A DNA stretch of 64,000 nucleotides. Source: Paludibacteraceae bacterium (GTDB lineage Bacteria > Bacteroidota > Bacteroidia > Bacteroidales > Paludibacteraceae). The position numbers were made by a program, and so were the translations under genes. The stretch is from positions 47,243 through 111,242 of the forward strand of contig JAKSKV010000007.1 of NCBI GenBank assembly GCA_024401555.1, in the 5' to 3' direction. Under the pieces are notes generated by a model that made no database searches, had not been told where the DNA came from, and was given only the letters and a program-made list of their open reading frames with translations. This document shows positions 1 to 64,000 of this stretch, piece by piece. Each line of letters begins with the position of its first letter. Position 1 is the stretch's first letter.

Positions 1-235
1 TCCTTCCGCAAATCTTCTTTGGTCCATGGAAAATAAGCGGGTGATGGGCGATGATGAGGTTACATCCCTTTCGGATTGCCTCGTCGATTACCGTTTCCGT
101 CACGTCCAGTGTGATCAAGACACCTGACACCTCCATCTCTGGATCTCCCACCTGCATGCCGCAGTTGTCGTAGCTCTCTTGGTAGTGGAGTGGGGCGTGT
201 GCCTCTATGAGATGGTTTATATCATTGACCTTCAT
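1..235 (-). CDS. Nif3-like dinuclear metal centre protein (partial)
   Basis: Only the first 78 codons lie in the window; the gene runs off the left edge. Reading from the ATG at 235, the protein shows the Nif3/YbgI (DUF34) hallmarks: DNCGMQVGDP at residues 23-32, LITLDVT at 40-46 and IIAHHPLIF at 61-69, where the paired His belong to the dinuclear metal site of the family. The family folds into hexameric rings; the cellular substrate is not settled (GTP cyclohydrolase I-like activity has been proposed for some members). The start overlaps the stop of the metallophosphoesterase upstream by 14 bp, so the two are probably co-transcribed on the minus strand. Family assignment is firm, function is not. 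Confidence 0.88.
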   Translation of the reverse strand, partial: MKVNDINHLIEAHAPLHYQESYDNCGMQVGDPEMEVSGVLITLDVTETVIDEAIRKGCNLIIAHHPLIFHGPKKICGR

Positions 236-1460
236 CGTTATTCTTCTTTTTAAGGGTGATCACTGTATATTGAGGAGCCATGCCCAGCCGGGCAGGTAGT
301 CCGACACATCCCAAACCACGCGATACATAGATGCTTTTGTCGCCTTCTGTGTATAGTCCGTCCCAATACCTGCAGATGAAATAGGTCTTGATTTTGTCCT
401 CCAAAGAACGCAACTGTTTGAGAATCGGAAGCTTGCTGATTTTTCCGAAGTCTAACCCGAATTGCGCACCGTGCGTATGGCCACATAGGGTAAGCTGAAT
501 GTCCGTCGTGTCTTTGATCTGTTTGCGGTGCCAAACCACTGGCTCGTGTGAAAGCAATATCTTTACAGGGTAAGGCTCCGTTCCTTTGTATGCTTTGGGG
601 AAGTCCGCTGTACTGTTCCAGACGTGGGAGGTGCCCCAGTTCTCAATGCCGATGAAGGCGATGGTATCTTCGCCTCTGTTTACGAGGTAGTGGTCGTTTA
701 ACAATAATTCGAATCCGAAATCCCTGATTTTCTGTCGGATAGCGATTTCATTCATTGATTTCAGATCTTCGTCGTCCCATTCGTAGTACAAGCCGTAATC
801 GTGGTTGCCTAAGATCGCCAATTTTTTCTCTTCGCTTTGCAATTTATCGAAAACATAATTCCATCCATTGCATTCTGTGGCGAAGTTGTTGACCATGTCG
901 CCGGTGAAGACGATGATGTCGGCGTGTTGGGCGTTTATAGAGTCAAACAGTGGTTCCAGCCTTTTCTGCGATTTGGCGAAACTGCCTAAGTGCAAGTCGC
1001 TCATCTGTAGAATTTTGTAGCCGTCGAAAGAGTCGGGCAGTCCCTTTATTTCTATGGTCTCTTCTGTTTTCTGAAAGTCGAACCTTCCGTAATTGATTGC
1101 ATAGAAGGATGCGAGAAAGGCTAATGTCGCCGCTCCATAGCCCGCATATTGGATTTTTCTCCACCGTTTGCCTGTTTTGTAAAAAATAAGGTCAAAGGTG
1201 CAGAAAGTCAATTTAGTGGCGTAAACCATCACGAGCACACATACAAACATGGTCATCTGATAATGTGTCGTGGGGGATACGATATGGTTGATATTTAAGA
1301 ATATCGCAAAGGATGCCGCCAAGAAATAGGAGGAGATGATCCAGTGCAAAATCTTAGTGGATTTGTTGACTCTATTGCGCATAAACCTGCTGTAGAGGTA
1401 GATGTCCGGCAATAGGACCAACAATATGATCATAATGACGGTGATGGGATAGACGTGCAT
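222..1460 (-). CDS. Membrane-anchored metallophosphoesterase (YkuE/YaeI-like)
   Basis: A 412 aa protein with about four hydrophobic membrane segments in residues 5-125, followed by a calcineurin-like phosphoesterase domain facing one side of the membrane. Metal-binding motifs are complete: DLHLG at 155-159, GDMVNN at 187-192, GNHDYG at 218-223, SHEP at 304-307 and GHTHG at 327-331. Related bacterial proteins hydrolyse phosphoester or UDP-linked lipid substrates, but the substrate here cannot be read from sequence. It ends inside the start of the Nif3-like gene and begins 10 bp after the stop of the rRNA methyltransferase gene, so the three minus-strand genes look like one operon. Confidence 0.9.
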   Translation of the reverse strand: MHVYPITVIMIILLVLLPDIYLYSRFMRNRVNKSTKILHWIISSYFLAASFAIFLNINHIVSPTTHYQMTMFVCVLVMVYATKLTFCTFDLIFYKTGKRWRKIQYAGYGAATLAFLASFYAINYGRFDFQKTEETIEIKGLPDSFDGYKILQMSDLHLGSFAKSQKRLEPLFDSINAQHADIIVFTGDMVNNFATECNGWNYVFDKLQSEEKKLAILGNHDYGLYYEWDDEDLKSMNEIAIRQKIRDFGFELLLNDHYLVNRGEDTIAFIGIENWGTSHVWNSTADFPKAYKGTEPYPVKILLSHEPVVWHRKQIKDTTDIQLTLCGHTHGAQFGLDFGKISKLPILKQLRSLEDKIKTYFICRYWDGLYTEGDKSIYVSRGLGCVGLPARLGMAPQYTVITLKKKNNDEGQ

Positions 1461-1470
1461 ACCGGAATGA

Positions 1471-2883
1471 TTATTGTTCCTTTAATTCAAGCGCTACCAC
1501 ATTCTCCACATGGTGGGTGTGAGGGAACATATCCACTGGTTGCACCTTGGTCACCTTGTACTTGCAGTCGAGCAGATTAAGGTCTCTCGCTTGCGTGGCT
1601 GGGTTGCAACTTACGTAAACGATTCGCTTAGGCTCCGCATCGAGGATGACATCCACTACGTCTGGGTGCATGCCGTCGCGAGGCGGATCGGTGATGATGA
1701 CGTCTGGTCTGCCGTGTTGCGCCACGAACTCCTTGGTGAGGATGTTCTTCATGTCGCCTGCGTAGAAGAGGGTGTTGTTGATGTGGTTGTTCTCCGCATT
1801 CACCTTTGCGTCCTCTATCGCCTCCGGCACATATTCGATACCGATCACTTGCTTGGCCATCTTCGCCACGAAGCAGGCGATGGTACCCGTTCCTGTGTAG
1901 AGATCGTACACCAATTCGTTGCCAGTGAGTTGTGCGAAGTTTCTTGCCACTTTATATAGTTCGTAGGCTTGTTTGCTATTGGTTTGGTAGAAGGATTTCG
2001 GACCGATCTTGAATTTCAATCCCTCCATCTCCTCGAAGATATGGTCACGACCTTTGAATACGAATGTCTCTTGGTCGGTGATGGTGTCGTTGCACTTTCC
2101 GTTGATGACATAGATGAGGGAGGTGATCTGAGGGAATTGCTCTACGAGGTGGTTGAGCAATCCTTCACGTTTCTCCTTGTCCTCGTGGTAGAATACGACG
2201 GTGAGCATCACCTCGCCTGTGCTGGCGGTGCGGACCACGATTGTACGGAGGAATCCCTCTTTGTTTCTAAGATCAAAGAATGGCAGGTCGTTGGCGAAGG
2301 CGTATGCCTTGATGCAATCACGGATTTGGTCGCAGATCTCGTGCTGAAGGTGGCACTTGTCGATGTCCAAAACCTTGTCGAACATACCTGGAATATGGAA
2401 TCCGAGGGCGTTCATATTGTCGAATTTCTCTCCTGCGGCCACCTGTTCATAAGTCAACCATTTTTTGTTGGAGAAGGTGAATTCGAGTTTGTTGCGGTAG
2501 CGGATGATATCCTCCGATCCGAGGATAGGGGAGATCTCCGGCAACTCTACCTTGCCTATTCTGGTAAGGTTGTTGTAAACTTGCTCTTGTTTCGCTTTGA
2601 TTTGGTCTTCGTAAGGAAGGATCTGCCATTTGCAACCTCCGCAGATTCCATAGTGGGAGCAAAATGCCTCTGCGCGACGTTCGGAGAATTTGTGGATTTT
2701 CACTACGCGGCCCTCCATGTAACTGTTTTTCTTGCGTGTTACCTGTAGGTCCACGATGTCGCCGGGTACGACAAACTGGGTGAATACGACCATGTCATTT
2801 ACGCGGGCGATCGCTTTGCCTTCGTTGGCTACGCCTGTGATTTCAATATTTTCCAACAACGGAAGTTCCTTCTTTCGTGCCAT
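1471..2883 (-). CDS. rlmD: 23S rRNA (uracil-5-)-methyltransferase, RumA/RlmD family
   Basis: SAM-dependent RNA m5U methyltransferase, 470 aa. An N-terminal TRAM RNA-binding domain (about residues 10-65) is followed by Cys75, Cys81 and Cys84 of an iron-sulfur cluster (CSHYGICGGC), then the Rossmann methyltransferase with YDLYTGTGT as the SAM loop, a DPPRDG motif, and SCNPAT carrying the catalytic Cys. I chose the ATG at 2883; a TTG 24 bp upstream would add eight residues ahead of the conserved MARKK start. A minus-strand TATCTTTG box lies at 2918-2925. Bacteroidota often carry several RumA-like paralogues, so the exact target uridine (U1939 or U747) is an inference. Confidence 0.9.
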   Translation of the reverse strand: MARKKELPLLENIEITGVANEGKAIARVNDMVVFTQFVVPGDIVDLQVTRKKNSYMEGRVVKIHKFSERRAEAFCSHYGICGGCKWQILPYEDQIKAKQEQVYNNLTRIGKVELPEISPILGSEDIIRYRNKLEFTFSNKKWLTYEQVAAGEKFDNMNALGFHIPGMFDKVLDIDKCHLQHEICDQIRDCIKAYAFANDLPFFDLRNKEGFLRTIVVRTASTGEVMLTVVFYHEDKEKREGLLNHLVEQFPQITSLIYVINGKCNDTITDQETFVFKGRDHIFEEMEGLKFKIGPKSFYQTNSKQAYELYKVARNFAQLTGNELVYDLYTGTGTIACFVAKMAKQVIGIEYVPEAIEDAKVNAENNHINNTLFYAGDMKNILTKEFVAQHGRPDVIITDPPRDGMHPDVVDVILDAEPKRIVYVSCNPATQARDLNLLDCKYKVTKVQPVDMFPHTHHVENVVALELKEQ

Positions 2884-2917
2884 TTCTCTTGTTGTCAAGT
2901 TATACAATAATGCCTTG

Positions 2918-2925
2918 CAAAGATA
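2918..2925 (-). promoter_or_regulatory. -7 promoter box for rlmD operon
   Basis: TATCTTTG on the minus strand matches the Bacteroidota -7 consensus TAnnTTTG and sits about 35 bp upstream of the rlmD ATG. No clear -33 TTTG was found at the usual 19-21 bp spacing. Confidence 0.5.
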
Positions 2926-3352
2926 GGGAAGATTTGAGAATTAAGAGTCATGAATTTAGAATAATTTGTACACCAATTTGCTGCATTTTCTTGATTTAGA
3001 ATGTTTCTTGACATATAGAAGTAGCAATTGAGCCATCTTATTTTATGTGTATGCGTGTGTGTTGACATCTCTATAGTCAAAAGTTTGACGAAATAATCAA
3101 AAATTTTTTATAAATATTTAATCAAATAGACCAATACTTCGCTTGTTTTTGGTAACTTAGCAGCCAAAGGCTGCGAGTCCACATCAATCATGTGCTTTGG
3201 AAAGGCTCGCAACCCAATCTTGAAACGATGATGCAAATTGTAAGAGTCCTCGAAACACAGGTAGATGATCTGTTGCGATTTGATGAATTGCCAGAGATAG
3301 AACCAAACGTAGAGTAACCATTGGATTAAATTCAAATGACTTCAAAAGAAAT
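2926..3352. other. Non-coding junction before the defence island
   Basis: About 430 bp without a gene I can support. It contains a perfect 6 bp inverted repeat with a 3 nt loop at about 3162-3176 (GCAGCC/GGCTGC), and a short plus-strand reading frame from the tandem ATGs at 3228/3231 to a TAA at 3314-3316 (begins MMQIVRVLETQVDD) that looks like the tail of a broken gene but matches nothing I recognise. The region is AT-rich and marks the change from core genes to the island. Confidence 0.4.
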
Positions 3353-4069
3353 ATGAAGATAGACAACAACACCGATATACAGGGCATGAAGGTTATTGTC
3401 CTCCAAAAGACAGGTCTTGTAGAGAAAAGTAGACAAGGTGTTGACCGCATGTTTGCTATCTGCATCTCTGAAGGCAAGCCTATTCCCGATTACTCTCTGA
3501 CCGATGAATGGCAGGTATGCCTACGTCTGCACGGAACAATTCAAGACCCTGCTCTCTTGCTTCTGATACACGATATTCAGCATAATCGTTCTACGACGGA
3601 AAAACGGAATGCCTCTGATCTTCTTGCCCTCTATCGCGTATCACGAGGCGAAAGTATACGCAATATTGATAGTGCGACCCTAAAGAAACTGTTATCTCAG
3701 GGGCTCTTGATAGAAACAGACAACGGAATAAAGCTCACACCCCTGTATGAGGAGATGAAGCTTCGTGCAAGTGTTATTGACAGAATAGAAGATCAGAATA
3801 TCCATTTAAATGATATGGTAAATGTCCCAGTAAATGATACGGTAAAGTTTTCACAACTTACTGAAAGACAGAAGAAGATTTATCATATCATAAAAGATGG
3901 TACGATAAATGATACTGCAAATGATACTGCAACCGCCAAAACATTATCAGAATCATTAGGCACCAGTATTATAACCATAAAACGTGATCTTGCTGCCATG
4001 CAATCCGTGGGTGTCATAAAGCGTGTCGGAAGTGATAAGACTGGACATTGGGAAGCAATCGTTAAATAA
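3353..4069 (+). pseudogene. 5'-truncated ATP-binding/HTH regulator (COG2865-like C-terminus)
   Basis: The 238 residues match only the C-terminal half of the AlbA_2/COG2865 family (often misnamed RecG-like helicase or divergent AAA regulator). VLQKTGLVEK at residues 16-25 followed by GVDRMF is the conserved tail of the ATPase-like domain, and residues about 165-235 form a winged helix (LTERQKKIYHIIK ... IKRDLAAMQ). Between them lie NDMVN/NDTV/NDTANDTA repeats, common in the linker of this family. The usual protein is roughly 450-500 aa; the N-terminal DNA-binding and ATPase parts are absent upstream, where the frame closes at 3284-3286. It may be a relic, or a surviving stand-alone regulator of the genes that start 17 bp downstream. 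Confidence 0.6.
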
Positions 4070-4086
4070 ACATACAAAGATTTTAA

Positions 4087-5082
4087 ATGGCATTCGGAAT
4101 AGACATAAAGGAGGAAGTAATGCGGTCTTGGGGACACGGAATCCTTGAGACGCTACTTCGCGATCACACTACGGGCGAAAATATAATCTGGGCAACCGAT
4201 GATTATGCTGAACGTGGTGAGGGTTACACCTTCTATGACCAGATAACGGCACAAAAAATCTGCTGTAATGAGAGTCGTGTGATCGTACCAAGAGTCTTAA
4301 AGGACAAGGATTGTCAAAAGAACAGGGCACGAAAGATGGCAGAGGTGTTCACACCTTCTTGGTTGTGCAACCAGATGCTCAATGATGTTGATGAGCGTTT
4401 GTTTGGACGCAAGGATGTATTCAATACTTGCACCGAAATGGGTAAGGTTTGGCGACCAACAGAAGCACCGGTATTTAAAGAAACAGACACATTAAAATGG
4501 AAAGAGTACGTCACCAAGACAGTAATGGAAATCACATGCGGTGAGGCTCCTTTCATTGTCAGCCGTTACGATACTGTGTCAGGACGTTTCTTTGATAATG
4601 TTAATCAACGAATTGGATTCCTCGACCGCAAACTTCGTGTTGTTACAGAGAACGTCAAGGAGAAAGAAGAGTGGATACATTGGGTAAAGATCGCCTATAA
4701 GTGTTCTTTCGGCTACGAGTGGCAAGGTGACAACTTGCTCTTGGCAAGACAAAACCTCTTGATGACGTTCTTTGACTATTACGAGACGGTTTGGAACGAA
4801 CAGCCATCTTGGGAGTTAGTCGCAGAAATGGCAGAGATCATTTCTTGGAACATCTGGCAGATGGATGGTTTAAAGTACGTGCTGCCTAAAAGTTGTAAGA
4901 CACAAGTCATCGAAGAATCTGACATCTTCGGTGAGATTACTCGCAAGGAAATTCCATGTGAAGGCTGCCTAAAGGATTTGAAGCATAAGCACAACGGAAT
5001 CTATGCCAAGATGATGGATTGGTCGAAAAATGAGGTCGTTGATGCTATAACATTCTTAAACCAAAAGGACAATGACAAATAG
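4087..5082 (+). CDS. Adenine methyltransferase-like subunit without NPPY motif
   Basis: A 331 aa protein of the kind found beside Eco57I-type methylase/helicase proteins and annotated as restriction subunit M. Visible motifs resemble gamma-class N6-adenine methyltransferases: motif X EVFTP at 86-90, a motif I-like MEITCGEAPF at 147-156, and a motif II-like YEWQGDNLLLARQNLL at 210-225. ISWNIWQMDGL at 253-263 resembles the stretch just before motif IV, but no (D/N)PP(Y/F) follows, so it should not transfer methyl groups alone. Two Cys pairs (C59-C60, CEGC at 291-294) are present. It overlaps the 1295 aa gene by 11 bp, implying coupled translation and a complex. The role as SAM-binding or specificity partner is inference. 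Confidence 0.75.
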   Translation: MAFGIDIKEEVMRSWGHGILETLLRDHTTGENIIWATDDYAERGEGYTFYDQITAQKICCNESRVIVPRVLKDKDCQKNRARKMAEVFTPSWLCNQMLNDVDERLFGRKDVFNTCTEMGKVWRPTEAPVFKETDTLKWKEYVTKTVMEITCGEAPFIVSRYDTVSGRFFDNVNQRIGFLDRKLRVVTENVKEKEEWIHWVKIAYKCSFGYEWQGDNLLLARQNLLMTFFDYYETVWNEQPSWELVAEMAEIISWNIWQMDGLKYVLPKSCKTQVIEESDIFGEITRKEIPCEGCLKDLKHKHNGIYAKMMDWSKNEVVDAITFLNQKDNDK

Positions 5083-8000
5083 TGCTATCATAGAAAAATT
5101 TATCGTAGGACGTGTGGAACCTCACATCTATGCGTTCGAGACAGGCACTGTGCCAAACTATCTGAAGATTGGTGACACGTATCGTCCTGTTGAAACGCGT
5201 TTGAATGAGTGGCGACGCTACTTTGCTGACCTGCAAAAGAAATACGATGAACCAGCAACCGCTGGCGATGAATACTTCCGTGACCTCTCGGTTCACGAAT
5301 ACATCATCCGCGAGAAGGGACGCAAGCGTCTCGAAAAAACAACCCTTCCGGACATTCCTTACTACTCGAACGAGTTCTTTGAGAATGCCACAACGGGGGA
5401 TGTGGATGAAGCTATTCAAGACATCAGGAAGAGTGCCACTGATAAAGATGGACGTTACAAGCTCTATTCGATGAAGGATGGCAGAGTGCCTGTTGACTTC
5501 CATTACGTAAGAGGTGAAGAGCCTATAGTATTGCGACCTAACCAGGAAGCGGTAGTCAAGAGATTCATTGAAGCCAAGAATCATCGTCGGACCCATTTGC
5601 TCATGTATGCCGTTATGCGATTTGGCAAATCCATCACGGCCATGAGTTGCGCAAAGGCTATGGATGCACACCTTGTAGTCGTTGTTTCAGCCAAAGCCGA
5701 TGTCAAGACAGAATGGAAGAAGACGGTAGAGAGTTTCAAGAACTTTGAAGGCTATGAGTTTGCCGACAGCGACGACTTGAAACGAAACGATTCTCTGATA
5801 AAGCAAGCAAAAAGGGAACGTAAGAACCTTGTTGTATGCCTAACGCTCCAAGACCTTAGCAGCAAGGAGGTGAAGGCACGCCATAAGGATTTGTTCCGTC
5901 AGAGCATAGACCTTCTGATTGTTGACGAAACGCACTTTGGAGCTCGTGCAGAACATTATGGCAAGGTGCTTCCTCCTGTAGGCGCAACACCTAAACAAGA
6001 GCGCAAATATGACGCAGAATCCGCTGATGAACTGGACATCCAAGTCAAGCAGCTTAATGCCAAAATGCAATTACACTTGTCTGGCACGCCATACAGAATC
6101 CTTATGGGTGATGAATTTACGGACGAGGACGTTATCTGCTACTGCCAGTTCTCTGACATTGCACAGGCAAGCGAAGAGTGGGATAAGGCGAATCTTGACA
6201 CCAAGGACGAATGGGAGAATCCTTACTATGGTTTCCCTCAAATGGTGCGTTTTGCCTTCAATCCCAACGAATCGTCCTTGCGAAAGCTGGCAGAACTGCA
6301 GAAGAACGGCATAACGATTGCTTTCAGCGAGTTGTTCAAGCCTAAATCAATCACGAAGTCAGCAGAGGGGCTGCATCAAAAGTTCGAGCATGAGGCTGAA
6401 ATACTTGATTTCCTTCATGCCATAGACGGAACAGAAGAGGATGGAAATATTCTTTCATTTCTTGCCAACGAGAGAATTCAAAACGGCAAACTCTGTCGCC
6501 ACATAGTTTGTGTACTGCCTTATCGTGCTTCATGTGATGCTATGGAACAACTCCTTGTCAATCATGCCAACGAGTTCAAGCATCTTTCAAACTACACAAT
6601 ACTGAACATTTCTGGCGTAGAAAACGAACGACTTTTCCCCAATGTGGATTCTGTGAAGAAGCGAATCTCCGATTTTGAAGCGAACGATCAAAAGACTATA
6701 ACGCTTACCGTATCAAGAATGATGACAGGTGTTACGGTTCCAGAATGGGACACGATGCTCTATCTAAAAGATACGGCTTCTCCACAGGAATACGATCAAG
6801 CCATCTTCCGTCTGCAAAGTCCTTACGTTAAGACCTATAAGGATGAGGAAGGTAACGAGATAAGGTACAACATGAAACCACAGACGCTTCTTGTTGACTT
6901 CGACCCAAATCGTATGTTTATTCTCCAGGAGTTACGCGCTCACATTTACGACATCAACACAGATGCCAATGGCAATAGCAACCTAGAAAGGCGCATAGAA
7001 CGTGAGTTGCAAGTTTCGCCTATCATCTGGATGAACAAGCAACACTTGCAAGAGGTAACTCCAGCTAATATTCTTGATGCAGTTCGTGCATACTCCAACG
7101 AGCGGAGCGTTCTTGATGAAGCAAAGGAAGTACCTGCGGATTTGTCGCTTGGTGACATTGACGAACTGAACGCTATCATCATGCGTCAGCAACCTATTGG
7201 TTCTCGCGGAGGTTTGAAAGTAAAACCAGCTGAGGAGGAAGGTGACGATGATTTGGATGTGCCAGACGTACCTGATTCGGGTGAACCATCCGAAAAGAAG
7301 CCCAAAGAAGAGAGCGAGACAAAGGAAGACAATAGTTTTGAAAAACGCCTTCAAACGCTCTATTCAAGGATTCTTCTTTACGCATTCCTCACAAACGACG
7401 AAGTCATCTCGCTTGAAGCAATGGTACTTTCGGCATGTAGCGGCAGTAACAACAAACGAATACTTGTAAATCTCGGATTGGACGTAAAGACATTGAAACT
7501 CCTGTTCAAGCACCTGAATCCAAACGTTCTTCACCAGCTCGACTACAAGATTCACAATATCAATTCGCTTGCTCACGATGAATCACTTTCGCCTATTGAG
7601 CGAGTAGAGAATGCCATGAGGAAGTTCGGTCGATGGTCAACTTCTGAGATTGTTACTCCGAATCACTTGGCGACACAGATGCTGTCAGAACTCCCTCGCA
7701 AGCAGATTACAGCAGACACCAAGTTCATGGACATTGCGTCGAAGGAAGGTGAGTTTGCATACGCGATCATTCAAACATTCGGCGAGCATTACAAGGACAA
7801 GATTTATTCCATCCCGACATCAACCATTGCCTACGAGTTCACCCGCAAGGTTTACGAGGCACTTGGAATGCCAATAGAGAACATAGAAAACGAATTTAAT
7901 TCATACGACCTCATCGGTGAAAACGCTGAGGTTCATATAAACAAGATAAAGAGTATGTGTATAAACATAGCAGTAGGTAATCCTCCTTATCAGGACGAAG

Positions 8001-8959
8001 GTGGTTCTGGCGGCACTAATGATGCACCTATTTATCAGAAATTCTGCAAGGTGGCAAAGGAAAACACTTCAAGTATGTCATCGCTTGTAATTCCAGCAAA
8101 GTGGTTTACTGGAGGTCGTGAGCATTTGCTTGGAGAATTCCGTAGAGACATGCTCAGTTCAAATGAGGTGTCATGTCTAACTGCATATCCAAATCACAAG
8201 GAATTGTTCCCTGAGGTTGAATTGAAAGGTGGAGTATGTTATTTTGTGCGAGGAAAGAAATATGATGGTGCTTGTAACTACTCTACAATTTCAAACGGAG
8301 TCATTGAAACAGCAGAGGTTAATCTTAGCGAAATGGATGTTTTTGTTAGAGAACCATTGAAGGCTAAAATTGTGGCAAAGGTCCTTGCTGTAGCAAAAAA
8401 CGAAGGGCAGAAATTTGTCAGCGAGATACTCTCTTCTGATACTCCATTTGGTGTTCCAACAAATCCAACCAAGAATAAGAAAGTCGTTTATGAGGTTCAA
8501 AATAGTAAAGATGACGAATTCTCTGTAGAGCTTCATTATCTTATCAACAATAAAAGACATACGGGTTACATTAAGAAAGACTCAATTAAGAAGAATTCGG
8601 ATGATATTGACAAGATAAAAGTTTATGTACCAGCTGCTGGTGGCTCAGGTAATGACAAAATTGTCTTAGGCAAACCTATAATAGCAATGCCTCCTTCAGT
8701 TTGTTCTCAAACATACCTATACGCTACATTCGCTTCGCTCAACGAAGCAGAAAATTTCGTTTCTTATCTAAAGACACGATTCTTCCGCTTCCTTGTATCT
8801 GCCATAAAGATCACCCAGCACGCCCAATCTTCTGTTTACAAGTTCGTTCCTGTTCATGATTTCTCTGAAGTATGGACGGACGAGAGACTTTTCGCAAAAT
8901 ATGGAATAATAGAAGACGAGAAAGAATACATTATGGCAGGAATAAATGTTATGGAATAA
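5072..8959 (+). CDS. GIY-YIG-like nuclease / SF2 helicase / N6-adenine methyltransferase fusion
   Basis: A 1295 aa single-chain restriction-modification-like protein. Residues 15-80 resemble a GIY-YIG (T5orf172-like) nuclease: PHIYAF, NYLKIGDT, Arg43 and a HEYI segment with Glu76. Residues 150-600 form an SF2 helicase: RPNQEAV Q-like motif (155-161), Walker A variant MRFGKS (182-187), DETH (285-288), SGTPYR (337-342) and a motif VI-like QAIFRLQSPY near 577. An acidic linker (about 718-755) leads to the methylase: VTP motif X (861-863), motif I DIASKEGEF (887-895) and motif IV NPPY (970-973). The tail (about 1000-1295) is a likely target recognition domain. The order recalls type ISP enzymes, which carry an Mrr-like nuclease instead. 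Nuclease assignment is the least certain part. Confidence 0.85.
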   Translation: MTNSAIIEKFIVGRVEPHIYAFETGTVPNYLKIGDTYRPVETRLNEWRRYFADLQKKYDEPATAGDEYFRDLSVHEYIIREKGRKRLEKTTLPDIPYYSNEFFENATTGDVDEAIQDIRKSATDKDGRYKLYSMKDGRVPVDFHYVRGEEPIVLRPNQEAVVKRFIEAKNHRRTHLLMYAVMRFGKSITAMSCAKAMDAHLVVVVSAKADVKTEWKKTVESFKNFEGYEFADSDDLKRNDSLIKQAKRERKNLVVCLTLQDLSSKEVKARHKDLFRQSIDLLIVDETHFGARAEHYGKVLPPVGATPKQERKYDAESADELDIQVKQLNAKMQLHLSGTPYRILMGDEFTDEDVICYCQFSDIAQASEEWDKANLDTKDEWENPYYGFPQMVRFAFNPNESSLRKLAELQKNGITIAFSELFKPKSITKSAEGLHQKFEHEAEILDFLHAIDGTEEDGNILSFLANERIQNGKLCRHIVCVLPYRASCDAMEQLLVNHANEFKHLSNYTILNISGVENERLFPNVDSVKKRISDFEANDQKTITLTVSRMMTGVTVPEWDTMLYLKDTASPQEYDQAIFRLQSPYVKTYKDEEGNEIRYNMKPQTLLVDFDPNRMFILQELRAHIYDINTDANGNSNLERRIERELQVSPIIWMNKQHLQEVTPANILDAVRAYSNERSVLDEAKEVPADLSLGDIDELNAIIMRQQPIGSRGGLKVKPAEEEGDDDLDVPDVPDSGEPSEKKPKEESETKEDNSFEKRLQTLYSRILLYAFLTNDEVISLEAMVLSACSGSNNKRILVNLGLDVKTLKLLFKHLNPNVLHQLDYKIHNINSLAHDESLSPIERVENAMRKFGRWSTSEIVTPNHLATQMLSELPRKQITADTKFMDIASKEGEFAYAIIQTFGEHYKDKIYSIPTSTIAYEFTRKVYEALGMPIENIENEFNSYDLIGENAEVHINKIKSMCINIAVGNPPYQDEGGSGGTNDAPIYQKFCKVAKENTSSMSSLVIPAKWFTGGREHLLGEFRRDMLSSNEVSCLTAYPNHKELFPEVELKGGVCYFVRGKKYDGACNYSTISNGVIETAEVNLSEMDVFVREPLKAKIVAKVLAVAKNEGQKFVSEILSSDTPFGVPTNPTKNKKVVYEVQNSKDDEFSVELHYLINNKRHTGYIKKDSIKKNSDDIDKIKVYVPAAGGSGNDKIVLGKPIIAMPPSVCSQTYLYATFASLNEAENFVSYLKTRFFRFLVSAIKITQHAQSSVYKFVPVHDFSEVWTDERLFAKYGIIEDEKEYIMAGINVME

Positions 8960-8962
8960 ACT

Positions 8963-9154
8963 ATGGGTACAGATTCTTTTGAAAGATACAATTACAAGGT
9001 AGAAGGACTCGTCTGTAGTAAGCCAGATGGATATCAAGTGTGGCTTGGTTACAGAACCGAGATCTTCTCACTGCGAGATTGGACAAGGTTCTATAATTGG
9101 GACGAAGATGAATGGCATCAAATCGAAGAGAGTAATTACCGACATTTGAATTAG
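8963..9154 (+). CDS. Small unknown protein (63 aa) of the restriction-like operon
   Basis: Starts 3 bp after the stop of the helicase-methylase gene and is followed 53 bp later by the Fic gene. The 63 residues are rich in Trp and Tyr and acidic at the C-terminus (NWDEDEWHQIEE), without a signal peptide or membrane segment. I do not recognise a family. The tight placement argues for a real gene, perhaps a regulator, inhibitor or small subunit of the preceding enzyme; this is inference from position only. Confidence 0.6.
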   Translation: MGTDSFERYNYKVEGLVCSKPDGYQVWLGYRTEIFSLRDWTRFYNWDEDEWHQIEESNYRHLN

Positions 9155-9207
9155 TATTTGAATTCCGTTCTGATCAAGACGGTGATGATGAAGAATAAAT
9201 ATAAACA

Positions 9208-10350
9208 ATGAGCGAAGAACAGAAATATATTGACTTTGAATCTTACCAGCGTGTGGCTGAGCCGCATAAGCGTGAGAAGGCTTTGGCTTGGCGTACTGCG
9301 ATAGGTCTTCAGGATGTGGACGGACTTCGAGTGTCCGAATATCTGAAGGAAACCGCTGTTAAGCACATCGAGGGTGACATTACCATCGATGAGGTTAGAG
9401 AGCAACTTCGATCATACTATGTGAATAAGACAACGCATGACGCTGACGACGCTGAAAAGGAAGAGGCTGACCGTGTAGCGGCAAATATTACAAAACTCCT
9501 AAATGAGAAGTCGTTCTCTTTTACTCCTTTGGAGTTCTTGAATATCCATCGTCATTTATTTGAGGGCGTTTTTAAGCACGCTGGTGAAATTCGTCCTTTT
9601 GACATTAGTAAAAAGGAATGGGTGTTACAAGGCGACTCAGTTGTATATGGACGAGCTGCGGACATCCATGCAACATTGAAATATGACATACAGAATGAAC
9701 GTGATTTTATCTATAAAGGCTTGCCCACAGATGAAATCATCTCTCATATTGTGGATTTTGTGTCTTTGCTTTGGCAGAACCATCCATTCCGTGAAGGTAA
9801 CACTCGCACAACTGCTGTGTTCGTCATCAAATATCTGCGTTCTTGTGGTTTCAAAGTGAACAATGAACTGTTTGCAGATAATTCTTGGTATTTTCGCAAT
9901 GCCCTTGTGCGTGCCAATTACAGTAATCCGCAGAAGGGAATACAACCAGACAACTCTTTTCTCGTGAAGTTCTTCCGAAATCTGTTGCTCGGTGAGAACA
10001 ACGAACTGAAGAATCGTTATATGCTGATTGGGTATAAGGAGGACGAGGGTGATACCCATACAACCACCCATACAACCACCCATACAAGTTCAAATGATAT
10101 ACAACCTTCATCAGATAATGTGATGCGTTTGGTATTGGCAATCGGCAAAGAAGAGATGAGTGTTAAGGATATGATGGAAGCTGTAGGTTTGAAGAATCGC
10201 CCTAATTTTCTGGATTATTCACTCACACCAGCCATTCATGAGGGATTCGTGTGTATGAAGTACCCAGACAACCCCCATCATCCTCGTCAACGTTATTCGC
10301 TGACCGTTAAAGGAATGATGTTGTTGGACGTGAACAATATTAGAAACTAA
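9208..10350 (+). CDS. Fic family protein with C-terminal winged helix
   Basis: Fic proteins usually transfer AMP from ATP to protein hydroxyl groups. The catalytic motif is HPFREGNTRT at 192-201, with the usual His; Thr replaces the second Gly of the classical GNGR, a variant found in many Fic proteins. The N-terminal stretch AVKHIEGDITIDEV (50-63) resembles the helical region seen in VbhA-like inhibitory modules, but an exact (S/T)xxxE(G/N) motif was not found. Residues about 283-294 are a Thr/His linker encoded by 12 bp repeats, followed by a winged-helix-like C-terminus. It lies downstream of the restriction-like operon and shares its codon habit, so it may be a toxin or signalling arm of the island. 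Confidence 0.88.
   Translation: MSEEQKYIDFESYQRVAEPHKREKALAWRTAIGLQDVDGLRVSEYLKETAVKHIEGDITIDEVREQLRSYYVNKTTHDADDAEKEEADRVAANITKLLNEKSFSFTPLEFLNIHRHLFEGVFKHAGEIRPFDISKKEWVLQGDSVVYGRAADIHATLKYDIQNERDFIYKGLPTDEIISHIVDFVSLLWQNHPFREGNTRTTAVFVIKYLRSCGFKVNNELFADNSWYFRNALVRANYSNPQKGIQPDNSFLVKFFRNLLLGENNELKNRYMLIGYKEDEGDTHTTTHTTTHTSSNDIQPSSDNVMRLVLAIGKEEMSVKDMMEAVGLKNRPNFLDYSLTPAIHEGFVCMKYPDNPHHPRQRYSLTVKGMMLLDVNNIRN
10054..10088 (+). repeat. 12 bp in-frame tandem repeat inside fic
   Basis: The unit ACCCATACAACC occurs nearly three times in a row, encoding Thr-His-Thr-Thr repeats in the linker before the winged helix. Because the unit is a multiple of three, copy-number changes would alter linker length without a frameshift. 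Confidence 0.8.
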
Positions 10351-10561
10351 CAATCAGATTTTGGATACATGACGAGTTCTGTAAACGAGTGTTAGGAGAT
10401 AGATGGTCAAAGTATGTGAATGTTTCAAGAAGCGTTTCTCTTTTATTGTCAAATATTTTTCCCCCTTTTTGCAATAAATATCCAATTATAGAGTTATCTT
10501 TACGGAGGGATTTTCCCTTCGGATATATTTAGTTGAATTATATATTTATTTAATAGAGAAA

Positions 10562-11818
10562 ATGAGAAAGCTTAATATGCGTGCGGCGCTTGTTTCCGCG
10601 GCTTTGTGTATTTCTATGTCAGCTGCAGCCAGTGGTACCGCAAATACTAATGGAACATTTACGGATGCTAACGGGTCTCAATATAACCCGCTTCAGACTG
10701 CTATCCCTTCATTGTCAATCGCTCCAGACGCCGTTGGTGGTGGTATGGGTGATGTGGGCGCCGCAACAAGACCTGATAACCAGTCACAACATTGGAACCC
10801 TTCAAAGTACGCTTTGGCGGAGAGCAAGGGTGGTTTCTCCGTATCATATACGCCTTGGTTGCGTAAGATCGTGAACGACATCGATTTGGCCTACTTGTCA
10901 GGATACTACAAACCGACTGAGAAAACAGCGATTGGAGCCTCCTTCCGTTATTTCTCCCTTGGTGAGATCACTTTGACAGGTGCCCCTGATTACAGTGGTA
11001 ATCCTCTCCCAATTGGTACTGCGAAGCCTTATGAGTTGGCGGTGGACGCCAGCTTTTCAATGATGCTTTCGGAGTATTGGTCAGGAGGTGTGGCTTTGCG
11101 TTTCATCTGTTCCGACCTCTTCAATGGTGTGGACGACGATGATTATTCAAAGGGTGTCGGTATGGGCGCGGACATCGCGTTCTCATTCAGAAAACCTGTC
11201 CAGACCGGTAATACCACCTCTTACGGAGCCTTTGGTGTCGCCATCACCAATATTGGTAACAAAGTGTCGTATGACAATGACGCTACCCGTCAGTTTATCC
11301 CTACCAACTTTAGAATGGGAGGTTCGTTCGAGTATTCATTCGATGACTACAACTCATTGATGATGGCGGTGGATATCAACAAGTTGTTGGTGCCAACCCC
11401 TTATGGAAGCAGCGACCAATACGAAAGCGAGGAAGCATGGGAAGCAGCCCGAGATGAGTATTACAAGACAACTTCCATCGGTGGTATGTTCAAGTCTTTG
11501 GGTGACGCTCCCGGCGGATTCAAGGAGGAGCTAAGAGAGTTCAATTTCTCTGTAGGTCTCGAATATGCTTATAAGAGAAAATTCTTGGTGAGAGCCGGTT
11601 ATTTCAACGAGAACAAGTATAAGGGTAACCGTAAATACTTCTCCGTGGGTGCGGGATTCAATTTGAGTATCTTCCAATTGAACGCTGCCTATGTGATCAC
11701 CAAATCTCCAACCAATCCGTTGGACCGTACCTTGCGTTTCACGCTCGGATTCGACATGGGTGGCTTGAGGGATATCTTCGGCGTGAAGGCTAAATCAAGC
11801 GAGAAATCCGATGATTAA
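10562..11818 (+). CDS. porV: Type IX secretion outer membrane shuttle protein PorV
   Basis: A 418 aa outer membrane beta-barrel of the PorV/LptO (FadL-related) family. A signal peptide covers about residues 1-24 (AALVSAALCISMSAAA), followed by the family hallmark TAIPSLSIAPDAVGGGMGD and then NPSKYAL. PorV binds the C-terminal sorting domains of T9SS cargo after translocation and hands them to the PorU attachment complex at the cell surface. Two possible cargo proteins are in this window (35041-38973 and 56678-60799). porU, which is often adjacent in T9SS organisms, is absent here because the upstream side is occupied by the island. A terminator follows directly. Confidence 0.92.
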   Translation: MRKLNMRAALVSAALCISMSAAASGTANTNGTFTDANGSQYNPLQTAIPSLSIAPDAVGGGMGDVGAATRPDNQSQHWNPSKYALAESKGGFSVSYTPWLRKIVNDIDLAYLSGYYKPTEKTAIGASFRYFSLGEITLTGAPDYSGNPLPIGTAKPYELAVDASFSMMLSEYWSGGVALRFICSDLFNGVDDDDYSKGVGMGADIAFSFRKPVQTGNTTSYGAFGVAITNIGNKVSYDNDATRQFIPTNFRMGGSFEYSFDDYNSLMMAVDINKLLVPTPYGSSDQYESEEAWEAARDEYYKTTSIGGMFKSLGDAPGGFKEELREFNFSVGLEYAYKRKFLVRAGYFNENKYKGNRKYFSVGAGFNLSIFQLNAAYVITKSPTNPLDRTLRFTLGFDMGGLRDIFGVKAKSSEKSDD

Positions 11819-11844
11819 GAGCGCTTCGTGAGAAAATAATAGGA

Positions 11845-11873
11845 GAGGTGCGGCTAAGGCTGCGCCTCTTTTT
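11845..11873 (+). terminator. Terminator after porV
   Basis: A 10 bp stem (GAGGTGCGGC with GCTGCGCCTC, two G-T wobbles, loop TAAG) is followed by a run of five T. Confidence 0.85.
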
Positions 11874-11902
11874 GTAGGTAATGTTATGTGAAAAACAAGA
11901 AA

Positions 11903-12625
11903 ATGATGAAAAGATTTTGTGTCTATATGATGCCTATCCTCTCTCTCTTCTGTGTAGTGTCATGCTCAAATGAGGGGGATGATAAGGAGGTGAACCATTA
12001 CGGTGAGAATATGTCGGCCTCCGTCAGTGGCGAAATCGACGGTTACGGATATGTTGATCTTGGGCTGAGCGTGAAGTGGGCGACCTGCAATGTGGGAGCT
12101 ACCCAACCGTTGGAATATGGAGATCTTTTCTCTTGGGGTGAGACGCAAGCCAAGGGCCTCTATAAATGGAGCACCTATAAGTGGTGCAAAGGAGACTTTG
12201 ATCAGTTGACAAAGTATTGTGATTCAGTCCAATATGGTAAGGTTGATAATATTGGTGTGCTAATGTCGGAAGATGATGCCGCAACGGTCAATATGGGCGA
12301 ATCCTGGAGAACGCCGACCTTGAAAGAGATGACGGAGTTGGTGAAGGGCTGCGATTGGGCTTGGAGCGATAATTTCAATGGCAAGGGCATCGCAGGTCAG
12401 GTTGGCGTTTCGAAAGTGAATGGCAATGTCATCTTCCTACCAGCAGCCGGTTATAGTAACGGTACGGAAATCATCGACAAAGGATCTTATGGCGGCTACT
12501 GGACATCGACGGTTAATTCCGTGAATTCCTATAATGCGTACGTCTTTATTTTTTATGACCACCAAATATCTGGCTTCAATTATTATCGAAGCGACGGACG
12601 AAGTGTTAGGGCGGTTCTGAATTAA
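11903..12625 (+). CDS. FISUMP-domain lipoprotein
   Basis: About 240 aa. The N-terminus is a lipoprotein signal ending in the lipobox VVSC, so the protein should be lipid-anchored in the envelope. The rest matches the Fibrobacter succinogenes major paralogous (FISUMP) domain: YVDLGLSVKWATCNVGA, FSWGET, then SWRTPTLKEM, and an AAGY...GGYWTST...SVRAV end. Such domains are common in secreted Bacteroidales proteins; their function is unknown, although the fold is lectin-like. I prefer the ATG at 11903 over the GTG at 11888. A divergent pair of related domains occurs within the giant protein at 56678-60799. Confidence 0.85.
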   Translation: MMKRFCVYMMPILSLFCVVSCSNEGDDKEVNHYGENMSASVSGEIDGYGYVDLGLSVKWATCNVGATQPLEYGDLFSWGETQAKGLYKWSTYKWCKGDFDQLTKYCDSVQYGKVDNIGVLMSEDDAATVNMGESWRTPTLKEMTELVKGCDWAWSDNFNGKGIAGQVGVSKVNGNVIFLPAAGYSNGTEIIDKGSYGGYWTSTVNSVNSYNAYVFIFYDHQISGFNYYRSDGRSVRAVLN

Positions 12626-12656
12626 GTAGGTGTTCCCACATCCAAAATATCTTGTT

Positions 12657-13865
12657 ATGGAGGGTACAAAGGATAGATTGTTTACGATGAGCTTTATTTG
12701 CTCTTGTGGAGCGAATTTTCTCCTCTTCTTCTCTTTTTACCTGATCATGCCTATTATGGCGATCTATTTGATCCATAACTTCTCCGTGCCGGAATCCACC
12801 GCAGGTGCCGTTTTGGCGTGCTATACGCTCGCATGCCTCTTTATCAGGCCATTTTCCGGCTATCTGGTAGATACATTTCAGCGGAAGCCACTCTATCTGA
12901 TGGCCTTGTCCCTCTTTGTGGTGCTCTTCATCGGGTATCCTATTGCCCAGTCCGTTCTGATGTTCGCCTTTTTGCGCCTGTTGCATGGTTTGGCCTTCGG
13001 TATGGTCTCCATTTCCAGCAATACGATTTTGATTGATATCATGCCTTCGAGCCGTAGGGGAGAGGGGTTAGGCTATTTCGGCCTCTCCAACAACTTCGCA
13101 ATGGCCACAGGTCCAATGGTCGGTATGTGGCTCTTGGAACATTATAGTTACGAGACCATTTTCTACACTTCGTTTGGCGTGAGCCTCTGCTCCTTTGCGA
13201 TCGGAACCTTGATTAAGACAAAGTATCGCCCGACGATGGTGGCGAAGGAGAAGATCTCCTTGGATCGTTTTATCCTCATCAATGGAATACCCGCCGGATT
13301 CAATATGATCTGTTTGGCGGTTCCTTATGGTGTGATGACCTCCTTCATTGCTATTTACGCAAAAGAGCTGGAACTCGACGGAAAACCCACCTCCTTTTAT
13401 CTCTTCTTGGCGGCGGGAATCGCCCTGTCGCGTATCTTCTCCGGAAAATTGGTGGATAGGGGAAAGATGCTCTGGGTTATCAAGGTGGGTGTGGCAGCCG
13501 GCGGTCTTGCCTTCTTCCTGATGGGAACTCTCCCTTATTGGGGAATTCCGAAGGACTCCTTGTCCATGGCTTTGTACCTCTCCGCGCTGATGATTGGCAT
13601 CGGATATGGTACGCTTTTCCCTGCGATGAACTCGCTTTTTGTGGCTTTGGCGCCCAACAACAAACGAGGAACCGCCACCTCCACCTATCTGACCACATGG
13701 GATTTGGGCATAGGCATTGGTTTGTTGGGAGGTGGTTGCCTCAGTGAGCAGACCTCCTTTTCCACAACCTTCATGGTAGGCGGACTTCTGGTGCTTCTTT
13801 CTTGGGTATTCTTCACCTTTTTCACGGCAGACCATTTCCTCCGCAACCGTATCAAAGAATCCTGA
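12657..13865 (+). CDS. MFS transporter
   Basis: About 402 aa with twelve predicted hydrophobic segments and a loop 2-3 motif region GYLVDTFQRKPL typical of the major facilitator superfamily drug/sugar efflux branch. Substrate cannot be told from sequence. The ATG at 12657 is chosen rather than a GTG 27 bp upstream, because translation then starts just before the first membrane segment. It lies 31 bp after the FISUMP lipoprotein stop and ahead of miaA, which has its own promoter-like box. Confidence 0.88.
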   Translation: MEGTKDRLFTMSFICSCGANFLLFFSFYLIMPIMAIYLIHNFSVPESTAGAVLACYTLACLFIRPFSGYLVDTFQRKPLYLMALSLFVVLFIGYPIAQSVLMFAFLRLLHGLAFGMVSISSNTILIDIMPSSRRGEGLGYFGLSNNFAMATGPMVGMWLLEHYSYETIFYTSFGVSLCSFAIGTLIKTKYRPTMVAKEKISLDRFILINGIPAGFNMICLAVPYGVMTSFIAIYAKELELDGKPTSFYLFLAAGIALSRIFSGKLVDRGKMLWVIKVGVAAGGLAFFLMGTLPYWGIPKDSLSMALYLSALMIGIGYGTLFPAMNSLFVALAPNNKRGTATSTYLTTWDLGIGIGLLGGGCLSEQTSFSTTFMVGGLLVLLSWVFFTFFTADHFLRNRIKES

Positions 13866-13874
13866 AAAATTTTT

Positions 13875-13882
13875 TAACTTTG
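13875..13882 (+). promoter_or_regulatory. -7 promoter box for miaA
   Basis: TAACTTTG, a match to TAnnTTTG, 24 bp before the miaA ATG and just after the MFS stop codon. Confidence 0.5.
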
Positions 13883-13905
13883 ATTTATCATAAAACAAAT
13901 ACGAT

Positions 13906-14814
13906 ATGGCATACGACATGATCACGATATTGGGCCCGACGGCCAGCGGAAAGACGACTCTTGCCGCCCATTTGGCTCATCGGATGGGCGCTGAAATCAT
14001 CAGTGCGGATTCCCGCCAGATTTATCGTCGTATGGATATCGGCACTGGCAAGGATCTTTCCGATTACACCGTGGAGGGGAAGCAGATACCCTACCATCTG
14101 ATCGACATTGCCGAACCAGGCTACAAATACAATCTGTTTGAGTACCAACGAGATTTCTTGAAGGCCTACGAAGATATCCGAGGACGAGGCGTCATCCCCA
14201 TCTTGTGCGGAGGAACGGGACTCTACATCGAATCGGTGTTGAAGGGCTACAAGATGATGCCTGTACCGCAAAATGATGAGCTGCGCAATCGTTTGGCGGA
14301 TCGATCCTTGGAGGAGTTGACGCAATTGCTATCCACCTATAAAACGCTCCACAACACAACCGATGTCGATACCGTGAAGCGTGCGATCCGCGCCATTGAA
14401 ATATGCGAGTATTACCGTGAGCATCCGCAGGAGTTTGTCGATTTCCCTCATATCAATAGCCTGATCATCGGTGTCGATATTGAACGAGATTTGAGACGTG
14501 AGAAGATCTCGAAGCGTTTGCGTGCCCGTTTGGATGAGGGTATGGTGGAGGAGGTTCGTGCCATTCTCGATTCGGGAGTCTCTGCGGAGGATATGATCTA
14601 TTATGGCCTTGAATATAAGTTTCTCACCAACTATATCATCGGGGTTTTGACCTATGATCAAATGGTCTCCGAACTGGAGATCGCTATTCACCAATTCGCG
14701 AAGCGCCAGATGACTTGGTTCCGGGGAATGGAACGGCGCGGATTTACCATTCATTGGATCGATGCCTGTTTGCCGATGGAGGAGAAGGAGGAGAGGATTT
14801 TGGGGATGATTTAG
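13906..14814 (+). CDS. miaA: tRNA dimethylallyltransferase MiaA
   Basis: Transfers a dimethylallyl group from DMAPP to N6 of A37 in tRNAs reading codons that begin with U. The 302 aa length is normal. The P-loop GPTASGKT is at residues 10-17, followed by the DSRQIYRRMDIGTGK substrate loop and PILCGGTGLYI. A shorter C-terminal half than in Proteobacteria is usual for Bacteroidota. The stop codon TAG is part of a 7 bp tandem repeat that continues downstream. Confidence 0.96.
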   Translation: MAYDMITILGPTASGKTTLAAHLAHRMGAEIISADSRQIYRRMDIGTGKDLSDYTVEGKQIPYHLIDIAEPGYKYNLFEYQRDFLKAYEDIRGRGVIPILCGGTGLYIESVLKGYKMMPVPQNDELRNRLADRSLEELTQLLSTYKTLHNTTDVDTVKRAIRAIEICEYYREHPQEFVDFPHINSLIIGVDIERDLRREKISKRLRARLDEGMVEEVRAILDSGVSAEDMIYYGLEYKFLTNYIIGVLTYDQMVSELEIAIHQFAKRQMTWFRGMERRGFTIHWIDACLPMEEKEERILGMI

Positions 14815-14847
14815 GATTTAGGATTTAGGATTTACAATTTACGATTT
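14809..14847. repeat. 7 bp tandem repeat at the 3' end of miaA
   Basis: Three exact ATTTAGG units followed by ATTTACA, ATTTACG and a partial ATTT. The array begins within the last codons of miaA and includes its stop. Confidence 0.8.
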
Positions 14848-14948
14848 GTGAATCGTATTTTGGGAGGGAATTTTTTCGTTTTTTTTGTTGCGCTTGTTAA
14901 TCCATAAAAAAGGCCTTAAACCGTGTTTGTTTTATGATTTTTAAAAAA

Positions 14949-14970
14949 TACCCCTTCGAAAATAGGGGTG
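14949..14970. repeat. Inverted repeat upstream of the glutamine synthetase promoter
   Basis: ACCCCT and AGGGGT form a perfect 6 bp inverted repeat with an 8 nt spacer (TCGAAAAT), about 20 bp upstream of the -7 box. It could be a regulator binding site or a remnant terminator; position alone supports a regulatory guess. Confidence 0.4.
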
Positions 14971-14987
14971 GCTTCCGTGAAATTATG

Positions 14988-14995
14988 TAATTTTG
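14988..14995 (+). promoter_or_regulatory. -7 promoter box for glutamine synthetase
   Basis: TAATTTTG matches TAnnTTTG. Transcription would begin near 15002, immediately before a GC-rich hairpin. Confidence 0.55.
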
Positions 14996-15002
14996 CGTCG
15001 AT

Positions 15003-15020
15003 CCCCCTTCCTTTAGGGGG
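15003..15020 (+). promoter_or_regulatory. 5'-terminal hairpin of the glutamine synthetase leader
   Basis: CCCCCT pairs perfectly with AGGGGG across a 6 nt loop. It lies at the predicted very 5' end of the mRNA, 34 bp before the ATG, and could protect the transcript or act in regulation. No T-run follows, so it is not a terminator. Confidence 0.5.
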
Positions 15021-15054
15021 TGCTGCTAATAAAGAGGACTTAAATTAATATTTT

Positions 15055-17244
15055 ATGGCAATTATGAGATTCGACGCATTGCGAGAGTTGTATCGCAGAC
15101 GTCCCATGGTGGTGAACACCCCTTCGGATAGGTTGTCTGACTACTTCGGTATCAATGTGTTCACAAAGGAGAAGATGCGCGAGTATCTCTCGAAAGATGC
15201 CTTCAATGCTTTCATAGCGGCGGTGGATCGTGGTGTGTTATTTGATAGAAATGTGGCTGACCAGATCGCCACTGGTATGCGTAAGTGGGCCAGAGAGCGT
15301 GGCGCAACCCACTATACCCACTGGTTCCAACCCTTGACCGATGGTACGGCGGAGAAACATGATGGGTTCATCGACTTTGATGAGAATGGTGATGTGATTG
15401 AGCGTTTCTCAGGAAAATTGCTTATCCAACAAGAGCCAGACGCCTCTTCCTTCCCTAATGGAGGCATCCGTAACACTTTTGAGGCCCGCGGATATACCGC
15501 ATGGGATCTTTCTTCCCCCGCTTTTGTCGTAGGTTCCACCCTTTGCATTCCAACGATCTTCATCTCCTACACAGGTGAGGCTTTGGACTACAAGACACCT
15601 TTGTTGAAGGCGATCTCTTCTGTGGATAAGGCTGCTGTGGCGGTTTGCCAATATTTTGATAAGAATATTACAAAGGTAAATACCAACTTGGGTTGGGAAC
15701 AAGAGTATTTCTTGGTGGATGCCGCCCTGTACAACGCGCGTCCTGATTTGTGCATGACGGGTAGAACCTTGATGGGACATGCCTCTGCCAAAGACCAACA
15801 GTTGGACGACCACTATTTTGGATCAATTCCTGAGCGTGTCACCGAATTTATGCGTGACATCGAAATTGAGGCGCACAAGTTGGGTATTCCTTTGAAGACG
15901 CGCCACAATGAGGTGGCTCCTAACCAATTTGAGTTTGCCCCTATCTATGAGGAGGCCAATTTGGCTAACGACCACAACCAATTGGTCATGGATTTGATGA
16001 AGCGTATCGCCCGTAAGCACCATTTCCAAGTGCTTTTGCACGAGAAACCTTTCTCCAGTGTGAACGGATCAGGAAAGCATAACAACTGGTCTTTGACCAC
16101 CGACACTGGCGTGAATTTGCTCTCTCCTGCGAAGAATCCAAAGGGGAATATGCTCTTCATCACCTTCTTGGTGAATGTGATGACTGCCGTGTTTAAACAC
16201 CAAGATCTGCTTCGCGCCTCTATCATGAGCGCGGGTAACACCTATCGTTTGGGCGCGAACGAAGCTCCTCCTGCTATTCTCTCCGTATTCTTGGGCCGCA
16301 ACCTCTCTATGATGTTGGACAACTTGGCGAACCAAGTGGGCGATAGCAAAATGACTCCAGAGGAGAAGACCGCTTTGAAATTGGGTATCGCGCGTATTCC
16401 AGATATTATGTTGGATAATACGGACCGTAACCGAACCTCGCCGTTTGCCTTTACTGGCAACCGTTTTGAGTTCCGTGCTGTCGGCTCTTCCGCTAACTGC
16501 GCCGCCTCCATTATCGCTTTGAATGCGGCGGTAGCTCACCAATTAAACGCCTTCCGTGCGGAGGTGGATGGTTTGATCAATGCCGGCAAGGGTAGGGATG
16601 AGGCAATTTTCCAAGTTCTGAAGAAACTCATCATCCAGTCTAAGCCTGTCCGTTTTGAAGGTGATGGATACTCTGAGGAGTGGAAGAAGGAGGCGAAGAA
16701 GCGTGGCTTGACCAATATCACCAGTGCGCCAGAGGCGATCAGCAAATATTTGGACAAGGCATCCGTGGATGCTTTGATCGGAGAAGGCATCTTCAACGAG
16801 GTGGAGTTGCGCGGACGTGTGGAGGTGGAGTACGAGAAGTTCTCCAAGAAGGTGCAGATCGAGTCCAGAATCTTGGGCGACATCGCCATCAACCACATCG
16901 TACCTACCGCTGTCGCTTACCAAAACCGTTTGATCGAGAACCTTTGCGGTTTGAAGCAATTGTTCGATGCGAAGGAGTTTGAGGTGTTGTCTGAGGATCG
17001 CAAGGATTTGATCCGCGAGATCTCCTCTCACGTGACAGCCATCAAGCGTCTGGTGAAGCGTATGACAGAGGAGCGTCACCAAGCCAATACCGCCAAGGAG
17101 GAGAGCGAGACCGCTATGATTTACGACAAGACCGTTCGTCCTACCATGGAGGAGATCCGTTCCCACATCGATGAGTTGGAGTTGGTAGTGGACGACGATT
17201 GCTGGCCTTTGCCTAAGTACAGAGAGTTGTTGTTCGCGAAATAA
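15055..17244 (+). CDS. glnN: Glutamine synthetase type III (GSIII)
   Basis: Makes glutamine from glutamate, ammonia and ATP in the cytoplasm. At 729 aa it has the long GSIII form, typical of Bacteroidota and far longer than GSI (about 470 aa). Signature segments include FIDFDENGDVIERFSGK near 107, the metal-ligand region NLGWEQEYFLVD, RHNEVAPNQFEFAP, KPFSSVNGSGKHNNWS and NRTSPFAFTGNRFEFRAVGS. A strong terminator follows. Upstream inverted repeats suggest regulation, presumably by nitrogen supply. Confidence 0.97.
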   Translation: MAIMRFDALRELYRRRPMVVNTPSDRLSDYFGINVFTKEKMREYLSKDAFNAFIAAVDRGVLFDRNVADQIATGMRKWARERGATHYTHWFQPLTDGTAEKHDGFIDFDENGDVIERFSGKLLIQQEPDASSFPNGGIRNTFEARGYTAWDLSSPAFVVGSTLCIPTIFISYTGEALDYKTPLLKAISSVDKAAVAVCQYFDKNITKVNTNLGWEQEYFLVDAALYNARPDLCMTGRTLMGHASAKDQQLDDHYFGSIPERVTEFMRDIEIEAHKLGIPLKTRHNEVAPNQFEFAPIYEEANLANDHNQLVMDLMKRIARKHHFQVLLHEKPFSSVNGSGKHNNWSLTTDTGVNLLSPAKNPKGNMLFITFLVNVMTAVFKHQDLLRASIMSAGNTYRLGANEAPPAILSVFLGRNLSMMLDNLANQVGDSKMTPEEKTALKLGIARIPDIMLDNTDRNRTSPFAFTGNRFEFRAVGSSANCAASIIALNAAVAHQLNAFRAEVDGLINAGKGRDEAIFQVLKKLIIQSKPVRFEGDGYSEEWKKEAKKRGLTNITSAPEAISKYLDKASVDALIGEGIFNEVELRGRVEVEYEKFSKKVQIESRILGDIAINHIVPTAVAYQNRLIENLCGLKQLFDAKEFEVLSEDRKDLIREISSHVTAIKRLVKRMTEERHQANTAKEESETAMIYDKTVRPTMEEIRSHIDELELVVDDDCWPLPKYRELLFAK

Positions 17245-17273
17245 TCCCGCAAACAGACTAGGGTAAATAGCAA

Positions 17274-17312
17274 AAGGAAGGCATCCCCGAACGAGGATGC
17301 CTTCCTTTTTGT
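17274..17312 (+). terminator. Terminator after glutamine synthetase
   Basis: A perfect 13 bp stem (AAGGAAGGCATCC with its complement, loop of 8 nt) followed by TTTTT. Confidence 0.93.
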
Positions 17313-17330
17313 GTGATTGTCCGCTCTTTT

Positions 17331-18008
17331 TTAGAAACGCTCTTTGCTGTCGTAGCCCTCTTGGAGATGCTCTGATTCCCTCTTTGGGTCTCTGACGATT
17401 ACATCGCAGCTGGCTGTCTTATTGTCCGCCTTGGCGTAGATAGTCGCCTTTCCTGGCGCTACGGCGTGGATCTCTCCCTCGCTGTTTACTGTGGCCACCG
17501 CATTGTTGGAAGAGCTCCAATGCAATCCCTTGCAGTTGGAATCGTCTGGATAGATGGCCGCACTGATGCGCTCGTCCTCTCCCACATTCATACGTGTCTC
17601 CGTCTTGTTCAGTGAGATATTCTCCACCTTGACGATGAAACTATCCACAACGTAAACGCTGTTGCCTCTCCAAGGCAATGTGTGAAGGTACTCCTTGTAG
17701 TAGAGATCAACGGTGCGGGTGCCCATATTCATCAATTTCTTAGCCACCTCTTCGTTCTCGATGGAGAAGATGAACTCGTTGGATTGGATACCGGTTGCAG
17801 CCGCCCCTTTGGCATCGTTGCTGCCCTTGAAGCCGCTTTGGATCATCTTTCCTTCATAGGTCTTGAAAATATAACCCTTGTTAACGACATAGTTGAGTTC
17901 GCCACTCTTGACACCATTTCCGAATACAAAATAGTAACGCCAATAACCGATACCTGCACCTCCCAAGAGAAGGATAAGTAGAATAAAAAGAATAAGTTTA
18001 ATCTTCAT
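17331..18008 (-). CDS. Membrane-anchored protein with bacterial Ig-like domain
   Basis: A 225 aa protein with an N-terminal hydrophobic segment (residues 5-20, LILFILLILLLGGAGIGYW). Residues about 25-130 (VFGNGVKSGELNYVVNKGYIFKTYEG ... YYKEYLHTLPWRG) are a conserved Bacteroidales domain, often misannotated as 6-phosphogluconate dehydrogenase; no dehydrogenase motif is present. Residues about 135-205 form a BIG2-like domain (SSSNNAVATVNSEGEIHAVAPGKATI). The C-terminus is highly charged. Probably exposed in the periplasm; function unknown. A minus-strand TATCTTTG box at 18028-18035 may be its promoter. Confidence 0.75.
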   Translation of the reverse strand: MKIKLILFILLILLLGGAGIGYWRYYFVFGNGVKSGELNYVVNKGYIFKTYEGKMIQSGFKGSNDAKGAAATGIQSNEFIFSIENEEVAKKLMNMGTRTVDLYYKEYLHTLPWRGNSVYVVDSFIVKVENISLNKTETRMNVGEDERISAAIYPDDSNCKGLHWSSSNNAVATVNSEGEIHAVAPGKATIYAKADNKTASCDVIVRDPKRESEHLQEGYDSKERF

Positions 18009-18027
18009 AACACTTCATATTTTTTTG

Positions 18028-18035
18028 CAAAGATA
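18028..18035 (-). promoter_or_regulatory. -7 promoter box for the Ig-like protein
   Basis: TATCTTTG on the minus strand, 20 bp upstream of the ATG at 18008; no clear -33 element. Confidence 0.45.
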
Positions 18036-18178
18036 ACCCTTTTGTTGGATAGATAGATGCCTAATACGATAATTTAAACTATTCATTGTCTCATTAGGCG
18101 ATGGACCGTTTCCTGAATTGTTGAAATTTTAATGCTCTGATTTTCGTCGTAAAGTGGGTGAGAAAAATAAACTTTTTG

Positions 18179-18186
18179 TATTTTTG
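18179..18186 (+). promoter_or_regulatory. -7 promoter box for the DUF3127 gene
   Basis: TATTTTTG, a TAnnTTTG match 57 bp before the ATG. Confidence 0.45.
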
Positions 18187-18243
18187 TGGAAATTATGATT
18201 TTCGGGGAGTTTGCTCCCTTTACTTAATATTACGTAAATTAAA

Positions 18244-18645
18244 ATGGATTTCACAGGAAGAATTATCGCTGTATTGCCTGCAAGAACAGGTCAAGGAAAG
18301 AATGGTCCTTGGAAGAGTCAGGAATATGTAATGGAACACGATACCTCAAACGCACAATATCCACGTCGTATGTGTTTCAATGTGTGGGGTGAGCAAAAGA
18401 TCGCTGAATTCAACATTCAAGAGGGACAATTCTACACAGTGAGTGTGGATATCGATTGTCGTGAGTGGCAAGGTCGTTGGTTCAACGATATCCGTGCATG
18501 GAGAGTCGCTCCTGCTGGTTCTGCCGCTCCTCAACCACAAGCTCCCGCTCAGCCTGCAATGCCAAGCGGTATGCCTTCTGTCCCTGCATTCGATAGCCAA
18601 TCCAATGCTGGACAAAGCAACGAGGCTGACCAGTTGCCATTCTAA
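18244..18645 (+). CDS. DUF3127 protein, OB-fold-like
   Basis: A 133 aa protein whose first 90 residues match DUF3127, a family with single-strand-binding (OB-fold)-like features: MDFTGRIIAVLP, GPWKSQEYVMEH, FNVWGEQKI, WFNDIRAWRV. The C-terminus is a Pro/Ala/Gln linker ending in ADQLPF, which resembles the acidic-hydrophobic tip (DDLPF) of SSB proteins that recruits partners. A role in DNA metabolism is plausible by this resemblance; no function is established from sequence. It stands alone between terminators. Confidence 0.85.
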   Translation: MDFTGRIIAVLPARTGQGKNGPWKSQEYVMEHDTSNAQYPRRMCFNVWGEQKIAEFNIQEGQFYTVSVDIDCREWQGRWFNDIRAWRVAPAGSAAPQPQAPAQPAMPSGMPSVPAFDSQSNAGQSNEADQLPF

Positions 18646-18670
18646 TTGGGAGGACCGAATAGATGATATA

Positions 18671-18700
18671 AGCCGATTCCTTGTGAGTCGGCTTTTTTTT
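18671..18700 (+). terminator. Terminator after DUF3127
   Basis: AGCCGATT pairs with AGTCGGCT (one wobble, short loop) followed by eight T. Confidence 0.88.
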
Positions 18701-18733
18701 GTTGATGCCTTTCGTGAAGCATCTCCAAGCAAG

Positions 18734-18770
18734 CAAAAAAAACGTGGCGCCAAGCACTGACGCCACGTTT
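18734..18770 (-). terminator. Terminator of the GH5 gene
   Basis: A 9 bp perfect stem AACGTGGCG/CGCCACGTT with an 11 nt loop; on the minus strand it is followed by a run of U from the A-run at 18735-18742. Confidence 0.88.
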
Positions 18771-18793
18771 TCTGTTTTTATCAAATGGAAATA

Positions 18794-19936
18794 TTATTTC
18801 TTTCCAGTGATGATAGCAGGCAACTCGTTTGCTGAACCGTCTTGGTTGACAACAGGGAAGTCGCCCTTGTAGCACCAGTGGCAGTTTGCGATGTCGTGCT
18901 CGTGGAATACGTCGCAGATATCGTTGTACCAACGCATACGAACCTCCTTGTCCACGAAGTATGGGTAAGCGCCGAACTCACCGCAGTAGAGGTGCAAGCC
19001 AAGAGACTCAGCCTTGTCGATCGCCTTCTTCATGTGGACATACATGGTATCCTTGTTGTACTCTCCGTTCATGGAGTTGATCTTCGCCAACTCCTCGGTA
19101 GTCAAAGAGGCAAGAGCCGCAGAGTCGGTAACTTGCATACCTGGGTAGTTGACAGCTCCTTTGTAGAACTTGTAGTCGGTCCAAGGTGCTTGGTGGTGTG
19201 TCACCAAACTTGGCTCGTAGAAGTGGAAGCTCAACATCAAGTATTTGTCGTTCTCTGGTACACGGAGAGAGTCGAATGTTTGTGGGATTTGCCAAAGGTT
19301 AGAACCTACGATGATGGTTCTCTCGGCCTCTTTCTCTCTGATGCCCTTGATCATCTTCTCGATCAAAAGGTTCCATGCTTCGTGGGTAGGAGCGACAGGC
19401 TCGTTCATCAACTCGTAAGCCAAACGGTCGTTAGGGTATTGAGCCAAATCCTTTTGAAGATCTTTCCAGATGTTCACGATCTTCTCTTGCTCAGCAGGGT
19501 CGGTGAACAAAGTGTTCGGATGACCGTTCTCGTTGTTGAAGTGGTGAGAACGAACGATGTGAAGGTCCACAACGATGTTCATATTGTTCTCCAAGGTCCA
19601 CTTGATGGCGTTGTGCATCAACTCGAAAGCGGAAGAGTCACGGTTCATTTGCTCGTCATAAAGCTCCTCCTCATCAACAGGAAGACGGACGAAGTCGAAT
19701 CCCATAGCTGCGATTGAATCGAAATCTGCTTTGGTGATCATCTTTGCTCTATCTTCGTGGCTACGGCCACCTGTTTGTGACAACCAGTGGCTGACGTTCA
19801 CACCATTCTTCAAATCGAGAGTGGCGTATGACTTGGTTTGTTCAGACGAAGTCTGGTCATTTTGTTGCCCAGCGGGCTTATCGCAAGCGACCAACGCAAG
19901 TGCAAGTGCGGCGATACCTAAAAAACGTGTTTTCAT
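18794..19936 (-). CDS. Glycoside hydrolase family 5 lipoprotein
   Basis: A 380 aa endoglucanase/mannanase-type enzyme. The signal ends with lipobox LVAC (near residue 18), so it is lipid-anchored in the envelope. The (beta/alpha)8 barrel shows NGVNVSHWL at the start, GFDFVRLPV, VVDLHIVRSHHF, the acid/base Glu in YELMNEPV, SFHFYEP and the nucleophile Glu in YCGEFGAYP. Cellulose, mannan or glucan could be the substrate; the sequence does not decide. The ATG at 19936 replaces a TTG two codons upstream. A TATCTTTG box lies at 19982-19989 on the minus strand. Confidence 0.9.
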   Translation of the reverse strand: MKTRFLGIAALALALVACDKPAGQQNDQTSSEQTKSYATLDLKNGVNVSHWLSQTGGRSHEDRAKMITKADFDSIAAMGFDFVRLPVDEEELYDEQMNRDSSAFELMHNAIKWTLENNMNIVVDLHIVRSHHFNNENGHPNTLFTDPAEQEKIVNIWKDLQKDLAQYPNDRLAYELMNEPVAPTHEAWNLLIEKMIKGIREKEAERTIIVGSNLWQIPQTFDSLRVPENDKYLMLSFHFYEPSLVTHHQAPWTDYKFYKGAVNYPGMQVTDSAALASLTTEELAKINSMNGEYNKDTMYVHMKKAIDKAESLGLHLYCGEFGAYPYFVDKEVRMRWYNDICDVFHEHDIANCHWCYKGDFPVVNQDGSANELPAIITGKK

Positions 19937-19981
19937 AAACAATTATTTATAGATTTCTTTTGTGATTTCTTTATCATTCCA

Positions 19982-19989
19982 CAAAGATA
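19982..19989 (-). promoter_or_regulatory. -7 promoter box for the GH5 gene
   Basis: TATCTTTG on the minus strand, 46 bp upstream of the GH5 ATG. Confidence 0.45.
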
Positions 19990-20245
19990 TAAAAAGATAA
20001 ATAACATTGTAAAGTGTTGTCGTTATATATTTGATATAATGAGGATGAGTTTTGTGAAAAAGAGAAATCATTAGACTCAATTTTATTTGCATTTGGAAAG
20101 AAAAGATAGAAATTTGTCTATTTGACAGCATTGAGTCGGTTTCGTATTGAAAAAACAATTATTTTTGCTTTGCATTTTCGAAAGGGAAACTGCTTTGATC
20201 TCCTTTTGAAAGTACAAATTGGAATAATGTTTCTTACCATATAAT
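19990..20245. other. Divergent intergenic region
   Basis: Between the divergent GH5 and Na/Pi cotransporter genes. AT-rich; beyond the GH5 promoter box I see no convincing hairpin, reading frame or operator. The transporter promoter must lie here but is not obvious. Confidence 0.4.
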
Positions 20246-21940
20246 ATGGATTATTTACCATTAATTATTCTTGCAGGTTCTGTCGCCTTGCTTATGTACG
20301 GAATGAAAGTCATGAGCGAAGGTTTGCAAAAGATGGCGGGTAGCAAGTTGCGCCAAGTCCTCGCGAAAATGACAACCAATCGTTTCACCGGTCTATTAAC
20401 GGGTGCCTTCATTACGACATCCATTCAGTCTTCCACTGCCACCACCGTCATGACGGTAAGTTTCGTAAGCGCGGGACTCCTCACTTTGACGCAGGCGATC
20501 TCCGTCATCATGGGTGCCAATATCGGAACCACCGCCACGGCATGGATCATGGTTTTGGGCGGAAGTGGAAACTATATGCAGTATGTGGTCTATGCGGCGA
20601 TTGTATTTGCCATTGCTTGTATATATAGTAACAAAAGGCGAAATCTTGGAGAATTCGTGATGGGATTGGCCTTGTTGCTTTTGGGTTTGACGACATTAAG
20701 CGCCAATGCCAAGGGAATGCATCTCGACCAAAACCAAGCGGTGCAGGATTTCTTCGGAAAGATGAGTAGCATGGGCTATGGTTCCTATCTTCTTTTCTTG
20801 GTCATCGGCGGCTTGCTTACTTGCTCGGTACAGAGTTCCGCAGCTATTATGGCGATCACCATGACGCTTTGCTCGGCTGGTGTTTTGGATATCTATATGG
20901 GTATCGCTCTGGTGATGGGCGAGAACATCGGTACCACCGTCACCTCCAATGTGGTGGCTCTTTCGGCCTCAACCCAGGCGAGGAGAGCCGCTATGGCGCA
21001 TATGGTGTTCAATGTGTTTGGTGTGATATGGGTATTTAGCATTTTCCCTTATTTTGTGGATCTTGTCTGCTGGATGGTGGGGTGTGATCCTCATGCTGAA
21101 ATATCGGACAAATCTATTTTGACCGTTGTTTTGGCAGCCTTCCATACCTCTTTCAATATTTGTAATGTGTTGATTCTGATATGGTTTATCAAACCATTGG
21201 AGAAACTTGTCTGCAGAATCATCAAGCCGAAGGCTAATCCAGAGGAGGATGAGGCTCGATTGACCTATATCGGTGGTGGTATTTTATCGACGTCCGAGCT
21301 CTCTATCTTGGAGGCCAAGAAGGAGGTCAATGTCTTTGCCGCCCGTTGTCATAAGATGTTAGGTTTCATCCCTGCATTGTTGAAAATGGAGAAGGATGAG
21401 GACTTTAATAAGTTGTTTAGCCGTATCGAGAAGTACGAGAATATCACCGACAATATGGAGGTTCAGATCGCTGACTATCTGAACAAGGTGTCGGAGGGTA
21501 GGCTGAGTGCCGAAGGTAAGAGTGAAATCCAACACATGATGAAGCAGGTTTCTGAGCTGGAGAGTATCGGTGATAGTTGCTACAATTTGGCTCGTACCGT
21601 GCGCCGTAAGAGAGAAAAGTCTCCGGAAGAGGATTTTACGGAGAAGCAATATGAGCATCTTTTCAATATGCTGAAATTGGCGGATCAATCCATTGAGCAG
21701 ATGAAGGTGATCGTACAGTCGGATGAGGTCAATCCAGTAGATTTGAACAAGTCACAAAATATTGAGATGGAGATCAATAACTATCGTAAGTTGTTGAAGA
21801 ACCAGAATGTTGACGACATCAATAAGAAATTGTACGACTATCAGATGGGCGTCTACTATATGGATATGATATCTGAGTGTGAAAAGTTGGGCGATTATGT
21901 CATGAATGTGATTGAGTGCGCTACGATTTATAAACGATAA
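20246..21940 (+). CDS. Na+/phosphate cotransporter (NptA/PNaS family)
   Basis: A 564 aa inner membrane protein. Residues 1-325 contain the two inverted Na_Pi_cotrans repeats, each with a QSS motif (IQSSTATTVM near 55 and VQSSAAIMAI near 192) and a GA/ENIGTT motif. Residues about 345-560 form a cytoplasmic PhoU-like helical domain. It should import inorganic phosphate with sodium. It is followed 8 bp downstream by nth; co-transcription is likely. Confidence 0.9.
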   Translation: MDYLPLIILAGSVALLMYGMKVMSEGLQKMAGSKLRQVLAKMTTNRFTGLLTGAFITTSIQSSTATTVMTVSFVSAGLLTLTQAISVIMGANIGTTATAWIMVLGGSGNYMQYVVYAAIVFAIACIYSNKRRNLGEFVMGLALLLLGLTTLSANAKGMHLDQNQAVQDFFGKMSSMGYGSYLLFLVIGGLLTCSVQSSAAIMAITMTLCSAGVLDIYMGIALVMGENIGTTVTSNVVALSASTQARRAAMAHMVFNVFGVIWVFSIFPYFVDLVCWMVGCDPHAEISDKSILTVVLAAFHTSFNICNVLILIWFIKPLEKLVCRIIKPKANPEEDEARLTYIGGGILSTSELSILEAKKEVNVFAARCHKMLGFIPALLKMEKDEDFNKLFSRIEKYENITDNMEVQIADYLNKVSEGRLSAEGKSEIQHMMKQVSELESIGDSCYNLARTVRRKREKSPEEDFTEKQYEHLFNMLKLADQSIEQMKVIVQSDEVNPVDLNKSQNIEMEINNYRKLLKNQNVDDINKKLYDYQMGVYYMDMISECEKLGDYVMNVIECATIYKR

Positions 21941-21948
21941 TTCCTTCC

Positions 21949-22584
21949 ATGACAGTTGCGGAACGTTATCATGGCATGCTTTCGTGGTTTGCCGCCAATA
22001 TGCCGGAGGCTGACAGTGAGCTGAACTATCGCAACCCGTACGAATTGTTGGTGGCGGTGATGCTCTCCGCACAGTGTACGGATAAACGGGTGAATATGGT
22101 GACGCCTGCCTTGTTTGAGCGTTTCCCCGATGCGGAAGCCTTGTCTGCCGCATCATTTGATGAGGTGCTTTCCTATGTGAAGAGCGTCTCGTATCCCAAT
22201 GCGAAAGCGGAGCATCTGGTGGCGATGGGAAAGATGTTGAAGCGTGAATTTGCTGGCGTTGTTCCCTCCACTATGGAGGAGTTGACTCGTCTGCCGGGTG
22301 TGGGAAGGAAGACTGCCAATGTGATGTTGGCCGTCGCTTTTGGCAAGCCCGCCATGCCTGTTGATACCCATGTGTTTAGAGTCTCTAACCGCATCGGCTT
22401 GACGCGGAATTCCCAAACACCAGAAGAGACGGAGCGGCGATTGGTGAAGTACATTCCCTCTGAAGTGTTGGGTAGGGCACACCACTGGCTGTTGCTACAT
22501 GGACGTTATGTATGTACGGCGAAGAATCCGAAATGTGCGTCTTGCGGAATAGCGGAGTGGTGTAGCAGTTATGGTAAATTGTGA
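21949..22584 (+). CDS. nth: Endonuclease III
   Basis: DNA glycosylase/AP lyase that removes oxidised pyrimidines. 211 aa, standard length. The helix-hairpin-helix LPGVGRKTAN, catalytic Lys in QCTDKRVN and Asp in VDTHVFRV are present, and the C-terminal iron-sulfur cluster ligands follow the C-x6-C-x2-C-x5-C spacing (CTAKNPKCASCGIAEWC). All residues needed for activity are visible. Confidence 0.97.
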   Translation: MTVAERYHGMLSWFAANMPEADSELNYRNPYELLVAVMLSAQCTDKRVNMVTPALFERFPDAEALSAASFDEVLSYVKSVSYPNAKAEHLVAMGKMLKREFAGVVPSTMEELTRLPGVGRKTANVMLAVAFGKPAMPVDTHVFRVSNRIGLTRNSQTPEETERRLVKYIPSEVLGRAHHWLLLHGRYVCTAKNPKCASCGIAEWCSSYGKL

Positions 22585-22607
22585 TGAGAAGGTGATGTGC
22601 TATAAAA

Positions 22608-22640
22608 AAAGGCCAGCGATTGTGATCGTTGGCCTTTCGA
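22608..22640. terminator. Bidirectional terminator between nth and the sigma factor gene
   Basis: A 13 bp stem (AAAGGCCAGCGAT with ATCGTTGGCCTTT, one wobble, loop TGTG). The U-run is best on the minus strand, so it chiefly terminates the sigma factor gene. Confidence 0.85.
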
Positions 22641-22673
22641 TTGCTATTAGCTGTAGATGTCTGCTATAGATGA

Positions 22674-23540
22674 CTATAGGAAGCTCCTAAGCAACTCTTT
22701 TCTGTTGCTGTGTCTCAATTGTTGTAACGCCCTCTCCTTGATTTGGCGCACGCGTTCACGGGTGAGTCCGAAGTTCTCGCCGATCTCCTCCAAGGACATC
22801 TCTTGGTAGTCGCCGATTCCGAAGAACATCTTGAGGATGTCGTTCTCCCTGTCTTTGAGGATGCTGCTCATCGCGCGGTCAAGCTCTACCGACAAAGATT
22901 CGTCCATCAAGCTTTGGTCTGTGCTTGGTATGGAGGTGTTGGCGATTTTGCTCTCCATGGTGTCCTCTTGGTCATCGGAGATAGGGGCGTCGATAGAGAG
23001 GGTGTGGCCTGGATGAGTCATCGTCTCTCTGATCTTCTCCTCTGGAATATCCAGCATCTCGGCGAGTTCCTGAGCGGAGGCCTTTCTCTGATTCTCTTGC
23101 TCGTAGGCAGCCATCGCCTTTTGGATCTTGCTGATGGAATTTACCTGGTTGAGCGGCAGTCTGATGGTGCGGGAGTGTTCCGCCATGGCCTGAAGAATGG
23201 ATTGACGGATCCACCATACAGCATAGGAGATGAACTTGAAACCTTTGGTTTCGTCGAATTTGTCGGCGGCCTTGATCAAACCCATGTTGCCCTCGTTGAT
23301 GAGGTCGGAGAGTGTCATGCCTTGGTTCTGGTACTGCTTGGCTACGGACACGACAAATCTAAGATTGGCTTTGACCATTTTGTTGCGGGCGTCCATGTCT
23401 CCTTGTCTGATTCTTTGCGCAAGCTCCACCTCTTCCTCCGCGTTGATGAGTGGTTCATGGTTGATTTGTGAAAGGTAGATGTCAAGTGATTCACACGATT
23501 TCCTGTTTGTGATTGTGGCAGTGATTTTTAATTGTCTCAT
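22674..23540 (-). CDS. RNA polymerase sigma-70 factor, primary type (copy 1)
   Basis: 288 aa. It has regions 1.2 to 4 without a region 1.1, as in the Bacteroidota primary sigma factor. Region 2 ([26 protein letters not shown] ... [15 protein letters not shown]), region 3 (NRKASAQELAEML) and region 4 with the -35-recognition helix ([18 protein letters not shown]) are intact. Compared with copy 2 it has an extra Asp in the FFGIG(D)YQEM segment and a Leu-Lys-Asp variant (SILKDRENDI) in region 4.1. It lies 182 bp downstream of copy 2 in the same direction, with its own promoter box. Probably a recent paralogue acting as an alternative housekeeping or stress sigma. Confidence 0.92.
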   Translation of the reverse strand: MRQLKITATITNRKSCESLDIYLSQINHEPLINAEEEVELAQRIRQGDMDARNKMVKANLRFVVSVAKQYQNQGMTLSDLINEGNMGLIKAADKFDETKGFKFISYAVWWIRQSILQAMAEHSRTIRLPLNQVNSISKIQKAMAAYEQENQRKASAQELAEMLDIPEEKIRETMTHPGHTLSIDAPISDDQEDTMESKIANTSIPSTDQSLMDESLSVELDRAMSSILKDRENDILKMFFGIGDYQEMSLEEIGENFGLTRERVRQIKERALQQLRHSNRKELLRSFL

Positions 23541-23574
23541 ACGCTATTAACCCTAAGATTTATAAAAACAACGA

Positions 23575-23582
23575 CAAAATTA
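23575..23582 (-). promoter_or_regulatory. -7 promoter box for sigma factor copy 1
   Basis: TAATTTTG on the minus strand, 35 bp upstream of the ATG. Confidence 0.45.
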
Positions 23583-23666
23583 GGTCAATATTGTGGATTG
23601 TGCAAGTTTTTTTGAAAAATTTTCAAAAAAAATTCTTGGGAGCCTTTTTTTTGTTCTCGAAAAGGC

Positions 23667-23700
23667 AAAAAAAAGAGGCCAACTTGTGGTTGACCTCTTT
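23667..23700 (-). terminator. Terminator after sigma factor copy 2
   Basis: 12-position stem AAAGAGG(c)CAAC / GTTG(a)CCTCTTT with one mismatch and a 5 nt loop; strong U-run on the minus strand. It separates the two sigma genes. Confidence 0.85.
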
Positions 23701-23722
23701 GCGTTAATCTCTCCTTGAGGGA

Positions 23723-24583
23723 TTATCCAAGGTAAGATTTCAATAATTTGCTTCTTGAGTTTTGTCTGAGTCTGCGGATGGCCTTCTCTTTGATTTGACG
23801 TACGCGCTCGCGAGTGAGTCCGAAATTCTCGCCGATCTCTTCCAACGTCATCTCTTGGTAGCCGATTCCGAAGAACATCTTGATGATTTCGCTCTCGCGG
23901 TCGGTCAGTGTGGAGAGTGCTCGGTCGATCTCTCTTGATAAAGACTCGTTGATGAGTGAACGGTCTGCGATAGGGGAGTCGTCGTTGACGAGAACGTCCA
24001 ACAAGCTATTGTCTTCGCCCTCTACGAAAGGAGCGTCCACGGAGATGTGACGGCCTGAAATCTTCATCGCGTCGGAGATCTTGTCCACAGGCATGTCGAG
24101 GATTCCTGCAACCTCCTCAGTGGAAGGTCTGCGCTCGTTCTCTTGCTCGAATTGTGATAGCGCCTTGTTGATCTTGTTGAGTGATCCTACTTGGTTGAGT
24201 GGCAATCTGACGATACGTGATTGCTCTGCCAATGCTTGGAGAATGGATTGGCGAATCCACCATACGGCGTAAGAGATGAACTTGAAACCTCTGGTCTCGT
24301 CGAATTTTTCGGCAGCCTTGATCAAGCCCAAGTTTCCTTCGTTGATAAGGTCGGGAAGACTCAAACCCTGGTTTTGGTACTGCTTTGCGACGGAAACCAC
24401 GAAACGGAGATTGGCGCGTGTCAACTTTTCTAACGCTCTACGGTCGCCCTTTTTGATTTTTTGGGCCAACTCCACCTCTTCTTCTACGGTGATCAAGTCC
24501 TCACGGCCGATTTCCTGTAGGTACTTGTCCAAAGAGGCGCTCTCTCTGTTCGTGATTGATTTTGTGATCTTTAACTGTCTCAT
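23723..24583 (-). CDS. rpoD: RNA polymerase primary sigma factor RpoD (copy 2)
   Basis: 286 aa, the normal size of the Bacteroidota housekeeping sigma factor. [26 protein letters not shown] at the N-terminus, region 2.4 [16 protein letters not shown], region 3 and region 4 [44 protein letters not shown] all conform closely to this group. I treat this copy as the canonical RpoD because its [15 protein letters not shown] segment has no insertion. The neighbouring copy 1 is a close paralogue. Confidence 0.93.
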
Positions 24584-24708
24584 TTAGTCTTTTCTCCTCA
24601 ATTAAATGAAAATTGCCACGAAATTACTTTTTTTTTCTCTTATATCCTAATAAAAATTGGTTTATTTCAGATAAGTAGATGTTTGTGCTTCTGCCTATGT
24701 CGCATAAA

Positions 24709-24748
24709 ATAGGCTATTCCCTTGCGTTGTGCGAGGAAATAGCCTATG
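24709..24748 (-). terminator. Terminator after the HtrA protease gene
   Basis: ATAGGCTATT pairs with AATAGCCTAT, extended by a CC/GG pair around a mismatch; loop about 13 nt, followed by TTTTA on the minus strand. Confidence 0.75.
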
Positions 24749-24777
24749 ACTGATTTATTATCTGTTTGTTAAGGATT

Positions 24778-26235
24778 TTAGTTCATATCGACTGCGAAAT
24801 AGACCACTTTGCCATTTGGCATGACGCCGGAGAGGAAGAGCGCTTGCTCCTCTTGACCTTTCATGTTGCTGATGATTCGGTCAATGTCAGAGGTGCTGTT
24901 GACTGAGATGTTGTTGACTCTTACAATGATGTAACCATTCGGAATACCTGCTTGGTGGAATTTTCCTCCCTTCTCGATTTGGGATACTTCCAAACCGCCT
25001 GAGAGCCTCATTTGTTGCATCTTCTTTTCGCTTAGAGGTGTGAGTTTGGCGCCCAAGGTGTTGGTGGATTGTTGTTTCACCATAGAGGTGTCTCCGTTCA
25101 TGTTTTTGAGTGTCACTTCGGTTTTCTTTTGCTTGCTACCTCTTTGGTAAACGACCTCCACTTTGTCGCCAGGTCTGAATCGGCTGATTTGGTCTTGTGT
25201 CTCGGAAACGCTCTTCACCTTGTGGCCATTGATGTGGGTGATGATATCGCCCGATTCGATTCCAGCTTCGGCGGCGGCGCTGTTCGGTCCGACTTCCGCT
25301 ACATAAGCACCCTCCATCATATCCAGATTCTTCTCCTTGGCCAGGTCTGCGTTGATGTCTTGGATTTTCACGCCCAATAGGGCTCTTTGCACCGTTCCGA
25401 ACTCTTTCAAGTCGGCTACCACCTTGCTCATGATGCTGGTAGGAATGGCGAAGGAGTATCCTGAATAGGAGCCGGTCTGGGAAGCGATCGCGGCGTTGAT
25501 GCCGACCAGTTCTCCGTTCGTGTTAACCAAAGCGCCACCGCTGTTGCCAGGGTTGACCGCCGCATCGGTCTGGATGAATGACTCGATCTTCATGTCGGAT
25601 GTGAGAATGTTGATGTTTCTTGCCTTCGCGCTCACGATACCGGCGGTGACGGTGGAGGTGAGGTTAAATGGGTTTCCCACGGCCAATACCCATTCTCCGA
25701 CCTTCAGATCGTCGGAATTGCCTACGCGAAGGGCTGGCAAATCTGTGGCCTCGATCTTGAGCAGGGCAAGGTCTGTATTAGGGTCTGTTCCTACGATGGT
25801 GGCGTTGAATTCGCGCTTGTCGTTCAAAACGACCTTCACATTGTTGGAACCATCCACCACGTGGTTGTTGGTGACGATGTATCCATCCGATGATAAGATG
25901 ACGCCGGAGCCTGAACCCATCTGTTGTTGCCTAGGCGCTTGCCTTTGCTGACCTCGTTCTCCGAAGAAGAATTCAAGGAATGGATCGTAATTGCTGTAGT
26001 TGGATTGACGTGTCTCGATGATGGTCATGACGTGGACCACGGCGTTGACAGATGTCTCCGCCGCTTGGGTGAAGTCCACCATGCCGCCGTTGTTGTACGA
26101 TGAATATTGCACTGGGGCCTGCTTTTCGATGACGATGGTCTCTTGAGGCCCGAACTTTTTAAAGCAGAAGCAGGAAACGCCTGCGCTCAATGCGGCAACA
26201 CCTACTGCCGCTCCGATCCATTTCAAATGTTTCAT
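24778..26235 (-). CDS. degQ: Periplasmic HtrA/DegQ serine protease
   Basis: A 485 aa envelope protease/chaperone for misfolded proteins. An N-terminal membrane or signal segment (residues 5-25) precedes the trypsin-like domain with the full triad: His125 (NNHVV), Asp155 (DPNTDLAL) and Ser232 (NPGNSGGAL). Two PDZ domains follow (about 285-380 and 400-485). Loop LA is short and Q-rich. The DegP/DegQ distinction cannot be made from sequence. Confidence 0.95.
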   Translation of the reverse strand: MKHLKWIGAAVGVAALSAGVSCFCFKKFGPQETIVIEKQAPVQYSSYNNGGMVDFTQAAETSVNAVVHVMTIIETRQSNYSNYDPFLEFFFGERGQQRQAPRQQQMGSGSGVILSSDGYIVTNNHVVDGSNNVKVVLNDKREFNATIVGTDPNTDLALLKIEATDLPALRVGNSDDLKVGEWVLAVGNPFNLTSTVTAGIVSAKARNINILTSDMKIESFIQTDAAVNPGNSGGALVNTNGELVGINAAIASQTGSYSGYSFAIPTSIMSKVVADLKEFGTVQRALLGVKIQDINADLAKEKNLDMMEGAYVAEVGPNSAAAEAGIESGDIITHINGHKVKSVSETQDQISRFRPGDKVEVVYQRGSKQKKTEVTLKNMNGDTSMVKQQSTNTLGAKLTPLSEKKMQQMRLSGGLEVSQIEKGGKFHQAGIPNGYIIVRVNNISVNSTSDIDRIISNMKGQEEQALFLSGVMPNGKVVYFAVDMN

Positions 26236-26450
26236 GTCTTCAATTGTTAAATTTGTCTATTAAAATACTTTCCTTGCGGCGTTGATGTCTTAATCATCGC
26301 CTCAATATTACAACTGCAAATTACATGCAATGTTTTGCGATTTCCACCTCTTTTAATTTGATTTAACACCATCTCCCCCTTTTTAACATTTGATGATGAA
26401 AAAAGGCTGGAATTTGTGAAAAAATGTCAGTGTGTAAAGGAAAAAATCAC
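26236..26450. other. Intergenic region between degQ and rnpB
   Basis: Divergent promoter region for the HtrA gene (minus) and RNase P RNA (plus). No reading frame or repeat of note; AT-rich. Confidence 0.4.
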
Positions 26451-26458
26451 TATATTTG
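26451..26458 (+). promoter_or_regulatory. -7 promoter box for rnpB
   Basis: TATATTTG, a perfect TAnnTTTG match 5-6 bp before the expected 5' end of RNase P RNA. Confidence 0.7.
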
Positions 26459-26462
26459 CACG

Positions 26463-26813
26463 TAAGAGTAGGAGGGTCTGTCGCTGGCGGAAACGTCAGA
26501 GGAAAGTCCGGGCAACATAGGGCGCCGCGCTTCCTAACGGGAAGTCGTTCGTGAGGGTGAACTATCGCAGAAGAGAATAACCGCCTGTCCGCAGGTAAGG
26601 GTGAGAAGGTGGGGTAAGAGCCCACCAGTTCCGTCGGTAACGACGGAGGCTGTGCGAGTCGCGGGTTGTAAGATCGAATATACCGACGCATGTAGGGCTG
26701 CCCGCCCGATGTCGGGGGGTAGATTGCTTGAGGCTTATGGTGACATAAGTCCTAGATAAATGACAGACGCCCGTTTCGGCGGGTACAGAACTCGGCTTAT
26801 ACGCCTACTCTTT
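26463..26813 (+). ncRNA. rnpB: RNase P RNA (class A)
   Basis: The catalytic RNA that removes tRNA 5' leaders. The universally conserved GAGGAAAGTCCGGGC lies at 26499-26513 and its partner ACAGAACTCGGCTTAT at 26785-26800 (the P4 core). The 5' AAGAGTAGG pairs with the 3' CCTACTCTT to close helix P1, and a T-run follows. Length of about 350 nt fits the bacterial A type. The ends are estimated to within a few bases. Confidence 0.97.
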
Positions 26814-26894
26814 TTTTATGAAACACAGTCGTGCCGTGGAGAATCGCCTGCGAATAGATGTGTTCCGCGTCAAGGCATAAAATAGTACTTGCGT

Positions 26895-28214
26895 ATGAAG
26901 AAAATCATACGGTTTTTTCTGAATCAGATAAGGTATGTCCAAACGGACATTTGGCGTATTACCAAGCGAGATGAGGAGGGGGGCCATGGCTTCCTGATCC
27001 TTCTGGCCAAAACCCTTAGTCTATCTATCAAAAACTTTGTCAAAGGGAAGATGCCTACCCGTGCGTCGGCGTTGTGCTACTATTCTGTCTTCGCCCTTGT
27101 GCCGATGATGGCATTTATCTTCGGGTTGGCACGTGGATTTGGTTTTGACGCCTATATGATGGAGTTGTTGCGGGAGCGATACGCCTCTCATTTGGATTTG
27201 GTGACGATCTTCCAGGAGTTCGTTGAGAACTATTTGAACAATGCCAGTGGGGGCGCCTTTGTCGGTATTGGTATCGCCGTGTTGCTATGGTCCGTTATGA
27301 AGGTCTTTTTCCAGGTGGAGATCTCCTTCAATGAAATCTGGTTGGTCAATAAAAATCGTAATTATATCCGCCGATTCACCGATTACATTTCACTGTTGTT
27401 GGTCGTGCCGATTTTTGTGCTGTTGTCGAGTGGTGTCTCCTTCTATTTCAACCATGCCATCACCTTGTTCCATGGCAATTACATCATCTCTCCGACTTTG
27501 CATGCGGTCTTGTATGCGATGCCTTTCGTGGTGGCTTGGGCTATCTTTACGATGATGTATGTGGTGATGCCCAATACGAAGGTGAAGTTCTATGTGGCAG
27601 CCATTGCGGCGGTAGTTTCCACGGCAGCGTTTTTCGGATTTAAATGGCTGTATGTCTATGTTCAAACCATGATGACCACCTACAATGCGGTCTATGGTAG
27701 TTTGGCTGCGATTCCGTTTGCCCTCTTGTTTGTGCAGACCACATGGATGATCATTTTGTTTGGTGCGGAGATATCGTTCTCTTTGCAGAATGTCAGGAAT
27801 TTCGAGTTCGAGAAGGATGTCGAGGATATGAGCAACCGTTATATGACCTTCGGATTACTCAGCGTGACCAAGATCATCGCTTTGCATTTTCGGGACGGGG
27901 ATGCGCCTATGACGTTGGATGAATTGGCGGATAGACACCACATTCCGATCCGTTTCGCCTCAGAAGTATTGAATCGGTTGTGCAAATCGGGCATTTTGAT
28001 GGAGTGCCGAAATGATAGCAAAGTGGTTTATACGCCCGCTATGGATATCAATCAAATGACTGTCGCCCGTTTCTTCAATTTGGTGGATTGTTCAGGGGTG
28101 GAGACTTTCGGTATGGAGGTGAGGGATGAGTTTTCTTCCGTGTGGGATTATGCGTTGAAGATGCGTAATGCGCAGGTTGCTGACTCCGGTGACGTGTTGG
28201 TAATGGATTTGTGA
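26895..28214 (+). CDS. YihY/BrkB-family inner membrane protein
   Basis: A 439 aa protein of the YihY/virulence factor BrkB family (once wrongly called ribonuclease BN). Residues about 45-300 contain six hydrophobic segments with the family motif MPTRASALCYYSVFALVPMM and GAEISFSLQN. The C-terminal 130 residues form a winged-helix-like cytoplasmic domain (TLDELADRHHIPIRFASEVLNRL), as in Bacteroidota members. Function unknown. The ATG at 26895 is chosen over a TTG two codons earlier. The stop overlaps the next ATG (TGATG). Confidence 0.88.
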   Translation: MKKIIRFFLNQIRYVQTDIWRITKRDEEGGHGFLILLAKTLSLSIKNFVKGKMPTRASALCYYSVFALVPMMAFIFGLARGFGFDAYMMELLRERYASHLDLVTIFQEFVENYLNNASGGAFVGIGIAVLLWSVMKVFFQVEISFNEIWLVNKNRNYIRRFTDYISLLLVVPIFVLLSSGVSFYFNHAITLFHGNYIISPTLHAVLYAMPFVVAWAIFTMMYVVMPNTKVKFYVAAIAAVVSTAAFFGFKWLYVYVQTMMTTYNAVYGSLAAIPFALLFVQTTWMIILFGAEISFSLQNVRNFEFEKDVEDMSNRYMTFGLLSVTKIIALHFRDGDAPMTLDELADRHHIPIRFASEVLNRLCKSGILMECRNDSKVVYTPAMDINQMTVARFFNLVDCSGVETFGMEVRDEFSSVWDYALKMRNAQVADSGDVLVMDL

Positions 28215-30364
28215 TGAATGATATGGTAGTGGGTAATCTGAGAAAACAAGTTCAAAGGATAGGATTCCTTGTTTGCGGAGGGGCGATGATTCTCTCTTCC
28301 GCCTGTAACAATGATAAAAAGAGTGATATGAGTGATAATGTGTTTTTGATGTCGGAGTATGGTACTCCGCATGGGACTTTCCCATTTGATAAGTTGAAAA
28401 TGTCGGATTATTTGCCTGCTGTCAAGGAGGGTATCCGTCTTCATGACGAAGAGATCCAAGCGATCGTGAATAATCCAGCGGCCCCTACTTTTGAGAATAC
28501 CATCGTGGCTTTGGAACGCTCTGGTAGTCTGTTGTCGAGGGTGCAATATATCTTCTATAACCTTTTGGAGGCGGAGACTTGCGCCGAGATGGATTCCCTC
28601 TCGGAGGAGATCTCCCCATTGGAGACTGAACATAGCAACAATGTGACGCTGAATGCGGAGCTGTTCAACCGTGTCAAGGCGGTCTATGAGCAGCGCGATA
28701 CCTTGTCGCTTACGCCGGAGCAGAAGATGCTTTTGGAGAAGACCTATGAATCTTTCGAGAAGAATGGAGCCAGCCTTTCCGAAGAGGGCAAGGAGAAGTT
28801 CCGCGAGTTGAGCAAGAAGTTGTCTCTCCTCACCTTGAAGTACGGACAAAATGTCCTTAACGCCACCAATGCCTACAAGATGAACATCACCGATTCCGCG
28901 GATTTGGCAGGTCTTCCTGCCGCCATTGTGGAGGCTGCGGAAAAAAAGGCGAAGAGTGCGGGAATGCAGGGGTGGGTATTCGATCTCACCTTCCCAAGTT
29001 ATGGTCCGTTCATGAAATATGCGGAGAATAGATCGTTACGTCAGGAACTCTACATGGCGTACAACACCAAGGCTTCTTCCGGAGAGTTCGATAACCGTCA
29101 AGTGGTGAAGGATATTGTGAATACTCGTCTGGAAATATCTCAATTGATGGGTTGCAACGATTATGCGGAGCGTGTTTTGCGTTACCGTATGGCGGAGAAT
29201 AAGGAGAATGTCTATAAGTTGCTTAATGAGTTGTTGGAGGCCTACAAACCTACTTCCGAGAAGGAGATTGAGGAGGTTCAGGCCTATGCCAAAGCGCATG
29301 GAGCCGATTTTAAGATCATGCCTTGGGACTGGTCTTTCTACTCAGAAAAGTTGCGTGACGAAAAGTATAGCATCAATGATGAATTGCTTCGTCCCTATTT
29401 CGAGTTGGAGAATGTGAAGCGGGGCGTGTTCGGCTTGGCCACAAAATTATATGGATTGACTTTCCAAAAGAACGAGCGTATTCCGGTCTATCATCAAGAG
29501 GTGGAGGCTTTCGATGTCTTTGATAAAGATGGTTCGTTCTTGGCTGTACTTTATACGGATTTTCATCCAAGGGATGGAAAGCGCGGCGGTGCGTGGATGA
29601 CGGAGTTCCAATGCCAGCATGTCGATGAGAAGGGTGTGAATGTTCGCCCCCATATCTCTATTGTGATGAACTTTACCCGTCCGACCGATTCACTCCCATC
29701 TTTGCTGACATTTGATGAACTGACTACCTTTATCCACGAGTTTGGACACTCTATCCATGGTATGGTGGCCAATACCCATTACGAGAGTTTGGCGGGAACC
29801 AATGTCTATCGTGACTTTGTGGAGTTGCCTTCCCAAATGTTGGAAAACTGGGCCTTCGAGAAGGAGTATTTGGATGGATTCGCTGTCCATTACAAGACAG
29901 GAGAACCTATTCCGGCGGAATTGATTGAGAAGATTCGGAAAGCTGCCAACTTCAATGTGGGATATGCCACTTTGAGGCAGTTGAGCTTTGGATTGTTGGA
30001 TATGGGCTGGCACACGATCACCACACCGTTCGATGGTGATGTGAAGGCCTTTGAATCGGAGGCTTGGCGTGCGGCGCAGACCTTGCCTGTCGTAGAGGAG
30101 GCTTTGATGAGCACACAGTTCAACCATATCTTTTCAGGCGGATATTCAGCAGGTTATTATAGCTATAAATGGGCGGAGGTGTTGGATGCCGATGCCTTCT
30201 CCGTATTCGAATCGAAGGGTATCTTCGATCAAGAGACCGCCACTCGTTTCCGTCGTGAAGTATTGGAAAAGGGTGGTAGTGAACATCCGATGGTGCTTTA
30301 CAAGCGTTTCAGGGGAGAAGAACCATCTATCCTTCCTTTGTTAAAGAGAAATGGCATTCGTTAA
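28214..30364 (+). CDS. dcp: M3 family metallopeptidase lipoprotein (Dcp-like)
   Basis: A 716 aa zinc peptidase that probably trims dipeptides from oligopeptide C-termini. The signal ends at an SSAC lipobox near residue 31, so it is lipid-anchored in the envelope. The zinc motif HEFGH lies in TTFIHEFGHSIHGM with the downstream Glu in the conserved YRDFVELPSQMLENW. The GGYSAGYYSYKWAEVLDADAF C-terminal block is typical of peptidyl-dipeptidase Dcp. Translation is coupled to yihY by the TGATG overlap; the earlier GTG at 28211 is less likely. Confidence 0.93.
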   Translation: MNDMVVGNLRKQVQRIGFLVCGGAMILSSACNNDKKSDMSDNVFLMSEYGTPHGTFPFDKLKMSDYLPAVKEGIRLHDEEIQAIVNNPAAPTFENTIVALERSGSLLSRVQYIFYNLLEAETCAEMDSLSEEISPLETEHSNNVTLNAELFNRVKAVYEQRDTLSLTPEQKMLLEKTYESFEKNGASLSEEGKEKFRELSKKLSLLTLKYGQNVLNATNAYKMNITDSADLAGLPAAIVEAAEKKAKSAGMQGWVFDLTFPSYGPFMKYAENRSLRQELYMAYNTKASSGEFDNRQVVKDIVNTRLEISQLMGCNDYAERVLRYRMAENKENVYKLLNELLEAYKPTSEKEIEEVQAYAKAHGADFKIMPWDWSFYSEKLRDEKYSINDELLRPYFELENVKRGVFGLATKLYGLTFQKNERIPVYHQEVEAFDVFDKDGSFLAVLYTDFHPRDGKRGGAWMTEFQCQHVDEKGVNVRPHISIVMNFTRPTDSLPSLLTFDELTTFIHEFGHSIHGMVANTHYESLAGTNVYRDFVELPSQMLENWAFEKEYLDGFAVHYKTGEPIPAELIEKIRKAANFNVGYATLRQLSFGLLDMGWHTITTPFDGDVKAFESEAWRAAQTLPVVEEALMSTQFNHIFSGGYSAGYYSYKWAEVLDADAFSVFESKGIFDQETATRFRREVLEKGGSEHPMVLYKRFRGEEPSILPLLKRNGIR

Positions 30365-30393
30365 TTGAAAATTACAAATAAAAATATATTGAT

Positions 30394-31008
30394 ATGGGTT
30401 TATCAGATTATTTAAAGAAAAAGAGAAAAGAGCAAGAGGATAGTGCTGCCGAGAGCATTAAAAATTATATGTCCTTGGTGAATGTTTATATCCAAGCCTC
30501 ATCCGCTGCGGTATTGAACATTATTGATTTGCGCCAATTGCCTCAATTGAAGGTGTTGAAGCAAAAATATAAGATTCCGACAGAGGGCGGCCGTCTTGGT
30601 TTGGCTGAAAAGAAATTTGTCGCTGAACGTATGCAGGCGGAGTATAAGTTGCCACAATCATTTTTTGATGAGATCGATGCTTCCATCCGTAAATGCTGCA
30701 AGAAGGTGACCGACCTTCAGTCGTATGGCATTTGGTTCCAAACCCTCTTACAGGATGCTATGACTGCTGTCTCTTTGGATATGCAAGTCGGATTGAGACT
30801 TCCGTTGTTCCTTCGTAAGTGGATGAAAAGCATGTTGAACGACTCTATGCATCGCATCTGCACTGGCGGAGACTTCAAGTCAGCTGATTTGATCAAATCG
30901 GCAGCCAATGTGCGTCTCTACAAAGAGAAACTTCATTTGTCGGAGAATTGGTTGTCTGAAATTTGTTATATCTACGCTATATTAGCGAGAGGTGGTAGAA
31001 TGAAATAA
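30394..31008 (+). CDS. Conserved-looking protein of unknown function (204 aa)
   Basis: I do not recognise a family. The protein is soluble, predicted mainly helical, begins with a Lys-rich stretch (DYLKKKRKEQEDS) and has two adjacent Cys (KCCKK, near 100). There is no signal peptide or clear membrane segment. It sits between the M3 peptidase (29 bp upstream) and relA (36 bp downstream) in the same direction, so it is likely transcribed with them. Codon use resembles the neighbours, which supports it being a resident gene. Confidence 0.75.
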   Translation: MGLSDYLKKKRKEQEDSAAESIKNYMSLVNVYIQASSAAVLNIIDLRQLPQLKVLKQKYKIPTEGGRLGLAEKKFVAERMQAEYKLPQSFFDEIDASIRKCCKKVTDLQSYGIWFQTLLQDAMTAVSLDMQVGLRLPLFLRKWMKSMLNDSMHRICTGGDFKSADLIKSAANVRLYKEKLHLSENWLSEICYIYAILARGGRMK

Positions 31009-31044
31009 AAAGGAGTAATCCGTAAGATTTATCCGTTATAATTT

Positions 31045-33156
31045 ATGGGAGATTTTGAACAACTATTTTCTAATTGCGATCTGCAACCGCAAGAGAAGGA
31101 TGAATTAGCGCGTCTCTTCTCCTCCGACCATCAATTGGTGAAGGTAGGAGTGGAGATTGTGAAGATCATCCAAAAGGAGGTGGATTTAGGTGTGATACCC
31201 AAGGCTGGTGTCATCCTTTATGAAGCAATTTTGGCGGAAATGGTCACAATGGATGGTGTCGTCGCCACTTTCGGTGAGCAGGTGGCCGCCTTTGTGCGTT
31301 CGCTGCAAAAGGTGGGAGAGTTGTATAGGAACCATCCCGCAGTGGAGTCGGATGCGTTCAGAAAATTGTTGTTGACCATGGCGGAGGACATCCGCGTGGT
31401 GATCGTCTTGATCTGTAACCAACTCTATTTGATTAGAAATATAGATTCTTACGATGAGACGGAGCGTACCCGTATCGCTACGGAGGCCTCCTTCCTTTAT
31501 GCGCCGTTGGCTCACCGTCTGGGACTCTACAAGGTGAAGTCCGAATTGGAGGATCTCTCCTTGCGCCAGAACAACCGTGCCATCTACGACGAGATTGTCA
31601 CCAAGTTGCATGACACCAAGCAGCAGCGTGACGCCTACATTCGAGCTTTCATCGAACCGGTTCAGCAAAAATTGGAGGCGGCCGGTTTCCAATTTACGAT
31701 GAAAGGTCGCACCAAGTCGGTCTATTCGATTTGGAACAAGATTAAGAAGCAGAATACGGTATTTGAGAATATCTATGATATTTTCGCCATCCGAATCATA
31801 TTGGATACCCCGTTGGAAAAGGAGAAGGCTGATTGCTGGCAAGCCTATTCCATCGTGACCGATATGTATCAGCCCAATCCGAAACGATTGCGTGATTGGC
31901 TCTCCATTCCTAAGTCAAACGGTTACGAGTCGCTCCATACGACGGTGATGGGACCGGAAGGAAAGTGGGTGGAGGTGCAGATCCGCACGCAGCGCATGGA
32001 TGAGGTGGCGGAGAAGGGACTTGCCGCGCATTTCAAGTATAAGGGAGTCAAGAGCGAGGCCAATTTCGATGATTGGTTGGCTAATGTACGAGACCTTCTG
32101 CAGAATCCCAATGCGGGTGGCGTGGAGTATTTGGATGATTTCAAACTCAATCTCTATGACAAGGAGGTCTTTGTCTTTACCCCTTCCGGTGAACTGAAAC
32201 AGATGCCGAAAGGTTCCACATTGTTGGATTTCGCCTTTATGATCCACTCCAACTTGGGAAGCAAGTGTATCGGAGGAAAGGTGAATGGCAAGAATGTGCC
32301 GATCCGTTACCAATTGAACAATGGTGACCAAGTGGAGATCCAGACAGCCTCCAACCAAGTGCCGCACGAGGAGTGGTTGGAATTTGTCCAGACAACCAAA
32401 GCGCGGACTCGCATCAAACAGTTTGTCAGGGAACAGGAGAATGCCTATATGGATCTTGGCAAGGAGCTATTGAAACGTAGGCTCAAGAACTGGAAGCTGG
32501 ATTATGATGAGGGTGTAGCTGGAAAATTGGCCAAAAAGATGGGGAGTCCGACCATTCAGGATTTCTACAAACGGTTGGCCGAGGATAAGGTGGACTTGGG
32601 TAAGGTGAAGGATAACTATATCGCCTGCATGGCTCCGGAGACCAAACCGGACGATGTTCGTAGTGCGGATGGATTTGAGCATATCTCCAACCTCTCTGAT
32701 GTTAGTTCCAAGGAGGATGTTTTGGTGATAGACAATAACCTTCAAGGAATCCAATACAACCTCTCCAAATGTTGTAATCCAATCTATGGAGATGATATTT
32801 TTGGCTTCGTGTCCGTGAAGGGTGGTATCCGTATCCATAAGAAAGATTGTCCGAACGCACCTCAGATGTTGTCCCGTTTCGGCTATCGTTTCATCAAGGC
32901 GAGATGGGCTGGAAAATCTGGTTCCCAGTACAATTGTACCCTTCGCGTCACAGGCACGGATGATATTGGTATTGTGACCAATATCTCTTCGCTGATACAA
33001 AAAGAGACCAACGTGTCGCTTCGGTCTATGTCGGTCGATTCCGTGGATGGACTCTTCCGTGGCACGTTGACCATTTCCGTTTCCGATACCAAGGTGTTGG
33101 ATGGTATCATAAAGAAAATCAAGGCGATCAAAGGCGTTAACAGCGTTGATCGGTAA
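31045..33156 (+). CDS. relA: RelA/SpoT-family (p)ppGpp synthetase, hydrolase site degenerate
   Basis: A 703 aa stringent-response enzyme. The order is HD-like, synthetase, TGS, zinc-finger and ACT domains. The synthetase is intact (GRTKSVYSIWNKI, SNGYESLHTTV, EVQIRTQRMDEVAEKGLAAHFKYK). The hydrolase domain is degenerate: the catalytic His-Asp position reads YEAIL (residues 59-63) and the second Asp (ADRLHN in active enzymes) reads CNQLYL (124-129). TGS is near 375-430, Cys-rich CCNP...HKKDC near 575-600, and ACT at the end. It should therefore make but not degrade ppGpp; a separate hydrolase would be needed elsewhere in the genome. Confidence 0.93.
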   Translation: MGDFEQLFSNCDLQPQEKDELARLFSSDHQLVKVGVEIVKIIQKEVDLGVIPKAGVILYEAILAEMVTMDGVVATFGEQVAAFVRSLQKVGELYRNHPAVESDAFRKLLLTMAEDIRVVIVLICNQLYLIRNIDSYDETERTRIATEASFLYAPLAHRLGLYKVKSELEDLSLRQNNRAIYDEIVTKLHDTKQQRDAYIRAFIEPVQQKLEAAGFQFTMKGRTKSVYSIWNKIKKQNTVFENIYDIFAIRIILDTPLEKEKADCWQAYSIVTDMYQPNPKRLRDWLSIPKSNGYESLHTTVMGPEGKWVEVQIRTQRMDEVAEKGLAAHFKYKGVKSEANFDDWLANVRDLLQNPNAGGVEYLDDFKLNLYDKEVFVFTPSGELKQMPKGSTLLDFAFMIHSNLGSKCIGGKVNGKNVPIRYQLNNGDQVEIQTASNQVPHEEWLEFVQTTKARTRIKQFVREQENAYMDLGKELLKRRLKNWKLDYDEGVAGKLAKKMGSPTIQDFYKRLAEDKVDLGKVKDNYIACMAPETKPDDVRSADGFEHISNLSDVSSKEDVLVIDNNLQGIQYNLSKCCNPIYGDDIFGFVSVKGGIRIHKKDCPNAPQMLSRFGYRFIKARWAGKSGSQYNCTLRVTGTDDIGIVTNISSLIQKETNVSLRSMSVDSVDGLFRGTLTISVSDTKVLDGIIKKIKAIKGVNSVDR

Positions 33157-33184
33157 TTCATAAATAGAATCTAAGCTTATAGAT

Positions 33185-33790
33185 ATGTTTTCAGGAATTG
33201 TAGAGACTGCCGCTAAGGTGGTCGCATTGAAAAAGGATCAAGAGAATTTACATATTACGATGACTTGTCCTTTTGTGTCTGAATTGAAGATTGACCAGAG
33301 CGTCGCCCACAATGGCGTATGTTTGACCGTGGTGGAGAAGAGTGCGGAGACCTACACTGTGACAGCGATCCAGGAGACGCTACGTCGTTCCAATTTAGGA
33401 TTGTTGAAGGAGGGTAGTTTGGTCAATTTGGAGAGAAGTATGGTGATGAACGGACGTTTGGACGGTCATATCGTACAGGGCCACGTCGATCAGGTGGCCA
33501 GATGTATTGGCAAGAAATCTGAGGATGGTAGCTTTTATTTTACCTTCCAATATGATGTCGATAACGAAATGGTGAAGAAGGGATATGTGACGGTTGAGAA
33601 GGGTTCTGTGACCGTGAATGGTGTGAGCCTGACCGTCTGTGATTCGCAGAAAGACCGTTTCTCCGTAGCGATCATTCCATATACTTACGAGCATACCAAT
33701 TTCTGCCAAATAGAGGTCGGAACTGTGGTGAATATCGAATTCGATATCGTGGGTAAGTATATCAGCCGTATGTTGGAGTATCGCGGTTAA
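33185..33790 (+). CDS. ribE: Riboflavin synthase alpha chain
   Basis: Dismutates two 6,7-dimethyl-8-ribityllumazine molecules to riboflavin. 201 aa with two tandem lumazine-binding repeats, each with the family pattern: MFSGIVE ... VAHNGVCLTV, then HIVQGHVDQV ... VTVNGVSLTV. Starts 29 bp after relA. No other rib genes are in the window. Confidence 0.95.
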   Translation: MFSGIVETAAKVVALKKDQENLHITMTCPFVSELKIDQSVAHNGVCLTVVEKSAETYTVTAIQETLRRSNLGLLKEGSLVNLERSMVMNGRLDGHIVQGHVDQVARCIGKKSEDGSFYFTFQYDVDNEMVKKGYVTVEKGSVTVNGVSLTVCDSQKDRFSVAIIPYTYEHTNFCQIEVGTVVNIEFDIVGKYISRMLEYRG

Positions 33791-33881
33791 TCCGATATGG
33801 GGTGAGGGGTGCGGATAGGCGCATCCCCGCCATTTTTAATAGCCTGTTATAACCTGTTTTTTAATATTTAATAGAAAAATT

Positions 33882-34613
33882 ATGCTTGGTTTAAGTTTGA
33901 GTAACATTTTGTTTTTGGACATTGAGACGGTGCCGTTGACAGCGACATTGTCCGAGATGGATCCTCAGTTGGCGCAGTTGTGGGAAGAGAAGGTCGTGTC
34001 GATGCGACAGCGTCTCCCCGAACGTTATCCTGCGGATTGCACAGGAGAGAGTAAATTCCAGGAGGCGGGAATCTTCGCCGAGTTTGGAAGAGTTGTCTGT
34101 GTGTCGGTGGGGTATATCTACGAGTCGGAAGGAGAGCGCCATTTCCGAGGCAAATCCTTTTGCGGGGAGGATGAGAAGGTGTTGTTGACGGACTTCGCCG
34201 ATTTGTTGAATAACTATTACAACTCCCCCCATGACTACCTCTGTGGCCATAATGTCAAGGAGTTCGACCTTCCTTTCATTGCACGACGTATGATCGTTCA
34301 TGGCATACCCTTGCCGAATGTGTTGAATGTCATGGGAAAGAAGCCTTGGGAGGTGCGTTTCCTCGATACGATGGAGATGTGGAAGTTTGGTGATTTCAAA
34401 CACTACACCTCTCTGAAACTCCTATGCTCGGTATTGGGGATTCCCTCTCCGAAAGATGATATAGATGGAAGCCAAGTGGCGCGGGTTTATTACGAAGAGC
34501 GTGATTTGCCTCGTATTGTCCATTATTGTGAAAAGGATGTTTTCGCGACGGCTAACCTCTATTTGCGGATGGTAGGGGAGCCTGTTATGGAATCGATATT
34601 GGAGGAGGTGTGA
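33882..34613 (+). CDS. Predicted 3'-5' exonuclease, PolB-proofreading-like
   Basis: A 243 aa DEDDy nuclease related to the proofreading domain of family B polymerases. Metal-binding residues: DIET at 16-19 (exo I), CGHNVKEFDLPF near 122 (exo II) and HYCEKDV near 214 with Tyr-x3-Asp (exo III). No polymerase domain is attached. It faces the fur gene convergently, 8 bp apart. Substrate (DNA or RNA) is not decided by sequence. Confidence 0.88.
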   Translation: MLGLSLSNILFLDIETVPLTATLSEMDPQLAQLWEEKVVSMRQRLPERYPADCTGESKFQEAGIFAEFGRVVCVSVGYIYESEGERHFRGKSFCGEDEKVLLTDFADLLNNYYNSPHDYLCGHNVKEFDLPFIARRMIVHGIPLPNVLNVMGKKPWEVRFLDTMEMWKFGDFKHYTSLKLLCSVLGIPSPKDDIDGSQVARVYYEERDLPRIVHYCEKDVFATANLYLRMVGEPVMESILEEV

Positions 34614-34620
34614 CCGGTGT

Positions 34621-35037
34621 TTAAGAGCGCTTGGAGGCGCATTTGTCGCAAATGCCCTTGATCATATAGTTGACCGACTCCATTAGATAGCCGTTCGGAA
34701 GTTTGATGGCAGGAATCTGGCTTTCGTGTAAGCATATGGTCTGGTGGCAGATTTCACAGTGGAAGTGGGGGTGCATGTCCGAAAGGTCGCACTCCTTCTC
34801 GCTGTGGCAGACCTCGTATTTCGTGGTTCCCTCGTCGTCGATCTTATGGGTGACGTGGTTCTCCAAGAATAGGCTCAGGGTACGGAAGATGCTCGATTTG
34901 TCCATGGTAGGCAGAATATCCTCCATTTCGGAAAGAGAAATCGGGTGCTCCGCAGCCAGTAATGACCGCAGAACAAGCACCCGATTCGCTGTAGGTTTCA
35001 CTCCCTTTTGGGAGAGTATCTCTTCCTCTCTATTCAT
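34621..35037 (-). CDS. Fur-family metal-dependent repressor
   Basis: A 138 aa regulator with an N-terminal winged helix (KPTANRVLVLRSLLAAEHPISLSEME ... DKSSIFRTL) and a C-terminal dimerisation domain. Zinc-site Cys pairs CEIC (93-96) and CDKC (near 131) and a His-rich MHPHFHC segment are present. Zur, Fur and PerR cannot be told apart by eye; the short form with two Cys pairs suits a zinc or iron sensor. It starts 3 bp after the stop of the T9SS gene. Confidence 0.88.
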   Translation of the reverse strand: MNREEEILSQKGVKPTANRVLVLRSLLAAEHPISLSEMEDILPTMDKSSIFRTLSLFLENHVTHKIDDEGTTKYEVCHSEKECDLSDMHPHFHCEICHQTICLHESQIPAIKLPNGYLMESVNYMIKGICDKCASKRS

Positions 35038-35040
35038 TTG

Positions 35041-38000
35041 TTATTTCTTGATGACTTTACCGATCGCGTCAACTTGGCTGGAAGTTGCGTGGAGATAGTA
35101 GATGCCTTGAGGTAATTTACTCAAATTGATGCCTTCGTTGACGTCAGACACAAATTGGATGAGAAGTAAATTACCCGCTTGGTCATAGACGTTGATCTTG
35201 GTCTCTTCATCGCAGGTTGTCAAATAGACGATACCCTCTGTTGGATTTGGATAGCAAGCGAGTTCTCTCTGTTCTGCAACTGTGTTTTTGTTTTCTGTGC
35301 AGTCGTTGACGAATAACGTCGCACTGAAAGGACCGTTAGGAGTTACGGTGAAACTTCTCTCCTTGGTGATCTTGGAGTGATATTTACCCTTTACGTAGCA
35401 ACGGAAGGTCATATCGGAACTTGCTCTATCGTTTTGGTGAACCTCTGCGGCGAGGACGTTATTTCCTATCTTCAACAATTTAGGATCGATCTTGAACTCT
35501 TCGTGTAAATCGTCGATGTATTTTGAAGCTGCTATGCCATAAGACAAGGTGGTGTCTGATGGTAAGTTGTATCTGCAAAGTTCCTTGCCGTTGAGATAGA
35601 CGGCAACGGCGTCGTCAAAGAGGACGGATGCCGTGATGCTTCTCAATCCAGTTGTGTCAGACAGCGTGAAAGCATGTCTGAAATAGGTGGCGAGGTACAT
35701 GGCGCTGTCTCCTATTTGGTGGGCGATAGGGGTGTCGTAAATAGACTTCCTCTTGACGGTGTCGCAGTAACCCATCTTGCCTTTGGCGTCGCCTATCCAT
35801 TTAGCGTCATCATATTTGATCGCGGTCCAGTCACCCGTAGGTTGTGAATCCGCTGAATGATACTTCCAGATACTGTTGAAGGATACGAGGCTATCGTATG
35901 AATCGACTGGTGTGGACAACTCCCACCTAACGAAATACGCTTTGGTCGGAAGGATAGGGGAGACGGTCAATGTTTTGCCCTTGAGAATATAGGTGTTTAC
36001 CTTGTTAGGTCCAACCTCCTTGCCATTCATGTTGTATTTCGCCCTGTCGAAACTACATGCTAGATTCACATTGTAGGTGAGCTCATCCAAGATGGTCTCA
36101 CAATTGTACTTACCATTCTCTTCGCCTGGAGTCGCCTCTGAGAATTCGCTGTTTGGACATGCGGCGAAGGTGGTGAATTTTGAACTGCCGTCCTTCTCTC
36201 TACCGTAGCTGTAGTCTTCTTGGATGCTGCTATAGGTGACCTTATCCACCAAGATGACGGAATCTCTGACTCTCTTCTCCAATTTGATGGTCTCGCCGGC
36301 GCTGGATAGTTTGAAAGGAAGGTGCTGCGCACCGCTCTTTCCCTTGTCGTCTGCCCATAATAGCAAGTGTCCTTTTGGTGGAATATTGGTCATCTCGTAT
36401 CCGCTGGCGATTTTGATCGTTGTGTCGTTGTCGCTCAAATAGAATCCTGCCACATTTACGTAATCGTTTCCTGTGTTGTAGAGCTCGATCCAATCGGAAC
36501 TTGTTTTGCTATCCGGCTCGATAAAGTTATTGCTGTTTGCGCAAATTTCGTTGATGACAATCGTTGGCTTGTCGTAAGTGTCTTCCGCAATGGTGAGATC
36601 CACATTGATGGTATCTCCCTTCAATTTGACATTGAGGGCTTGTGTGGTGTAGGATAGGGTAGTGTCTGTGGTGACCTCCCACTTCTTGATGATGTAGCCA
36701 TCAGGAAGGATAGGTCGGATGTTGGCGTTCATGCCCGAAAAACCTTTTAACTTGTAACTGTTACCTATCTCTGTTATATTGTTAACGCTGAATCCCTCCA
36801 CTTTGTTTTTAAAATCTCCCTTGCTGTTGATGATGAGTACAGTTTTTTTGTCAACGTCCAATTTGCAGTATTTAGCAAGGTCATTTTTGTAGATGCTGTT
36901 TCTGTCTTTGGCGAAATTCACCATCTTTTTAAGTCTGCTCTCCAAATCGATAAAGTTGTTTCTGTCGGTCTTGTTGTTGGCGCAATACTCCTTCTCCACC
37001 AAAGGAATGAACGCTTCCAAGGCTTTGTCGAAAGACTCTCCGGAGAGTGGTCCTGCCAATAGTTCGATTGCTTTGGTGACAAACATGTCCTTGAAACCTT
37101 GGTTCTTCATCAGACATTTAAAGAACTTTGTTTTCCAGATATACTCCTCGTCAAAGGCGTAATTGATTGGGTTGGCGTTGGCCCAGTTGGCCTCATTGCC
37201 CTCTCCTGTACACCATGTGATGGTGTTAAGTGATTTGTTGGTGTAATTGCGTTCCCAACCATCGTATAGTCCCAATCCGAAATCGGTGTCGTAGAGGATC
37301 CATCTGAATTTTCCGCCAATGTGCTTTCTCCAAATCTTTTGGTTGTTGCCTGGCCAGTCGGTATTGACGATGAACTGTTCGAAGATCATGTAGTTCACAT
37401 ACTCCTCCACATCCATGTAATTATCCAATTGGGCAACGAAATTCTCTTTTTTGTAGTTGGCGCTATCTGTCACGAAATTATACATCTCGTTGTAGGCGTT
37501 CAAATCGCCACAACCTGCCTCCACTCTCTTTTGAGTGAATTCCACGATGTCGATTTTGTCTTCGTCCAATCCATAGTTTGCCTTTACGTAGGAGGCGTTG
37601 GTACGCTCGCGAAGGCCCATCATACCCTTGTAGATTCCGTTGATGAAATAACCGACAGGAATGTAGGCTTGGTAATCGATGTTGCCTATGCCTTTGGCGA
37701 CACTTTGAGTGAAACCGTCGCGGCAAAGCAACTCCTCGTAACCGTTTCCTCCGTTTCTTAATTGGAAACTGGAATAGATGTTGTCTTTCTTGGTGCTTTC
37801 GTTGTGATATACTTTGTAGTTGAACGTTTCGTTTCCTGTACGTTTGTTGGTGCTGATTTTCAATGATTTTACCTTGTAATCATCCTTGCGGGAGCATCCG
37901 CCCATGATGCCTGCCACCGCCTCTTGTCCTATCTTCTGTTCTCCGTTTTCGAAGAATTCGAAGTTGATGCCTCGTTGCCAATCCCTATTGTAGTTGGCTG

Positions 38001-38973
38001 CATTGCTGATGCAACTTTTGACGCCTGGAATACCTGATTTACTCTCATTTGAAGATGTGAACATGCCGTATTGTGGATCGGTGAGGAATTTGTCGTCCGC
38101 AACTACCGAGACGACTGCGGCATCTTTCCCGCTGCAGTCATCTCTTTTACTGCTATAAATGATGAACGAACCCGTCAAAATGTCGCTTGGAAGGGTGCCT
38201 GATTTGAAGGCGCGCGCTCTGATGATTCTTGTCTCCGATAGTTTGATGGATGATTCCGCGCTCAATACGGAGTCTGTTTCGGTAGGGATGGATCCGTTCA
38301 ATGTGTAGCGGATGGTCACACCTGTTGTGGCAGAGGTGATTTTGATTTTCTTGGGTGTCTCGCTTGATTTCTCAGAATTTGGATAGACGCCTGGTTTAAC
38401 CTCTCCGAAAGTGGGTTTTGCGCATTGGCTGTCCAATGATTTGTAGGCGGTTCCATTCACCTTTTTAGGGGTAGGAACCATGTAGCCATTCACGCCATCC
38501 TCGTCGGTACCGTATGAGATGTGGGGTTTCATCTTGGAATACTTGAGTGTGTACTCGAACCCTTTGTTGTCGCTTATTTCGAGTGATCCTCCGTCGGGAT
38601 CCACTTTGTAAGGCGAGTGAACCTCTTTAGGGGTATAGTTCTCTTCTGGTTGGTATTCGTCGAACGGAATGACTTTATATTCCTTGGCACCGATGTTGAT
38701 GTCTTTGTCAATGGTCCAGCTCCATTTTATCTTTTCTGATGCGGTGGATGCCTTTAAGTTGTAGTTGGTAATGGTCCATCCTTTGATATTTACGCTCTTG
38801 GATCCGTCATTGTAAAGTTCCACCCATCCTGTCAAATCTTTCTCTTCGTTGAAATAGGTGGCGATGTTACAAGGCATGATCTCATTGATGATCACGTCTG
38901 AATAGGCTGGTGCGGAACAAGTAAGCGCCGCAAGAGCAGTTAAATATCCTTTAAAAAATTTACCCATTTTCAT
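35041..38973 (-). CDS. Secreted CotH/lamin-tail protein with T9SS type A sorting domain
   Basis: About 1310 aa. Signal peptide (YLTALAALTCSAPAYS), then a lamin-tail domain (VIINEIMPCN ... WVELYNDGSKSVNIKGW), a chitobiase-like Ig segment (RYTLNGSIPTETDSV), a CotH-kinase-like region (NFEFFENGEQKIGQE ... GYFINGIYKGMMGLRERTNASYVKANYG; VLYDTDFGLG with the metal Asp-x-Asp), a second lamin-tail domain near 830, and a C-terminal type A sorting domain (ACYPNPTEGIVYL ... GIYYLHA). T9SS would place it on the cell surface or outside. CotH proteins of spore formers phosphorylate coat proteins; the role here is unknown. ATG at 38973 preferred to the GTG eight codons upstream. Confidence 0.88.
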   Translation of the reverse strand: MKMGKFFKGYLTALAALTCSAPAYSDVIINEIMPCNIATYFNEEKDLTGWVELYNDGSKSVNIKGWTITNYNLKASTASEKIKWSWTIDKDINIGAKEYKVIPFDEYQPEENYTPKEVHSPYKVDPDGGSLEISDNKGFEYTLKYSKMKPHISYGTDEDGVNGYMVPTPKKVNGTAYKSLDSQCAKPTFGEVKPGVYPNSEKSSETPKKIKITSATTGVTIRYTLNGSIPTETDSVLSAESSIKLSETRIIRARAFKSGTLPSDILTGSFIIYSSKRDDCSGKDAAVVSVVADDKFLTDPQYGMFTSSNESKSGIPGVKSCISNAANYNRDWQRGINFEFFENGEQKIGQEAVAGIMGGCSRKDDYKVKSLKISTNKRTGNETFNYKVYHNESTKKDNIYSSFQLRNGGNGYEELLCRDGFTQSVAKGIGNIDYQAYIPVGYFINGIYKGMMGLRERTNASYVKANYGLDEDKIDIVEFTQKRVEAGCGDLNAYNEMYNFVTDSANYKKENFVAQLDNYMDVEEYVNYMIFEQFIVNTDWPGNNQKIWRKHIGGKFRWILYDTDFGLGLYDGWERNYTNKSLNTITWCTGEGNEANWANANPINYAFDEEYIWKTKFFKCLMKNQGFKDMFVTKAIELLAGPLSGESFDKALEAFIPLVEKEYCANNKTDRNNFIDLESRLKKMVNFAKDRNSIYKNDLAKYCKLDVDKKTVLIINSKGDFKNKVEGFSVNNITEIGNSYKLKGFSGMNANIRPILPDGYIIKKWEVTTDTTLSYTTQALNVKLKGDTINVDLTIAEDTYDKPTIVINEICANSNNFIEPDSKTSSDWIELYNTGNDYVNVAGFYLSDNDTTIKIASGYEMTNIPPKGHLLLWADDKGKSGAQHLPFKLSSAGETIKLEKRVRDSVILVDKVTYSSIQEDYSYGREKDGSSKFTTFAACPNSEFSEATPGEENGKYNCETILDELTYNVNLACSFDRAKYNMNGKEVGPNKVNTYILKGKTLTVSPILPTKAYFVRWELSTPVDSYDSLVSFNSIWKYHSADSQPTGDWTAIKYDDAKWIGDAKGKMGYCDTVKRKSIYDTPIAHQIGDSAMYLATYFRHAFTLSDTTGLRSITASVLFDDAVAVYLNGKELCRYNLPSDTTLSYGIAASKYIDDLHEEFKIDPKLLKIGNNVLAAEVHQNDRASSDMTFRCYVKGKYHSKITKERSFTVTPNGPFSATLFVNDCTENKNTVAEQRELACYPNPTEGIVYLTTCDEETKINVYDQAGNLLLIQFVSDVNEGINLSKLPQGIYYLHATSSQVDAIGKVIKK

Positions 38974-39143
38974 TTCCTTCTTCAATCTTTTAAACACACC
39001 ATATTATCAGCATGTTGTCTGTTTCATGGTTTACTAAACTATGTTGCAAAGCAGTAATTGCCTTTTAAACTGCTAAATTATCTTTTGTTTTTGAGAAATC
39101 AAAATTTCAGTCGGGAAATGTGGCGCAATCGCTTGGGGAAACT

Positions 39144-39178
39144 GAAAAAAAAAGAGGCGCCGTGTTTCGACGCCTCTA
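39144..39178 (-). terminator. Terminator after gpmI
   Basis: A 7 bp stem (AGAGGCG/CGCCTCT) with an 11 nt loop and a run of nine U on the minus strand. Confidence 0.85.
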
Positions 39179-39201
39179 TATGGAATTTCTATTCGGATGG
39201 C

Positions 39202-40716
39202 TTACTTGATCAAGCACTTACCTGTCATCTCCTTAGGTTGCTCCAATCCGAGGACGTGGAGAATAGAAGGCGCAACGTCAGCCAACTTACCATCTTCCAC
39301 CTTTGCCTCTGGCTTGTCGCTTACGTAAACGAAAGGAACTGGGTTCAAAGAGTGAGCGGTATTAGGTGTACCATCTGCGTTGATTGCGTTGTCCGCATTA
39401 CCGTGGTCAGCGATGATGATTACATCGTAGCCATTACCCTTGGCAGCCTCAACAGTATCCTTCACGCAATTGTCGATGGCAACGACTGCCTTCTCGATCG
39501 CCTCGTAGATACCAGTGTGTCCCACCATGTCACCATTTGCGAAGTTCACAACGATAAAGTCGTTCTTTTGAGTCTTGATAGCCTCAACCAACTTATCCTT
39601 TACCTCGTAAGCGCTCATCTCTGGCTTCAAATCGTAGGTAGCCACCTTTGGAGAAGGAACCAAGATACGCTCCTCTCCAGGGAACTCAGCCTCGCGTCCA
39701 CCATTCAAGAAGAAGGTTACGTGAGCGAACTTCTCAGTCTCTGCGGTGTGCAATTGCTTCATACCCTTGTTGCTGAGGTATTCAGCCAATGTGTTGACAA
39801 CGTTCTCCTTAGGGAAGAGGATGTGAACACCGGTGAATGAAGCGTCGTATGGAGTCATACAGTAGAATTGGATATTCTTGATGGTATTCATACCAGCCTC
39901 TGGCATGTCTTGTTGTGACAACACAACGGTCAACTCCTTTGCACGGTCGTTGCGGTAGTTAAAGAAGATCACTACGTCACCCTCCTTGATTCTACCATCC
40001 ACGTTAGCGTTAACGATTGGCTTGATGAACTCATCAGTTACGCCCTCGTCGTAAGACTCTTGCATAGCCTTCACCATATCGGTAGCCTTCTTACCTTGTC
40101 CGTTTACCAACAAATCGTAAGCCTCTTTCACACGCTCCCAACGTTTGTCACGGTCCATTGCGTAGAAACGGCCGATGATAGAGGCGATCTTACCTGCTGA
40201 TTTAGCTGTGTGGGCAGACAATTGCTCGATGAATCCCTTACCGCTCTTAGGGTCGGTGTCACGACCATCCATGAAACAGTGGATGAAGGTATTTTCGATA
40301 CCGTAAGTCTTGGAGATATCACATAGTTTGAACAAGTGATCCAATGAAGAGTGAACGCCTCCGTTAGAGGTCAATCCCATGAAGTGGATGTTCTTGCCGT
40401 TATCTTTCGCGTATGAGAATGCGCTCTTGATCTCAGGATTCTCCATGATGGTGTTCTCGCGGCATGCGATGTTGATCTTTACCAAGTCTTGGTAAACGAT
40501 ACGACCTGCACCGATGTTCAAGTGTCCTACCTCTGAGTTACCCATTTGTCCGTCTGGCAAACCAACGAACTCACCAGATGCCTGTAGTTGTGAGTAAGGA
40601 TAGTTCTTCAACAAAGAATCCCAATATGGGGTAGGAGTTGAAGCGATCACGTCAGACTTAGTCTTGTTACCAAATCCCCAACCATCGAGGATCATCAATA
40701 ATACTTTCTTGTTCAT
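39202..40716 (-). CDS. gpmI: 2,3-bisphosphoglycerate-independent phosphoglycerate mutase
   Basis: Interconverts 3- and 2-phosphoglycerate in glycolysis, using two Mn2+. 504 aa, standard length. Metal ligand Asp11 in LDGWGFG and the phosphorylated Ser61 in [16 protein letters not shown] are present, as are [33 protein letters not shown] and IIADHGNAD. It is the last gene of the hisI-to-gpmI minus-strand run and is followed by a terminator. Confidence 0.97.
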
Positions 40717-40746
40717 TTTTGTATGGTTTAAAATCTTATTTTATTG

Positions 40747-41034
40747 TTATTTCTTTTCTATCTCTTCAAAATCGGTCGTCTCGGCCGAATCTTTCATCTT
40801 TTTGATCCTTCGGAGCCCCTCTTCCGTGCGGATATCCAGTTTGTTCTCCTCCGAATCTTGGTTGTCATCCTCTTTCCAGGAGGAACGATGTCTCTCTATT
40901 CGCTCGTCGCTGCTGGAAAAGCCTAATAATCCTATTACCCCACGGATGATTTTCCCTATCAGCGAAAAGACCGCGGAGGTGCCTGCTATGCCGATAAATA
41001 GCAGCAGAATGAATATGAATAGTATAAAAGACAT
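40747..41034 (-). CDS. DUF4834 small membrane protein
   Basis: A 95 aa protein with one or two hydrophobic segments (residues 2-38, ILFIFILLLFIGIAGTSAVF) and a charged cytoplasmic tail rich in Asp, Glu and Lys. It matches the DUF4834 pattern of Bacteroidales. The ATG at 41034 is used; the frame remains open further upstream inside metF but starts there would lack the usual N-terminal membrane segment. It lies 8 bp after metF. Confidence 0.8.
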   Translation of the reverse strand: MSFILFIFILLLFIGIAGTSAVFSLIGKIIRGVIGLLGFSSSDERIERHRSSWKEDDNQDSEENKLDIRTEEGLRRIKKMKDSAETTDFEEIEKK

Positions 41035-41042
41035 AGACTCCC

Positions 41043-41999
41043 TTAAAATACCTGTTTGGCGATTGCCTTCACACTCTTCGCTGTGGACATCGTATAGAAG
41101 TGGATGTTCGGAACGTTCTTCGCGATCAACTCTTTTGCCTGCATCGTACACCATTCGATTCCGACTTGCACAGCGTCATCGTTGCTCTTGCATTTGCGGA
41201 GTTCGGCCGCCAATTCGTCGGGAAGATCCACATGGAAGGTTTTGGGCAAAATCGTTTGCTGCTTGATGCTTGTGATCGGTTTCAGGCCTGGAACAATCGG
41301 TACGGTGATACCCTCCGCTCTGCATCGGTCCACAAAATCGAAGTATTTTTGGTTGTCGAAGAACATTTGGGTGACGATGTAGTCTGCACCGTTCTCCACC
41401 TTCTTCTTTAACCAGTAAATGTCTGAATTGAAATTGGGTGCCTCCTCGTGTTTTTCAGGGTAACCTGCCACACCGTAGGAGAATTTGACCTTCATCTCTT
41501 GCTTCTGCTTGGTGCCGTCCACGAAGAATCCCTGATTGTATTGGTTGATCTGCTCCTGCAATTCAAGTGCGTGGGCGTATCCCTCTTCGCTTGGCATCAA
41601 TCCATTTTCCACCTTCGCCCTGTCTCCGCGGAGCAAGAGCAAATCATGGATGCCTAAGAAGTCGAGGTCGATCAAAACATATTCGGTCTCCTCTTTGGAG
41701 AATCCGCTGCAAAGGATGTGTGGCACCACCTCGATGTTGTATTTGGTCTTGATGGCAGCCGCGATAGCGACGGTTCCTGGGCGTTGACGCACCCGCTCGC
41801 ATTGATACAACCCATTGCCTGCGTCCTTGTAAACCAATTGGCTTCGGTGGGTGGTGATGTCGATGTACTTCGGATCGAACTCCCGAAGTTGGTCGATCGT
41901 ATCGTAGATAGCCTCGATGCTGTTGCCCTTCAATGGAGGCAGAATCTCAATTGAAAAGGCGGTCTTGTTCTTATTTAGAATTAAATCCTTTACGCTCAT
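41043..41999 (-). CDS. metF: 5,10-methylenetetrahydrofolate reductase
   Basis: FAD enzyme that makes 5-methyltetrahydrofolate for methionine synthesis. 318 aa with the conserved FSIEILPP start, ITTHRSQ, PHILCSGF, LLLRGD, FSYGVAGYPEKH and TQMFFDNQKYF blocks. The start lies 3 bp after the ftsE stop, so the two are translationally close. Confidence 0.96.
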   Translation of the reverse strand: MSVKDLILNKNKTAFSIEILPPLKGNSIEAIYDTIDQLREFDPKYIDITTHRSQLVYKDAGNGLYQCERVRQRPGTVAIAAAIKTKYNIEVVPHILCSGFSKEETEYVLIDLDFLGIHDLLLLRGDRAKVENGLMPSEEGYAHALELQEQINQYNQGFFVDGTKQKQEMKVKFSYGVAGYPEKHEEAPNFNSDIYWLKKKVENGADYIVTQMFFDNQKYFDFVDRCRAEGITVPIVPGLKPITSIKQQTILPKTFHVDLPDELAAELRKCKSNDDAVQVGIEWCTMQAKELIAKNVPNIHFYTMSTAKSVKAIAKQVF

Positions 42000-42002
42000 A
42001 CA

Positions 42003-42698
42003 TTAATCTTCGAATAATCTGTTGGATGCCACAGCTCCCTCTGTCATGTTGCCATTCTCGAAATGGAGGACTCTGGCGCCTGGCGTACCTTCCGCGATTT
42101 GTGTTCTGTGAGTGGCCATGATCACCGCTGTCTTTTCGCTGGCGATCTGACGGAAGAGTTGCATCAACTCGTTTGCGGTGATAGGGTCCAAGTTGCCGGT
42201 CGGCTCGTCGGCCAAGATGATCTTAGGCTCGTTGAGCAGTGCCCTTGCGATGACAATACGTTGTTGCTCTCCTCCTGAGAGTTCGTGAGGCATACGGTAG
42301 CCCTTGTTGGTCATGCCCACATAATTGAGCACTTCGGAAATTCGGCTCTCAATCTCTCCTTTGGTGCGCTTACCTGTCGCTTTGAGAACAAATTCGAGGT
42401 TGGCGTGGACATTTCGGTCCGATAATAGTTGAAAGTCTTGGAAAACAATGCCTAACTGCCTTCTCAGCAAAGGAATCTGGTTCATCTTCATCTCGCGGAG
42501 ATTGAAGTCTAAGATCCTGGCCTCGCCGGATGCGATGATGGCTTCGTAATAAAGTGATTTGAGGAAAGTGGTCTTACCACTACCTACACGGCCCAACAGG
42601 AAGACGAGGTCACCTGCGTCCACGGTCAAATTGATATCCTTTAGGACAGGCTGCTCTTGTCTGTTGACGCACACCTTCTTGTATTCGATGACTGACAT
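42003..42698 (-). CDS. ftsE: Cell division ABC ATPase FtsE
   Basis: 231 aa ABC ATPase with Walker A GRVGSGKTT (36-44), signature LSGGEQQRIVIARAL near 139, Walker B ILADEPTGNLDP and switch His in MATHRT. With FtsX it regulates septal peptidoglycan hydrolases. ftsX is not adjacent here, which is common in Bacteroidota. The assignment rests on FtsE/LolD-type similarity; a LolD role cannot be excluded by eye. Confidence 0.85.
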   Translation of the reverse strand: MSVIEYKKVCVNRQEQPVLKDINLTVDAGDLVFLLGRVGSGKTTFLKSLYYEAIIASGEARILDFNLREMKMNQIPLLRRQLGIVFQDFQLLSDRNVHANLEFVLKATGKRTKGEIESRISEVLNYVGMTNKGYRMPHELSGGEQQRIVIARALLNEPKIILADEPTGNLDPITANELMQLFRQIASEKTAVIMATHRTQIAEGTPGARVLHFENGNMTEGAVASNRLFED

Positions 42699-42715
42699 AC
42701 TATCTCTGATATTCG

Positions 42716-43042
42716 TTATTTATTGATTTCTCCCCAGCAAGTGTCTGTGCCTGTGTGGCAAACTGGTCCGATAGGATGAACCTTCACAAGTAGGGTGTCG
42801 CGGTCGCAATCCTCTTTCATGGATACCAAATTAAGGAAGTGTCCGCTGGTTTCGCCTTTGGTCCACAAGCATTTGCGTGTGCGGCTGTAGAAAGTTACCT
42901 TGCCCGTTTCGATGGTCTTCTTGAGGGCCTCTTGGTTCATGTAACCCAACATTAAAACAACACGAGTGTCCGCGTCTTGCACGATGGCGGGAATCAAACC
43001 GCCGCATTTCTCGAAATCCAGTTTTTCTATTAATTCTTGCAT
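42716..43042 (-). CDS. hisI: Phosphoribosyl-AMP cyclohydrolase
   Basis: Third step of histidine synthesis. 108 aa: only the HisI domain, with [30 protein letters not shown], the zinc-site DCDRDTLL and CHTGTDTCW. The HisE domain that many Bacteroidota carry at the C-terminus is absent. No other his gene is adjacent; hisA lies about 10 kb away. A minus-strand TATATTTG box at 43059-43066 is a likely promoter. Confidence 0.94.
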
Positions 43043-43058
43043 GCTATGAGAGTTTTTG

Positions 43059-43066
43059 CAAATATA
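43059..43066 (-). promoter_or_regulatory. -7 promoter box for the hisI operon
   Basis: TATATTTG on the minus strand, 17 bp upstream of the hisI ATG. Confidence 0.5.
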
Positions 43067-43095
43067 GCAAATTTAATTAAGACTTAAGAATTAAG

Positions 43096-43172
43096 AGTTA
43101 AGAAACTTTAGTTCGACGTAGTCAATTAAGAGTTAAGAAGAAACGACAGTTCGATGAAGTCAATTAAGAGTT
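43096..43172. repeat. Two tandem copies of an interspersed repeat
   Basis: Two imperfect copies, about 39 bp apart, of a unit with the core AGTTCGACGTAGTCAATTAAG followed by AGTTA (43109-43134 and 43148-43172, the second with GATGAAG in place of GACGTAG). A third copy overlaps the hisA stop at 53724-53766 in the same orientation. Confidence 0.75.
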
Positions 43173-43179
43173 ATATCTC

Positions 43180-44031
43180 TTATGACGCTGTTTCGCAAAT
43201 AAACTTTCCGATTTCACGGATGACCGCGACGCGACGGCCCAACAATCCATGTTCTGTAGGTAATTCAATGCATCTTTGAACCGCTATACACGCCCTCTGG
43301 GAACGGTAAGCCTCGATTTGTCTCCATAGAGGGTGGACCATCTCTTCGAGGGGAGAAACGGAGTCGTGAACGCCTGCAAAAGTTAGCAGGTTCCTCTCCT
43401 TCACTTGCTCAAAGGCGTTTGCGTGGCTGATTTGTTCCTTGTGTTGGACAACATCCTCGTATATGGCGTCGATGCCATCCGATTGCAGGATCTTTCCCTC
43501 TTGCAGCAAAGAGTGGAAATAGGCCTCTTTGTCTCCGTTTAAGTAGCGGGTGGGGTCGTAAGGGGTTAGCATGATGATCCCCTTTACCCAAGGCAATTGT
43601 CGTCCTGCATTGAGCGCTGAGGTGGCTCCCATGCTATGCCCTAACAGATAGATTGCGGAGGAATCGACGTTGTATTGACGGGCAAAACTCTCCGAATGGG
43701 CATATTCCGCTAAGTTTTTTGCATCGTCTATACAGTTGGATATTAGATATTTACCTTGACTGCCCCAGGCCCCTCTGTGGTGGGGCACAAGCACTACGCA
43801 TCCCATGCGGCACAAGGCATGGCTGATATCGTCGTTTCTTGCGCTACCGGGAAATCCATGGAGCATGATGACGCAGGGGCGAGGCTCCTTCAAATTGGCT
43901 GTCGGCCACATGATTTCACCATAGAGATGGTTTCCTCCGCTGACAAAGTCAAGTGTCGTATAGTCGGGCAATGCTTGGGGGTCCAATTGCTCCGGATCTT
44001 CGAAAAGAAGGTCCATATTAAGTTTGGGCAT
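43180..44031 (-). CDS. Alpha/beta hydrolase
   Basis: A 283 aa hydrolase with oxyanion-hole region HGFPGS (55-60), nucleophile elbow GHSMG (Ser near 132) and a likely His near residue 259. VPHHRGAWGSQGKY resembles the dipeptidyl-peptidase/acyl-peptidase-like branch. No signal peptide. Substrate unknown. It lies 100 bp after the FeoB-associated gene. Confidence 0.82.
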   Translation of the reverse strand: MPKLNMDLLFEDPEQLDPQALPDYTTLDFVSGGNHLYGEIMWPTANLKEPRPCVIMLHGFPGSARNDDISHALCRMGCVVLVPHHRGAWGSQGKYLISNCIDDAKNLAEYAHSESFARQYNVDSSAIYLLGHSMGATSALNAGRQLPWVKGIIMLTPYDPTRYLNGDKEAYFHSLLQEGKILQSDGIDAIYEDVVQHKEQISHANAFEQVKERNLLTFAGVHDSVSPLEEMVHPLWRQIEAYRSQRACIAVQRCIELPTEHGLLGRRVAVIREIGKFICETAS

Positions 44032-44131
44032 ATTCTTTTGTTTTTGAATTATGGGGCGAATTTACAACAATATAATAACCTACCAAAATGGTATGGTATT
44101 TGTTGTCGGAGAAACCTCCCGCAGTGCACAA

Positions 44132-44314
44132 TTATCCCTTGCATTTCCCTTCTAATGGGCAGCCCGCACAATTCTTCTTGGAATGAGGTGCGCCGCATTC
44201 CTCTTTTCCACACCCGCAGCTCTTGCCTTGGGTGAAGAAGAGCCTCTTTACCGTCCAGGCGATTGCCAGGATAAGGATGATGGCTACAATGATGCTTTGC
44301 GCTACCTCTCCCAT
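44132..44314 (-). CDS. FeoB-associated Cys-rich membrane protein
   Basis: A 60 aa protein with one N-terminal membrane segment (residues 6-23) and a Cys-rich tail (CGCGKEECG, KKNCAGCPLEGKC). It matches the family regularly found next to feoB, and begins 14 bp after the feoAB stop. It probably supports ferrous iron uptake in an unknown way. Confidence 0.9.
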   Translation of the reverse strand: MGEVAQSIIVAIILILAIAWTVKRLFFTQGKSCGCGKEECGAPHSKKNCAGCPLEGKCKG

Positions 44315-44328
44315 ACGCTATATCTTAT

Positions 44329-46800
44329 TTAGAATAAACTTCCCACTTGATGGATGATGAAGCTGACAATCCAAGCCACCGTAGTGGTGTAGAGGATGGA
44401 GAATCCTGCCCACTTCCAGTTTGATTCCTTTCCGATAGCTGTCACCGCCGCCATGCAAGGGAAGCAAAGCAAGACAAATATCATGAATCCGAAGGCTACC
44501 AAAGGTGTTAATGGCGTCTCTGGATCGTTAGCATGGTTTTGAAGGGCTGTTTTCAGACCATCCGAATTTTCGTCCGCGTTGAGGTCCGCATGGTAAAGGA
44601 CACCCATGGAAGAGACAATGATCTCCTTGGCCGCCGCACCGGTGAGGATGCTGACGCCCATCTTCCAATTGAAACCTAATGGACGAACGGCTGGTTCGAT
44701 GAATTTGCCGATCTGTCCCAAGTAGGAGTGCTCGCTTTGCGCCGCGGCGCGATCGATTTCAAGAGCGTTAAGTTGGCTCTCTTTCGCCTCCTCGGTCAGG
44801 GAATCATTCTTCTCCACCAAGGCGATCTGCGCATCGATTTGATCCGTTGCCTGATTGTGGGTAGGGAAGTAGCTGAGCGCCCAAATGATAATGGAGGAGA
44901 CCAAGATCACGGAACCCATTTTTTTGAGGTATTGCACCGCCTTCTCCCACATGTGGATCAACGTGTTTTTGGCCGTTGGTATTCTATAAGGTGGAAGCTC
45001 CATCACGAATTGCTCGGAGTTATCCTTGAACTTGGTCTTCTTTAATAGAAGGGCAGTCAAGATCGCCATGATGATGCCTAATATGTAGATACTAAGTAAT
45101 ATTAAAGCTTGATTGGCTTCAAAAAAGGCGCTGACGAAGAGCAGATATACCGGAAGTCTTGCGGAGCAGGACATGAATGGTATTGCCATCATCGTGATGA
45201 TGCGGTCTTTGGGATTCTCCAAGGTGCGGGTAGCCATGATGGCTGGTACGCCACATCCGAAACCTGTCAGCAAAGGAATGAATGATTTGCCGTGCAAACC
45301 CATCTTGTGCATCAATTTATCCATAATAAAGGCGGCGCGGGCCATGTAACCTGTGTCTTCCAATAGGGATATAAAGAAGAATAGTATCAAGATGTTCGGC
45401 AAAAATACGATGACGCCGCCCACACCGGCGATGATGCCATCCACGATAAGATCTGAGAGAATGCCTGACCCCAGAAGGTTACGCATGGTCTCGCCCAACC
45501 ATCCGACCAATGATTCGATCCATCCTTGCGGATAGGCTCCTACGATAAAGGTAGTCTCGAACATAAGCCAAAGGAAGAGAATGAGCACTGGGAAACCCAT
45601 CCACTTGTTGGTGAGGACTTTGTCCAAGGCGTAGGCCAATTCGTCCTTCTCTGAGCTACCGGTTTGCAAAGTCTCCGCCAAAGCACCTCTGATAAAGCCA
45701 TACTTGGCGTTGGTGATGACGCTGACCGCATCGTCACTATACTCCTTCTCAATCTTTTCCCTGCATTTGGTGACGGCGGCGCGTATTTCGCTGATGTCGC
45801 CTATGTGTTTCTCCAAATGTTTGAAGGTGGTCTGGTCGTTCTCCAAAAGTTTGATAGCCACGTAACGGAATGGAAAATCTACGGCCGCCTCCGCGTGTGA
45901 GGCCAATAGCGGTTTGATCTTTCCGATGGCCTCCTCAATTTCACTGCCATAGTTGATGTGGATATGTTTGGTGATTTCGTCCATCTCCTCGTAAACGGTG
46001 ATGATGTGGTCCAATACGTGGTCGATACCTTCGCCTGTACGAGAGATGGTAGGGGCGCATGGGAAACCAAGCATCTGCTCCAGTTGATTGACATCCAGTG
46101 TGGCACCTCTTCTATCCAACTCGTCATACATGTTGAGCGCCATCACCATACGGACATTCATGTCGATCAGTTGGGTGGTGAGGAATAGGTTGCGCTCCAA
46201 GTTGGAGGCGTCCACAATATTGAGGATCACATCGGGATGTTGTTCTGTGATGTATTCGCGTACATATAGCTCTTCCGGTGAGTATTCCGTGATGGAGTAG
46301 GTGCCGGGAAGGTCCACCAAGTTAATGGTGTAGTCATTCTTATAGAAGGTGCCCACCTTGGAGGAGACAGTCACGCCACTGTAGTTACCCACATGTTCCC
46401 TTAAACCTGTCGCATGGTTGAAGAAGGAGGTTTTACCGCAATTAGGGTTACCCACCAAAGCTACCGTGATTGTTTTGGTCTTCTCTTTGATGCGTTTTTG
46501 TACCTCTTCTGAAAGGGTGCCGTGGAAGTCATTTCCCATTGATTTGCTCTCTTCCACGCTGATCACCTCGATATGACTTGCCTCGCTTCTTCTTAACGAT
46601 ACATGGCTCTGCATGATTTTGTATTCTATGGGATCTTGTAATGGTGCGTTTTTCAGCACGGAGACTCTCTCTCCTTTGACGAATCCCATCTCCATGACTC
46701 TATGGCGGAATCCTCCGTGTCCGTTCACTTTCACTATTACACATTCCAAACCTTCCGGAATGTCAGCCAGCGTCTTTTTGTTTTCGTCGTTTGTCGTCAT
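44329..46800 (-). CDS. feoB: Fused FeoA-FeoB ferrous iron transporter
   Basis: An 823 aa inner membrane Fe2+ transporter. Residues 1-85 are a FeoA SH3-like domain (FRHRVMEMGFVKGE); the FeoB G domain follows with G1 GNPNCGKTS (117-125), G3 DLPGT and G4-like ALNMYDE, then the helical region and C-terminal transmembrane core with two Gate motifs (GFGCGVPAIMATRT; FFISLLEDTGYMARAAF). The FeoA-FeoB fusion is typical of Bacteroidota. Expression probably responds to iron, though no operator is evident. Its promoter box lies at 46850-46857. Confidence 0.96.
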   Translation of the reverse strand: MTTNDENKKTLADIPEGLECVIVKVNGHGGFRHRVMEMGFVKGERVSVLKNAPLQDPIEYKIMQSHVSLRRSEASHIEVISVEESKSMGNDFHGTLSEEVQKRIKEKTKTITVALVGNPNCGKTSFFNHATGLREHVGNYSGVTVSSKVGTFYKNDYTINLVDLPGTYSITEYSPEELYVREYITEQHPDVILNIVDASNLERNLFLTTQLIDMNVRMVMALNMYDELDRRGATLDVNQLEQMLGFPCAPTISRTGEGIDHVLDHIITVYEEMDEITKHIHINYGSEIEEAIGKIKPLLASHAEAAVDFPFRYVAIKLLENDQTTFKHLEKHIGDISEIRAAVTKCREKIEKEYSDDAVSVITNAKYGFIRGALAETLQTGSSEKDELAYALDKVLTNKWMGFPVLILFLWLMFETTFIVGAYPQGWIESLVGWLGETMRNLLGSGILSDLIVDGIIAGVGGVIVFLPNILILFFFISLLEDTGYMARAAFIMDKLMHKMGLHGKSFIPLLTGFGCGVPAIMATRTLENPKDRIITMMAIPFMSCSARLPVYLLFVSAFFEANQALILLSIYILGIIMAILTALLLKKTKFKDNSEQFVMELPPYRIPTAKNTLIHMWEKAVQYLKKMGSVILVSSIIIWALSYFPTHNQATDQIDAQIALVEKNDSLTEEAKESQLNALEIDRAAAQSEHSYLGQIGKFIEPAVRPLGFNWKMGVSILTGAAAKEIIVSSMGVLYHADLNADENSDGLKTALQNHANDPETPLTPLVAFGFMIFVLLCFPCMAAVTAIGKESNWKWAGFSILYTTTVAWIVSFIIHQVGSLF

Positions 46801-46849
46801 AATATCCTGTGTGCGGTTTGTTTCCTTTCACATTTCATATTTCACATTG

Positions 46850-46857
46850 CAAAGTTA
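46850..46857 (-). promoter_or_regulatory. -7 promoter box for feoAB
   Basis: TAACTTTG on the minus strand, 50 bp upstream of the feoAB ATG, giving a short leader. It shows that the region beyond it (46936-47181) need not be a feoAB leader. Confidence 0.55.
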
Positions 46858-46935
46858 CTAATTTGGTTGCCATGGATAATCCCTATTAATGATAGTTTTT
46901 CTATCTTTTCATAATAATTAAATGGTATATGTCAT

Positions 46936-47167
46936 AAAAAGTAACAAAGCGGCCAAGAATTTCTTCGTGGTCGCTTTATTTACTTTTAGAAAACCTAATT
47001 AATATTGTTGCTTTAAGTGTGTGTGTCAGTTTTAAACAGATAGCCGCCAGACGAATGTCCGACGGCTAATCAGTGTAAATTTTCATAATAGTTTTGTTTA
47101 GATTCTATGTTGCTTTTATGTGTGTTTCTAAATCTAAATCATTAACCGATACACCTCGTGTGTTTCG
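46936..47167 (-). ncRNA. Candidate non-coding RNA
   Basis: A 595 bp gap separates feoAB from the DUF5063 gene. On the minus strand a TATCTTTG box (47181-47174) precedes about 230 nt without a usable reading frame. It contains a 12 bp stem at 47041-47068, fully paired only on the minus strand thanks to two G-U wobbles (TAGCCG...CGGCTA, loop ATTC), and ends at a second stem (46946-46977, CGCTTT/AAAGCG) followed by TTTTT. The second stem folds slightly better on the plus strand and no -33 box is clear, so this is a candidate only. Confidence 0.35.
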
Positions 47168-47181
47168 TTATTGCAAAGATA

Positions 47182-47395
47182 TATTTTAAAGAGGGCGGTG
47201 TGGTAATAATTTTGTATCAAAAACATATAATTTTGTTGCAAACTCCGTTGAAATCGTTGTTTTTGCGTTTTTTGATACAGTGAATTCGATCGGAAGGAGA
47301 AAAAAATGAACAAATAAATTTTGTGGATAAAAAAGGTGGGATATGCTTTCAATCTGTTATGAAAAATTGTAAATTCGCGAGAAAATGTAAGAGAT
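47182..47395. other. Rest of the gap before the DUF5063 gene
   Basis: AT-rich sequence with no gene, hairpin or repeat that I can support; it must hold the promoter for the DUF5063 operon. TAAATTCG near 47370 is only a partial -7 match. Confidence 0.35.
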
Positions 47396-47989
47396 ATGAG
47401 CGTAAGTGAAGAGTATCCACAACATCCCGTGTATGATAAAAACACGATAGAGTTCGTCACTGTGGCGGCGGAATATTGCTCTTTTGTGGAGCAATGCGCT
47501 GGTATGGGGGAACGGACCTTCTTGGATAAGATTTCCAAATTACTGCCTCTTTTATATTTAAAGATGTCGCTCTTGCCCGAGTTGGACACCTATTCACTTT
47601 CGGAATTGAACACATACGTTTCGGAACGCCAATACGAGGCTGTCCGACAACAAATACAGAAAATTGTCGGAGCTCATGATGAGTATTTGGATGTCTTCAT
47701 GGAGGATATGCGATACAGTGAAACACCGATCGTTGCCCGTGTCTCCGAAAATTTGGCGGATGTTTACCAGCAATTGCGCGACATGATCGGAAACTTCCAG
47801 AGCGCCGATCTTGCGATCATGAACGATTCTCTGATCAGTTGCCAGGAGGAGTTCCAAGGCTATTGGGGACAATCGGCCTTGAATGCGTTGAAAGCGATTC
47901 ATAATATACTATATAGTGATGTTGAAATGTCGGAATCGGAGGATGACCTCAATGACGACGAGGGAATGGTGGATTTTTTTAATGATTGA
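47396..47989 (+). CDS. DUF5063 protein
   Basis: A 197 aa soluble, helical protein of the DUF5063 family: FVTVAAEYCSFVEQ, FLDKISKLLPLLYLK, DMRYSETPIVARVSENLADVYQQLRD and FQGYWGQSALNALKAIH. The tail is strongly acidic (SESEDDLNDDEG). It is followed 2 bp later by the RNase D-like gene, a pairing common in Bacteroidales. Function unknown. Confidence 0.85.
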   Translation: MSVSEEYPQHPVYDKNTIEFVTVAAEYCSFVEQCAGMGERTFLDKISKLLPLLYLKMSLLPELDTYSLSELNTYVSERQYEAVRQQIQKIVGAHDEYLDVFMEDMRYSETPIVARVSENLADVYQQLRDMIGNFQSADLAIMNDSLISCQEEFQGYWGQSALNALKAIHNILYSDVEMSESEDDLNDDEGMVDFFND

Positions 47990-47991
47990 GG

Positions 47992-48588
47992 ATGTTTAGA
48001 CCAAAGATAGATAAAGAGGAGTTGGCTCAGTTGCAGGCTGCGCATTATGAGGGGACCATTCGGGTCGTCCAAAGTGATGCGGAGGCATTGAAGGCCGTCA
48101 CCTTCCTCTCTAAGCAGAAAATCTTGGGCTTTGATACGGAGACGAAACCCTCCTTCGCCAAAGGCAAGAGCAATGCGGTTTGTCTGGTCCAACTATCCAC
48201 GAATGATACCTGTTTCCTATTTAGACTAAGAGAAAATAACTGCCTTGAAATTCTTAGACCCCTATTTGAGAACGAAAATATATTGAAGATCGGCCTCTCT
48301 TTAAAGGACGATTTCCGTGCGATCCGTAAGCAGGTGGAGTTCAATCCCGCTGGATTTGTCGAACTCCAGACTTATGTGAAACCTTTCGGTATCGAGGACA
48401 ACAGCCTCTCTAAAATTTTCGCGATCATTTTCAATAAGCGCATCTCCAAATCGCAGCGACTCACCAACTGGGAGGCTGATTTCCTGACGGAGAAGCAGAA
48501 AAGTTATGCGGCGTTGGACGCATGGGCCACGTTGCGTATCTACGAGGAGTTGGAAAGACAAAAGGATAATATCATTATTAAACAATAA
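47992..48588 (+). CDS. RNase D-like 3'-5' exonuclease
   Basis: A 198 aa DEDDy exonuclease domain alone, without the HRDC domains of RNase D. Catalytic residues: Asp/Glu in LGFDTETKP, Asp in IGLSLKDDFRAI and Tyr-x3-Asp in YAALDAWATLRIY. May process RNA or DNA ends. The ATG at 47992 is used; a TTG two codons earlier overlaps the previous stop. 5 bp separate it from the PurF-like gene. Confidence 0.9.
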   Translation: MFRPKIDKEELAQLQAAHYEGTIRVVQSDAEALKAVTFLSKQKILGFDTETKPSFAKGKSNAVCLVQLSTNDTCFLFRLRENNCLEILRPLFENENILKIGLSLKDDFRAIRKQVEFNPAGFVELQTYVKPFGIEDNSLSKIFAIIFNKRISKSQRLTNWEADFLTEKQKSYAALDAWATLRIYEELERQKDNIIIKQ

Positions 48589-48593
48589 ACAAT

Positions 48594-50003
48594 ATGGGCG
48601 GTTTTTTTGGAGCAGTCAAGAAAAGCAGTTGTTTGATGGACCTATTTTATGGTACCGACTACAACTCACACTTGGGTACAAAGCGTGGCGGTATGGCCAT
48701 GTACGATACGGAGATTGGGTTCACTCGCAGTATTCATAATCTCGAGAACTCATACTTCCGTACAAAGTTTGAACCAAACTTGTCTAAATTTAAGGGTAAC
48801 GCTGGTATCGGTGTTATCAGTGATACGGATGCGCAGCCTATCCTGATCAACTCACACTTGGGACGATTCGCGATTGCTACGATTGCCTGCATCAACAATA
48901 TCGAGGAGCTCGCTAACGAGTTGCTTGAGAAGAAGATGCCTTTCTCCGAGATGAGTTCAGGAAGGATCAACCAAACGGAGTTGGTAGCCTTGTTGATTTC
49001 GGAGGCGGATTCCTTCAAAGAGGGTATAGAGAATGTTTACAAGAAGATCAAAGGTTCTTGTACCGTGATGCTCCTTACCGAGAATGGAATCATCGTTGGT
49101 CGTGATAAATTGGGCCGTCTTCCAGTCGTGATCGCGAAGGGAGAGGATGGCTATGCGATCTCTTGCGAGTCGTGCACATTCCACAACTTGGGTTACGAAC
49201 CTTGCTACAATGTAGGTCCTGGCGAGATCGTTCATGTATTCGCTGACCGTTATGAGCAATTGAGAGCCCCTGGTAAGAAGATGCAGATTTGTTCCTTCCT
49301 TTGGGTTTATTATGGTTATCCAGTCAGCACATACGAGGATAAGAATGCGGATTTCGCACGCCATGCGGCAGGTTGCCTGATGGGTAAGAAGGATAAGTGT
49401 GATGCCGACTATGTGGCAGCTGTGCCTGATTCAGGTATTGGTTTCGCCATCGGTTATTCCAACGGTAGCGGAATTCCTTACAAGCGTGCCTTGATCAAGT
49501 ACACGCCGACTTGGCCTCGTAGCTTTACCCCTGCGACACAAGAGACCCGTAAGTTGGTGGCTAAGATGAAGTTGATTCCAAACAAGCAATTGTTGAATGG
49601 CAGCCGTGTCATCTTCTGCGATGACTCTATCGTGCGCGGAACACAGTTGTCCGACAATGTGGGTGCTTTGTATGGATACGGTGCGAAAGAGGTGCACATG
49701 AGGATCTCTTGCCCACCATTGATCTATCCTTGCGAGTTCTTGAACTTCGCCTCTAAGAACAGTGAGTTGGATTTGATCACCCGTCGTATCATCAAGAAGT
49801 TCGAGGGCGCTCACAATAAGAACTTGGAGAAGTACCAAACAACCGATTCTCCTGAATACAAGAAGATGGTTGAGGATATCCGCGCCACTTTCAACTTGAC
49901 CTCGCTCCGTTTCTGTACGGTGGAGGATTTGATCGAGGCGATTGGTTTGCCTAAGGAGCAAGTTTGTACCCACTGCTTCGATGGTTCAAGTTATTTTGAT
50001 TGA
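48594..50003 (+). CDS. Amidophosphoribosyltransferase homologue lacking the N-terminal Cys
   Basis: A 469 aa PurF-family protein. The glutaminase-like N-terminus begins MGGFFGA where PurF has Met-Cys-Gly-Ile; the Ntn nucleophile Cys is Gly, so glutamine hydrolysis by the usual mechanism should be impossible. The phosphoribosyltransferase half is intact, with the PRPP loop VIFCDDSIVRGTQ near 343, VAAVPDSGIGFAIGY and the C-terminal CTHCFDG. Similar second PurF homologues occur in Bacteroidales, as far as I recall. It may use ammonia, pair with another amidotransferase, or have another role. Confidence 0.85.
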   Translation: MGGFFGAVKKSSCLMDLFYGTDYNSHLGTKRGGMAMYDTEIGFTRSIHNLENSYFRTKFEPNLSKFKGNAGIGVISDTDAQPILINSHLGRFAIATIACINNIEELANELLEKKMPFSEMSSGRINQTELVALLISEADSFKEGIENVYKKIKGSCTVMLLTENGIIVGRDKLGRLPVVIAKGEDGYAISCESCTFHNLGYEPCYNVGPGEIVHVFADRYEQLRAPGKKMQICSFLWVYYGYPVSTYEDKNADFARHAAGCLMGKKDKCDADYVAAVPDSGIGFAIGYSNGSGIPYKRALIKYTPTWPRSFTPATQETRKLVAKMKLIPNKQLLNGSRVIFCDDSIVRGTQLSDNVGALYGYGAKEVHMRISCPPLIYPCEFLNFASKNSELDLITRRIIKKFEGAHNKNLEKYQTTDSPEYKKMVEDIRATFNLTSLRFCTVEDLIEAIGLPKEQVCTHCFDGSSYFD

Positions 50004-50021
50004 TCATTAAGTTAATCATAT

Positions 50022-50066
50022 TGCCGCACCCTGAGAAATAGGGTGCGGCATATTTCGTTTTTTATA
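50022..50066 (+). terminator. Terminator after the PurF homologue
   Basis: A perfect 11 bp stem TGCCGCACCCT/AGGGTGCGGCA with a 7 nt loop, followed by a T-rich stretch. Confidence 0.9.
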
Positions 50067-50091
50067 TTGTTTGTAAATTATAGTGTACGAT

Positions 50092-51765
50092 ATGGACAAG
50101 ATCATTATTTACCAAGTGCTTCCGAGATTATTCGGTAATATGACCAAAAAATTGGTGGAAAATGGTGGCATCGCTGAAAATGGTTGCGGAAAATTCGCCG
50201 ACTTTACCAGTGATCGTCTCAAGGATATAAAAAGTTTGGGTGCCACTCATATCTGGTACACCGGTGTTATCGAACATGCCACGCAGACCAATTACGAGCA
50301 GTATAAAATCCGTAAAGACCACCCAGCAGTCGTGAAGGGAAAGGCTGGTTCTCCTTATGCCATCAAGGATTATTACGATATAGATCCCGATTTGGCGGAG
50401 AAGGTCGAGAACCGTCGTAAGGAGTTCGATGAGTTGGTGAAGCGTAGCCATAAGGCGGGATTGAAGGTGATAATGGATTTCGTGCCTAATCATGTGGCGC
50501 GTCAGTACCATTCCGATGCAAAACCCAAAGGGGTGATGGATTTGGGTGAGGAGGATGTGAAGGAGGTATTCTTCTCTAACCAGAATAATTTCTATTATCT
50601 TGTCAACCAAGGTTTTGAGGGCCGAATGGATCTCTATGCCGGTGAGGAACAACCTTACACGGAGTTCCCTTGCAAGGTGACTGGAAATGATTTCTTCGCC
50701 AATACCCCAGGCATCTACGAGTGGTATGAGACGGTGAAGTTGAATTATGGAGTGGATTATAGGAATGGTCACTTCCACGATTTCAAACCGATGCCGAACA
50801 CTTGGCATAAAATGTGCGACATCCTTTTGTATTGGTGCAAAAAGGGGGTAGATGGTTTCCGTTGCGACATGGCGGAGATGGTTCCTGTCGAATTCTGGGG
50901 TTGGGTGATTCCGATTGTGAAGCAGAATTATCCGAATGTGATCTTTATAGCCGAGACTTACGACCCTTCGCAGTATCGTCGTTTCATCTTCGACGGAAAG
51001 TTTGATTACCTCTACGACAAGGTCGGTTTGTACGACACCTTGCGAGGAATCATGCGCAACGAGAATGCCTGCCACAATATCACACCTTGCTGGCAAGGGT
51101 TGGATGGCATTGAGTCGCACATGCTTAATTTTCTGGAGAATCATGACGAGCAACGTGTCGCTTCTGATTTCTTTGCTGGCGATGCCGAGAAAGGTAAGCC
51201 TGCGATGATTATTTCGGCATGTATCAATAAAGGTCCTGCCATGGTCTATTTCGGCCAGGAGTTGGGAGAACCAGCGATGGACAAGGCTGGATTCAGTGGC
51301 GTGGATGGACGTACCACTATTTTCGACTATTGGGCGGTTCCTTCCGTACAACGTTTCTTGAACGGCAAGTCAACCAAAGCGGAGAAGAGTTTAAGGGAGT
51401 TCTACGGGAAATTGCTTAACCTCTGTACGACGGAAAAGGCCATTTCGGAAGGATCCTTCTTTGATTTGACCTATGCGAACTTTAACAATCCCGACTACAA
51501 CACCAATAAGCAATACGCCTTCTTCCGTAAGCAGGAGAATGAGTGCCTACTCTTTGTCGTGAACTTTGAGAACAATGATGTGAAGTTGAAGGTGAACATC
51601 CCTCAACACGCATTCGATGTTTTGGGTATCTCTTCCGATGTGAAGCGTGAGTTCACTGATTTGTTGAGTGGAAAGAGTAGTAAGAAGGTTCTGACGTCCG
51701 CAGAGCCTTTTGCTGTGGATGTGAAGCAAAACAACGGCGTCATCCTGAAATTTGTCGTCGAGTAG
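50092..51765 (+). CDS. GH13 alpha-amylase-family protein
   Basis: A 557 aa glycosidase without a signal peptide, so probably cytoplasmic. GH13 regions are complete: DFVPNH (region I), GFRCDMAEM with the nucleophile Asp (region II), FIAETYD with the acid/base Glu (region III) and LENHDEQR (region IV). The C-terminus is a beta-sandwich-like domain. It likely acts on glycogen or maltodextrins. ATG at 50092 is preferred to the GTG three codons before. Confidence 0.92.
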   Translation: MDKIIIYQVLPRLFGNMTKKLVENGGIAENGCGKFADFTSDRLKDIKSLGATHIWYTGVIEHATQTNYEQYKIRKDHPAVVKGKAGSPYAIKDYYDIDPDLAEKVENRRKEFDELVKRSHKAGLKVIMDFVPNHVARQYHSDAKPKGVMDLGEEDVKEVFFSNQNNFYYLVNQGFEGRMDLYAGEEQPYTEFPCKVTGNDFFANTPGIYEWYETVKLNYGVDYRNGHFHDFKPMPNTWHKMCDILLYWCKKGVDGFRCDMAEMVPVEFWGWVIPIVKQNYPNVIFIAETYDPSQYRRFIFDGKFDYLYDKVGLYDTLRGIMRNENACHNITPCWQGLDGIESHMLNFLENHDEQRVASDFFAGDAEKGKPAMIISACINKGPAMVYFGQELGEPAMDKAGFSGVDGRTTIFDYWAVPSVQRFLNGKSTKAEKSLREFYGKLLNLCTTEKAISEGSFFDLTYANFNNPDYNTNKQYAFFRKQENECLLFVVNFENNDVKLKVNIPQHAFDVLGISSDVKREFTDLLSGKSSKKVLTSAEPFAVDVKQNNGVILKFVVE

Positions 51766-51784
51766 TGTGACGCGTTCGATTTTG

Positions 51785-51817
51785 TTTTGGAGTTTAATTC
51801 TCAGAGTGTTAACTTTG
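51785..51817 (+). promoter_or_regulatory. Bacteroidota-type promoter for the small lipoprotein operon
   Basis: -33 TTTTG (51785-51789), a 20 bp spacer and -7 TAACTTTG (51810-51817): one of the best consensus matches in the window, 35 bp before the ATG. Confidence 0.75.
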
Positions 51818-51852
51818 CGGACATTAAAATGTTCGTCGTTAAACATACTGTT

Positions 51853-52047
51853 ATGACACACACAAATAAAATGTTGAAATTATTGCTTCTTTGCGGCGTT
51901 GTAATGACGTTGTTATCTTCGTGTTCGGCCAGTACAACGGATTGCGAGTGTACGCAGGGATCCGGTGTATCTGTCGATTTCTACGACCAGGAGGTGAGTT
52001 GCTCCGATTTGGAGGATTCAGCCGATATGCATTGTACGGCTATGTGA
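51853..52047 (+). CDS. Small Cys-rich lipoprotein
   Basis: 64 aa. A signal peptide ends in the lipobox LSSC, leaving a mature peptide of about 40 residues with five further Cys (DCEC, EVSC, MHC and others) and many acidic residues. I know no family. It is followed 1 bp later by a MauE/thioredoxin-like gene and has a strong promoter, so it is very likely a real gene. A metal or redox-related role with its neighbour is inference. Start could also be the internal Met at 51871. Confidence 0.75.
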   Translation: MTHTNKMLKLLLLCGVVMTLLSSCSASTTDCECTQGSGVSVDFYDQEVSCSDLEDSADMHCTAM

Positions 52048-52048
52048 T

Positions 52049-52951
52049 ATGCGAATCAACGAGAAGATCAGCTGCGCTTGTAGAATAGTTATCGGAATCG
52101 CTTTTATCGTTTCCGCTGTTCTGAAATTCATTTCCCTCGAATCGTTTGAACTCTACATCTATGGATTCGATTGGTTGAATATGGCGCTGTCATCCTATGC
52201 TGCCAGGGCTATTTTGGCGGCGGAGATGTTGATAGGTCTCTCTCTCGTTTCAGGTGTTAAGGCAAGATGGGCGGTTCGTGCCGCACTTCTTGTCTTGTTT
52301 TTTTTCTCCCTCTTTTTGCTTTATTTGATCGTCACCGGTAATGATGGCAACTGCCACTGTTTTGGTGAACATTTCGAATTGAAGCCTTTGCCTTCATTGG
52401 GGAAGAACCTCGTGATGATGCTTCTTTTGGGGGGTGCGTGGCGTGCGAAGGAGTGGTTTGGGAAAATAATGAAATATATTCTCCCTGTGATGGTTTTGTG
52501 GGCTGTGGTTTTTGCCTTTGTCTTAAAAGCTCCTTACGGATTTGGAAGAACGAAGGTGGCCAAGTTTTCTCCGGAAAAGTATGCCGCATTGGTGGAAGAA
52601 CATACCGATTTAAACCAATCAGGTAAGCAGGTGGTCGCATTGTTCAGTACCCATTGTAAACATTGTAAGATGGCGATGCGTAAATTGGAGATTTCCTTGC
52701 GGCGAAGTGCTTTCCCTAAGGATCGTATTCAATGGTTTGTTTTGGGCAACGAAGCCTCTTTGTCGGAATTTTTGGATGAGACCGGCGTTGAGCCACGTCG
52801 TTATGAAATATTGGATGCCCGTACGCTGTTGGGCGTGACCGATGGCGCCATCCCGCTGATTCTTTTGGTGGAGGATGGGGTAGTGAAGGAGAGAATGTCC
52901 AATGCGACTTTTGACGAAGGAGCCATTCGTGATTTTTGCGGAGTAAAGTAG
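52049..52951 (+). CDS. MauE/DoxX-like membrane protein fused to thioredoxin-like domain
   Basis: 300 aa. Residues about 8-160 contain four or five membrane segments of the MauE/DoxX type, with NCHCFGE near 108 as a probable redox Cys pair. Residues about 190-300 are a thioredoxin-like domain with the CKHC active-site motif (STHCKHCKMAMRKLE). The arrangement resembles oxidoreductases that feed disulfide formation or heavy-metal/amine pathways in the envelope. Paired with the Cys-rich lipoprotein immediately upstream. Confidence 0.82.
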   Translation: MRINEKISCACRIVIGIAFIVSAVLKFISLESFELYIYGFDWLNMALSSYAARAILAAEMLIGLSLVSGVKARWAVRAALLVLFFFSLFLLYLIVTGNDGNCHCFGEHFELKPLPSLGKNLVMMLLLGGAWRAKEWFGKIMKYILPVMVLWAVVFAFVLKAPYGFGRTKVAKFSPEKYAALVEEHTDLNQSGKQVVALFSTHCKHCKMAMRKLEISLRRSAFPKDRIQWFVLGNEASLSEFLDETGVEPRRYEILDARTLLGVTDGAIPLILLVEDGVVKERMSNATFDEGAIRDFCGVK

Positions 52952-52972
52952 CTCCTGTTCGTCGCTTTTAGT

Positions 52973-52980
52973 TATTTTTG
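52973..52980 (+). promoter_or_regulatory. -7 promoter box for hisA
   Basis: TATTTTTG, 22 bp before the hisA ATG. Confidence 0.5.
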
Positions 52981-53002
52981 TGTTCGAAAAAATTCAAGAG
53001 AT

Positions 53003-53728
53003 ATGATAGAGATTATTCCAGCGATTGATATTATCGACGCCAAGTGCGTCCGTCTATCACAAGGCGATTATGACCAAAAGAAGGTTTACAACGAGAACCC
53101 GCTTGAGGTGGCTAAAATGTTTGAGGATGCGGGTGTGAAACGCCTCCACTTGGTCGATTTGGATGGCGCGAAGGCGCAACACATTGTCAACTACAAGGTG
53201 TTGGAGAAGATTGCTGGCGGTACCAATCTGACCATCGATTTCGGTGGTGGTCTGAAGAGCGATGAGGATCTTCGCATCGCCTTCGAGAGTGGTGCGAGCA
53301 TGGTGACGGGCGGAAGCATCGCTGTGAAGAAACCCGATGTTTTCTCTTCTTGGATAGAGAAGTTCGGATCGGAGCGAATCATTTTGGGCGCCGATGTGAA
53401 GGGTGAGAAGATTGCGGTCAGCGGATGGGTCGAGACCACAGATGCGGATTTGATGCCTTTCGTCGGAAAGTTCAAGGTCCTTGGCGTGGACAAGGTGATC
53501 TGCACCGATATCAGCAAGGATGGAATGTTGCAAGGACCATCCATTGAACTCTATAAAAAGATATTGTCTGAATTCCCTGATTTGTACCTTATCGCCAGCG
53601 GAGGTGTCAGCTCCATGGCGGATATCGAGGCGTTGCAGGAGGCGGGTGTTCCTGCTGTGATCACAGGTAAGGCTATCTATGAGGGTAGGATTAAGATGGA
53701 GGATTTGACGAAATTCATTTTGAATTAA
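53003..53728 (+). CDS. hisA: HisA isomerase (ProFAR isomerase)
   Basis: Fourth step of histidine synthesis. A 241 aa (beta/alpha)8 barrel with IIPAIDI at the start (catalytic Asp9), [41 protein letters not shown] and [11 protein letters not shown]. It stands alone, not in a his operon; hisI is about 10 kb away on the other strand. Confidence 0.96.
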
Positions 53729-53766
53729 GAAACGATAGTTCGACGAAGTCAATTAAGAGTTAAGAG
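53724..53766. repeat. Third copy of the interspersed repeat, overlapping the hisA stop
   Basis: AAACGATAGTTCGACGAAGT followed by CAATTAAGAGTTAAGAG, same orientation and core as the two copies at 43096-43172. Confidence 0.75.
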
Positions 53767-53795
53767 CAATCCCCGGAGGGGATATACGTGGGTAG

Positions 53796-53815
53796 CGTAG
53801 GGTTTATACCCTACG
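53796..53815. repeat. Perfect 8 bp stem-loop in the hisA downstream region
   Basis: CGTAGGGT / ACCCTACG with a TTAT loop. A smaller CCCC-GGA-GGGG palindrome sits at 53771-53781. Both belong to a 90 bp non-coding block that looks like a dispersed intergenic element. Confidence 0.65.
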
Positions 53816-53860
53816 GCAGTTCAATTAAGAAATAATAACAAGAGTGTTGTTTAAAGATTG

Positions 53861-53892
53861 TAGGGCGTCCCTTGTGGATGCCCTATTTTTTG
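53861..53892 (+). terminator. Terminator after hisA
   Basis: TAGGGCGTCC pairs with GGATGCCCTA (loop CTTGT, one wobble), followed by six T. Confidence 0.88.
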
Positions 53893-53924
53893 TGGTTCAT
53901 GGGCCCTACAACCCATTTCCTCGG

Positions 53925-53956
53925 TTTTGTGTTTCCCCATAAATTTCGTACCTTTG
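53925..53956 (+). promoter_or_regulatory. Bacteroidota-type promoter for the nucleotidyltransferase operon
   Basis: -33 TTTTG (53925-53929), 19 bp spacer, -7 TACCTTTG (53949-53956): near-consensus, 37 bp before the GTG start. Confidence 0.75.
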
Positions 53957-53993
53957 CAAGGTTTTATATAAATTAAGAGTAGAATTTTTTGTC

Positions 53994-55403
53994 GTGAAGG
54001 AATATTTAAACCATAAGGTTTTCCAGTTGATCTCTGAGGTGGTTGATGCCAAAGGTGTTGAATGTTATGTTATTGGTGGATTCGTGCGTGATATTTTCTT
54101 GCAACGTCCCTCCAAAGACATAGACGTGGTGGTCGTAGGAAGCGGTATCGAGGTGGCCGAGGCTTTCCATAAGAAGTGGAAGGGTAGTACCTTGGCGGTC
54201 TTCAAGAACTTTGGCACCGCGCAGGTGAAGAAGGATGAGATGGAGGTGGAGTTTGTGGGGGCCCGTAAAGAGTCTTACCGCGAGAATTCCAGAAAACCGA
54301 TTGTGGAGAATGGCACCTTGGAGGATGACCAGAACCGCCGCGACTTTACCATCAACGCTTTGGCCATCTGCTTGAACAGTGACCGCTTCGGCGAGTTGGT
54401 GGACCCATTTGGAGGCAAGGAGGATCTTCGAAATATGATTATCCGTACGCCGTTGGATCCTGATGTTACCTTCAGTGATGATCCGCTTCGTATGATGCGT
54501 TGCATCCGTTTTGCCACGCAACTTCGCTTCTATATCGATTCTGACACCTTCGACGCTATTGTCCGTATGAAGGAGCGAATCTCCATTATCTCCAAGGAGC
54601 GGATTGTGGATGAGTTGAATAAAATGATGGCTTCCTCGCGACCTTCTGTGGGTATCGACCTTTTGGAGCGTTGCGGTCTCTTGGAGTTGATCATGCCTGA
54701 AATTCATAACCTTTGCGGTGTGGAGGAGAAGGCGGGCCATGGCCATAAGGATAATTTCCTGCATACTTTACAGGTGTTGGATGCTGTGGCCGAAAAATCC
54801 GATGATTTGTGGCTCCGTTGGGCGGCCCTTTTCCACGATGTGGCGAAACCTGTCACTAAGAAGTGGGACAATAAGATTGGATGGACCTTCCATAACCATA
54901 ATTACGTAGGTGCGAAGATGGTGCCTCGTATATTCGCGCGAATGAAGTTGCCGTTGAACGAGCACATGAAGTTCGTTCAGAAGATGGTGGAGCTCCACAT
55001 GCGTCCTATTAGCCTTGTCGAGGATACTGTTACTGATTCAGCGGTACGTCGCCTACTTTTCGATGCGGGTGACGATATCGAGGCCTTGATGACTTTGTGT
55101 GACGCCGATATCACCTCCAAGAATGTCGATAAGGTGAGAAGATTCAAGGAGAACTTCCGAATCGTGCGGGAGAAACTGCGCGAAATCGAGGAGAAGGACC
55201 GTGTCCGTAATTTTCAACCGCCTATCACGGGAGAGGAGATCATGCGTATCTTTGATTTGACGCCGTGTCGCGCCATCGGTGATATCAAGGTGGCCATCAA
55301 GGATGCTATCTTGGATGGCATCATTCCTAATGAATATGAACCTGCTTACCAATTTATGTTGGAGAAGGCGAAGGAGTTGGGGCTTACCCCTAAGAATGTC
55401 TGA
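53994..55403 (+). CDS. CCA-adding / poly(A) polymerase-type nucleotidyltransferase with HD domain
   Basis: A 469 aa tRNA-maturation enzyme. Nucleotidyltransferase head: YVIGGFVRD, then the metal Asp pair in KDIDVVVVGSG, RRDFTINALA and DPLRMMRCIRFATQL. A C-terminal HD domain follows (ALFHDVAKP). It likely adds CCA to tRNA 3' ends. The start is GTG at 53994, because the N-terminus MKEYLNHKVFQLISEV fits the family and no ATG precedes GGFVRD in frame. Confidence 0.92.
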   Translation: MKEYLNHKVFQLISEVVDAKGVECYVIGGFVRDIFLQRPSKDIDVVVVGSGIEVAEAFHKKWKGSTLAVFKNFGTAQVKKDEMEVEFVGARKESYRENSRKPIVENGTLEDDQNRRDFTINALAICLNSDRFGELVDPFGGKEDLRNMIIRTPLDPDVTFSDDPLRMMRCIRFATQLRFYIDSDTFDAIVRMKERISIISKERIVDELNKMMASSRPSVGIDLLERCGLLELIMPEIHNLCGVEEKAGHGHKDNFLHTLQVLDAVAEKSDDLWLRWAALFHDVAKPVTKKWDNKIGWTFHNHNYVGAKMVPRIFARMKLPLNEHMKFVQKMVELHMRPISLVEDTVTDSAVRRLLFDAGDDIEALMTLCDADITSKNVDKVRRFKENFRIVREKLREIEEKDRVRNFQPPITGEEIMRIFDLTPCRAIGDIKVAIKDAILDGIIPNEYEPAYQFMLEKAKELGLTPKNV

Positions 55404-55427
55404 TTTTTCAAAATAGAGTAGTAGCTT

Positions 55428-55613
55428 ATGGATATCGAACATATATTGGAACATGGAACTGTGTTTCGTAAATCCTCCGAGGGTGGTCCTCAGAAGGAGG
55501 ATAAGGTGAAGACCAAGGCGAAAAAGACCTCCTATATCAAGGGGGCGCATGGGTCTGGTTCGGCGAAAATGAAGGCGGAGTATCGCCGTAAACGCGCGAA
55601 TCGTCATAAATAG
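55428..55613 (+). CDS. Small basic protein (61 aa)
   Basis: A Lys/Arg-rich protein (KVKTKAKKTSYIKGAHGSGS, AEYRRKRANRHK) with an acidic N-terminus. No known family. It lies 24 bp after the nucleotidyltransferase and 26 bp before the SDR gene, in frame with operon structure. Nucleic acid binding is possible but only suggested by charge. Confidence 0.6.
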   Translation: MDIEHILEHGTVFRKSSEGGPQKEDKVKTKAKKTSYIKGAHGSGSAKMKAEYRRKRANRHK

Positions 55614-55639
55614 TAGTATCAATTAATTCCTGTATAAGT

Positions 55640-56665
55640 ATGAATGTTTTATTTATCGGAGGAACAGGCACCATCAGTATGGCCATTACCAGAAAATTGG
55701 CGGCTGAAGGGCATCAATTGTTCCTATTGAATCGAGGTAACAGATCGGTTCAGTTGCCTGACAATGTGAAGTATATCAAGGTGGCGGATGTGAACGACGA
55801 AGCGGATGTGAAGGCGAAGATCGCTGGCATGAAGTTTGACGTCGTTTGTGATTTCATCATCTTCCATAAAGAGCAGGCTGAGCGTGATTTCCGTCTTTTC
55901 TCCGGCATCACGGATCAGTTTATATTTATCAGTTCCGCTTCGGCGTACCATAAACCATTGTCCTCCTACATCATCACAGAGGGGACGACGATGGCCAACC
56001 CTTATTGGCAATATTCAAGGGAGAAGATCGAGTGTGAAGAGTATTTCTTTGGCAAATACAAGGAGATGGGTTTCCCGATCACGGTCGTTCGCCCAAGCCA
56101 TACCTATGATGAGCGTTCAGTGCCGCTTGGCGTGCATGGCGCGAATGGTAGTTGGCAGGTGGTGAAGCGTATGATGGCGGGAAAACCAGTCATTATACAA
56201 GGCGATGGAACCTCTCTATGGACCATGACGCACAACAGTGATTTCGCGAAGGCGTTCGTTGGTTTGATGGGCAATCCGCACGCCATTGGTGAGGCGTTCC
56301 AAATCACCTCCGATGAGACATTGACATGGAACCAGATCTATCAAGCCATCGCCCAAGCGTTGGGTGTGGAGTTGAAGGCCTACCATGTGTCTTCCGAGTT
56401 TTTGATGGCGGTAAGCGATTATGATTTGGAGGGAAGCCTCATAGGCGACAAGGCCAATTCCGTGGTCTTCGACAATACGAAATTAAAGCGTGCTGTTCCT
56501 GATTATATGCCGAATGTATCCTTCGCAAAGGGGGTGAAGAAGACGATTGATTATGTCTTGGCTCATCCTGAATTGCAGCGAGAGGATCCTGCGTTTGACG
56601 CTTGGTGTGATCGTGTGATCGAGAAGATGGAACAAGCGAAAGCTGATTTGAGGAAATATTTATAA
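55640..56665 (+). CDS. NAD(P)-dependent SDR / epimerase-like protein
   Basis: 341 aa extended short-chain dehydrogenase with N-terminal dinucleotide-binding motif GGTGTIS, ISSASAYHK, and YSREK carrying Tyr-x3-Lys. It resembles the atypical SDR group that includes chloroplast RNA-binding CSP41-like proteins. Substrate unknown. Confidence 0.85.
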   Translation: MNVLFIGGTGTISMAITRKLAAEGHQLFLLNRGNRSVQLPDNVKYIKVADVNDEADVKAKIAGMKFDVVCDFIIFHKEQAERDFRLFSGITDQFIFISSASAYHKPLSSYIITEGTTMANPYWQYSREKIECEEYFFGKYKEMGFPITVVRPSHTYDERSVPLGVHGANGSWQVVKRMMAGKPVIIQGDGTSLWTMTHNSDFAKAFVGLMGNPHAIGEAFQITSDETLTWNQIYQAIAQALGVELKAYHVSSEFLMAVSDYDLEGSLIGDKANSVVFDNTKLKRAVPDYMPNVSFAKGVKKTIDYVLAHPELQREDPAFDAWCDRVIEKMEQAKADLRKYL

Positions 56666-56677
56666 AATAAAAACAAT

Positions 56678-59600
56678 ATGCGAAAGTTGGGAGGTAACAT
56701 AAGGAATTGGATGGTGCTGGGCGCCCTGTTGTTCTATGCGCTCCTCCCAGCTTTTGCCGTGCCGTATAATGGCTGCCCTGACTTTATGGATTTGGACGCC
56801 TCTTATGTGGATCTATACACCGGGCATCTGGATCAACCATTCGACTCCTTGGGAAGGGTGGAGGAGCGTCACCGTCTCTACGATAAGCAAGGCGTGGATC
56901 CCAATACGGGTGGTAAATTAAAATTTCTACCCGAAGGAGAGTCGAAATCGGTGCGGTTAGGAAATGATAGCATCGGAGCAGAGTCGGAGGCGATTGCCTA
57001 CCACTATATTGTTGATCCTGACAATTCTCTGCTCTTCGTGAATTTCGCCGTGGTATTGGAGGATCCGGGCCACGATTTTGTTTTTCAGCCCCGTTTTGTC
57101 ATCCGGATTACGGACAAGGAGGGTAATCTGGTGAATGATTGTTCCGAATATGATGTCTCTGCGGCTGCCGGATTGGATGGATTCCAGGATTACCAATATG
57201 CGGGCGGTATGATTCGTTGGCGGGATTGGTCGAAGATTGGGTTGGATCTCTCTCCTTTTATTGGTCAGGAGGTTCAGGTTCAGTTCATTACTTATGATTG
57301 TTTCCTGTATGGCCACTTTGGTTACGCCTATTTTACCGCCTCTTGCGCTCCGAATAAATTGGCGGTGGAAGCCTGTAACGGTTCTTCGTTCTCTTTGGCG
57401 GCACCTGAGGGATTCTCCGCCTATCGCTGGGAGAATGGCGACACAACCCGCGTGACTACCCGTACTATGTCGGAGGGGGAGATGAATATCTATTGTGAAA
57501 TTACCTCTGCCACGGGATGCCAATTTACCCAAAGCGCTTATGTATCAGACCATTCGATTCCGCAAAGTGGAGAGGTGATGGATACCATTTGTCAGGGTGA
57601 ACCATACGACCGAAACCTTTTTAATTTGCCTCCGCAAATGAATGTGGGCACATTCGGGTACAACAACATCATCGTGGATCCTACCGCTTGCTCCAGCGAG
57701 AAGGAGGTGAATCTGCAATTGACCGTTATCCAGACCTATTACCCGATTGTCGCTGCCATCTGTGAAGGCGAAGATTATGTGGAGAATGGATTTTCTGTGA
57801 TCCATCCGCCTGTCGGTGTCTATATGGACACCTTGCGGTACAAACATCATGATGGTGGTTGCGATAGCGTGGTTTGCCTACGTTTGGAGGTGAGTGAGAC
57901 CAACCACTTGGCCAACGAGATCATCGGCGATTTGCATCCGTGCGTCAACTCCACCACTACCTACTATGTGGAGACGGACGACAATCTGTCACGATACACC
58001 TGGACCTTGCCTGAAAATGTGAAATCGGTAGGCGGCGCCAATTCGCCAAGAGTTGTATTGTATTTTACGGACGATACCTCGGCTACTTTGATGATTACCG
58101 GAGAGAATGGTTGTGGTACGAGTGCCGTACCTATCACTATTACCCCTCGTCCTTCCTACCACATAGTGCTCAGTGATACGATTTGTCAGGGTGCTTCGTA
58201 TGACAATGGCGCCATTCAGTTGGGAAAACAGAACCAACCAGGACTCTTTAATTATACTTATTCTTTTGAGACGCGGAACGGATGTGATAGTTCTGTGGTG
58301 CTCTCCCTTTCGGTGTTGCCATTGCCGCAAGCCTCCATTATATCCTATCCGGAGAATAATTTCTTTTGTGATTCTGCCGAAGTGCTTTTGGCTGTGAAGA
58401 AGGAGGGTGGCCAAGCCATTGTTAAGGAGTGTGACTCCTTGGCGGTCGCAGTGGGGGATATCTATTGTAGCGACGGATCGTTTGTGAGAAGGAACTCTTA
58501 CACATCTTCGGGCAAGCGTGCGGAGGGCGTGGTCTTCTATGTCGATGATGCGCAAGGGCTTGTCTATGTGGTGGGCAAGGAGGAGTTGAACCCTATGGTA
58601 TGGAGCATAGAGTTGGTTGATATTCCTGGCATTGAGAATCAGATGTATCTCCGAAATCTACTGGATGATATGAATGGATATGGTAATACGTCATTTATGC
58701 GAAACCAGGGAGATGCCTCTTATTACCCTCCTGCTTGGGAGGTGGATTATGCGAATGGGTGGTATATTCCTTCCATTGGAGAGTTAAGAAAATTGTTCTC
58801 CGAGGTGGATCGTGTCAATGTGAGTTTGTCGGCCATCGGCGGTGAGCTTTTGTATCTCGATTATAGTGGACCTGGATCGTTTTATAATGTCGATTATGCC
58901 TCCAGTACCGAGTACAATGGTTCGTTGGTATGTTGCTTTGAATCGGATTTTAAACTCTATGCGAAATACAAGTCAAGCGCTTATCGTTATCGTTCTGTTC
59001 GATCCGTGAAGTTGCCAGGATGGAGCACTCCTCAATACAAGATTGGTGATTTGGTGGAGAATCCAGACGGTTCTAAGGGTATTGTTTGTTATTTGGCCCC
59101 TGATGGCAAATCAGGAACTATGGTGGCGATGACGGATTTAACTGATGTATCCGTTATCGGCGAGAGTGCGTTTGATGTTGTGAAGGGTGCTGATATGACT
59201 AAGCGGCAGAGCATTCGAAGCACAATGGAGGAGTGGTCTGGTTATGAAAATACCCAGGCTTTGCGCCAGTTGGGTGACGCCACACTTTTCCCTGCTGTTT
59301 GGCGTGTTGATTTCGAGCACGGTTGGTACCTCCCTTCTGTGGCGCAGATGAATCATCTCTACGTCAATGCGAACATACTGGATTCCTCATTGGTTCGGCA
59401 GGGTGGAGATGAGTTGTCTTACAATTCATATTGGACAAGTACCTATTATGGTAGTACGACTTCGACCGCTTATGGTTGGTATATCAATATGGCGCAAGGT
59501 GATTTGGATGTCTCTAACATGATGGATAGCGCCTTGGTTCGTCCTATGCGTGACTTTGTCTATTGCGACACCTATGAGATTCCTGTGGATTCATCTTGCT

Positions 59601-60799
59601 TTTACAAGTGGAATACGGGTGATACGACACCTTCCGTTATGGTCTATCCCCATCAAACCACTACTTACGAAGTGGAGGTGTCCGCCTATGGTGGAATATG
59701 CTCTTTTACGTTGGCTAAGGACATCTATGTGCAGAGCGATGAGCCTATCGTCACCCAACGAACCATTTGTCATGGTCAAACCTATAAGGACGACTATTTC
59801 GAGGCAACCGAATCGGGCACCTATACCCGTGAAGTGGAGAATGGTGCTTGCAAGCAGACCATGGTGCTCGATTTGGAGGTTTTGAATCCGACGGATACGC
59901 TCTTCCTTCGTGATGTGGCTTGTTTGGGAATGCTTTATCAGAAAAATGGATTTAATATAAAGACCTATGCGCCAGGTATGGTGTATGATACCATCCAACT
60001 CACCAACCATAAGGGTTGTGATAGTGTGCTCTGTATCCAACTGGAGGTTTTGCCAGCCAGTCGCGACACCTATTACGCAAGGGTTTGTCAGAACGAACCA
60101 TATCGTCAAAATGGATTTGATATCCCGGCATTCCAGCCTGCGACGCTTCGTTATTGGGAGCGCACTGAGTCCGCATCCGACGGATGTATGGTGATTCATG
60201 TGTTGGGCCTTGCTGTTGATACGGTTTACCAAATCTCTATGGTCGATTCGGCTTGCTATATGACTCGTTACCAGAAGAATGGTTTCGATTTCTTGGTGGA
60301 CGAAGAGGGTTATAGTGTCCATTATTTGACACACCGCTCTGTCACACAGTGCGATAGTGTGGTCGCTTTACGCGTAAAGGCCATAGGCAACCATTCGCAC
60401 ACTTATGGCGATACGGTGATGTTTGGCGACACCTACCGCGACCGTAACTTTGATTTGCCGGCACAACGAGTTCCTGGCCTCCATACCTTCGATACCACCT
60501 ATGTGGATGTCAACGGCTGCGACAGCATTGTTGTCTTGGAGTTGTATGTCAGAAATGATGATGAGGTGAATATACCAACCTCCTTCACTCCAACGGATGG
60601 CAATGGTATCAATGATATCTTTATGGAGGGGTATGAACTCTATGTCTATGACCGATACGGTTTGTTGGTTTGCCATTCCAATAATGGATGGGATGGTTCA
60701 TATCGTGGTGCGCCGGCTGACGCAGGTGTTTATATCTATACCATTCGTTTCAGAAATGGCAAGGAGAAACATGGTACGGTGGAGATTATTAAGAATTAA
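56678..60799 (+). CDS. Giant secreted protein with T9SS type B (gliding-type) sorting domain
   Basis: 1373 aa. A signal peptide (residues 12-27, WMVLGALLFYALLPAFA), then a beta-rich N-terminal region, PKD-like segments, and about seven ICxGExYxxN-type repeats, each roughly 45-60 residues with a CDSVV or equivalent end (starts near 302, 363, 498, 1030, 1084, 1138 and 1190). Two FISUMP-like segments lie near 660-770 and 815-960. The C-terminus is a type B sorting domain (SFTPTDGNGINDIF ... VYDRYGLLV ... AGVYIYTI). Such proteins are delivered to the surface by T9SS. Specific role unknown. Confidence 0.88.
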   Translation: MRKLGGNIRNWMVLGALLFYALLPAFAVPYNGCPDFMDLDASYVDLYTGHLDQPFDSLGRVEERHRLYDKQGVDPNTGGKLKFLPEGESKSVRLGNDSIGAESEAIAYHYIVDPDNSLLFVNFAVVLEDPGHDFVFQPRFVIRITDKEGNLVNDCSEYDVSAAAGLDGFQDYQYAGGMIRWRDWSKIGLDLSPFIGQEVQVQFITYDCFLYGHFGYAYFTASCAPNKLAVEACNGSSFSLAAPEGFSAYRWENGDTTRVTTRTMSEGEMNIYCEITSATGCQFTQSAYVSDHSIPQSGEVMDTICQGEPYDRNLFNLPPQMNVGTFGYNNIIVDPTACSSEKEVNLQLTVIQTYYPIVAAICEGEDYVENGFSVIHPPVGVYMDTLRYKHHDGGCDSVVCLRLEVSETNHLANEIIGDLHPCVNSTTTYYVETDDNLSRYTWTLPENVKSVGGANSPRVVLYFTDDTSATLMITGENGCGTSAVPITITPRPSYHIVLSDTICQGASYDNGAIQLGKQNQPGLFNYTYSFETRNGCDSSVVLSLSVLPLPQASIISYPENNFFCDSAEVLLAVKKEGGQAIVKECDSLAVAVGDIYCSDGSFVRRNSYTSSGKRAEGVVFYVDDAQGLVYVVGKEELNPMVWSIELVDIPGIENQMYLRNLLDDMNGYGNTSFMRNQGDASYYPPAWEVDYANGWYIPSIGELRKLFSEVDRVNVSLSAIGGELLYLDYSGPGSFYNVDYASSTEYNGSLVCCFESDFKLYAKYKSSAYRYRSVRSVKLPGWSTPQYKIGDLVENPDGSKGIVCYLAPDGKSGTMVAMTDLTDVSVIGESAFDVVKGADMTKRQSIRSTMEEWSGYENTQALRQLGDATLFPAVWRVDFEHGWYLPSVAQMNHLYVNANILDSSLVRQGGDELSYNSYWTSTYYGSTTSTAYGWYINMAQGDLDVSNMMDSALVRPMRDFVYCDTYEIPVDSSCFYKWNTGDTTPSVMVYPHQTTTYEVEVSAYGGICSFTLAKDIYVQSDEPIVTQRTICHGQTYKDDYFEATESGTYTREVENGACKQTMVLDLEVLNPTDTLFLRDVACLGMLYQKNGFNIKTYAPGMVYDTIQLTNHKGCDSVLCIQLEVLPASRDTYYARVCQNEPYRQNGFDIPAFQPATLRYWERTESASDGCMVIHVLGLAVDTVYQISMVDSACYMTRYQKNGFDFLVDEEGYSVHYLTHRSVTQCDSVVALRVKAIGNHSHTYGDTVMFGDTYRDRNFDLPAQRVPGLHTFDTTYVDVNGCDSIVVLELYVRNDDEVNIPTSFTPTDGNGINDIFMEGYELYVYDRYGLLVCHSNNGWDGSYRGAPADAGVYIYTIRFRNGKEKHGTVEIIKN

Positions 60800-60810
60800 T
60801 TTTTCAAGTT

Positions 60811-61239
60811 ATGGATAAAAGAAGAATTGCGTCCATCTTTGTGGTGGTGATATGTTTGGTTATTTTTTTCTTTTCAGCTTTTAAGAGTAAAAGAGAGAAG
60901 AGTCGTGAACCTGAGTTTCCCAAGGCGGAGTATGTGGAGGGCGCTTTCCACGATCAAGGTGAGATGTGGGATTTTCTGCATGCGCATGAATTTGTCTGTG
61001 TGGAGCATGGTGATACCATTGTGCTCACAGTAAAGAACTTTGAACTCCTTTTGAATGGAAAGCCTTATTCATCCAAATTACAATTGAGTGATTTCCAATA
61101 TTCGGGAGCCGGCCTTTCTGGAGTTGATGTGAAGGGAAATCGTTTCGATATTGCGGTGTTGAAGCAGCATGAGGTATGTACGATGTCGGAAATTTCCAAA
61201 GGAAGATCCGTAAGAACATACTTTGTGAGGAATAAATAA
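60811..61239 (+). CDS. Unknown membrane-anchored protein (142 aa)
   Basis: One N-terminal membrane segment (residues 6-23, IASIFVVVICLVIFFFSAF) followed by a soluble domain with no recognised family; it contains FHDQGEMWDFL and GVDVKGNRFDIAVL. It starts 11 bp after the giant protein and may belong to its operon. Confidence 0.7.
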   Translation: MDKRRIASIFVVVICLVIFFFSAFKSKREKSREPEFPKAEYVEGAFHDQGEMWDFLHAHEFVCVEHGDTIVLTVKNFELLLNGKPYSSKLQLSDFQYSGAGLSGVDVKGNRFDIAVLKQHEVCTMSEISKGRSVRTYFVRNK

Positions 61240-61251
61240 TTTTTATCTTTG
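61222..61251 (+). promoter_or_regulatory. Promoter for the DUF4293 gene
   Basis: -33 TTTG (61222-61225), 18 bp spacer, -7 TATCTTTG (61244-61251). It overlaps the end of the preceding gene. Confidence 0.6.
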
Positions 61252-61272
61252 TGGAAAATAAATTTTGGAATT

Positions 61273-61767
61273 ATGTTACAGAGAATTCAGACTGTTTATC
61301 TATTAGTGACGTTTATTTTAACAGTGCTTTTGTTGATATTACCTATGGGGTATATGTTGCAAGACGGTATGTTGGAGACATTTAAATTGAATGGTGTCGG
61401 AGCCTATCGTTTGGTGACGGATGAGGCGGGCGCTGTTGTAGCTTCCCAATTTGAGCAAGGTGCGTGGGCGCTCTTCATCTTGATTTGTTTGATCATGGGA
61501 GTGACTGTTTACGACATACTCTCTTTCAAGAAGAGAATTTTCCAAATTCGTGTGGCTATATTCAATATGATTTTGCACATGGGTGTTTATGCGCTATTTG
61601 CGTTGTACTACTTCTTCCTGATGCCGAACCAACACGTTATTGAGGGCGTTTTCCAACCCTCATATACCATTCTTTTCCCACTCTTCAATGTGGTCTTGAC
61701 CTATCTCGCTATCCGTGCGATCGGTGCGGATGAGGCTTTGGTTCGTTCATTGGATAGATTGCGTTAA
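61273..61767 (+). CDS. DUF4293 membrane protein
   Basis: A 164 aa protein with four membrane segments, beginning MLQRIQTVYLL as in DUF4293, a Bacteroidota family of unknown function. The ATG at 61273 is chosen since the family starts there. The stop overlaps the next ATG (TAATG). Confidence 0.88.
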   Translation: MLQRIQTVYLLVTFILTVLLLILPMGYMLQDGMLETFKLNGVGAYRLVTDEAGAVVASQFEQGAWALFILICLIMGVTVYDILSFKKRIFQIRVAIFNMILHMGVYALFALYYFFLMPNQHVIEGVFQPSYTILFPLFNVVLTYLAIRAIGADEALVRSLDRLR

Positions 61768-62294
61768 TGGCACCCTTGCGGCTCACAAGCGAACATTTGG
61801 CTCTTCGGGCTTTGGAGCCTGAGGATTTAGGTGTATTGTACCAATGTGAGAATGATCCCGCTATTTGGGGCGAGGGGAGTATGATACCTCCCTTTTCCCG
61901 CTACGATTTGAAGCAATATATTGCGAATGGACAGGATATTTTCGCATCCCGCACTCTTCGTTTGGTCGTTGAACAAAAGGTGGATCATCAAGTTGTCGGT
62001 ATGGTGGATCTGTTCGATTTTGAACCGATATCACAGCGTGTGGAGTTGGGCATCCTGATCTTCGATGCGTTTCGAGGCAAGGGATTTGCCAAGGAGACGG
62101 TGGCGATGGTTCGTTCGTATGTTTTTGACTTCCTGCGTTGCCATCAACTGGTGGCAAGGGCGAATGTGAAAAATGTGGCGAGTGTGACGCTGTTTAATGA
62201 GTGTGGTTTTGAGTCGGCGGGCGTTCTTAAAGATTGGGTTAGAGATGGTGACCAATGGAGTGATTGTGAGGTCTTTCAATTGATAAAAAAATGA
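61767..62294 (+). CDS. GNAT N-acetyltransferase (RimJ/RimL-like)
   Basis: 175 aa acetyltransferase with the acetyl-CoA-binding beta4-alpha3 region around ELGILIFDAFRGKGFAKETV and a C-terminal NVASVTLFNECGFE segment typical of GNATs. Translationally coupled to DUF4293. Substrate unknown; the ribosomal-protein branch is a guess. Confidence 0.88.
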   Translation: MAPLRLTSEHLALRALEPEDLGVLYQCENDPAIWGEGSMIPPFSRYDLKQYIANGQDIFASRTLRLVVEQKVDHQVVGMVDLFDFEPISQRVELGILIFDAFRGKGFAKETVAMVRSYVFDFLRCHQLVARANVKNVASVTLFNECGFESAGVLKDWVRDGDQWSDCEVFQLIKK

Positions 62295-62386
62295 TTTTAT
62301 GGCCAATTGACGCTAAAAAATGTTAAATGCAATCGTTTTGTAAAGAGAAAAATTCCTGTAAGTATCTTTCTTTCCCATTTCTTTGT

Positions 62387-62394
62387 TAATTTTG
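62387..62394 (+). promoter_or_regulatory. -7 promoter box for the decayed abi locus
   Basis: TAATTTTG, a TAnnTTTG match followed within 10 bp by the structured leader. Confidence 0.55.
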
Positions 62395-62401
62395 CAGTAA
62401 C

Positions 62402-62450
62402 AGAATCCGCCACGCTTCTCGTAGGATCAGCGAACCAGGGCGGGTCTTTT
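62402..62450 (+). ncRNA. Structured leader, candidate abiF-type RNA
   Basis: Directly after the promoter box, ATCCGCC (62405-62411) pairs with GGCGGGT (62439-62445, one wobble) around a 27 nt loop, followed by TCTTTTATTTT. It lies 13-60 bp upstream of a degenerate Abi_2-family gene. Rfam describes an abiF RNA motif in this position relative to abiF genes; identity with that motif is my inference from location and shape, not checked against its model. Confidence 0.45.
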
Positions 62451-62462
62451 ATTTTAAAAACT

Positions 62463-62728
62463 ATGACTAATTTTTATCTTAAGCAGCCTTTATCAATCGC
62501 TGATCAAATTAATTTGTTAAATTACGTGGCGCATGGATTAATCCAAATGGTGTTGATGGAAATAGGTTGTATGCAATAATTTGTTGCATTGCTTATTGGT
62601 TGGACTCGTTGGGTAGCGGAGATTCATTCAAAGCAAAATTAAAAGCTTTGATTGCTAAATTCCCTTCTGTCGATATATGTGCAATGGGTTTTCCTGGAAA
62701 TTGGTTAGTACAGCCATTATGGATGTAG
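62463..62728 (+). pseudogene. AbiF/AbiD-family (Abi_2) gene remnant
   Basis: The first 20 codons from ATG 62463 (YLKQPLSIADQINLL) fit the N-terminus of Abi_2 proteins. A one-base loss near 62517-62519 shifts the frame; the other frame then reads KLRG and jumps to a C-terminal part (NRLYAIICCIAYWLDSL ... SFKAKLKALIAKFP ... MGFPGNWLVQPLW) that ends at 62728. About 600-700 bp of the middle of the usual 900 bp gene is missing. Promoter and leader are preserved. Abortive-infection toxin of an RNA-linked system, now dead by frameshift plus internal deletion. Confidence 0.75.
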
Positions 62729-62739
62729 TAAACATTAAT

Positions 62740-62785
62740 AAATCCGTGGAGCATCTTCAGATGTCATCCACGGATTTATGTTTTT
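62740..62785. terminator. Terminator between the abi remnant and aldo/keto reductase
   Basis: Perfect 11 bp stem AAATCCGTGGA/TCCACGGATTT with an inner CATCT-TC-AGATG hairpin. T-run is best on the plus strand (the abi side), but it also lies at the end of the minus-strand reductase gene. Confidence 0.88.
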
Positions 62786-62797
62786 ATGAGATCTCTA

Positions 62798-63832
62798 TTA
62801 TTTCAAGATCTTCTCGATTGCGTTCAATTCCTCTGCGGAGAATTGAAGGTTGTTCAATGCCTTGAGGCTATCCAGCAATTGGTTGGCCGAGCTTGCGCCT
62901 ACGATCACGCTGGTCACGCGTTCGTCCTTGAGCAACCATGCCAAGGCCATCTCAGCCAAGGTCTGACCACGCTTCACGGCGATATCGTTCAATGATTGGA
63001 TCTTAGCCACCAATTCAGGGGTAATGGATGATTTCTGCAAGAAGAAGTTCTTGGCTGCTCTGGAATCAGCTGGAATGCCGTTGAGGTAACGGTTGGTCAA
63101 CAATCCTTGCGCCAATGGGGAAAATGCCACCATGCCAACGCCCTTTTCCTTCAATAGCGGAAGCAATTCAGGCTCGGTCCAACGATCCATCATGGAGTAG
63201 CGTGCTTGGTGTACCAAACATGGCACCTTATGTTCCGCCAAAATCGCTACCGCCTCTTTGGTCTGTTTCGCATCGTAATTGGAAATACCTACATACAATG
63301 CTTTTCCCTGACGCACGATGTCTGCCAAGGCACCCATGGTCTCCTCGAGTGGAGTGTTAGGATCCGGACGGTGAGAGTAGAAGATATCCACATAGTCCAA
63401 GCCCATTCGTTTCAAACTTTGGTTGAGGCTTGCCATCAGGTATTTGCGGCTTCCCCATTCTCCGTAAGGACCAGGCCACATGTCGTAGCCGGCCTTGGTG
63501 GTGATGATCATCTCGTCGCGGTAAGCGCCCAAGCCATGTTTCAAGATTTTACCGAAGTTCTCCTCGGCAGAACCATAGACAGGTCCGTAGTTATTCGCAA
63601 GGTCGAAGTGGGTAATACCATTGTCGAAGGCGGTGAAGGCGATCTTCTCGAAGTTCTCGAAGCAATCAACGCTTCCGAAATTGTGCCACAAACCTAAGGA
63701 AATGGCGGGAAGCAACAATCCGCTTCGTCCGCAACGACGATAGACCATCTCGTCATATCTTTTATCACTTGCCACGTAAGGGACCGCGGCGTGCAAATTG
63801 GGTGTTCCCACTTTTTGATTAACAGAATCCAT
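62798..63832 (-). CDS. Aldo/keto reductase (L-glyceraldehyde 3-phosphate reductase-like)
   Basis: 344 aa NADPH-dependent reductase of the YghZ/GPR branch: FDLANNYGPVYGSAEENFG with catalytic Tyr, TTKAGYDMWPGPYGEWGSRK, YSHRPDPNTPLEETMGAL with active-site His, VAFSPLAQGLLT and SVIVGASSANQL. It may detoxify aldehydes such as methylglyoxal. A minus-strand TACCTTTG box (63856-63863) lies 24 bp upstream. Confidence 0.93.
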   Translation of the reverse strand: MDSVNQKVGTPNLHAAVPYVASDKRYDEMVYRRCGRSGLLLPAISLGLWHNFGSVDCFENFEKIAFTAFDNGITHFDLANNYGPVYGSAEENFGKILKHGLGAYRDEMIITTKAGYDMWPGPYGEWGSRKYLMASLNQSLKRMGLDYVDIFYSHRPDPNTPLEETMGALADIVRQGKALYVGISNYDAKQTKEAVAILAEHKVPCLVHQARYSMMDRWTEPELLPLLKEKGVGMVAFSPLAQGLLTNRYLNGIPADSRAAKNFFLQKSSITPELVAKIQSLNDIAVKRGQTLAEMALAWLLKDERVTSVIVGASSANQLLDSLKALNNLQFSAEELNAIEKILK

Positions 63833-63855
63833 ATACTTTAAAATTTTGGTTAGGG

Positions 63856-63863
63856 CAAAGGTA
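63856..63863 (-). promoter_or_regulatory. -7 promoter box for the aldo/keto reductase
   Basis: TACCTTTG on the minus strand, 24 bp upstream of the ATG. Confidence 0.5.
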
Positions 63864-63954
63864 GGGAAAAAAATTTATCGATGTGTTGTTTGTGACATTC
63901 AATCAAGGATTTGTAAAATATGTCATTGATTTGTTGATATTTTAAATCACTAGT

Positions 63955-63975
63955 GTCCACTAAAAAATAGTGGAC
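63955..63975. repeat. Perfect inverted repeat at the right edge, possible IS end
   Basis: GTCCACTA and TAGTGGAC form an 8 bp perfect inverted repeat with a 5 nt A-rich loop. Short palindromes like this occur at insertion-sequence ends, but no transposase is in view since the window stops 25 bp later. Confidence 0.35.
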
Positions 63976-64000
63976 GGTTAAAAATTAAAATTATCAAATA

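Follow-up and report, generated by a model that had tools for sequence, protein, structure and literature searches.

The window, a stretch of 64,000 nucleotides from a Paludibacteraceae bacterium, contains two genes on the same strand that overlap, as the initial annotation had described; the overlap measures 11 bases. The smaller gene encodes a protein of 331 aa and the larger one a chain of 1295 aa (Table 1). Within the big chain, the Pfam models T5orf172 (residues 18-117), ResIII (152-342) and Eco57I methylase (934-1046) were matched, and zero Pfam matches were obtained for the 331-aa chain. With PADLOC, the big chain was matched approximately end to end by PDLC03626 (REase_MTase_IIG, E=0) and the 331-aa chain approximately end to end by PDLC03390 (MTase_II, a type II methyltransferase model, 6e-110); both families are therefore already present in a database, from which the mechanism is absent. 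The small-protein model matched one place in the source genome, and the small-protein and big-chain models each matched 25 of the 393 genomes of the order, certain of these matches being weak or fragmentary. A stretch that includes both genes is shared with the Prevotella locus L028, and because the identity ends at both flanks this stretch seems to move as a travelling cassette.

Table 1. Features of the two-gene locus; positions are those of the window and residues those of the respective protein.
Feature	Residues	Positions	Strand	Remark
Stretch common with Prevotella locus L028		3398..9137		90% DNA identity; flanks unmatched
M1-like protein (FRONT), 331 aa		4087..5082	+	Front half of a gamma-class adenine methylase, predicted to bind SAM; without NPPY
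FRONT motif X, AEVFTPSW	85-92	4339..4362	+	E86, T89, P90, W92 in 61/61 rows
FRONT motif I, MEITCGEAPF	147-156	4525..4554	+	E148, C151, G152, E153, P155 in 61/61 rows
FRONT motif II, FGYEWQGDN	208-216	4708..4734	+	Acid 211: E in 34, D in 27 of 61 rows
FRONT motif III, WNIWQMDGL	254-262	4846..4872	+	D260 in 61/61 rows
FRONT CxxC..H region	291-312	4957..5022	+	C291 in 59/61, C294 in 58/61, H302 in 58/61 rows
Big chain, 1295 aa		5072..8959	+	Nuclease, then motor, Fp (altered front half) and BACK (catalytic back half)
T5orf172/GIY-YIG-type nuclease domain	5-147	5084..5512	+	Invariant Y20, K32, G34, D71, E101
Asp71, likely catalytic acid	71	5282..5284	+	Glu in ordinary T5orf172 proteins
SF2 helicase-like motor	154-683	5531..7120	+	ResIII in Pfam; conserved motifs
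Fp, second altered front half	830-948	7559..7915	+	Motif I DIASKEGEF; motif II acid absent
BACK	962-1294	7955..8953	+	Predicted catalytic half: NPPY and target recognition tail
NPPY, motif IV	970-973	7979..7990	+	NPPY in 114/114 BACK rows above 100 bits
Target recognition tail	~1060-1295	8249..8956	+	Swapped as a block between near relatives

The N-terminus of the big chain had been taken for a GIY-YIG-type nuclease in the role of the Mrr domain of type ISP enzymes. The profile search proposed for this claim gave T5orf172 with 24.5 bits when the N-terminal segment was searched by itself and 19.8 bits on the whole chain (cut-off 20), so that a T5orf172 domain, an SF2 motor, a methylase and a target domain are indeed found in one chain. 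The T5orf172 model listed no match in the source genome at 0.001, and the nuclease profile gave zero matches in the PDB. In a nuclease alignment covering three divergent classes, the five residues given as invariant in Table 1 were present in 63 of 63 rows; searched singly with the Pfam model at 0.01, 33 of these rows were called as T5orf172 (best 8e-9) and 30 were uncalled. Upon alignment with three ordinary T5orf172 proteins the Tyr, the K-x-G, Arg43, the acid and also E101 fall into shared columns, and Arg43 is kept in all 20 rows. The acid at place 71 is Asp in 17/17 aligned members of the system, including the protein of plasmid pDrdVI, and Glu in 3/3 ordinary T5orf172 proteins. Among the GIY-YIG residues, the window has Y20, K32, G34, R43 and H75, with Asp71 as the acid instead of Glu; the place of H75, four residues past Asp71, is taken by Arg in the proteins of pDrdVI and Rhizobium. 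Arg43 and Glu76 had been named as the catalytic pair, of which the former survives and the latter was rejected, since Glu76 varies freely across the alignment; the likely catalytic acid is Asp71.

The presence of Asp at the Glu place of T5orf172 in 63 of 63 rows, and the interruption of the big chain in 9 of the best 80 loci (492 found), would agree with a modification or regulatory system whose nuclease has been inactivated by Asp71. This explanation is considered hardly credible, because the Asp is invariant, Y20, K32, G34, R43 and E101 are kept, and the pDrdVI protein also has Asp, DrdVI being classed as RM type IIG in PMC6430315.

The helicase motifs pointed out earlier in the following segment were confirmed as invariant in 17 aligned chains (G185/K186, D285/E286/H288, S337-P340 and R580), and NPPY lies in the big chain as annotated. 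Canonical motifs I and II were not found alongside this NPPY; the segment ahead of it (Fp) carries KxG and is without the motif II acid. In the 110 Fp rows, Lys replaces the first motif-I glycine in 98 (KxG 94, KxA 4) and Thr does so in seven, with five unparsed, so that glycine occurs in 0 of 105 parsed rows. The motif II place holds Pro, Ala, Cys or an aliphatic residue in the 92 parsed rows and an acid in none, the column being approximate for class B Fp and 18 of the 110 rows unparsed there. Profile comparison of short front halves with Fp gave 99.6% (7.7e-25) for class C, 98.1% (1.1e-13) for the three-gene relatives and 89.2% for class A. Class B Fp was matched by three-gene Fp (92.5%, hhalign), and gave no match to the long FRONT profile or to the short front halves (0.2-0.5%). 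The long FRONT profile against three-gene Fp reached 4.8% in the clean comparison and 90.9% in an earlier one. Additionally, the big chain weakly matches M1 of pDrdVI at Fp (0.002 in a set of eight proteins). The low values for the long FRONT profile and for class B Fp speak against paralogy; it is from the matches of the short front halves, and of class B with three-gene Fp, that Fp looks like a paralogue of the front half, which would have been duplicated. In PDB searches the big chain returned weak, unrelated chains and the whole-big-chain profile none.

The 331-aa protein is homologous to M1 of pDrdVI (blastp 5.6e-7, set of eight proteins), and its profile (61 rows) matches that of 14 short front halves at 99.2% (1.4e-19). 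A motif of the type [NDS]PP[YFWH] is absent from 123 of 123 FRONT-only frames, which bears out the earlier remark that this chain lacks NPPY. A PDB search with the FRONT profile alone gave zero matches, and a profile built from fusion, Fp-BACK and FRONT rows found CamA at 6e-10. CamA is a solved gamma-order adenine methylase with the Tyr of NPPY in its catalytic site, which, in the available text of the paper, holds SAH via Asp60 (motif I), Asp114 (motif II) and Asp149 (motif III) (PMC8187626). The FRONT acids E148, E/D211 and D260, each kept in 61/61 rows, stand at these places, and acid 211 is, by analogy with CamA, the predicted contact to the SAM ribose. Motif I reads TxGxA in most FRONT rows versus SxGxG in CamA, and three-gene relatives with a short front half, L138 for instance, retain GxG. 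The CxxC..H region may form a metal site. On the basis of its motifs X, I, II and III, the 331-aa protein is identified as M1, the part predicted to bind SAM in a methylase that is split between motifs III and IV, that is between the SAM-binding and the putative catalytic part.

The initial annotation had regarded the 331-aa gene as adding a second methylase-like chain; this does not hold, the chain being the predicted SAM-binding half, with the catalytic half located in the big chain, and a function as independent methylase was rejected with the catalytic motif in 0/123 frames. For the same reason a type ISP enzyme with an exchanged nuclease and a second, independent methylase is very unlikely, even though the order nuclease, motor, methylase and target domain is that given for LlaGI in the available text of PMC4872093. 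The nearest characterised kin found for the 331-aa chain is M1 of DrdVI, LlaGI is described in the same text as a single polypeptide, and LlaBIII (PDB 4XQK) was matched neither by the big chain nor by its profile.

In order to follow the gene neighbourhood, contigs were scanned for relatives of the small protein, which yielded 492 encoding stretches, of which the best 80 loci were retained. The small protein of Prevotella sp. P5-92 shares 97% identity with that of the window. Among these best 80 of 492, a frame with the nuclease domain adjoins the small gene in 79, in 77 of them within 60 bases, and the one exception (L053) has an 80-aa fragment in place of the big chain. In 57 of the best 80 the big chain is intact and lies within 60 bases downstream of the small gene; in ten the contig end cuts it, in nine it is interrupted, two have one intervening gene and one has a fusion layout. 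In the reverse direction, a front-half gene was present in the fetched stretch of 23 of the 25 genomes found via the big-chain model, and the two exceptions are a contig that begins 912 bases before the motor (G111) and a weak match to another protein (G338). The neighbourhood survey suggested for the pair thus shows it to be conserved in both directions, and the pairing is not due to chance.

Module profiles were run on 149 loci, reduced to 141 by removal of eight repeat viral contigs. FRONT, BACK and motor were all present in 108 of the 141; the other 33 were partial through contig ends, interrupted genes or a lone front half, and a few were without the system. Fp was found in 108/108 complete loci. 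As the set was assembled by searches with the big-chain model, the fusion and the small protein and still includes near-identical loci, the following layout counts do not equal natural frequencies: BACK lies within the motor chain as in the window in 85 of 108, including L224, whose front half is short, and L059, which is interrupted; the front half is fused directly to the NPPY half, beside a nuclease-motor-Fp chain, in eight; the NPPY half is a separate gene between FRONT and nuclease-motor-Fp in six; and nine were counted as FRONT, Fp-BACK and nuclease-motor, among them L040, where a big chain of class B is broken. The 656-aa fusion of L070 consists of the small protein (46% identity) followed by the NPPY half (27% identity to big-chain residues 960-1295), and its partner of 1122 aa terminates just ahead of NPPY. 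On the gut phage contig L241, nuclease-motor and Fp are in separate frames. In the database records examined, the pieces are named 'restriction endonuclease subunit M', 'Eco57I methylase' or 'hypothetical protein'.

Between L028 and L029, FRONT, nuclease, motor and Fp are 98-100% identical, early BACK 84% and the BACK tail 50%; moreover, BACK is 88-91% identical between L159 (class B) and L093 (class A), the motors of which are of different classes. From these comparisons the back half is judged to be a mobile cassette that changes chains and partners. In a FRONT tree of 116 rows, 19 changes of nuclease class were counted (17 by a second method), compared with 2 in the motor tree and 19 in the BACK tree; at least 8-9 of the FRONT changes cross well-supported branches, and certain long branches are unsure. 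Judged by this tree, FRONT too has switched partners. FRONT distances track those of motor and nuclease (r 0.46-0.79), and FRONT versus BACK gave r 0.09-0.25, with 0.20 and 0.09 for the catalytic half in two classes (33 and 37 loci). As FRONT co-diverges with motor and nuclease and hardly with BACK, coevolution gives no support for a specific FRONT-BACK contact; the distance correlation appears neutral towards docking of the two.

Parts of the system were also found in phages. Tenacibaculum phages PTm1 and PTm5 possess FRONT and BACK. In PTm1 these are 335 and 344 aa long, BACK beginning shortly before NPPY; both frames are open, and the Fp stretch preceding BACK is split into two frames. Over all 224,680 bases of PTm1 the full-length model found BACK and the Fp end only, and neither nuclease nor motor. 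On this evidence PTm1 retains the two halves of the methylase and lacks the restriction part. In Fusobacterium phage FNU4, FRONT and BACK form a single frame and the rest of the system is absent; as this frame has no visible start codon before motif X, its 5′ end may be defective. A front half without BACK or motor in the record was found on seven other phage contigs, which include fragments (L202, L203, L205, L206, L207, L242 and L243).

Taken together, the two genes of the window probably make up a split-methylase restriction-modification system of the DrdVI kind, an assignment drawn from homology, motif content, conserved pairing, fusions and the block replacement of the target tail. M1 would bind SAM via motifs X, I, II and III and join the C-terminal NPPY/target-recognition half (M2) of the 1295-aa chain, giving an active N6-adenine methylase in trans. 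With the target half at an unmethylated site, the SF2 motor would translocate on DNA with ATP, and the T5orf172/GIY-YIG domain would then cut. Several observations run against this explanation: FRONT motif I is mostly TxGxA, co-divergence of FRONT and BACK was not found, the PDB searches gave weak, unrelated chains for the big chain and nothing for the profiles of nuclease, FRONT and big chain, and Asp occupies the Glu place of T5orf172 in the nuclease.

The docking of a front half on the NPPY half can be read in another way. The big chain might be a complete type ISP-like enzyme, whose Fp-BACK methylase binds SAM itself, with the 331-aa protein as a pseudo-methylase that scaffolds or regulates it, a role which METTL14 plays toward METTL3. 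Of the 108 complete loci, 94 have Fp and BACK joined in a single chain (85 + 9, including the broken L040), the Eco57I match starts at residue 934 within the Fp end, and FRONT motif I is also one glycine short. Moreover, with its presence in every complete locus and KxG in 94 of 110 rows, Fp is presumably not idle. However, the first motif-I glycine and the motif II acid are lacking from all parsed Fp rows (0/105 and 0/92), PTm1 has Fp broken with FRONT and BACK open, and in eight loci BACK sits on FRONT instead. A complete big chain is therefore considered improbable, and M1 is presumed to be the front half that docks for methylation.

Fp is present in 108/108 loci with FRONT, BACK and motor, and broken or absent in two phages reduced to FRONT and BACK; for these reasons BACK may alternate between FRONT and Fp. 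We propose tentatively, as a possibility we rather doubt than expect, that one catalytic and target-reading half is common to two front halves. Docked to M1 it would act as methylase, and docked to Fp as targeting head of the motor-nuclease, so that the choice of front half would decide between marking and cutting and phages could tip the balance. On the phage side, PTm1 retains M1 and the back half with the restriction part lost, and other phage contigs carry lone M1 halves. The survey makes it testable whether a shared catalytic half switches between marking and cutting complexes, and the exchange of back halves points to natural, exchangeable specificity cassettes.

The initial annotation had suspected an unusual restriction or anti-phage system; as a new type this fails, the system being assigned by homology to the published DrdVI split-methylase family. 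The term split methylase/RM is already in print for DrdVI kin, and the idea of the split is therefore published. In the available text of papers on DrdVI-type and split-methylase systems, the cooperation of the methylase halves is not described, and in the available text of open PMC papers no description was found of a duplicated front half or a chain-changing back half. The fresh points would thus be the apparent front-half duplication, the putative back-half cassette and a phage with both methylase halves minus the restriction part; to these the survey adds the position of the break between SAM-binding and catalytic motifs.

Among known systems, CamA of Clostridioides difficile, the best PDB match of the joined front and back profile, is similar in its gamma order and three SAM-binding acids, but is an orphan methylase in one chain without nuclease and motor. 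In the type ISP enzymes LlaGI and LlaBIII a single chain likewise unites a nuclease with an SF2 motor, a gamma adenine methylase and a target domain, and their C-terminal methylase half and target domain are also more variable than the front. In contrast to the window, they have an Mrr nuclease in one polypeptide and no M1 partner. Since Pfam gives T5orf172 at the N-terminus, the M1 partner is conserved in 23/25 genomes found via the big-chain model and the big chain has altered methylase motifs, membership in type ISP was rejected. M1/M2.MaeIV of Methanococcus aeolicus, which modifies one strand of GCACY to m6A, is termed a split methylase/RM similar to DrdVI in the available text of PMC10113651, and it resembles the window by this description. 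Systems of the DrdVI kind occur in many gut Bacteroidota and Bacillota and also on plasmids. Plasmid pDrdVI from Deinococcus wulumuqiensis NEB 479 encodes three proteins in succession, namely a short FRONT of 212 aa, an Fp-BACK chain of 539 aa and a T5orf172-motor protein of 851 aa, and judging from plasmid name, content and papers we read these three genes as DrdVI, which gives m6A at GCAGCC. In the set of eight proteins, big-chain residues 904-1295 match M2 of pDrdVI (32% identity, 3e-52) and residues 15-673 its helicase (25%, 2e-44), so that all three pDrdVI proteins are homologous to the two of the window. As in DrdVI, the window has an M1 front half without NPPY, an M2 half with NPPY and target domain, and a GIY-YIG-type nuclease fused to the translocase; unlike in the three-gene DrdVI, M2 is fused behind the nuclease-motor, and M1, at 331 instead of 212 aa, has added N-terminal and CxxC parts.

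In the window, the gene pair of the DrdVI-type system is adjoined on its upstream side by the gene of a 238-aa protein and is followed directly 3′ by that of a Fic protein, which was matched to the PADLOC candidate PDC-S72 (5e-126). The stretch shared with the Prevotella locus L028 covers nearly the whole 238-aa protein, and its gene is possibly a truncated one.

Separate halves of the methylase were found on phages. A solitary M1-like front half of 198-281 aa is encoded on the phage contigs L202, L203, L205, L206, L207, L242 and L243, in whose records neither the NPPY half nor the motor was present. SAM motifs were present in the three of these sequences that were read (L202, L203 and L206), and the solitary front halves could serve as counter-defence or as a modification booster. 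Tenacibaculum phage PTm1 (L239) retains an intact front half and a free NPPY half; its copy of the altered front half is broken, and neither the motor nor the nuclease was found.

Among the 80 best kept loci, the big chain is interrupted and the small gene open in nine (L040, L056, L057, L059, L069, L086, L087, L092 and L098), which may reflect decay, phase variation or an assembly error. In locus L157 the small protein is extended to 507 aa by approximately 175 additional N-terminal residues.

Additional genes were identified within or beside related systems. In three of them a gene of the same kind, presumably resembling the YhcG/DUF1016 nuclease, lies inside the system between the small gene and the next gene, and on Bifidobacterium longum plasmid p1 a transposase gene separates the front-half gene from the free NPPY-half gene. 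In phage PTm1 and in an Enterococcus faecium plasmid, the small gene is directly preceded by a helix-turn-helix gene that resembles an RM control protein.

Coordinates of features in the window and in related loci
Sequence	Positions	Feature	Matches
Window	3353-4069	238-aa protein	RecG-like ATPase and HTH, both weak
Window	3398-9137	Stretch shared with L028	
Window	9208-10350	Fic protein, 380 aa	VbhA-like antitoxin part, Fic-like C-terminus
L239	4107-7008	Methylase halves of PTm1	
L157	6749-8272	Extended small protein	
L038	7972-9045	~350-aa gene	
L068	1414-2460	~350-aa gene	
L140	4042-5097	~350-aa gene	
L237 (plasmid p1)	7077-8261	Transposase gene	IS256 family
L239	5804-6004	Helix-turn-helix gene, ~67 codons	
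L236 (E. faecium plasmid)	5699-5902	Helix-turn-helix gene, ~67 codons
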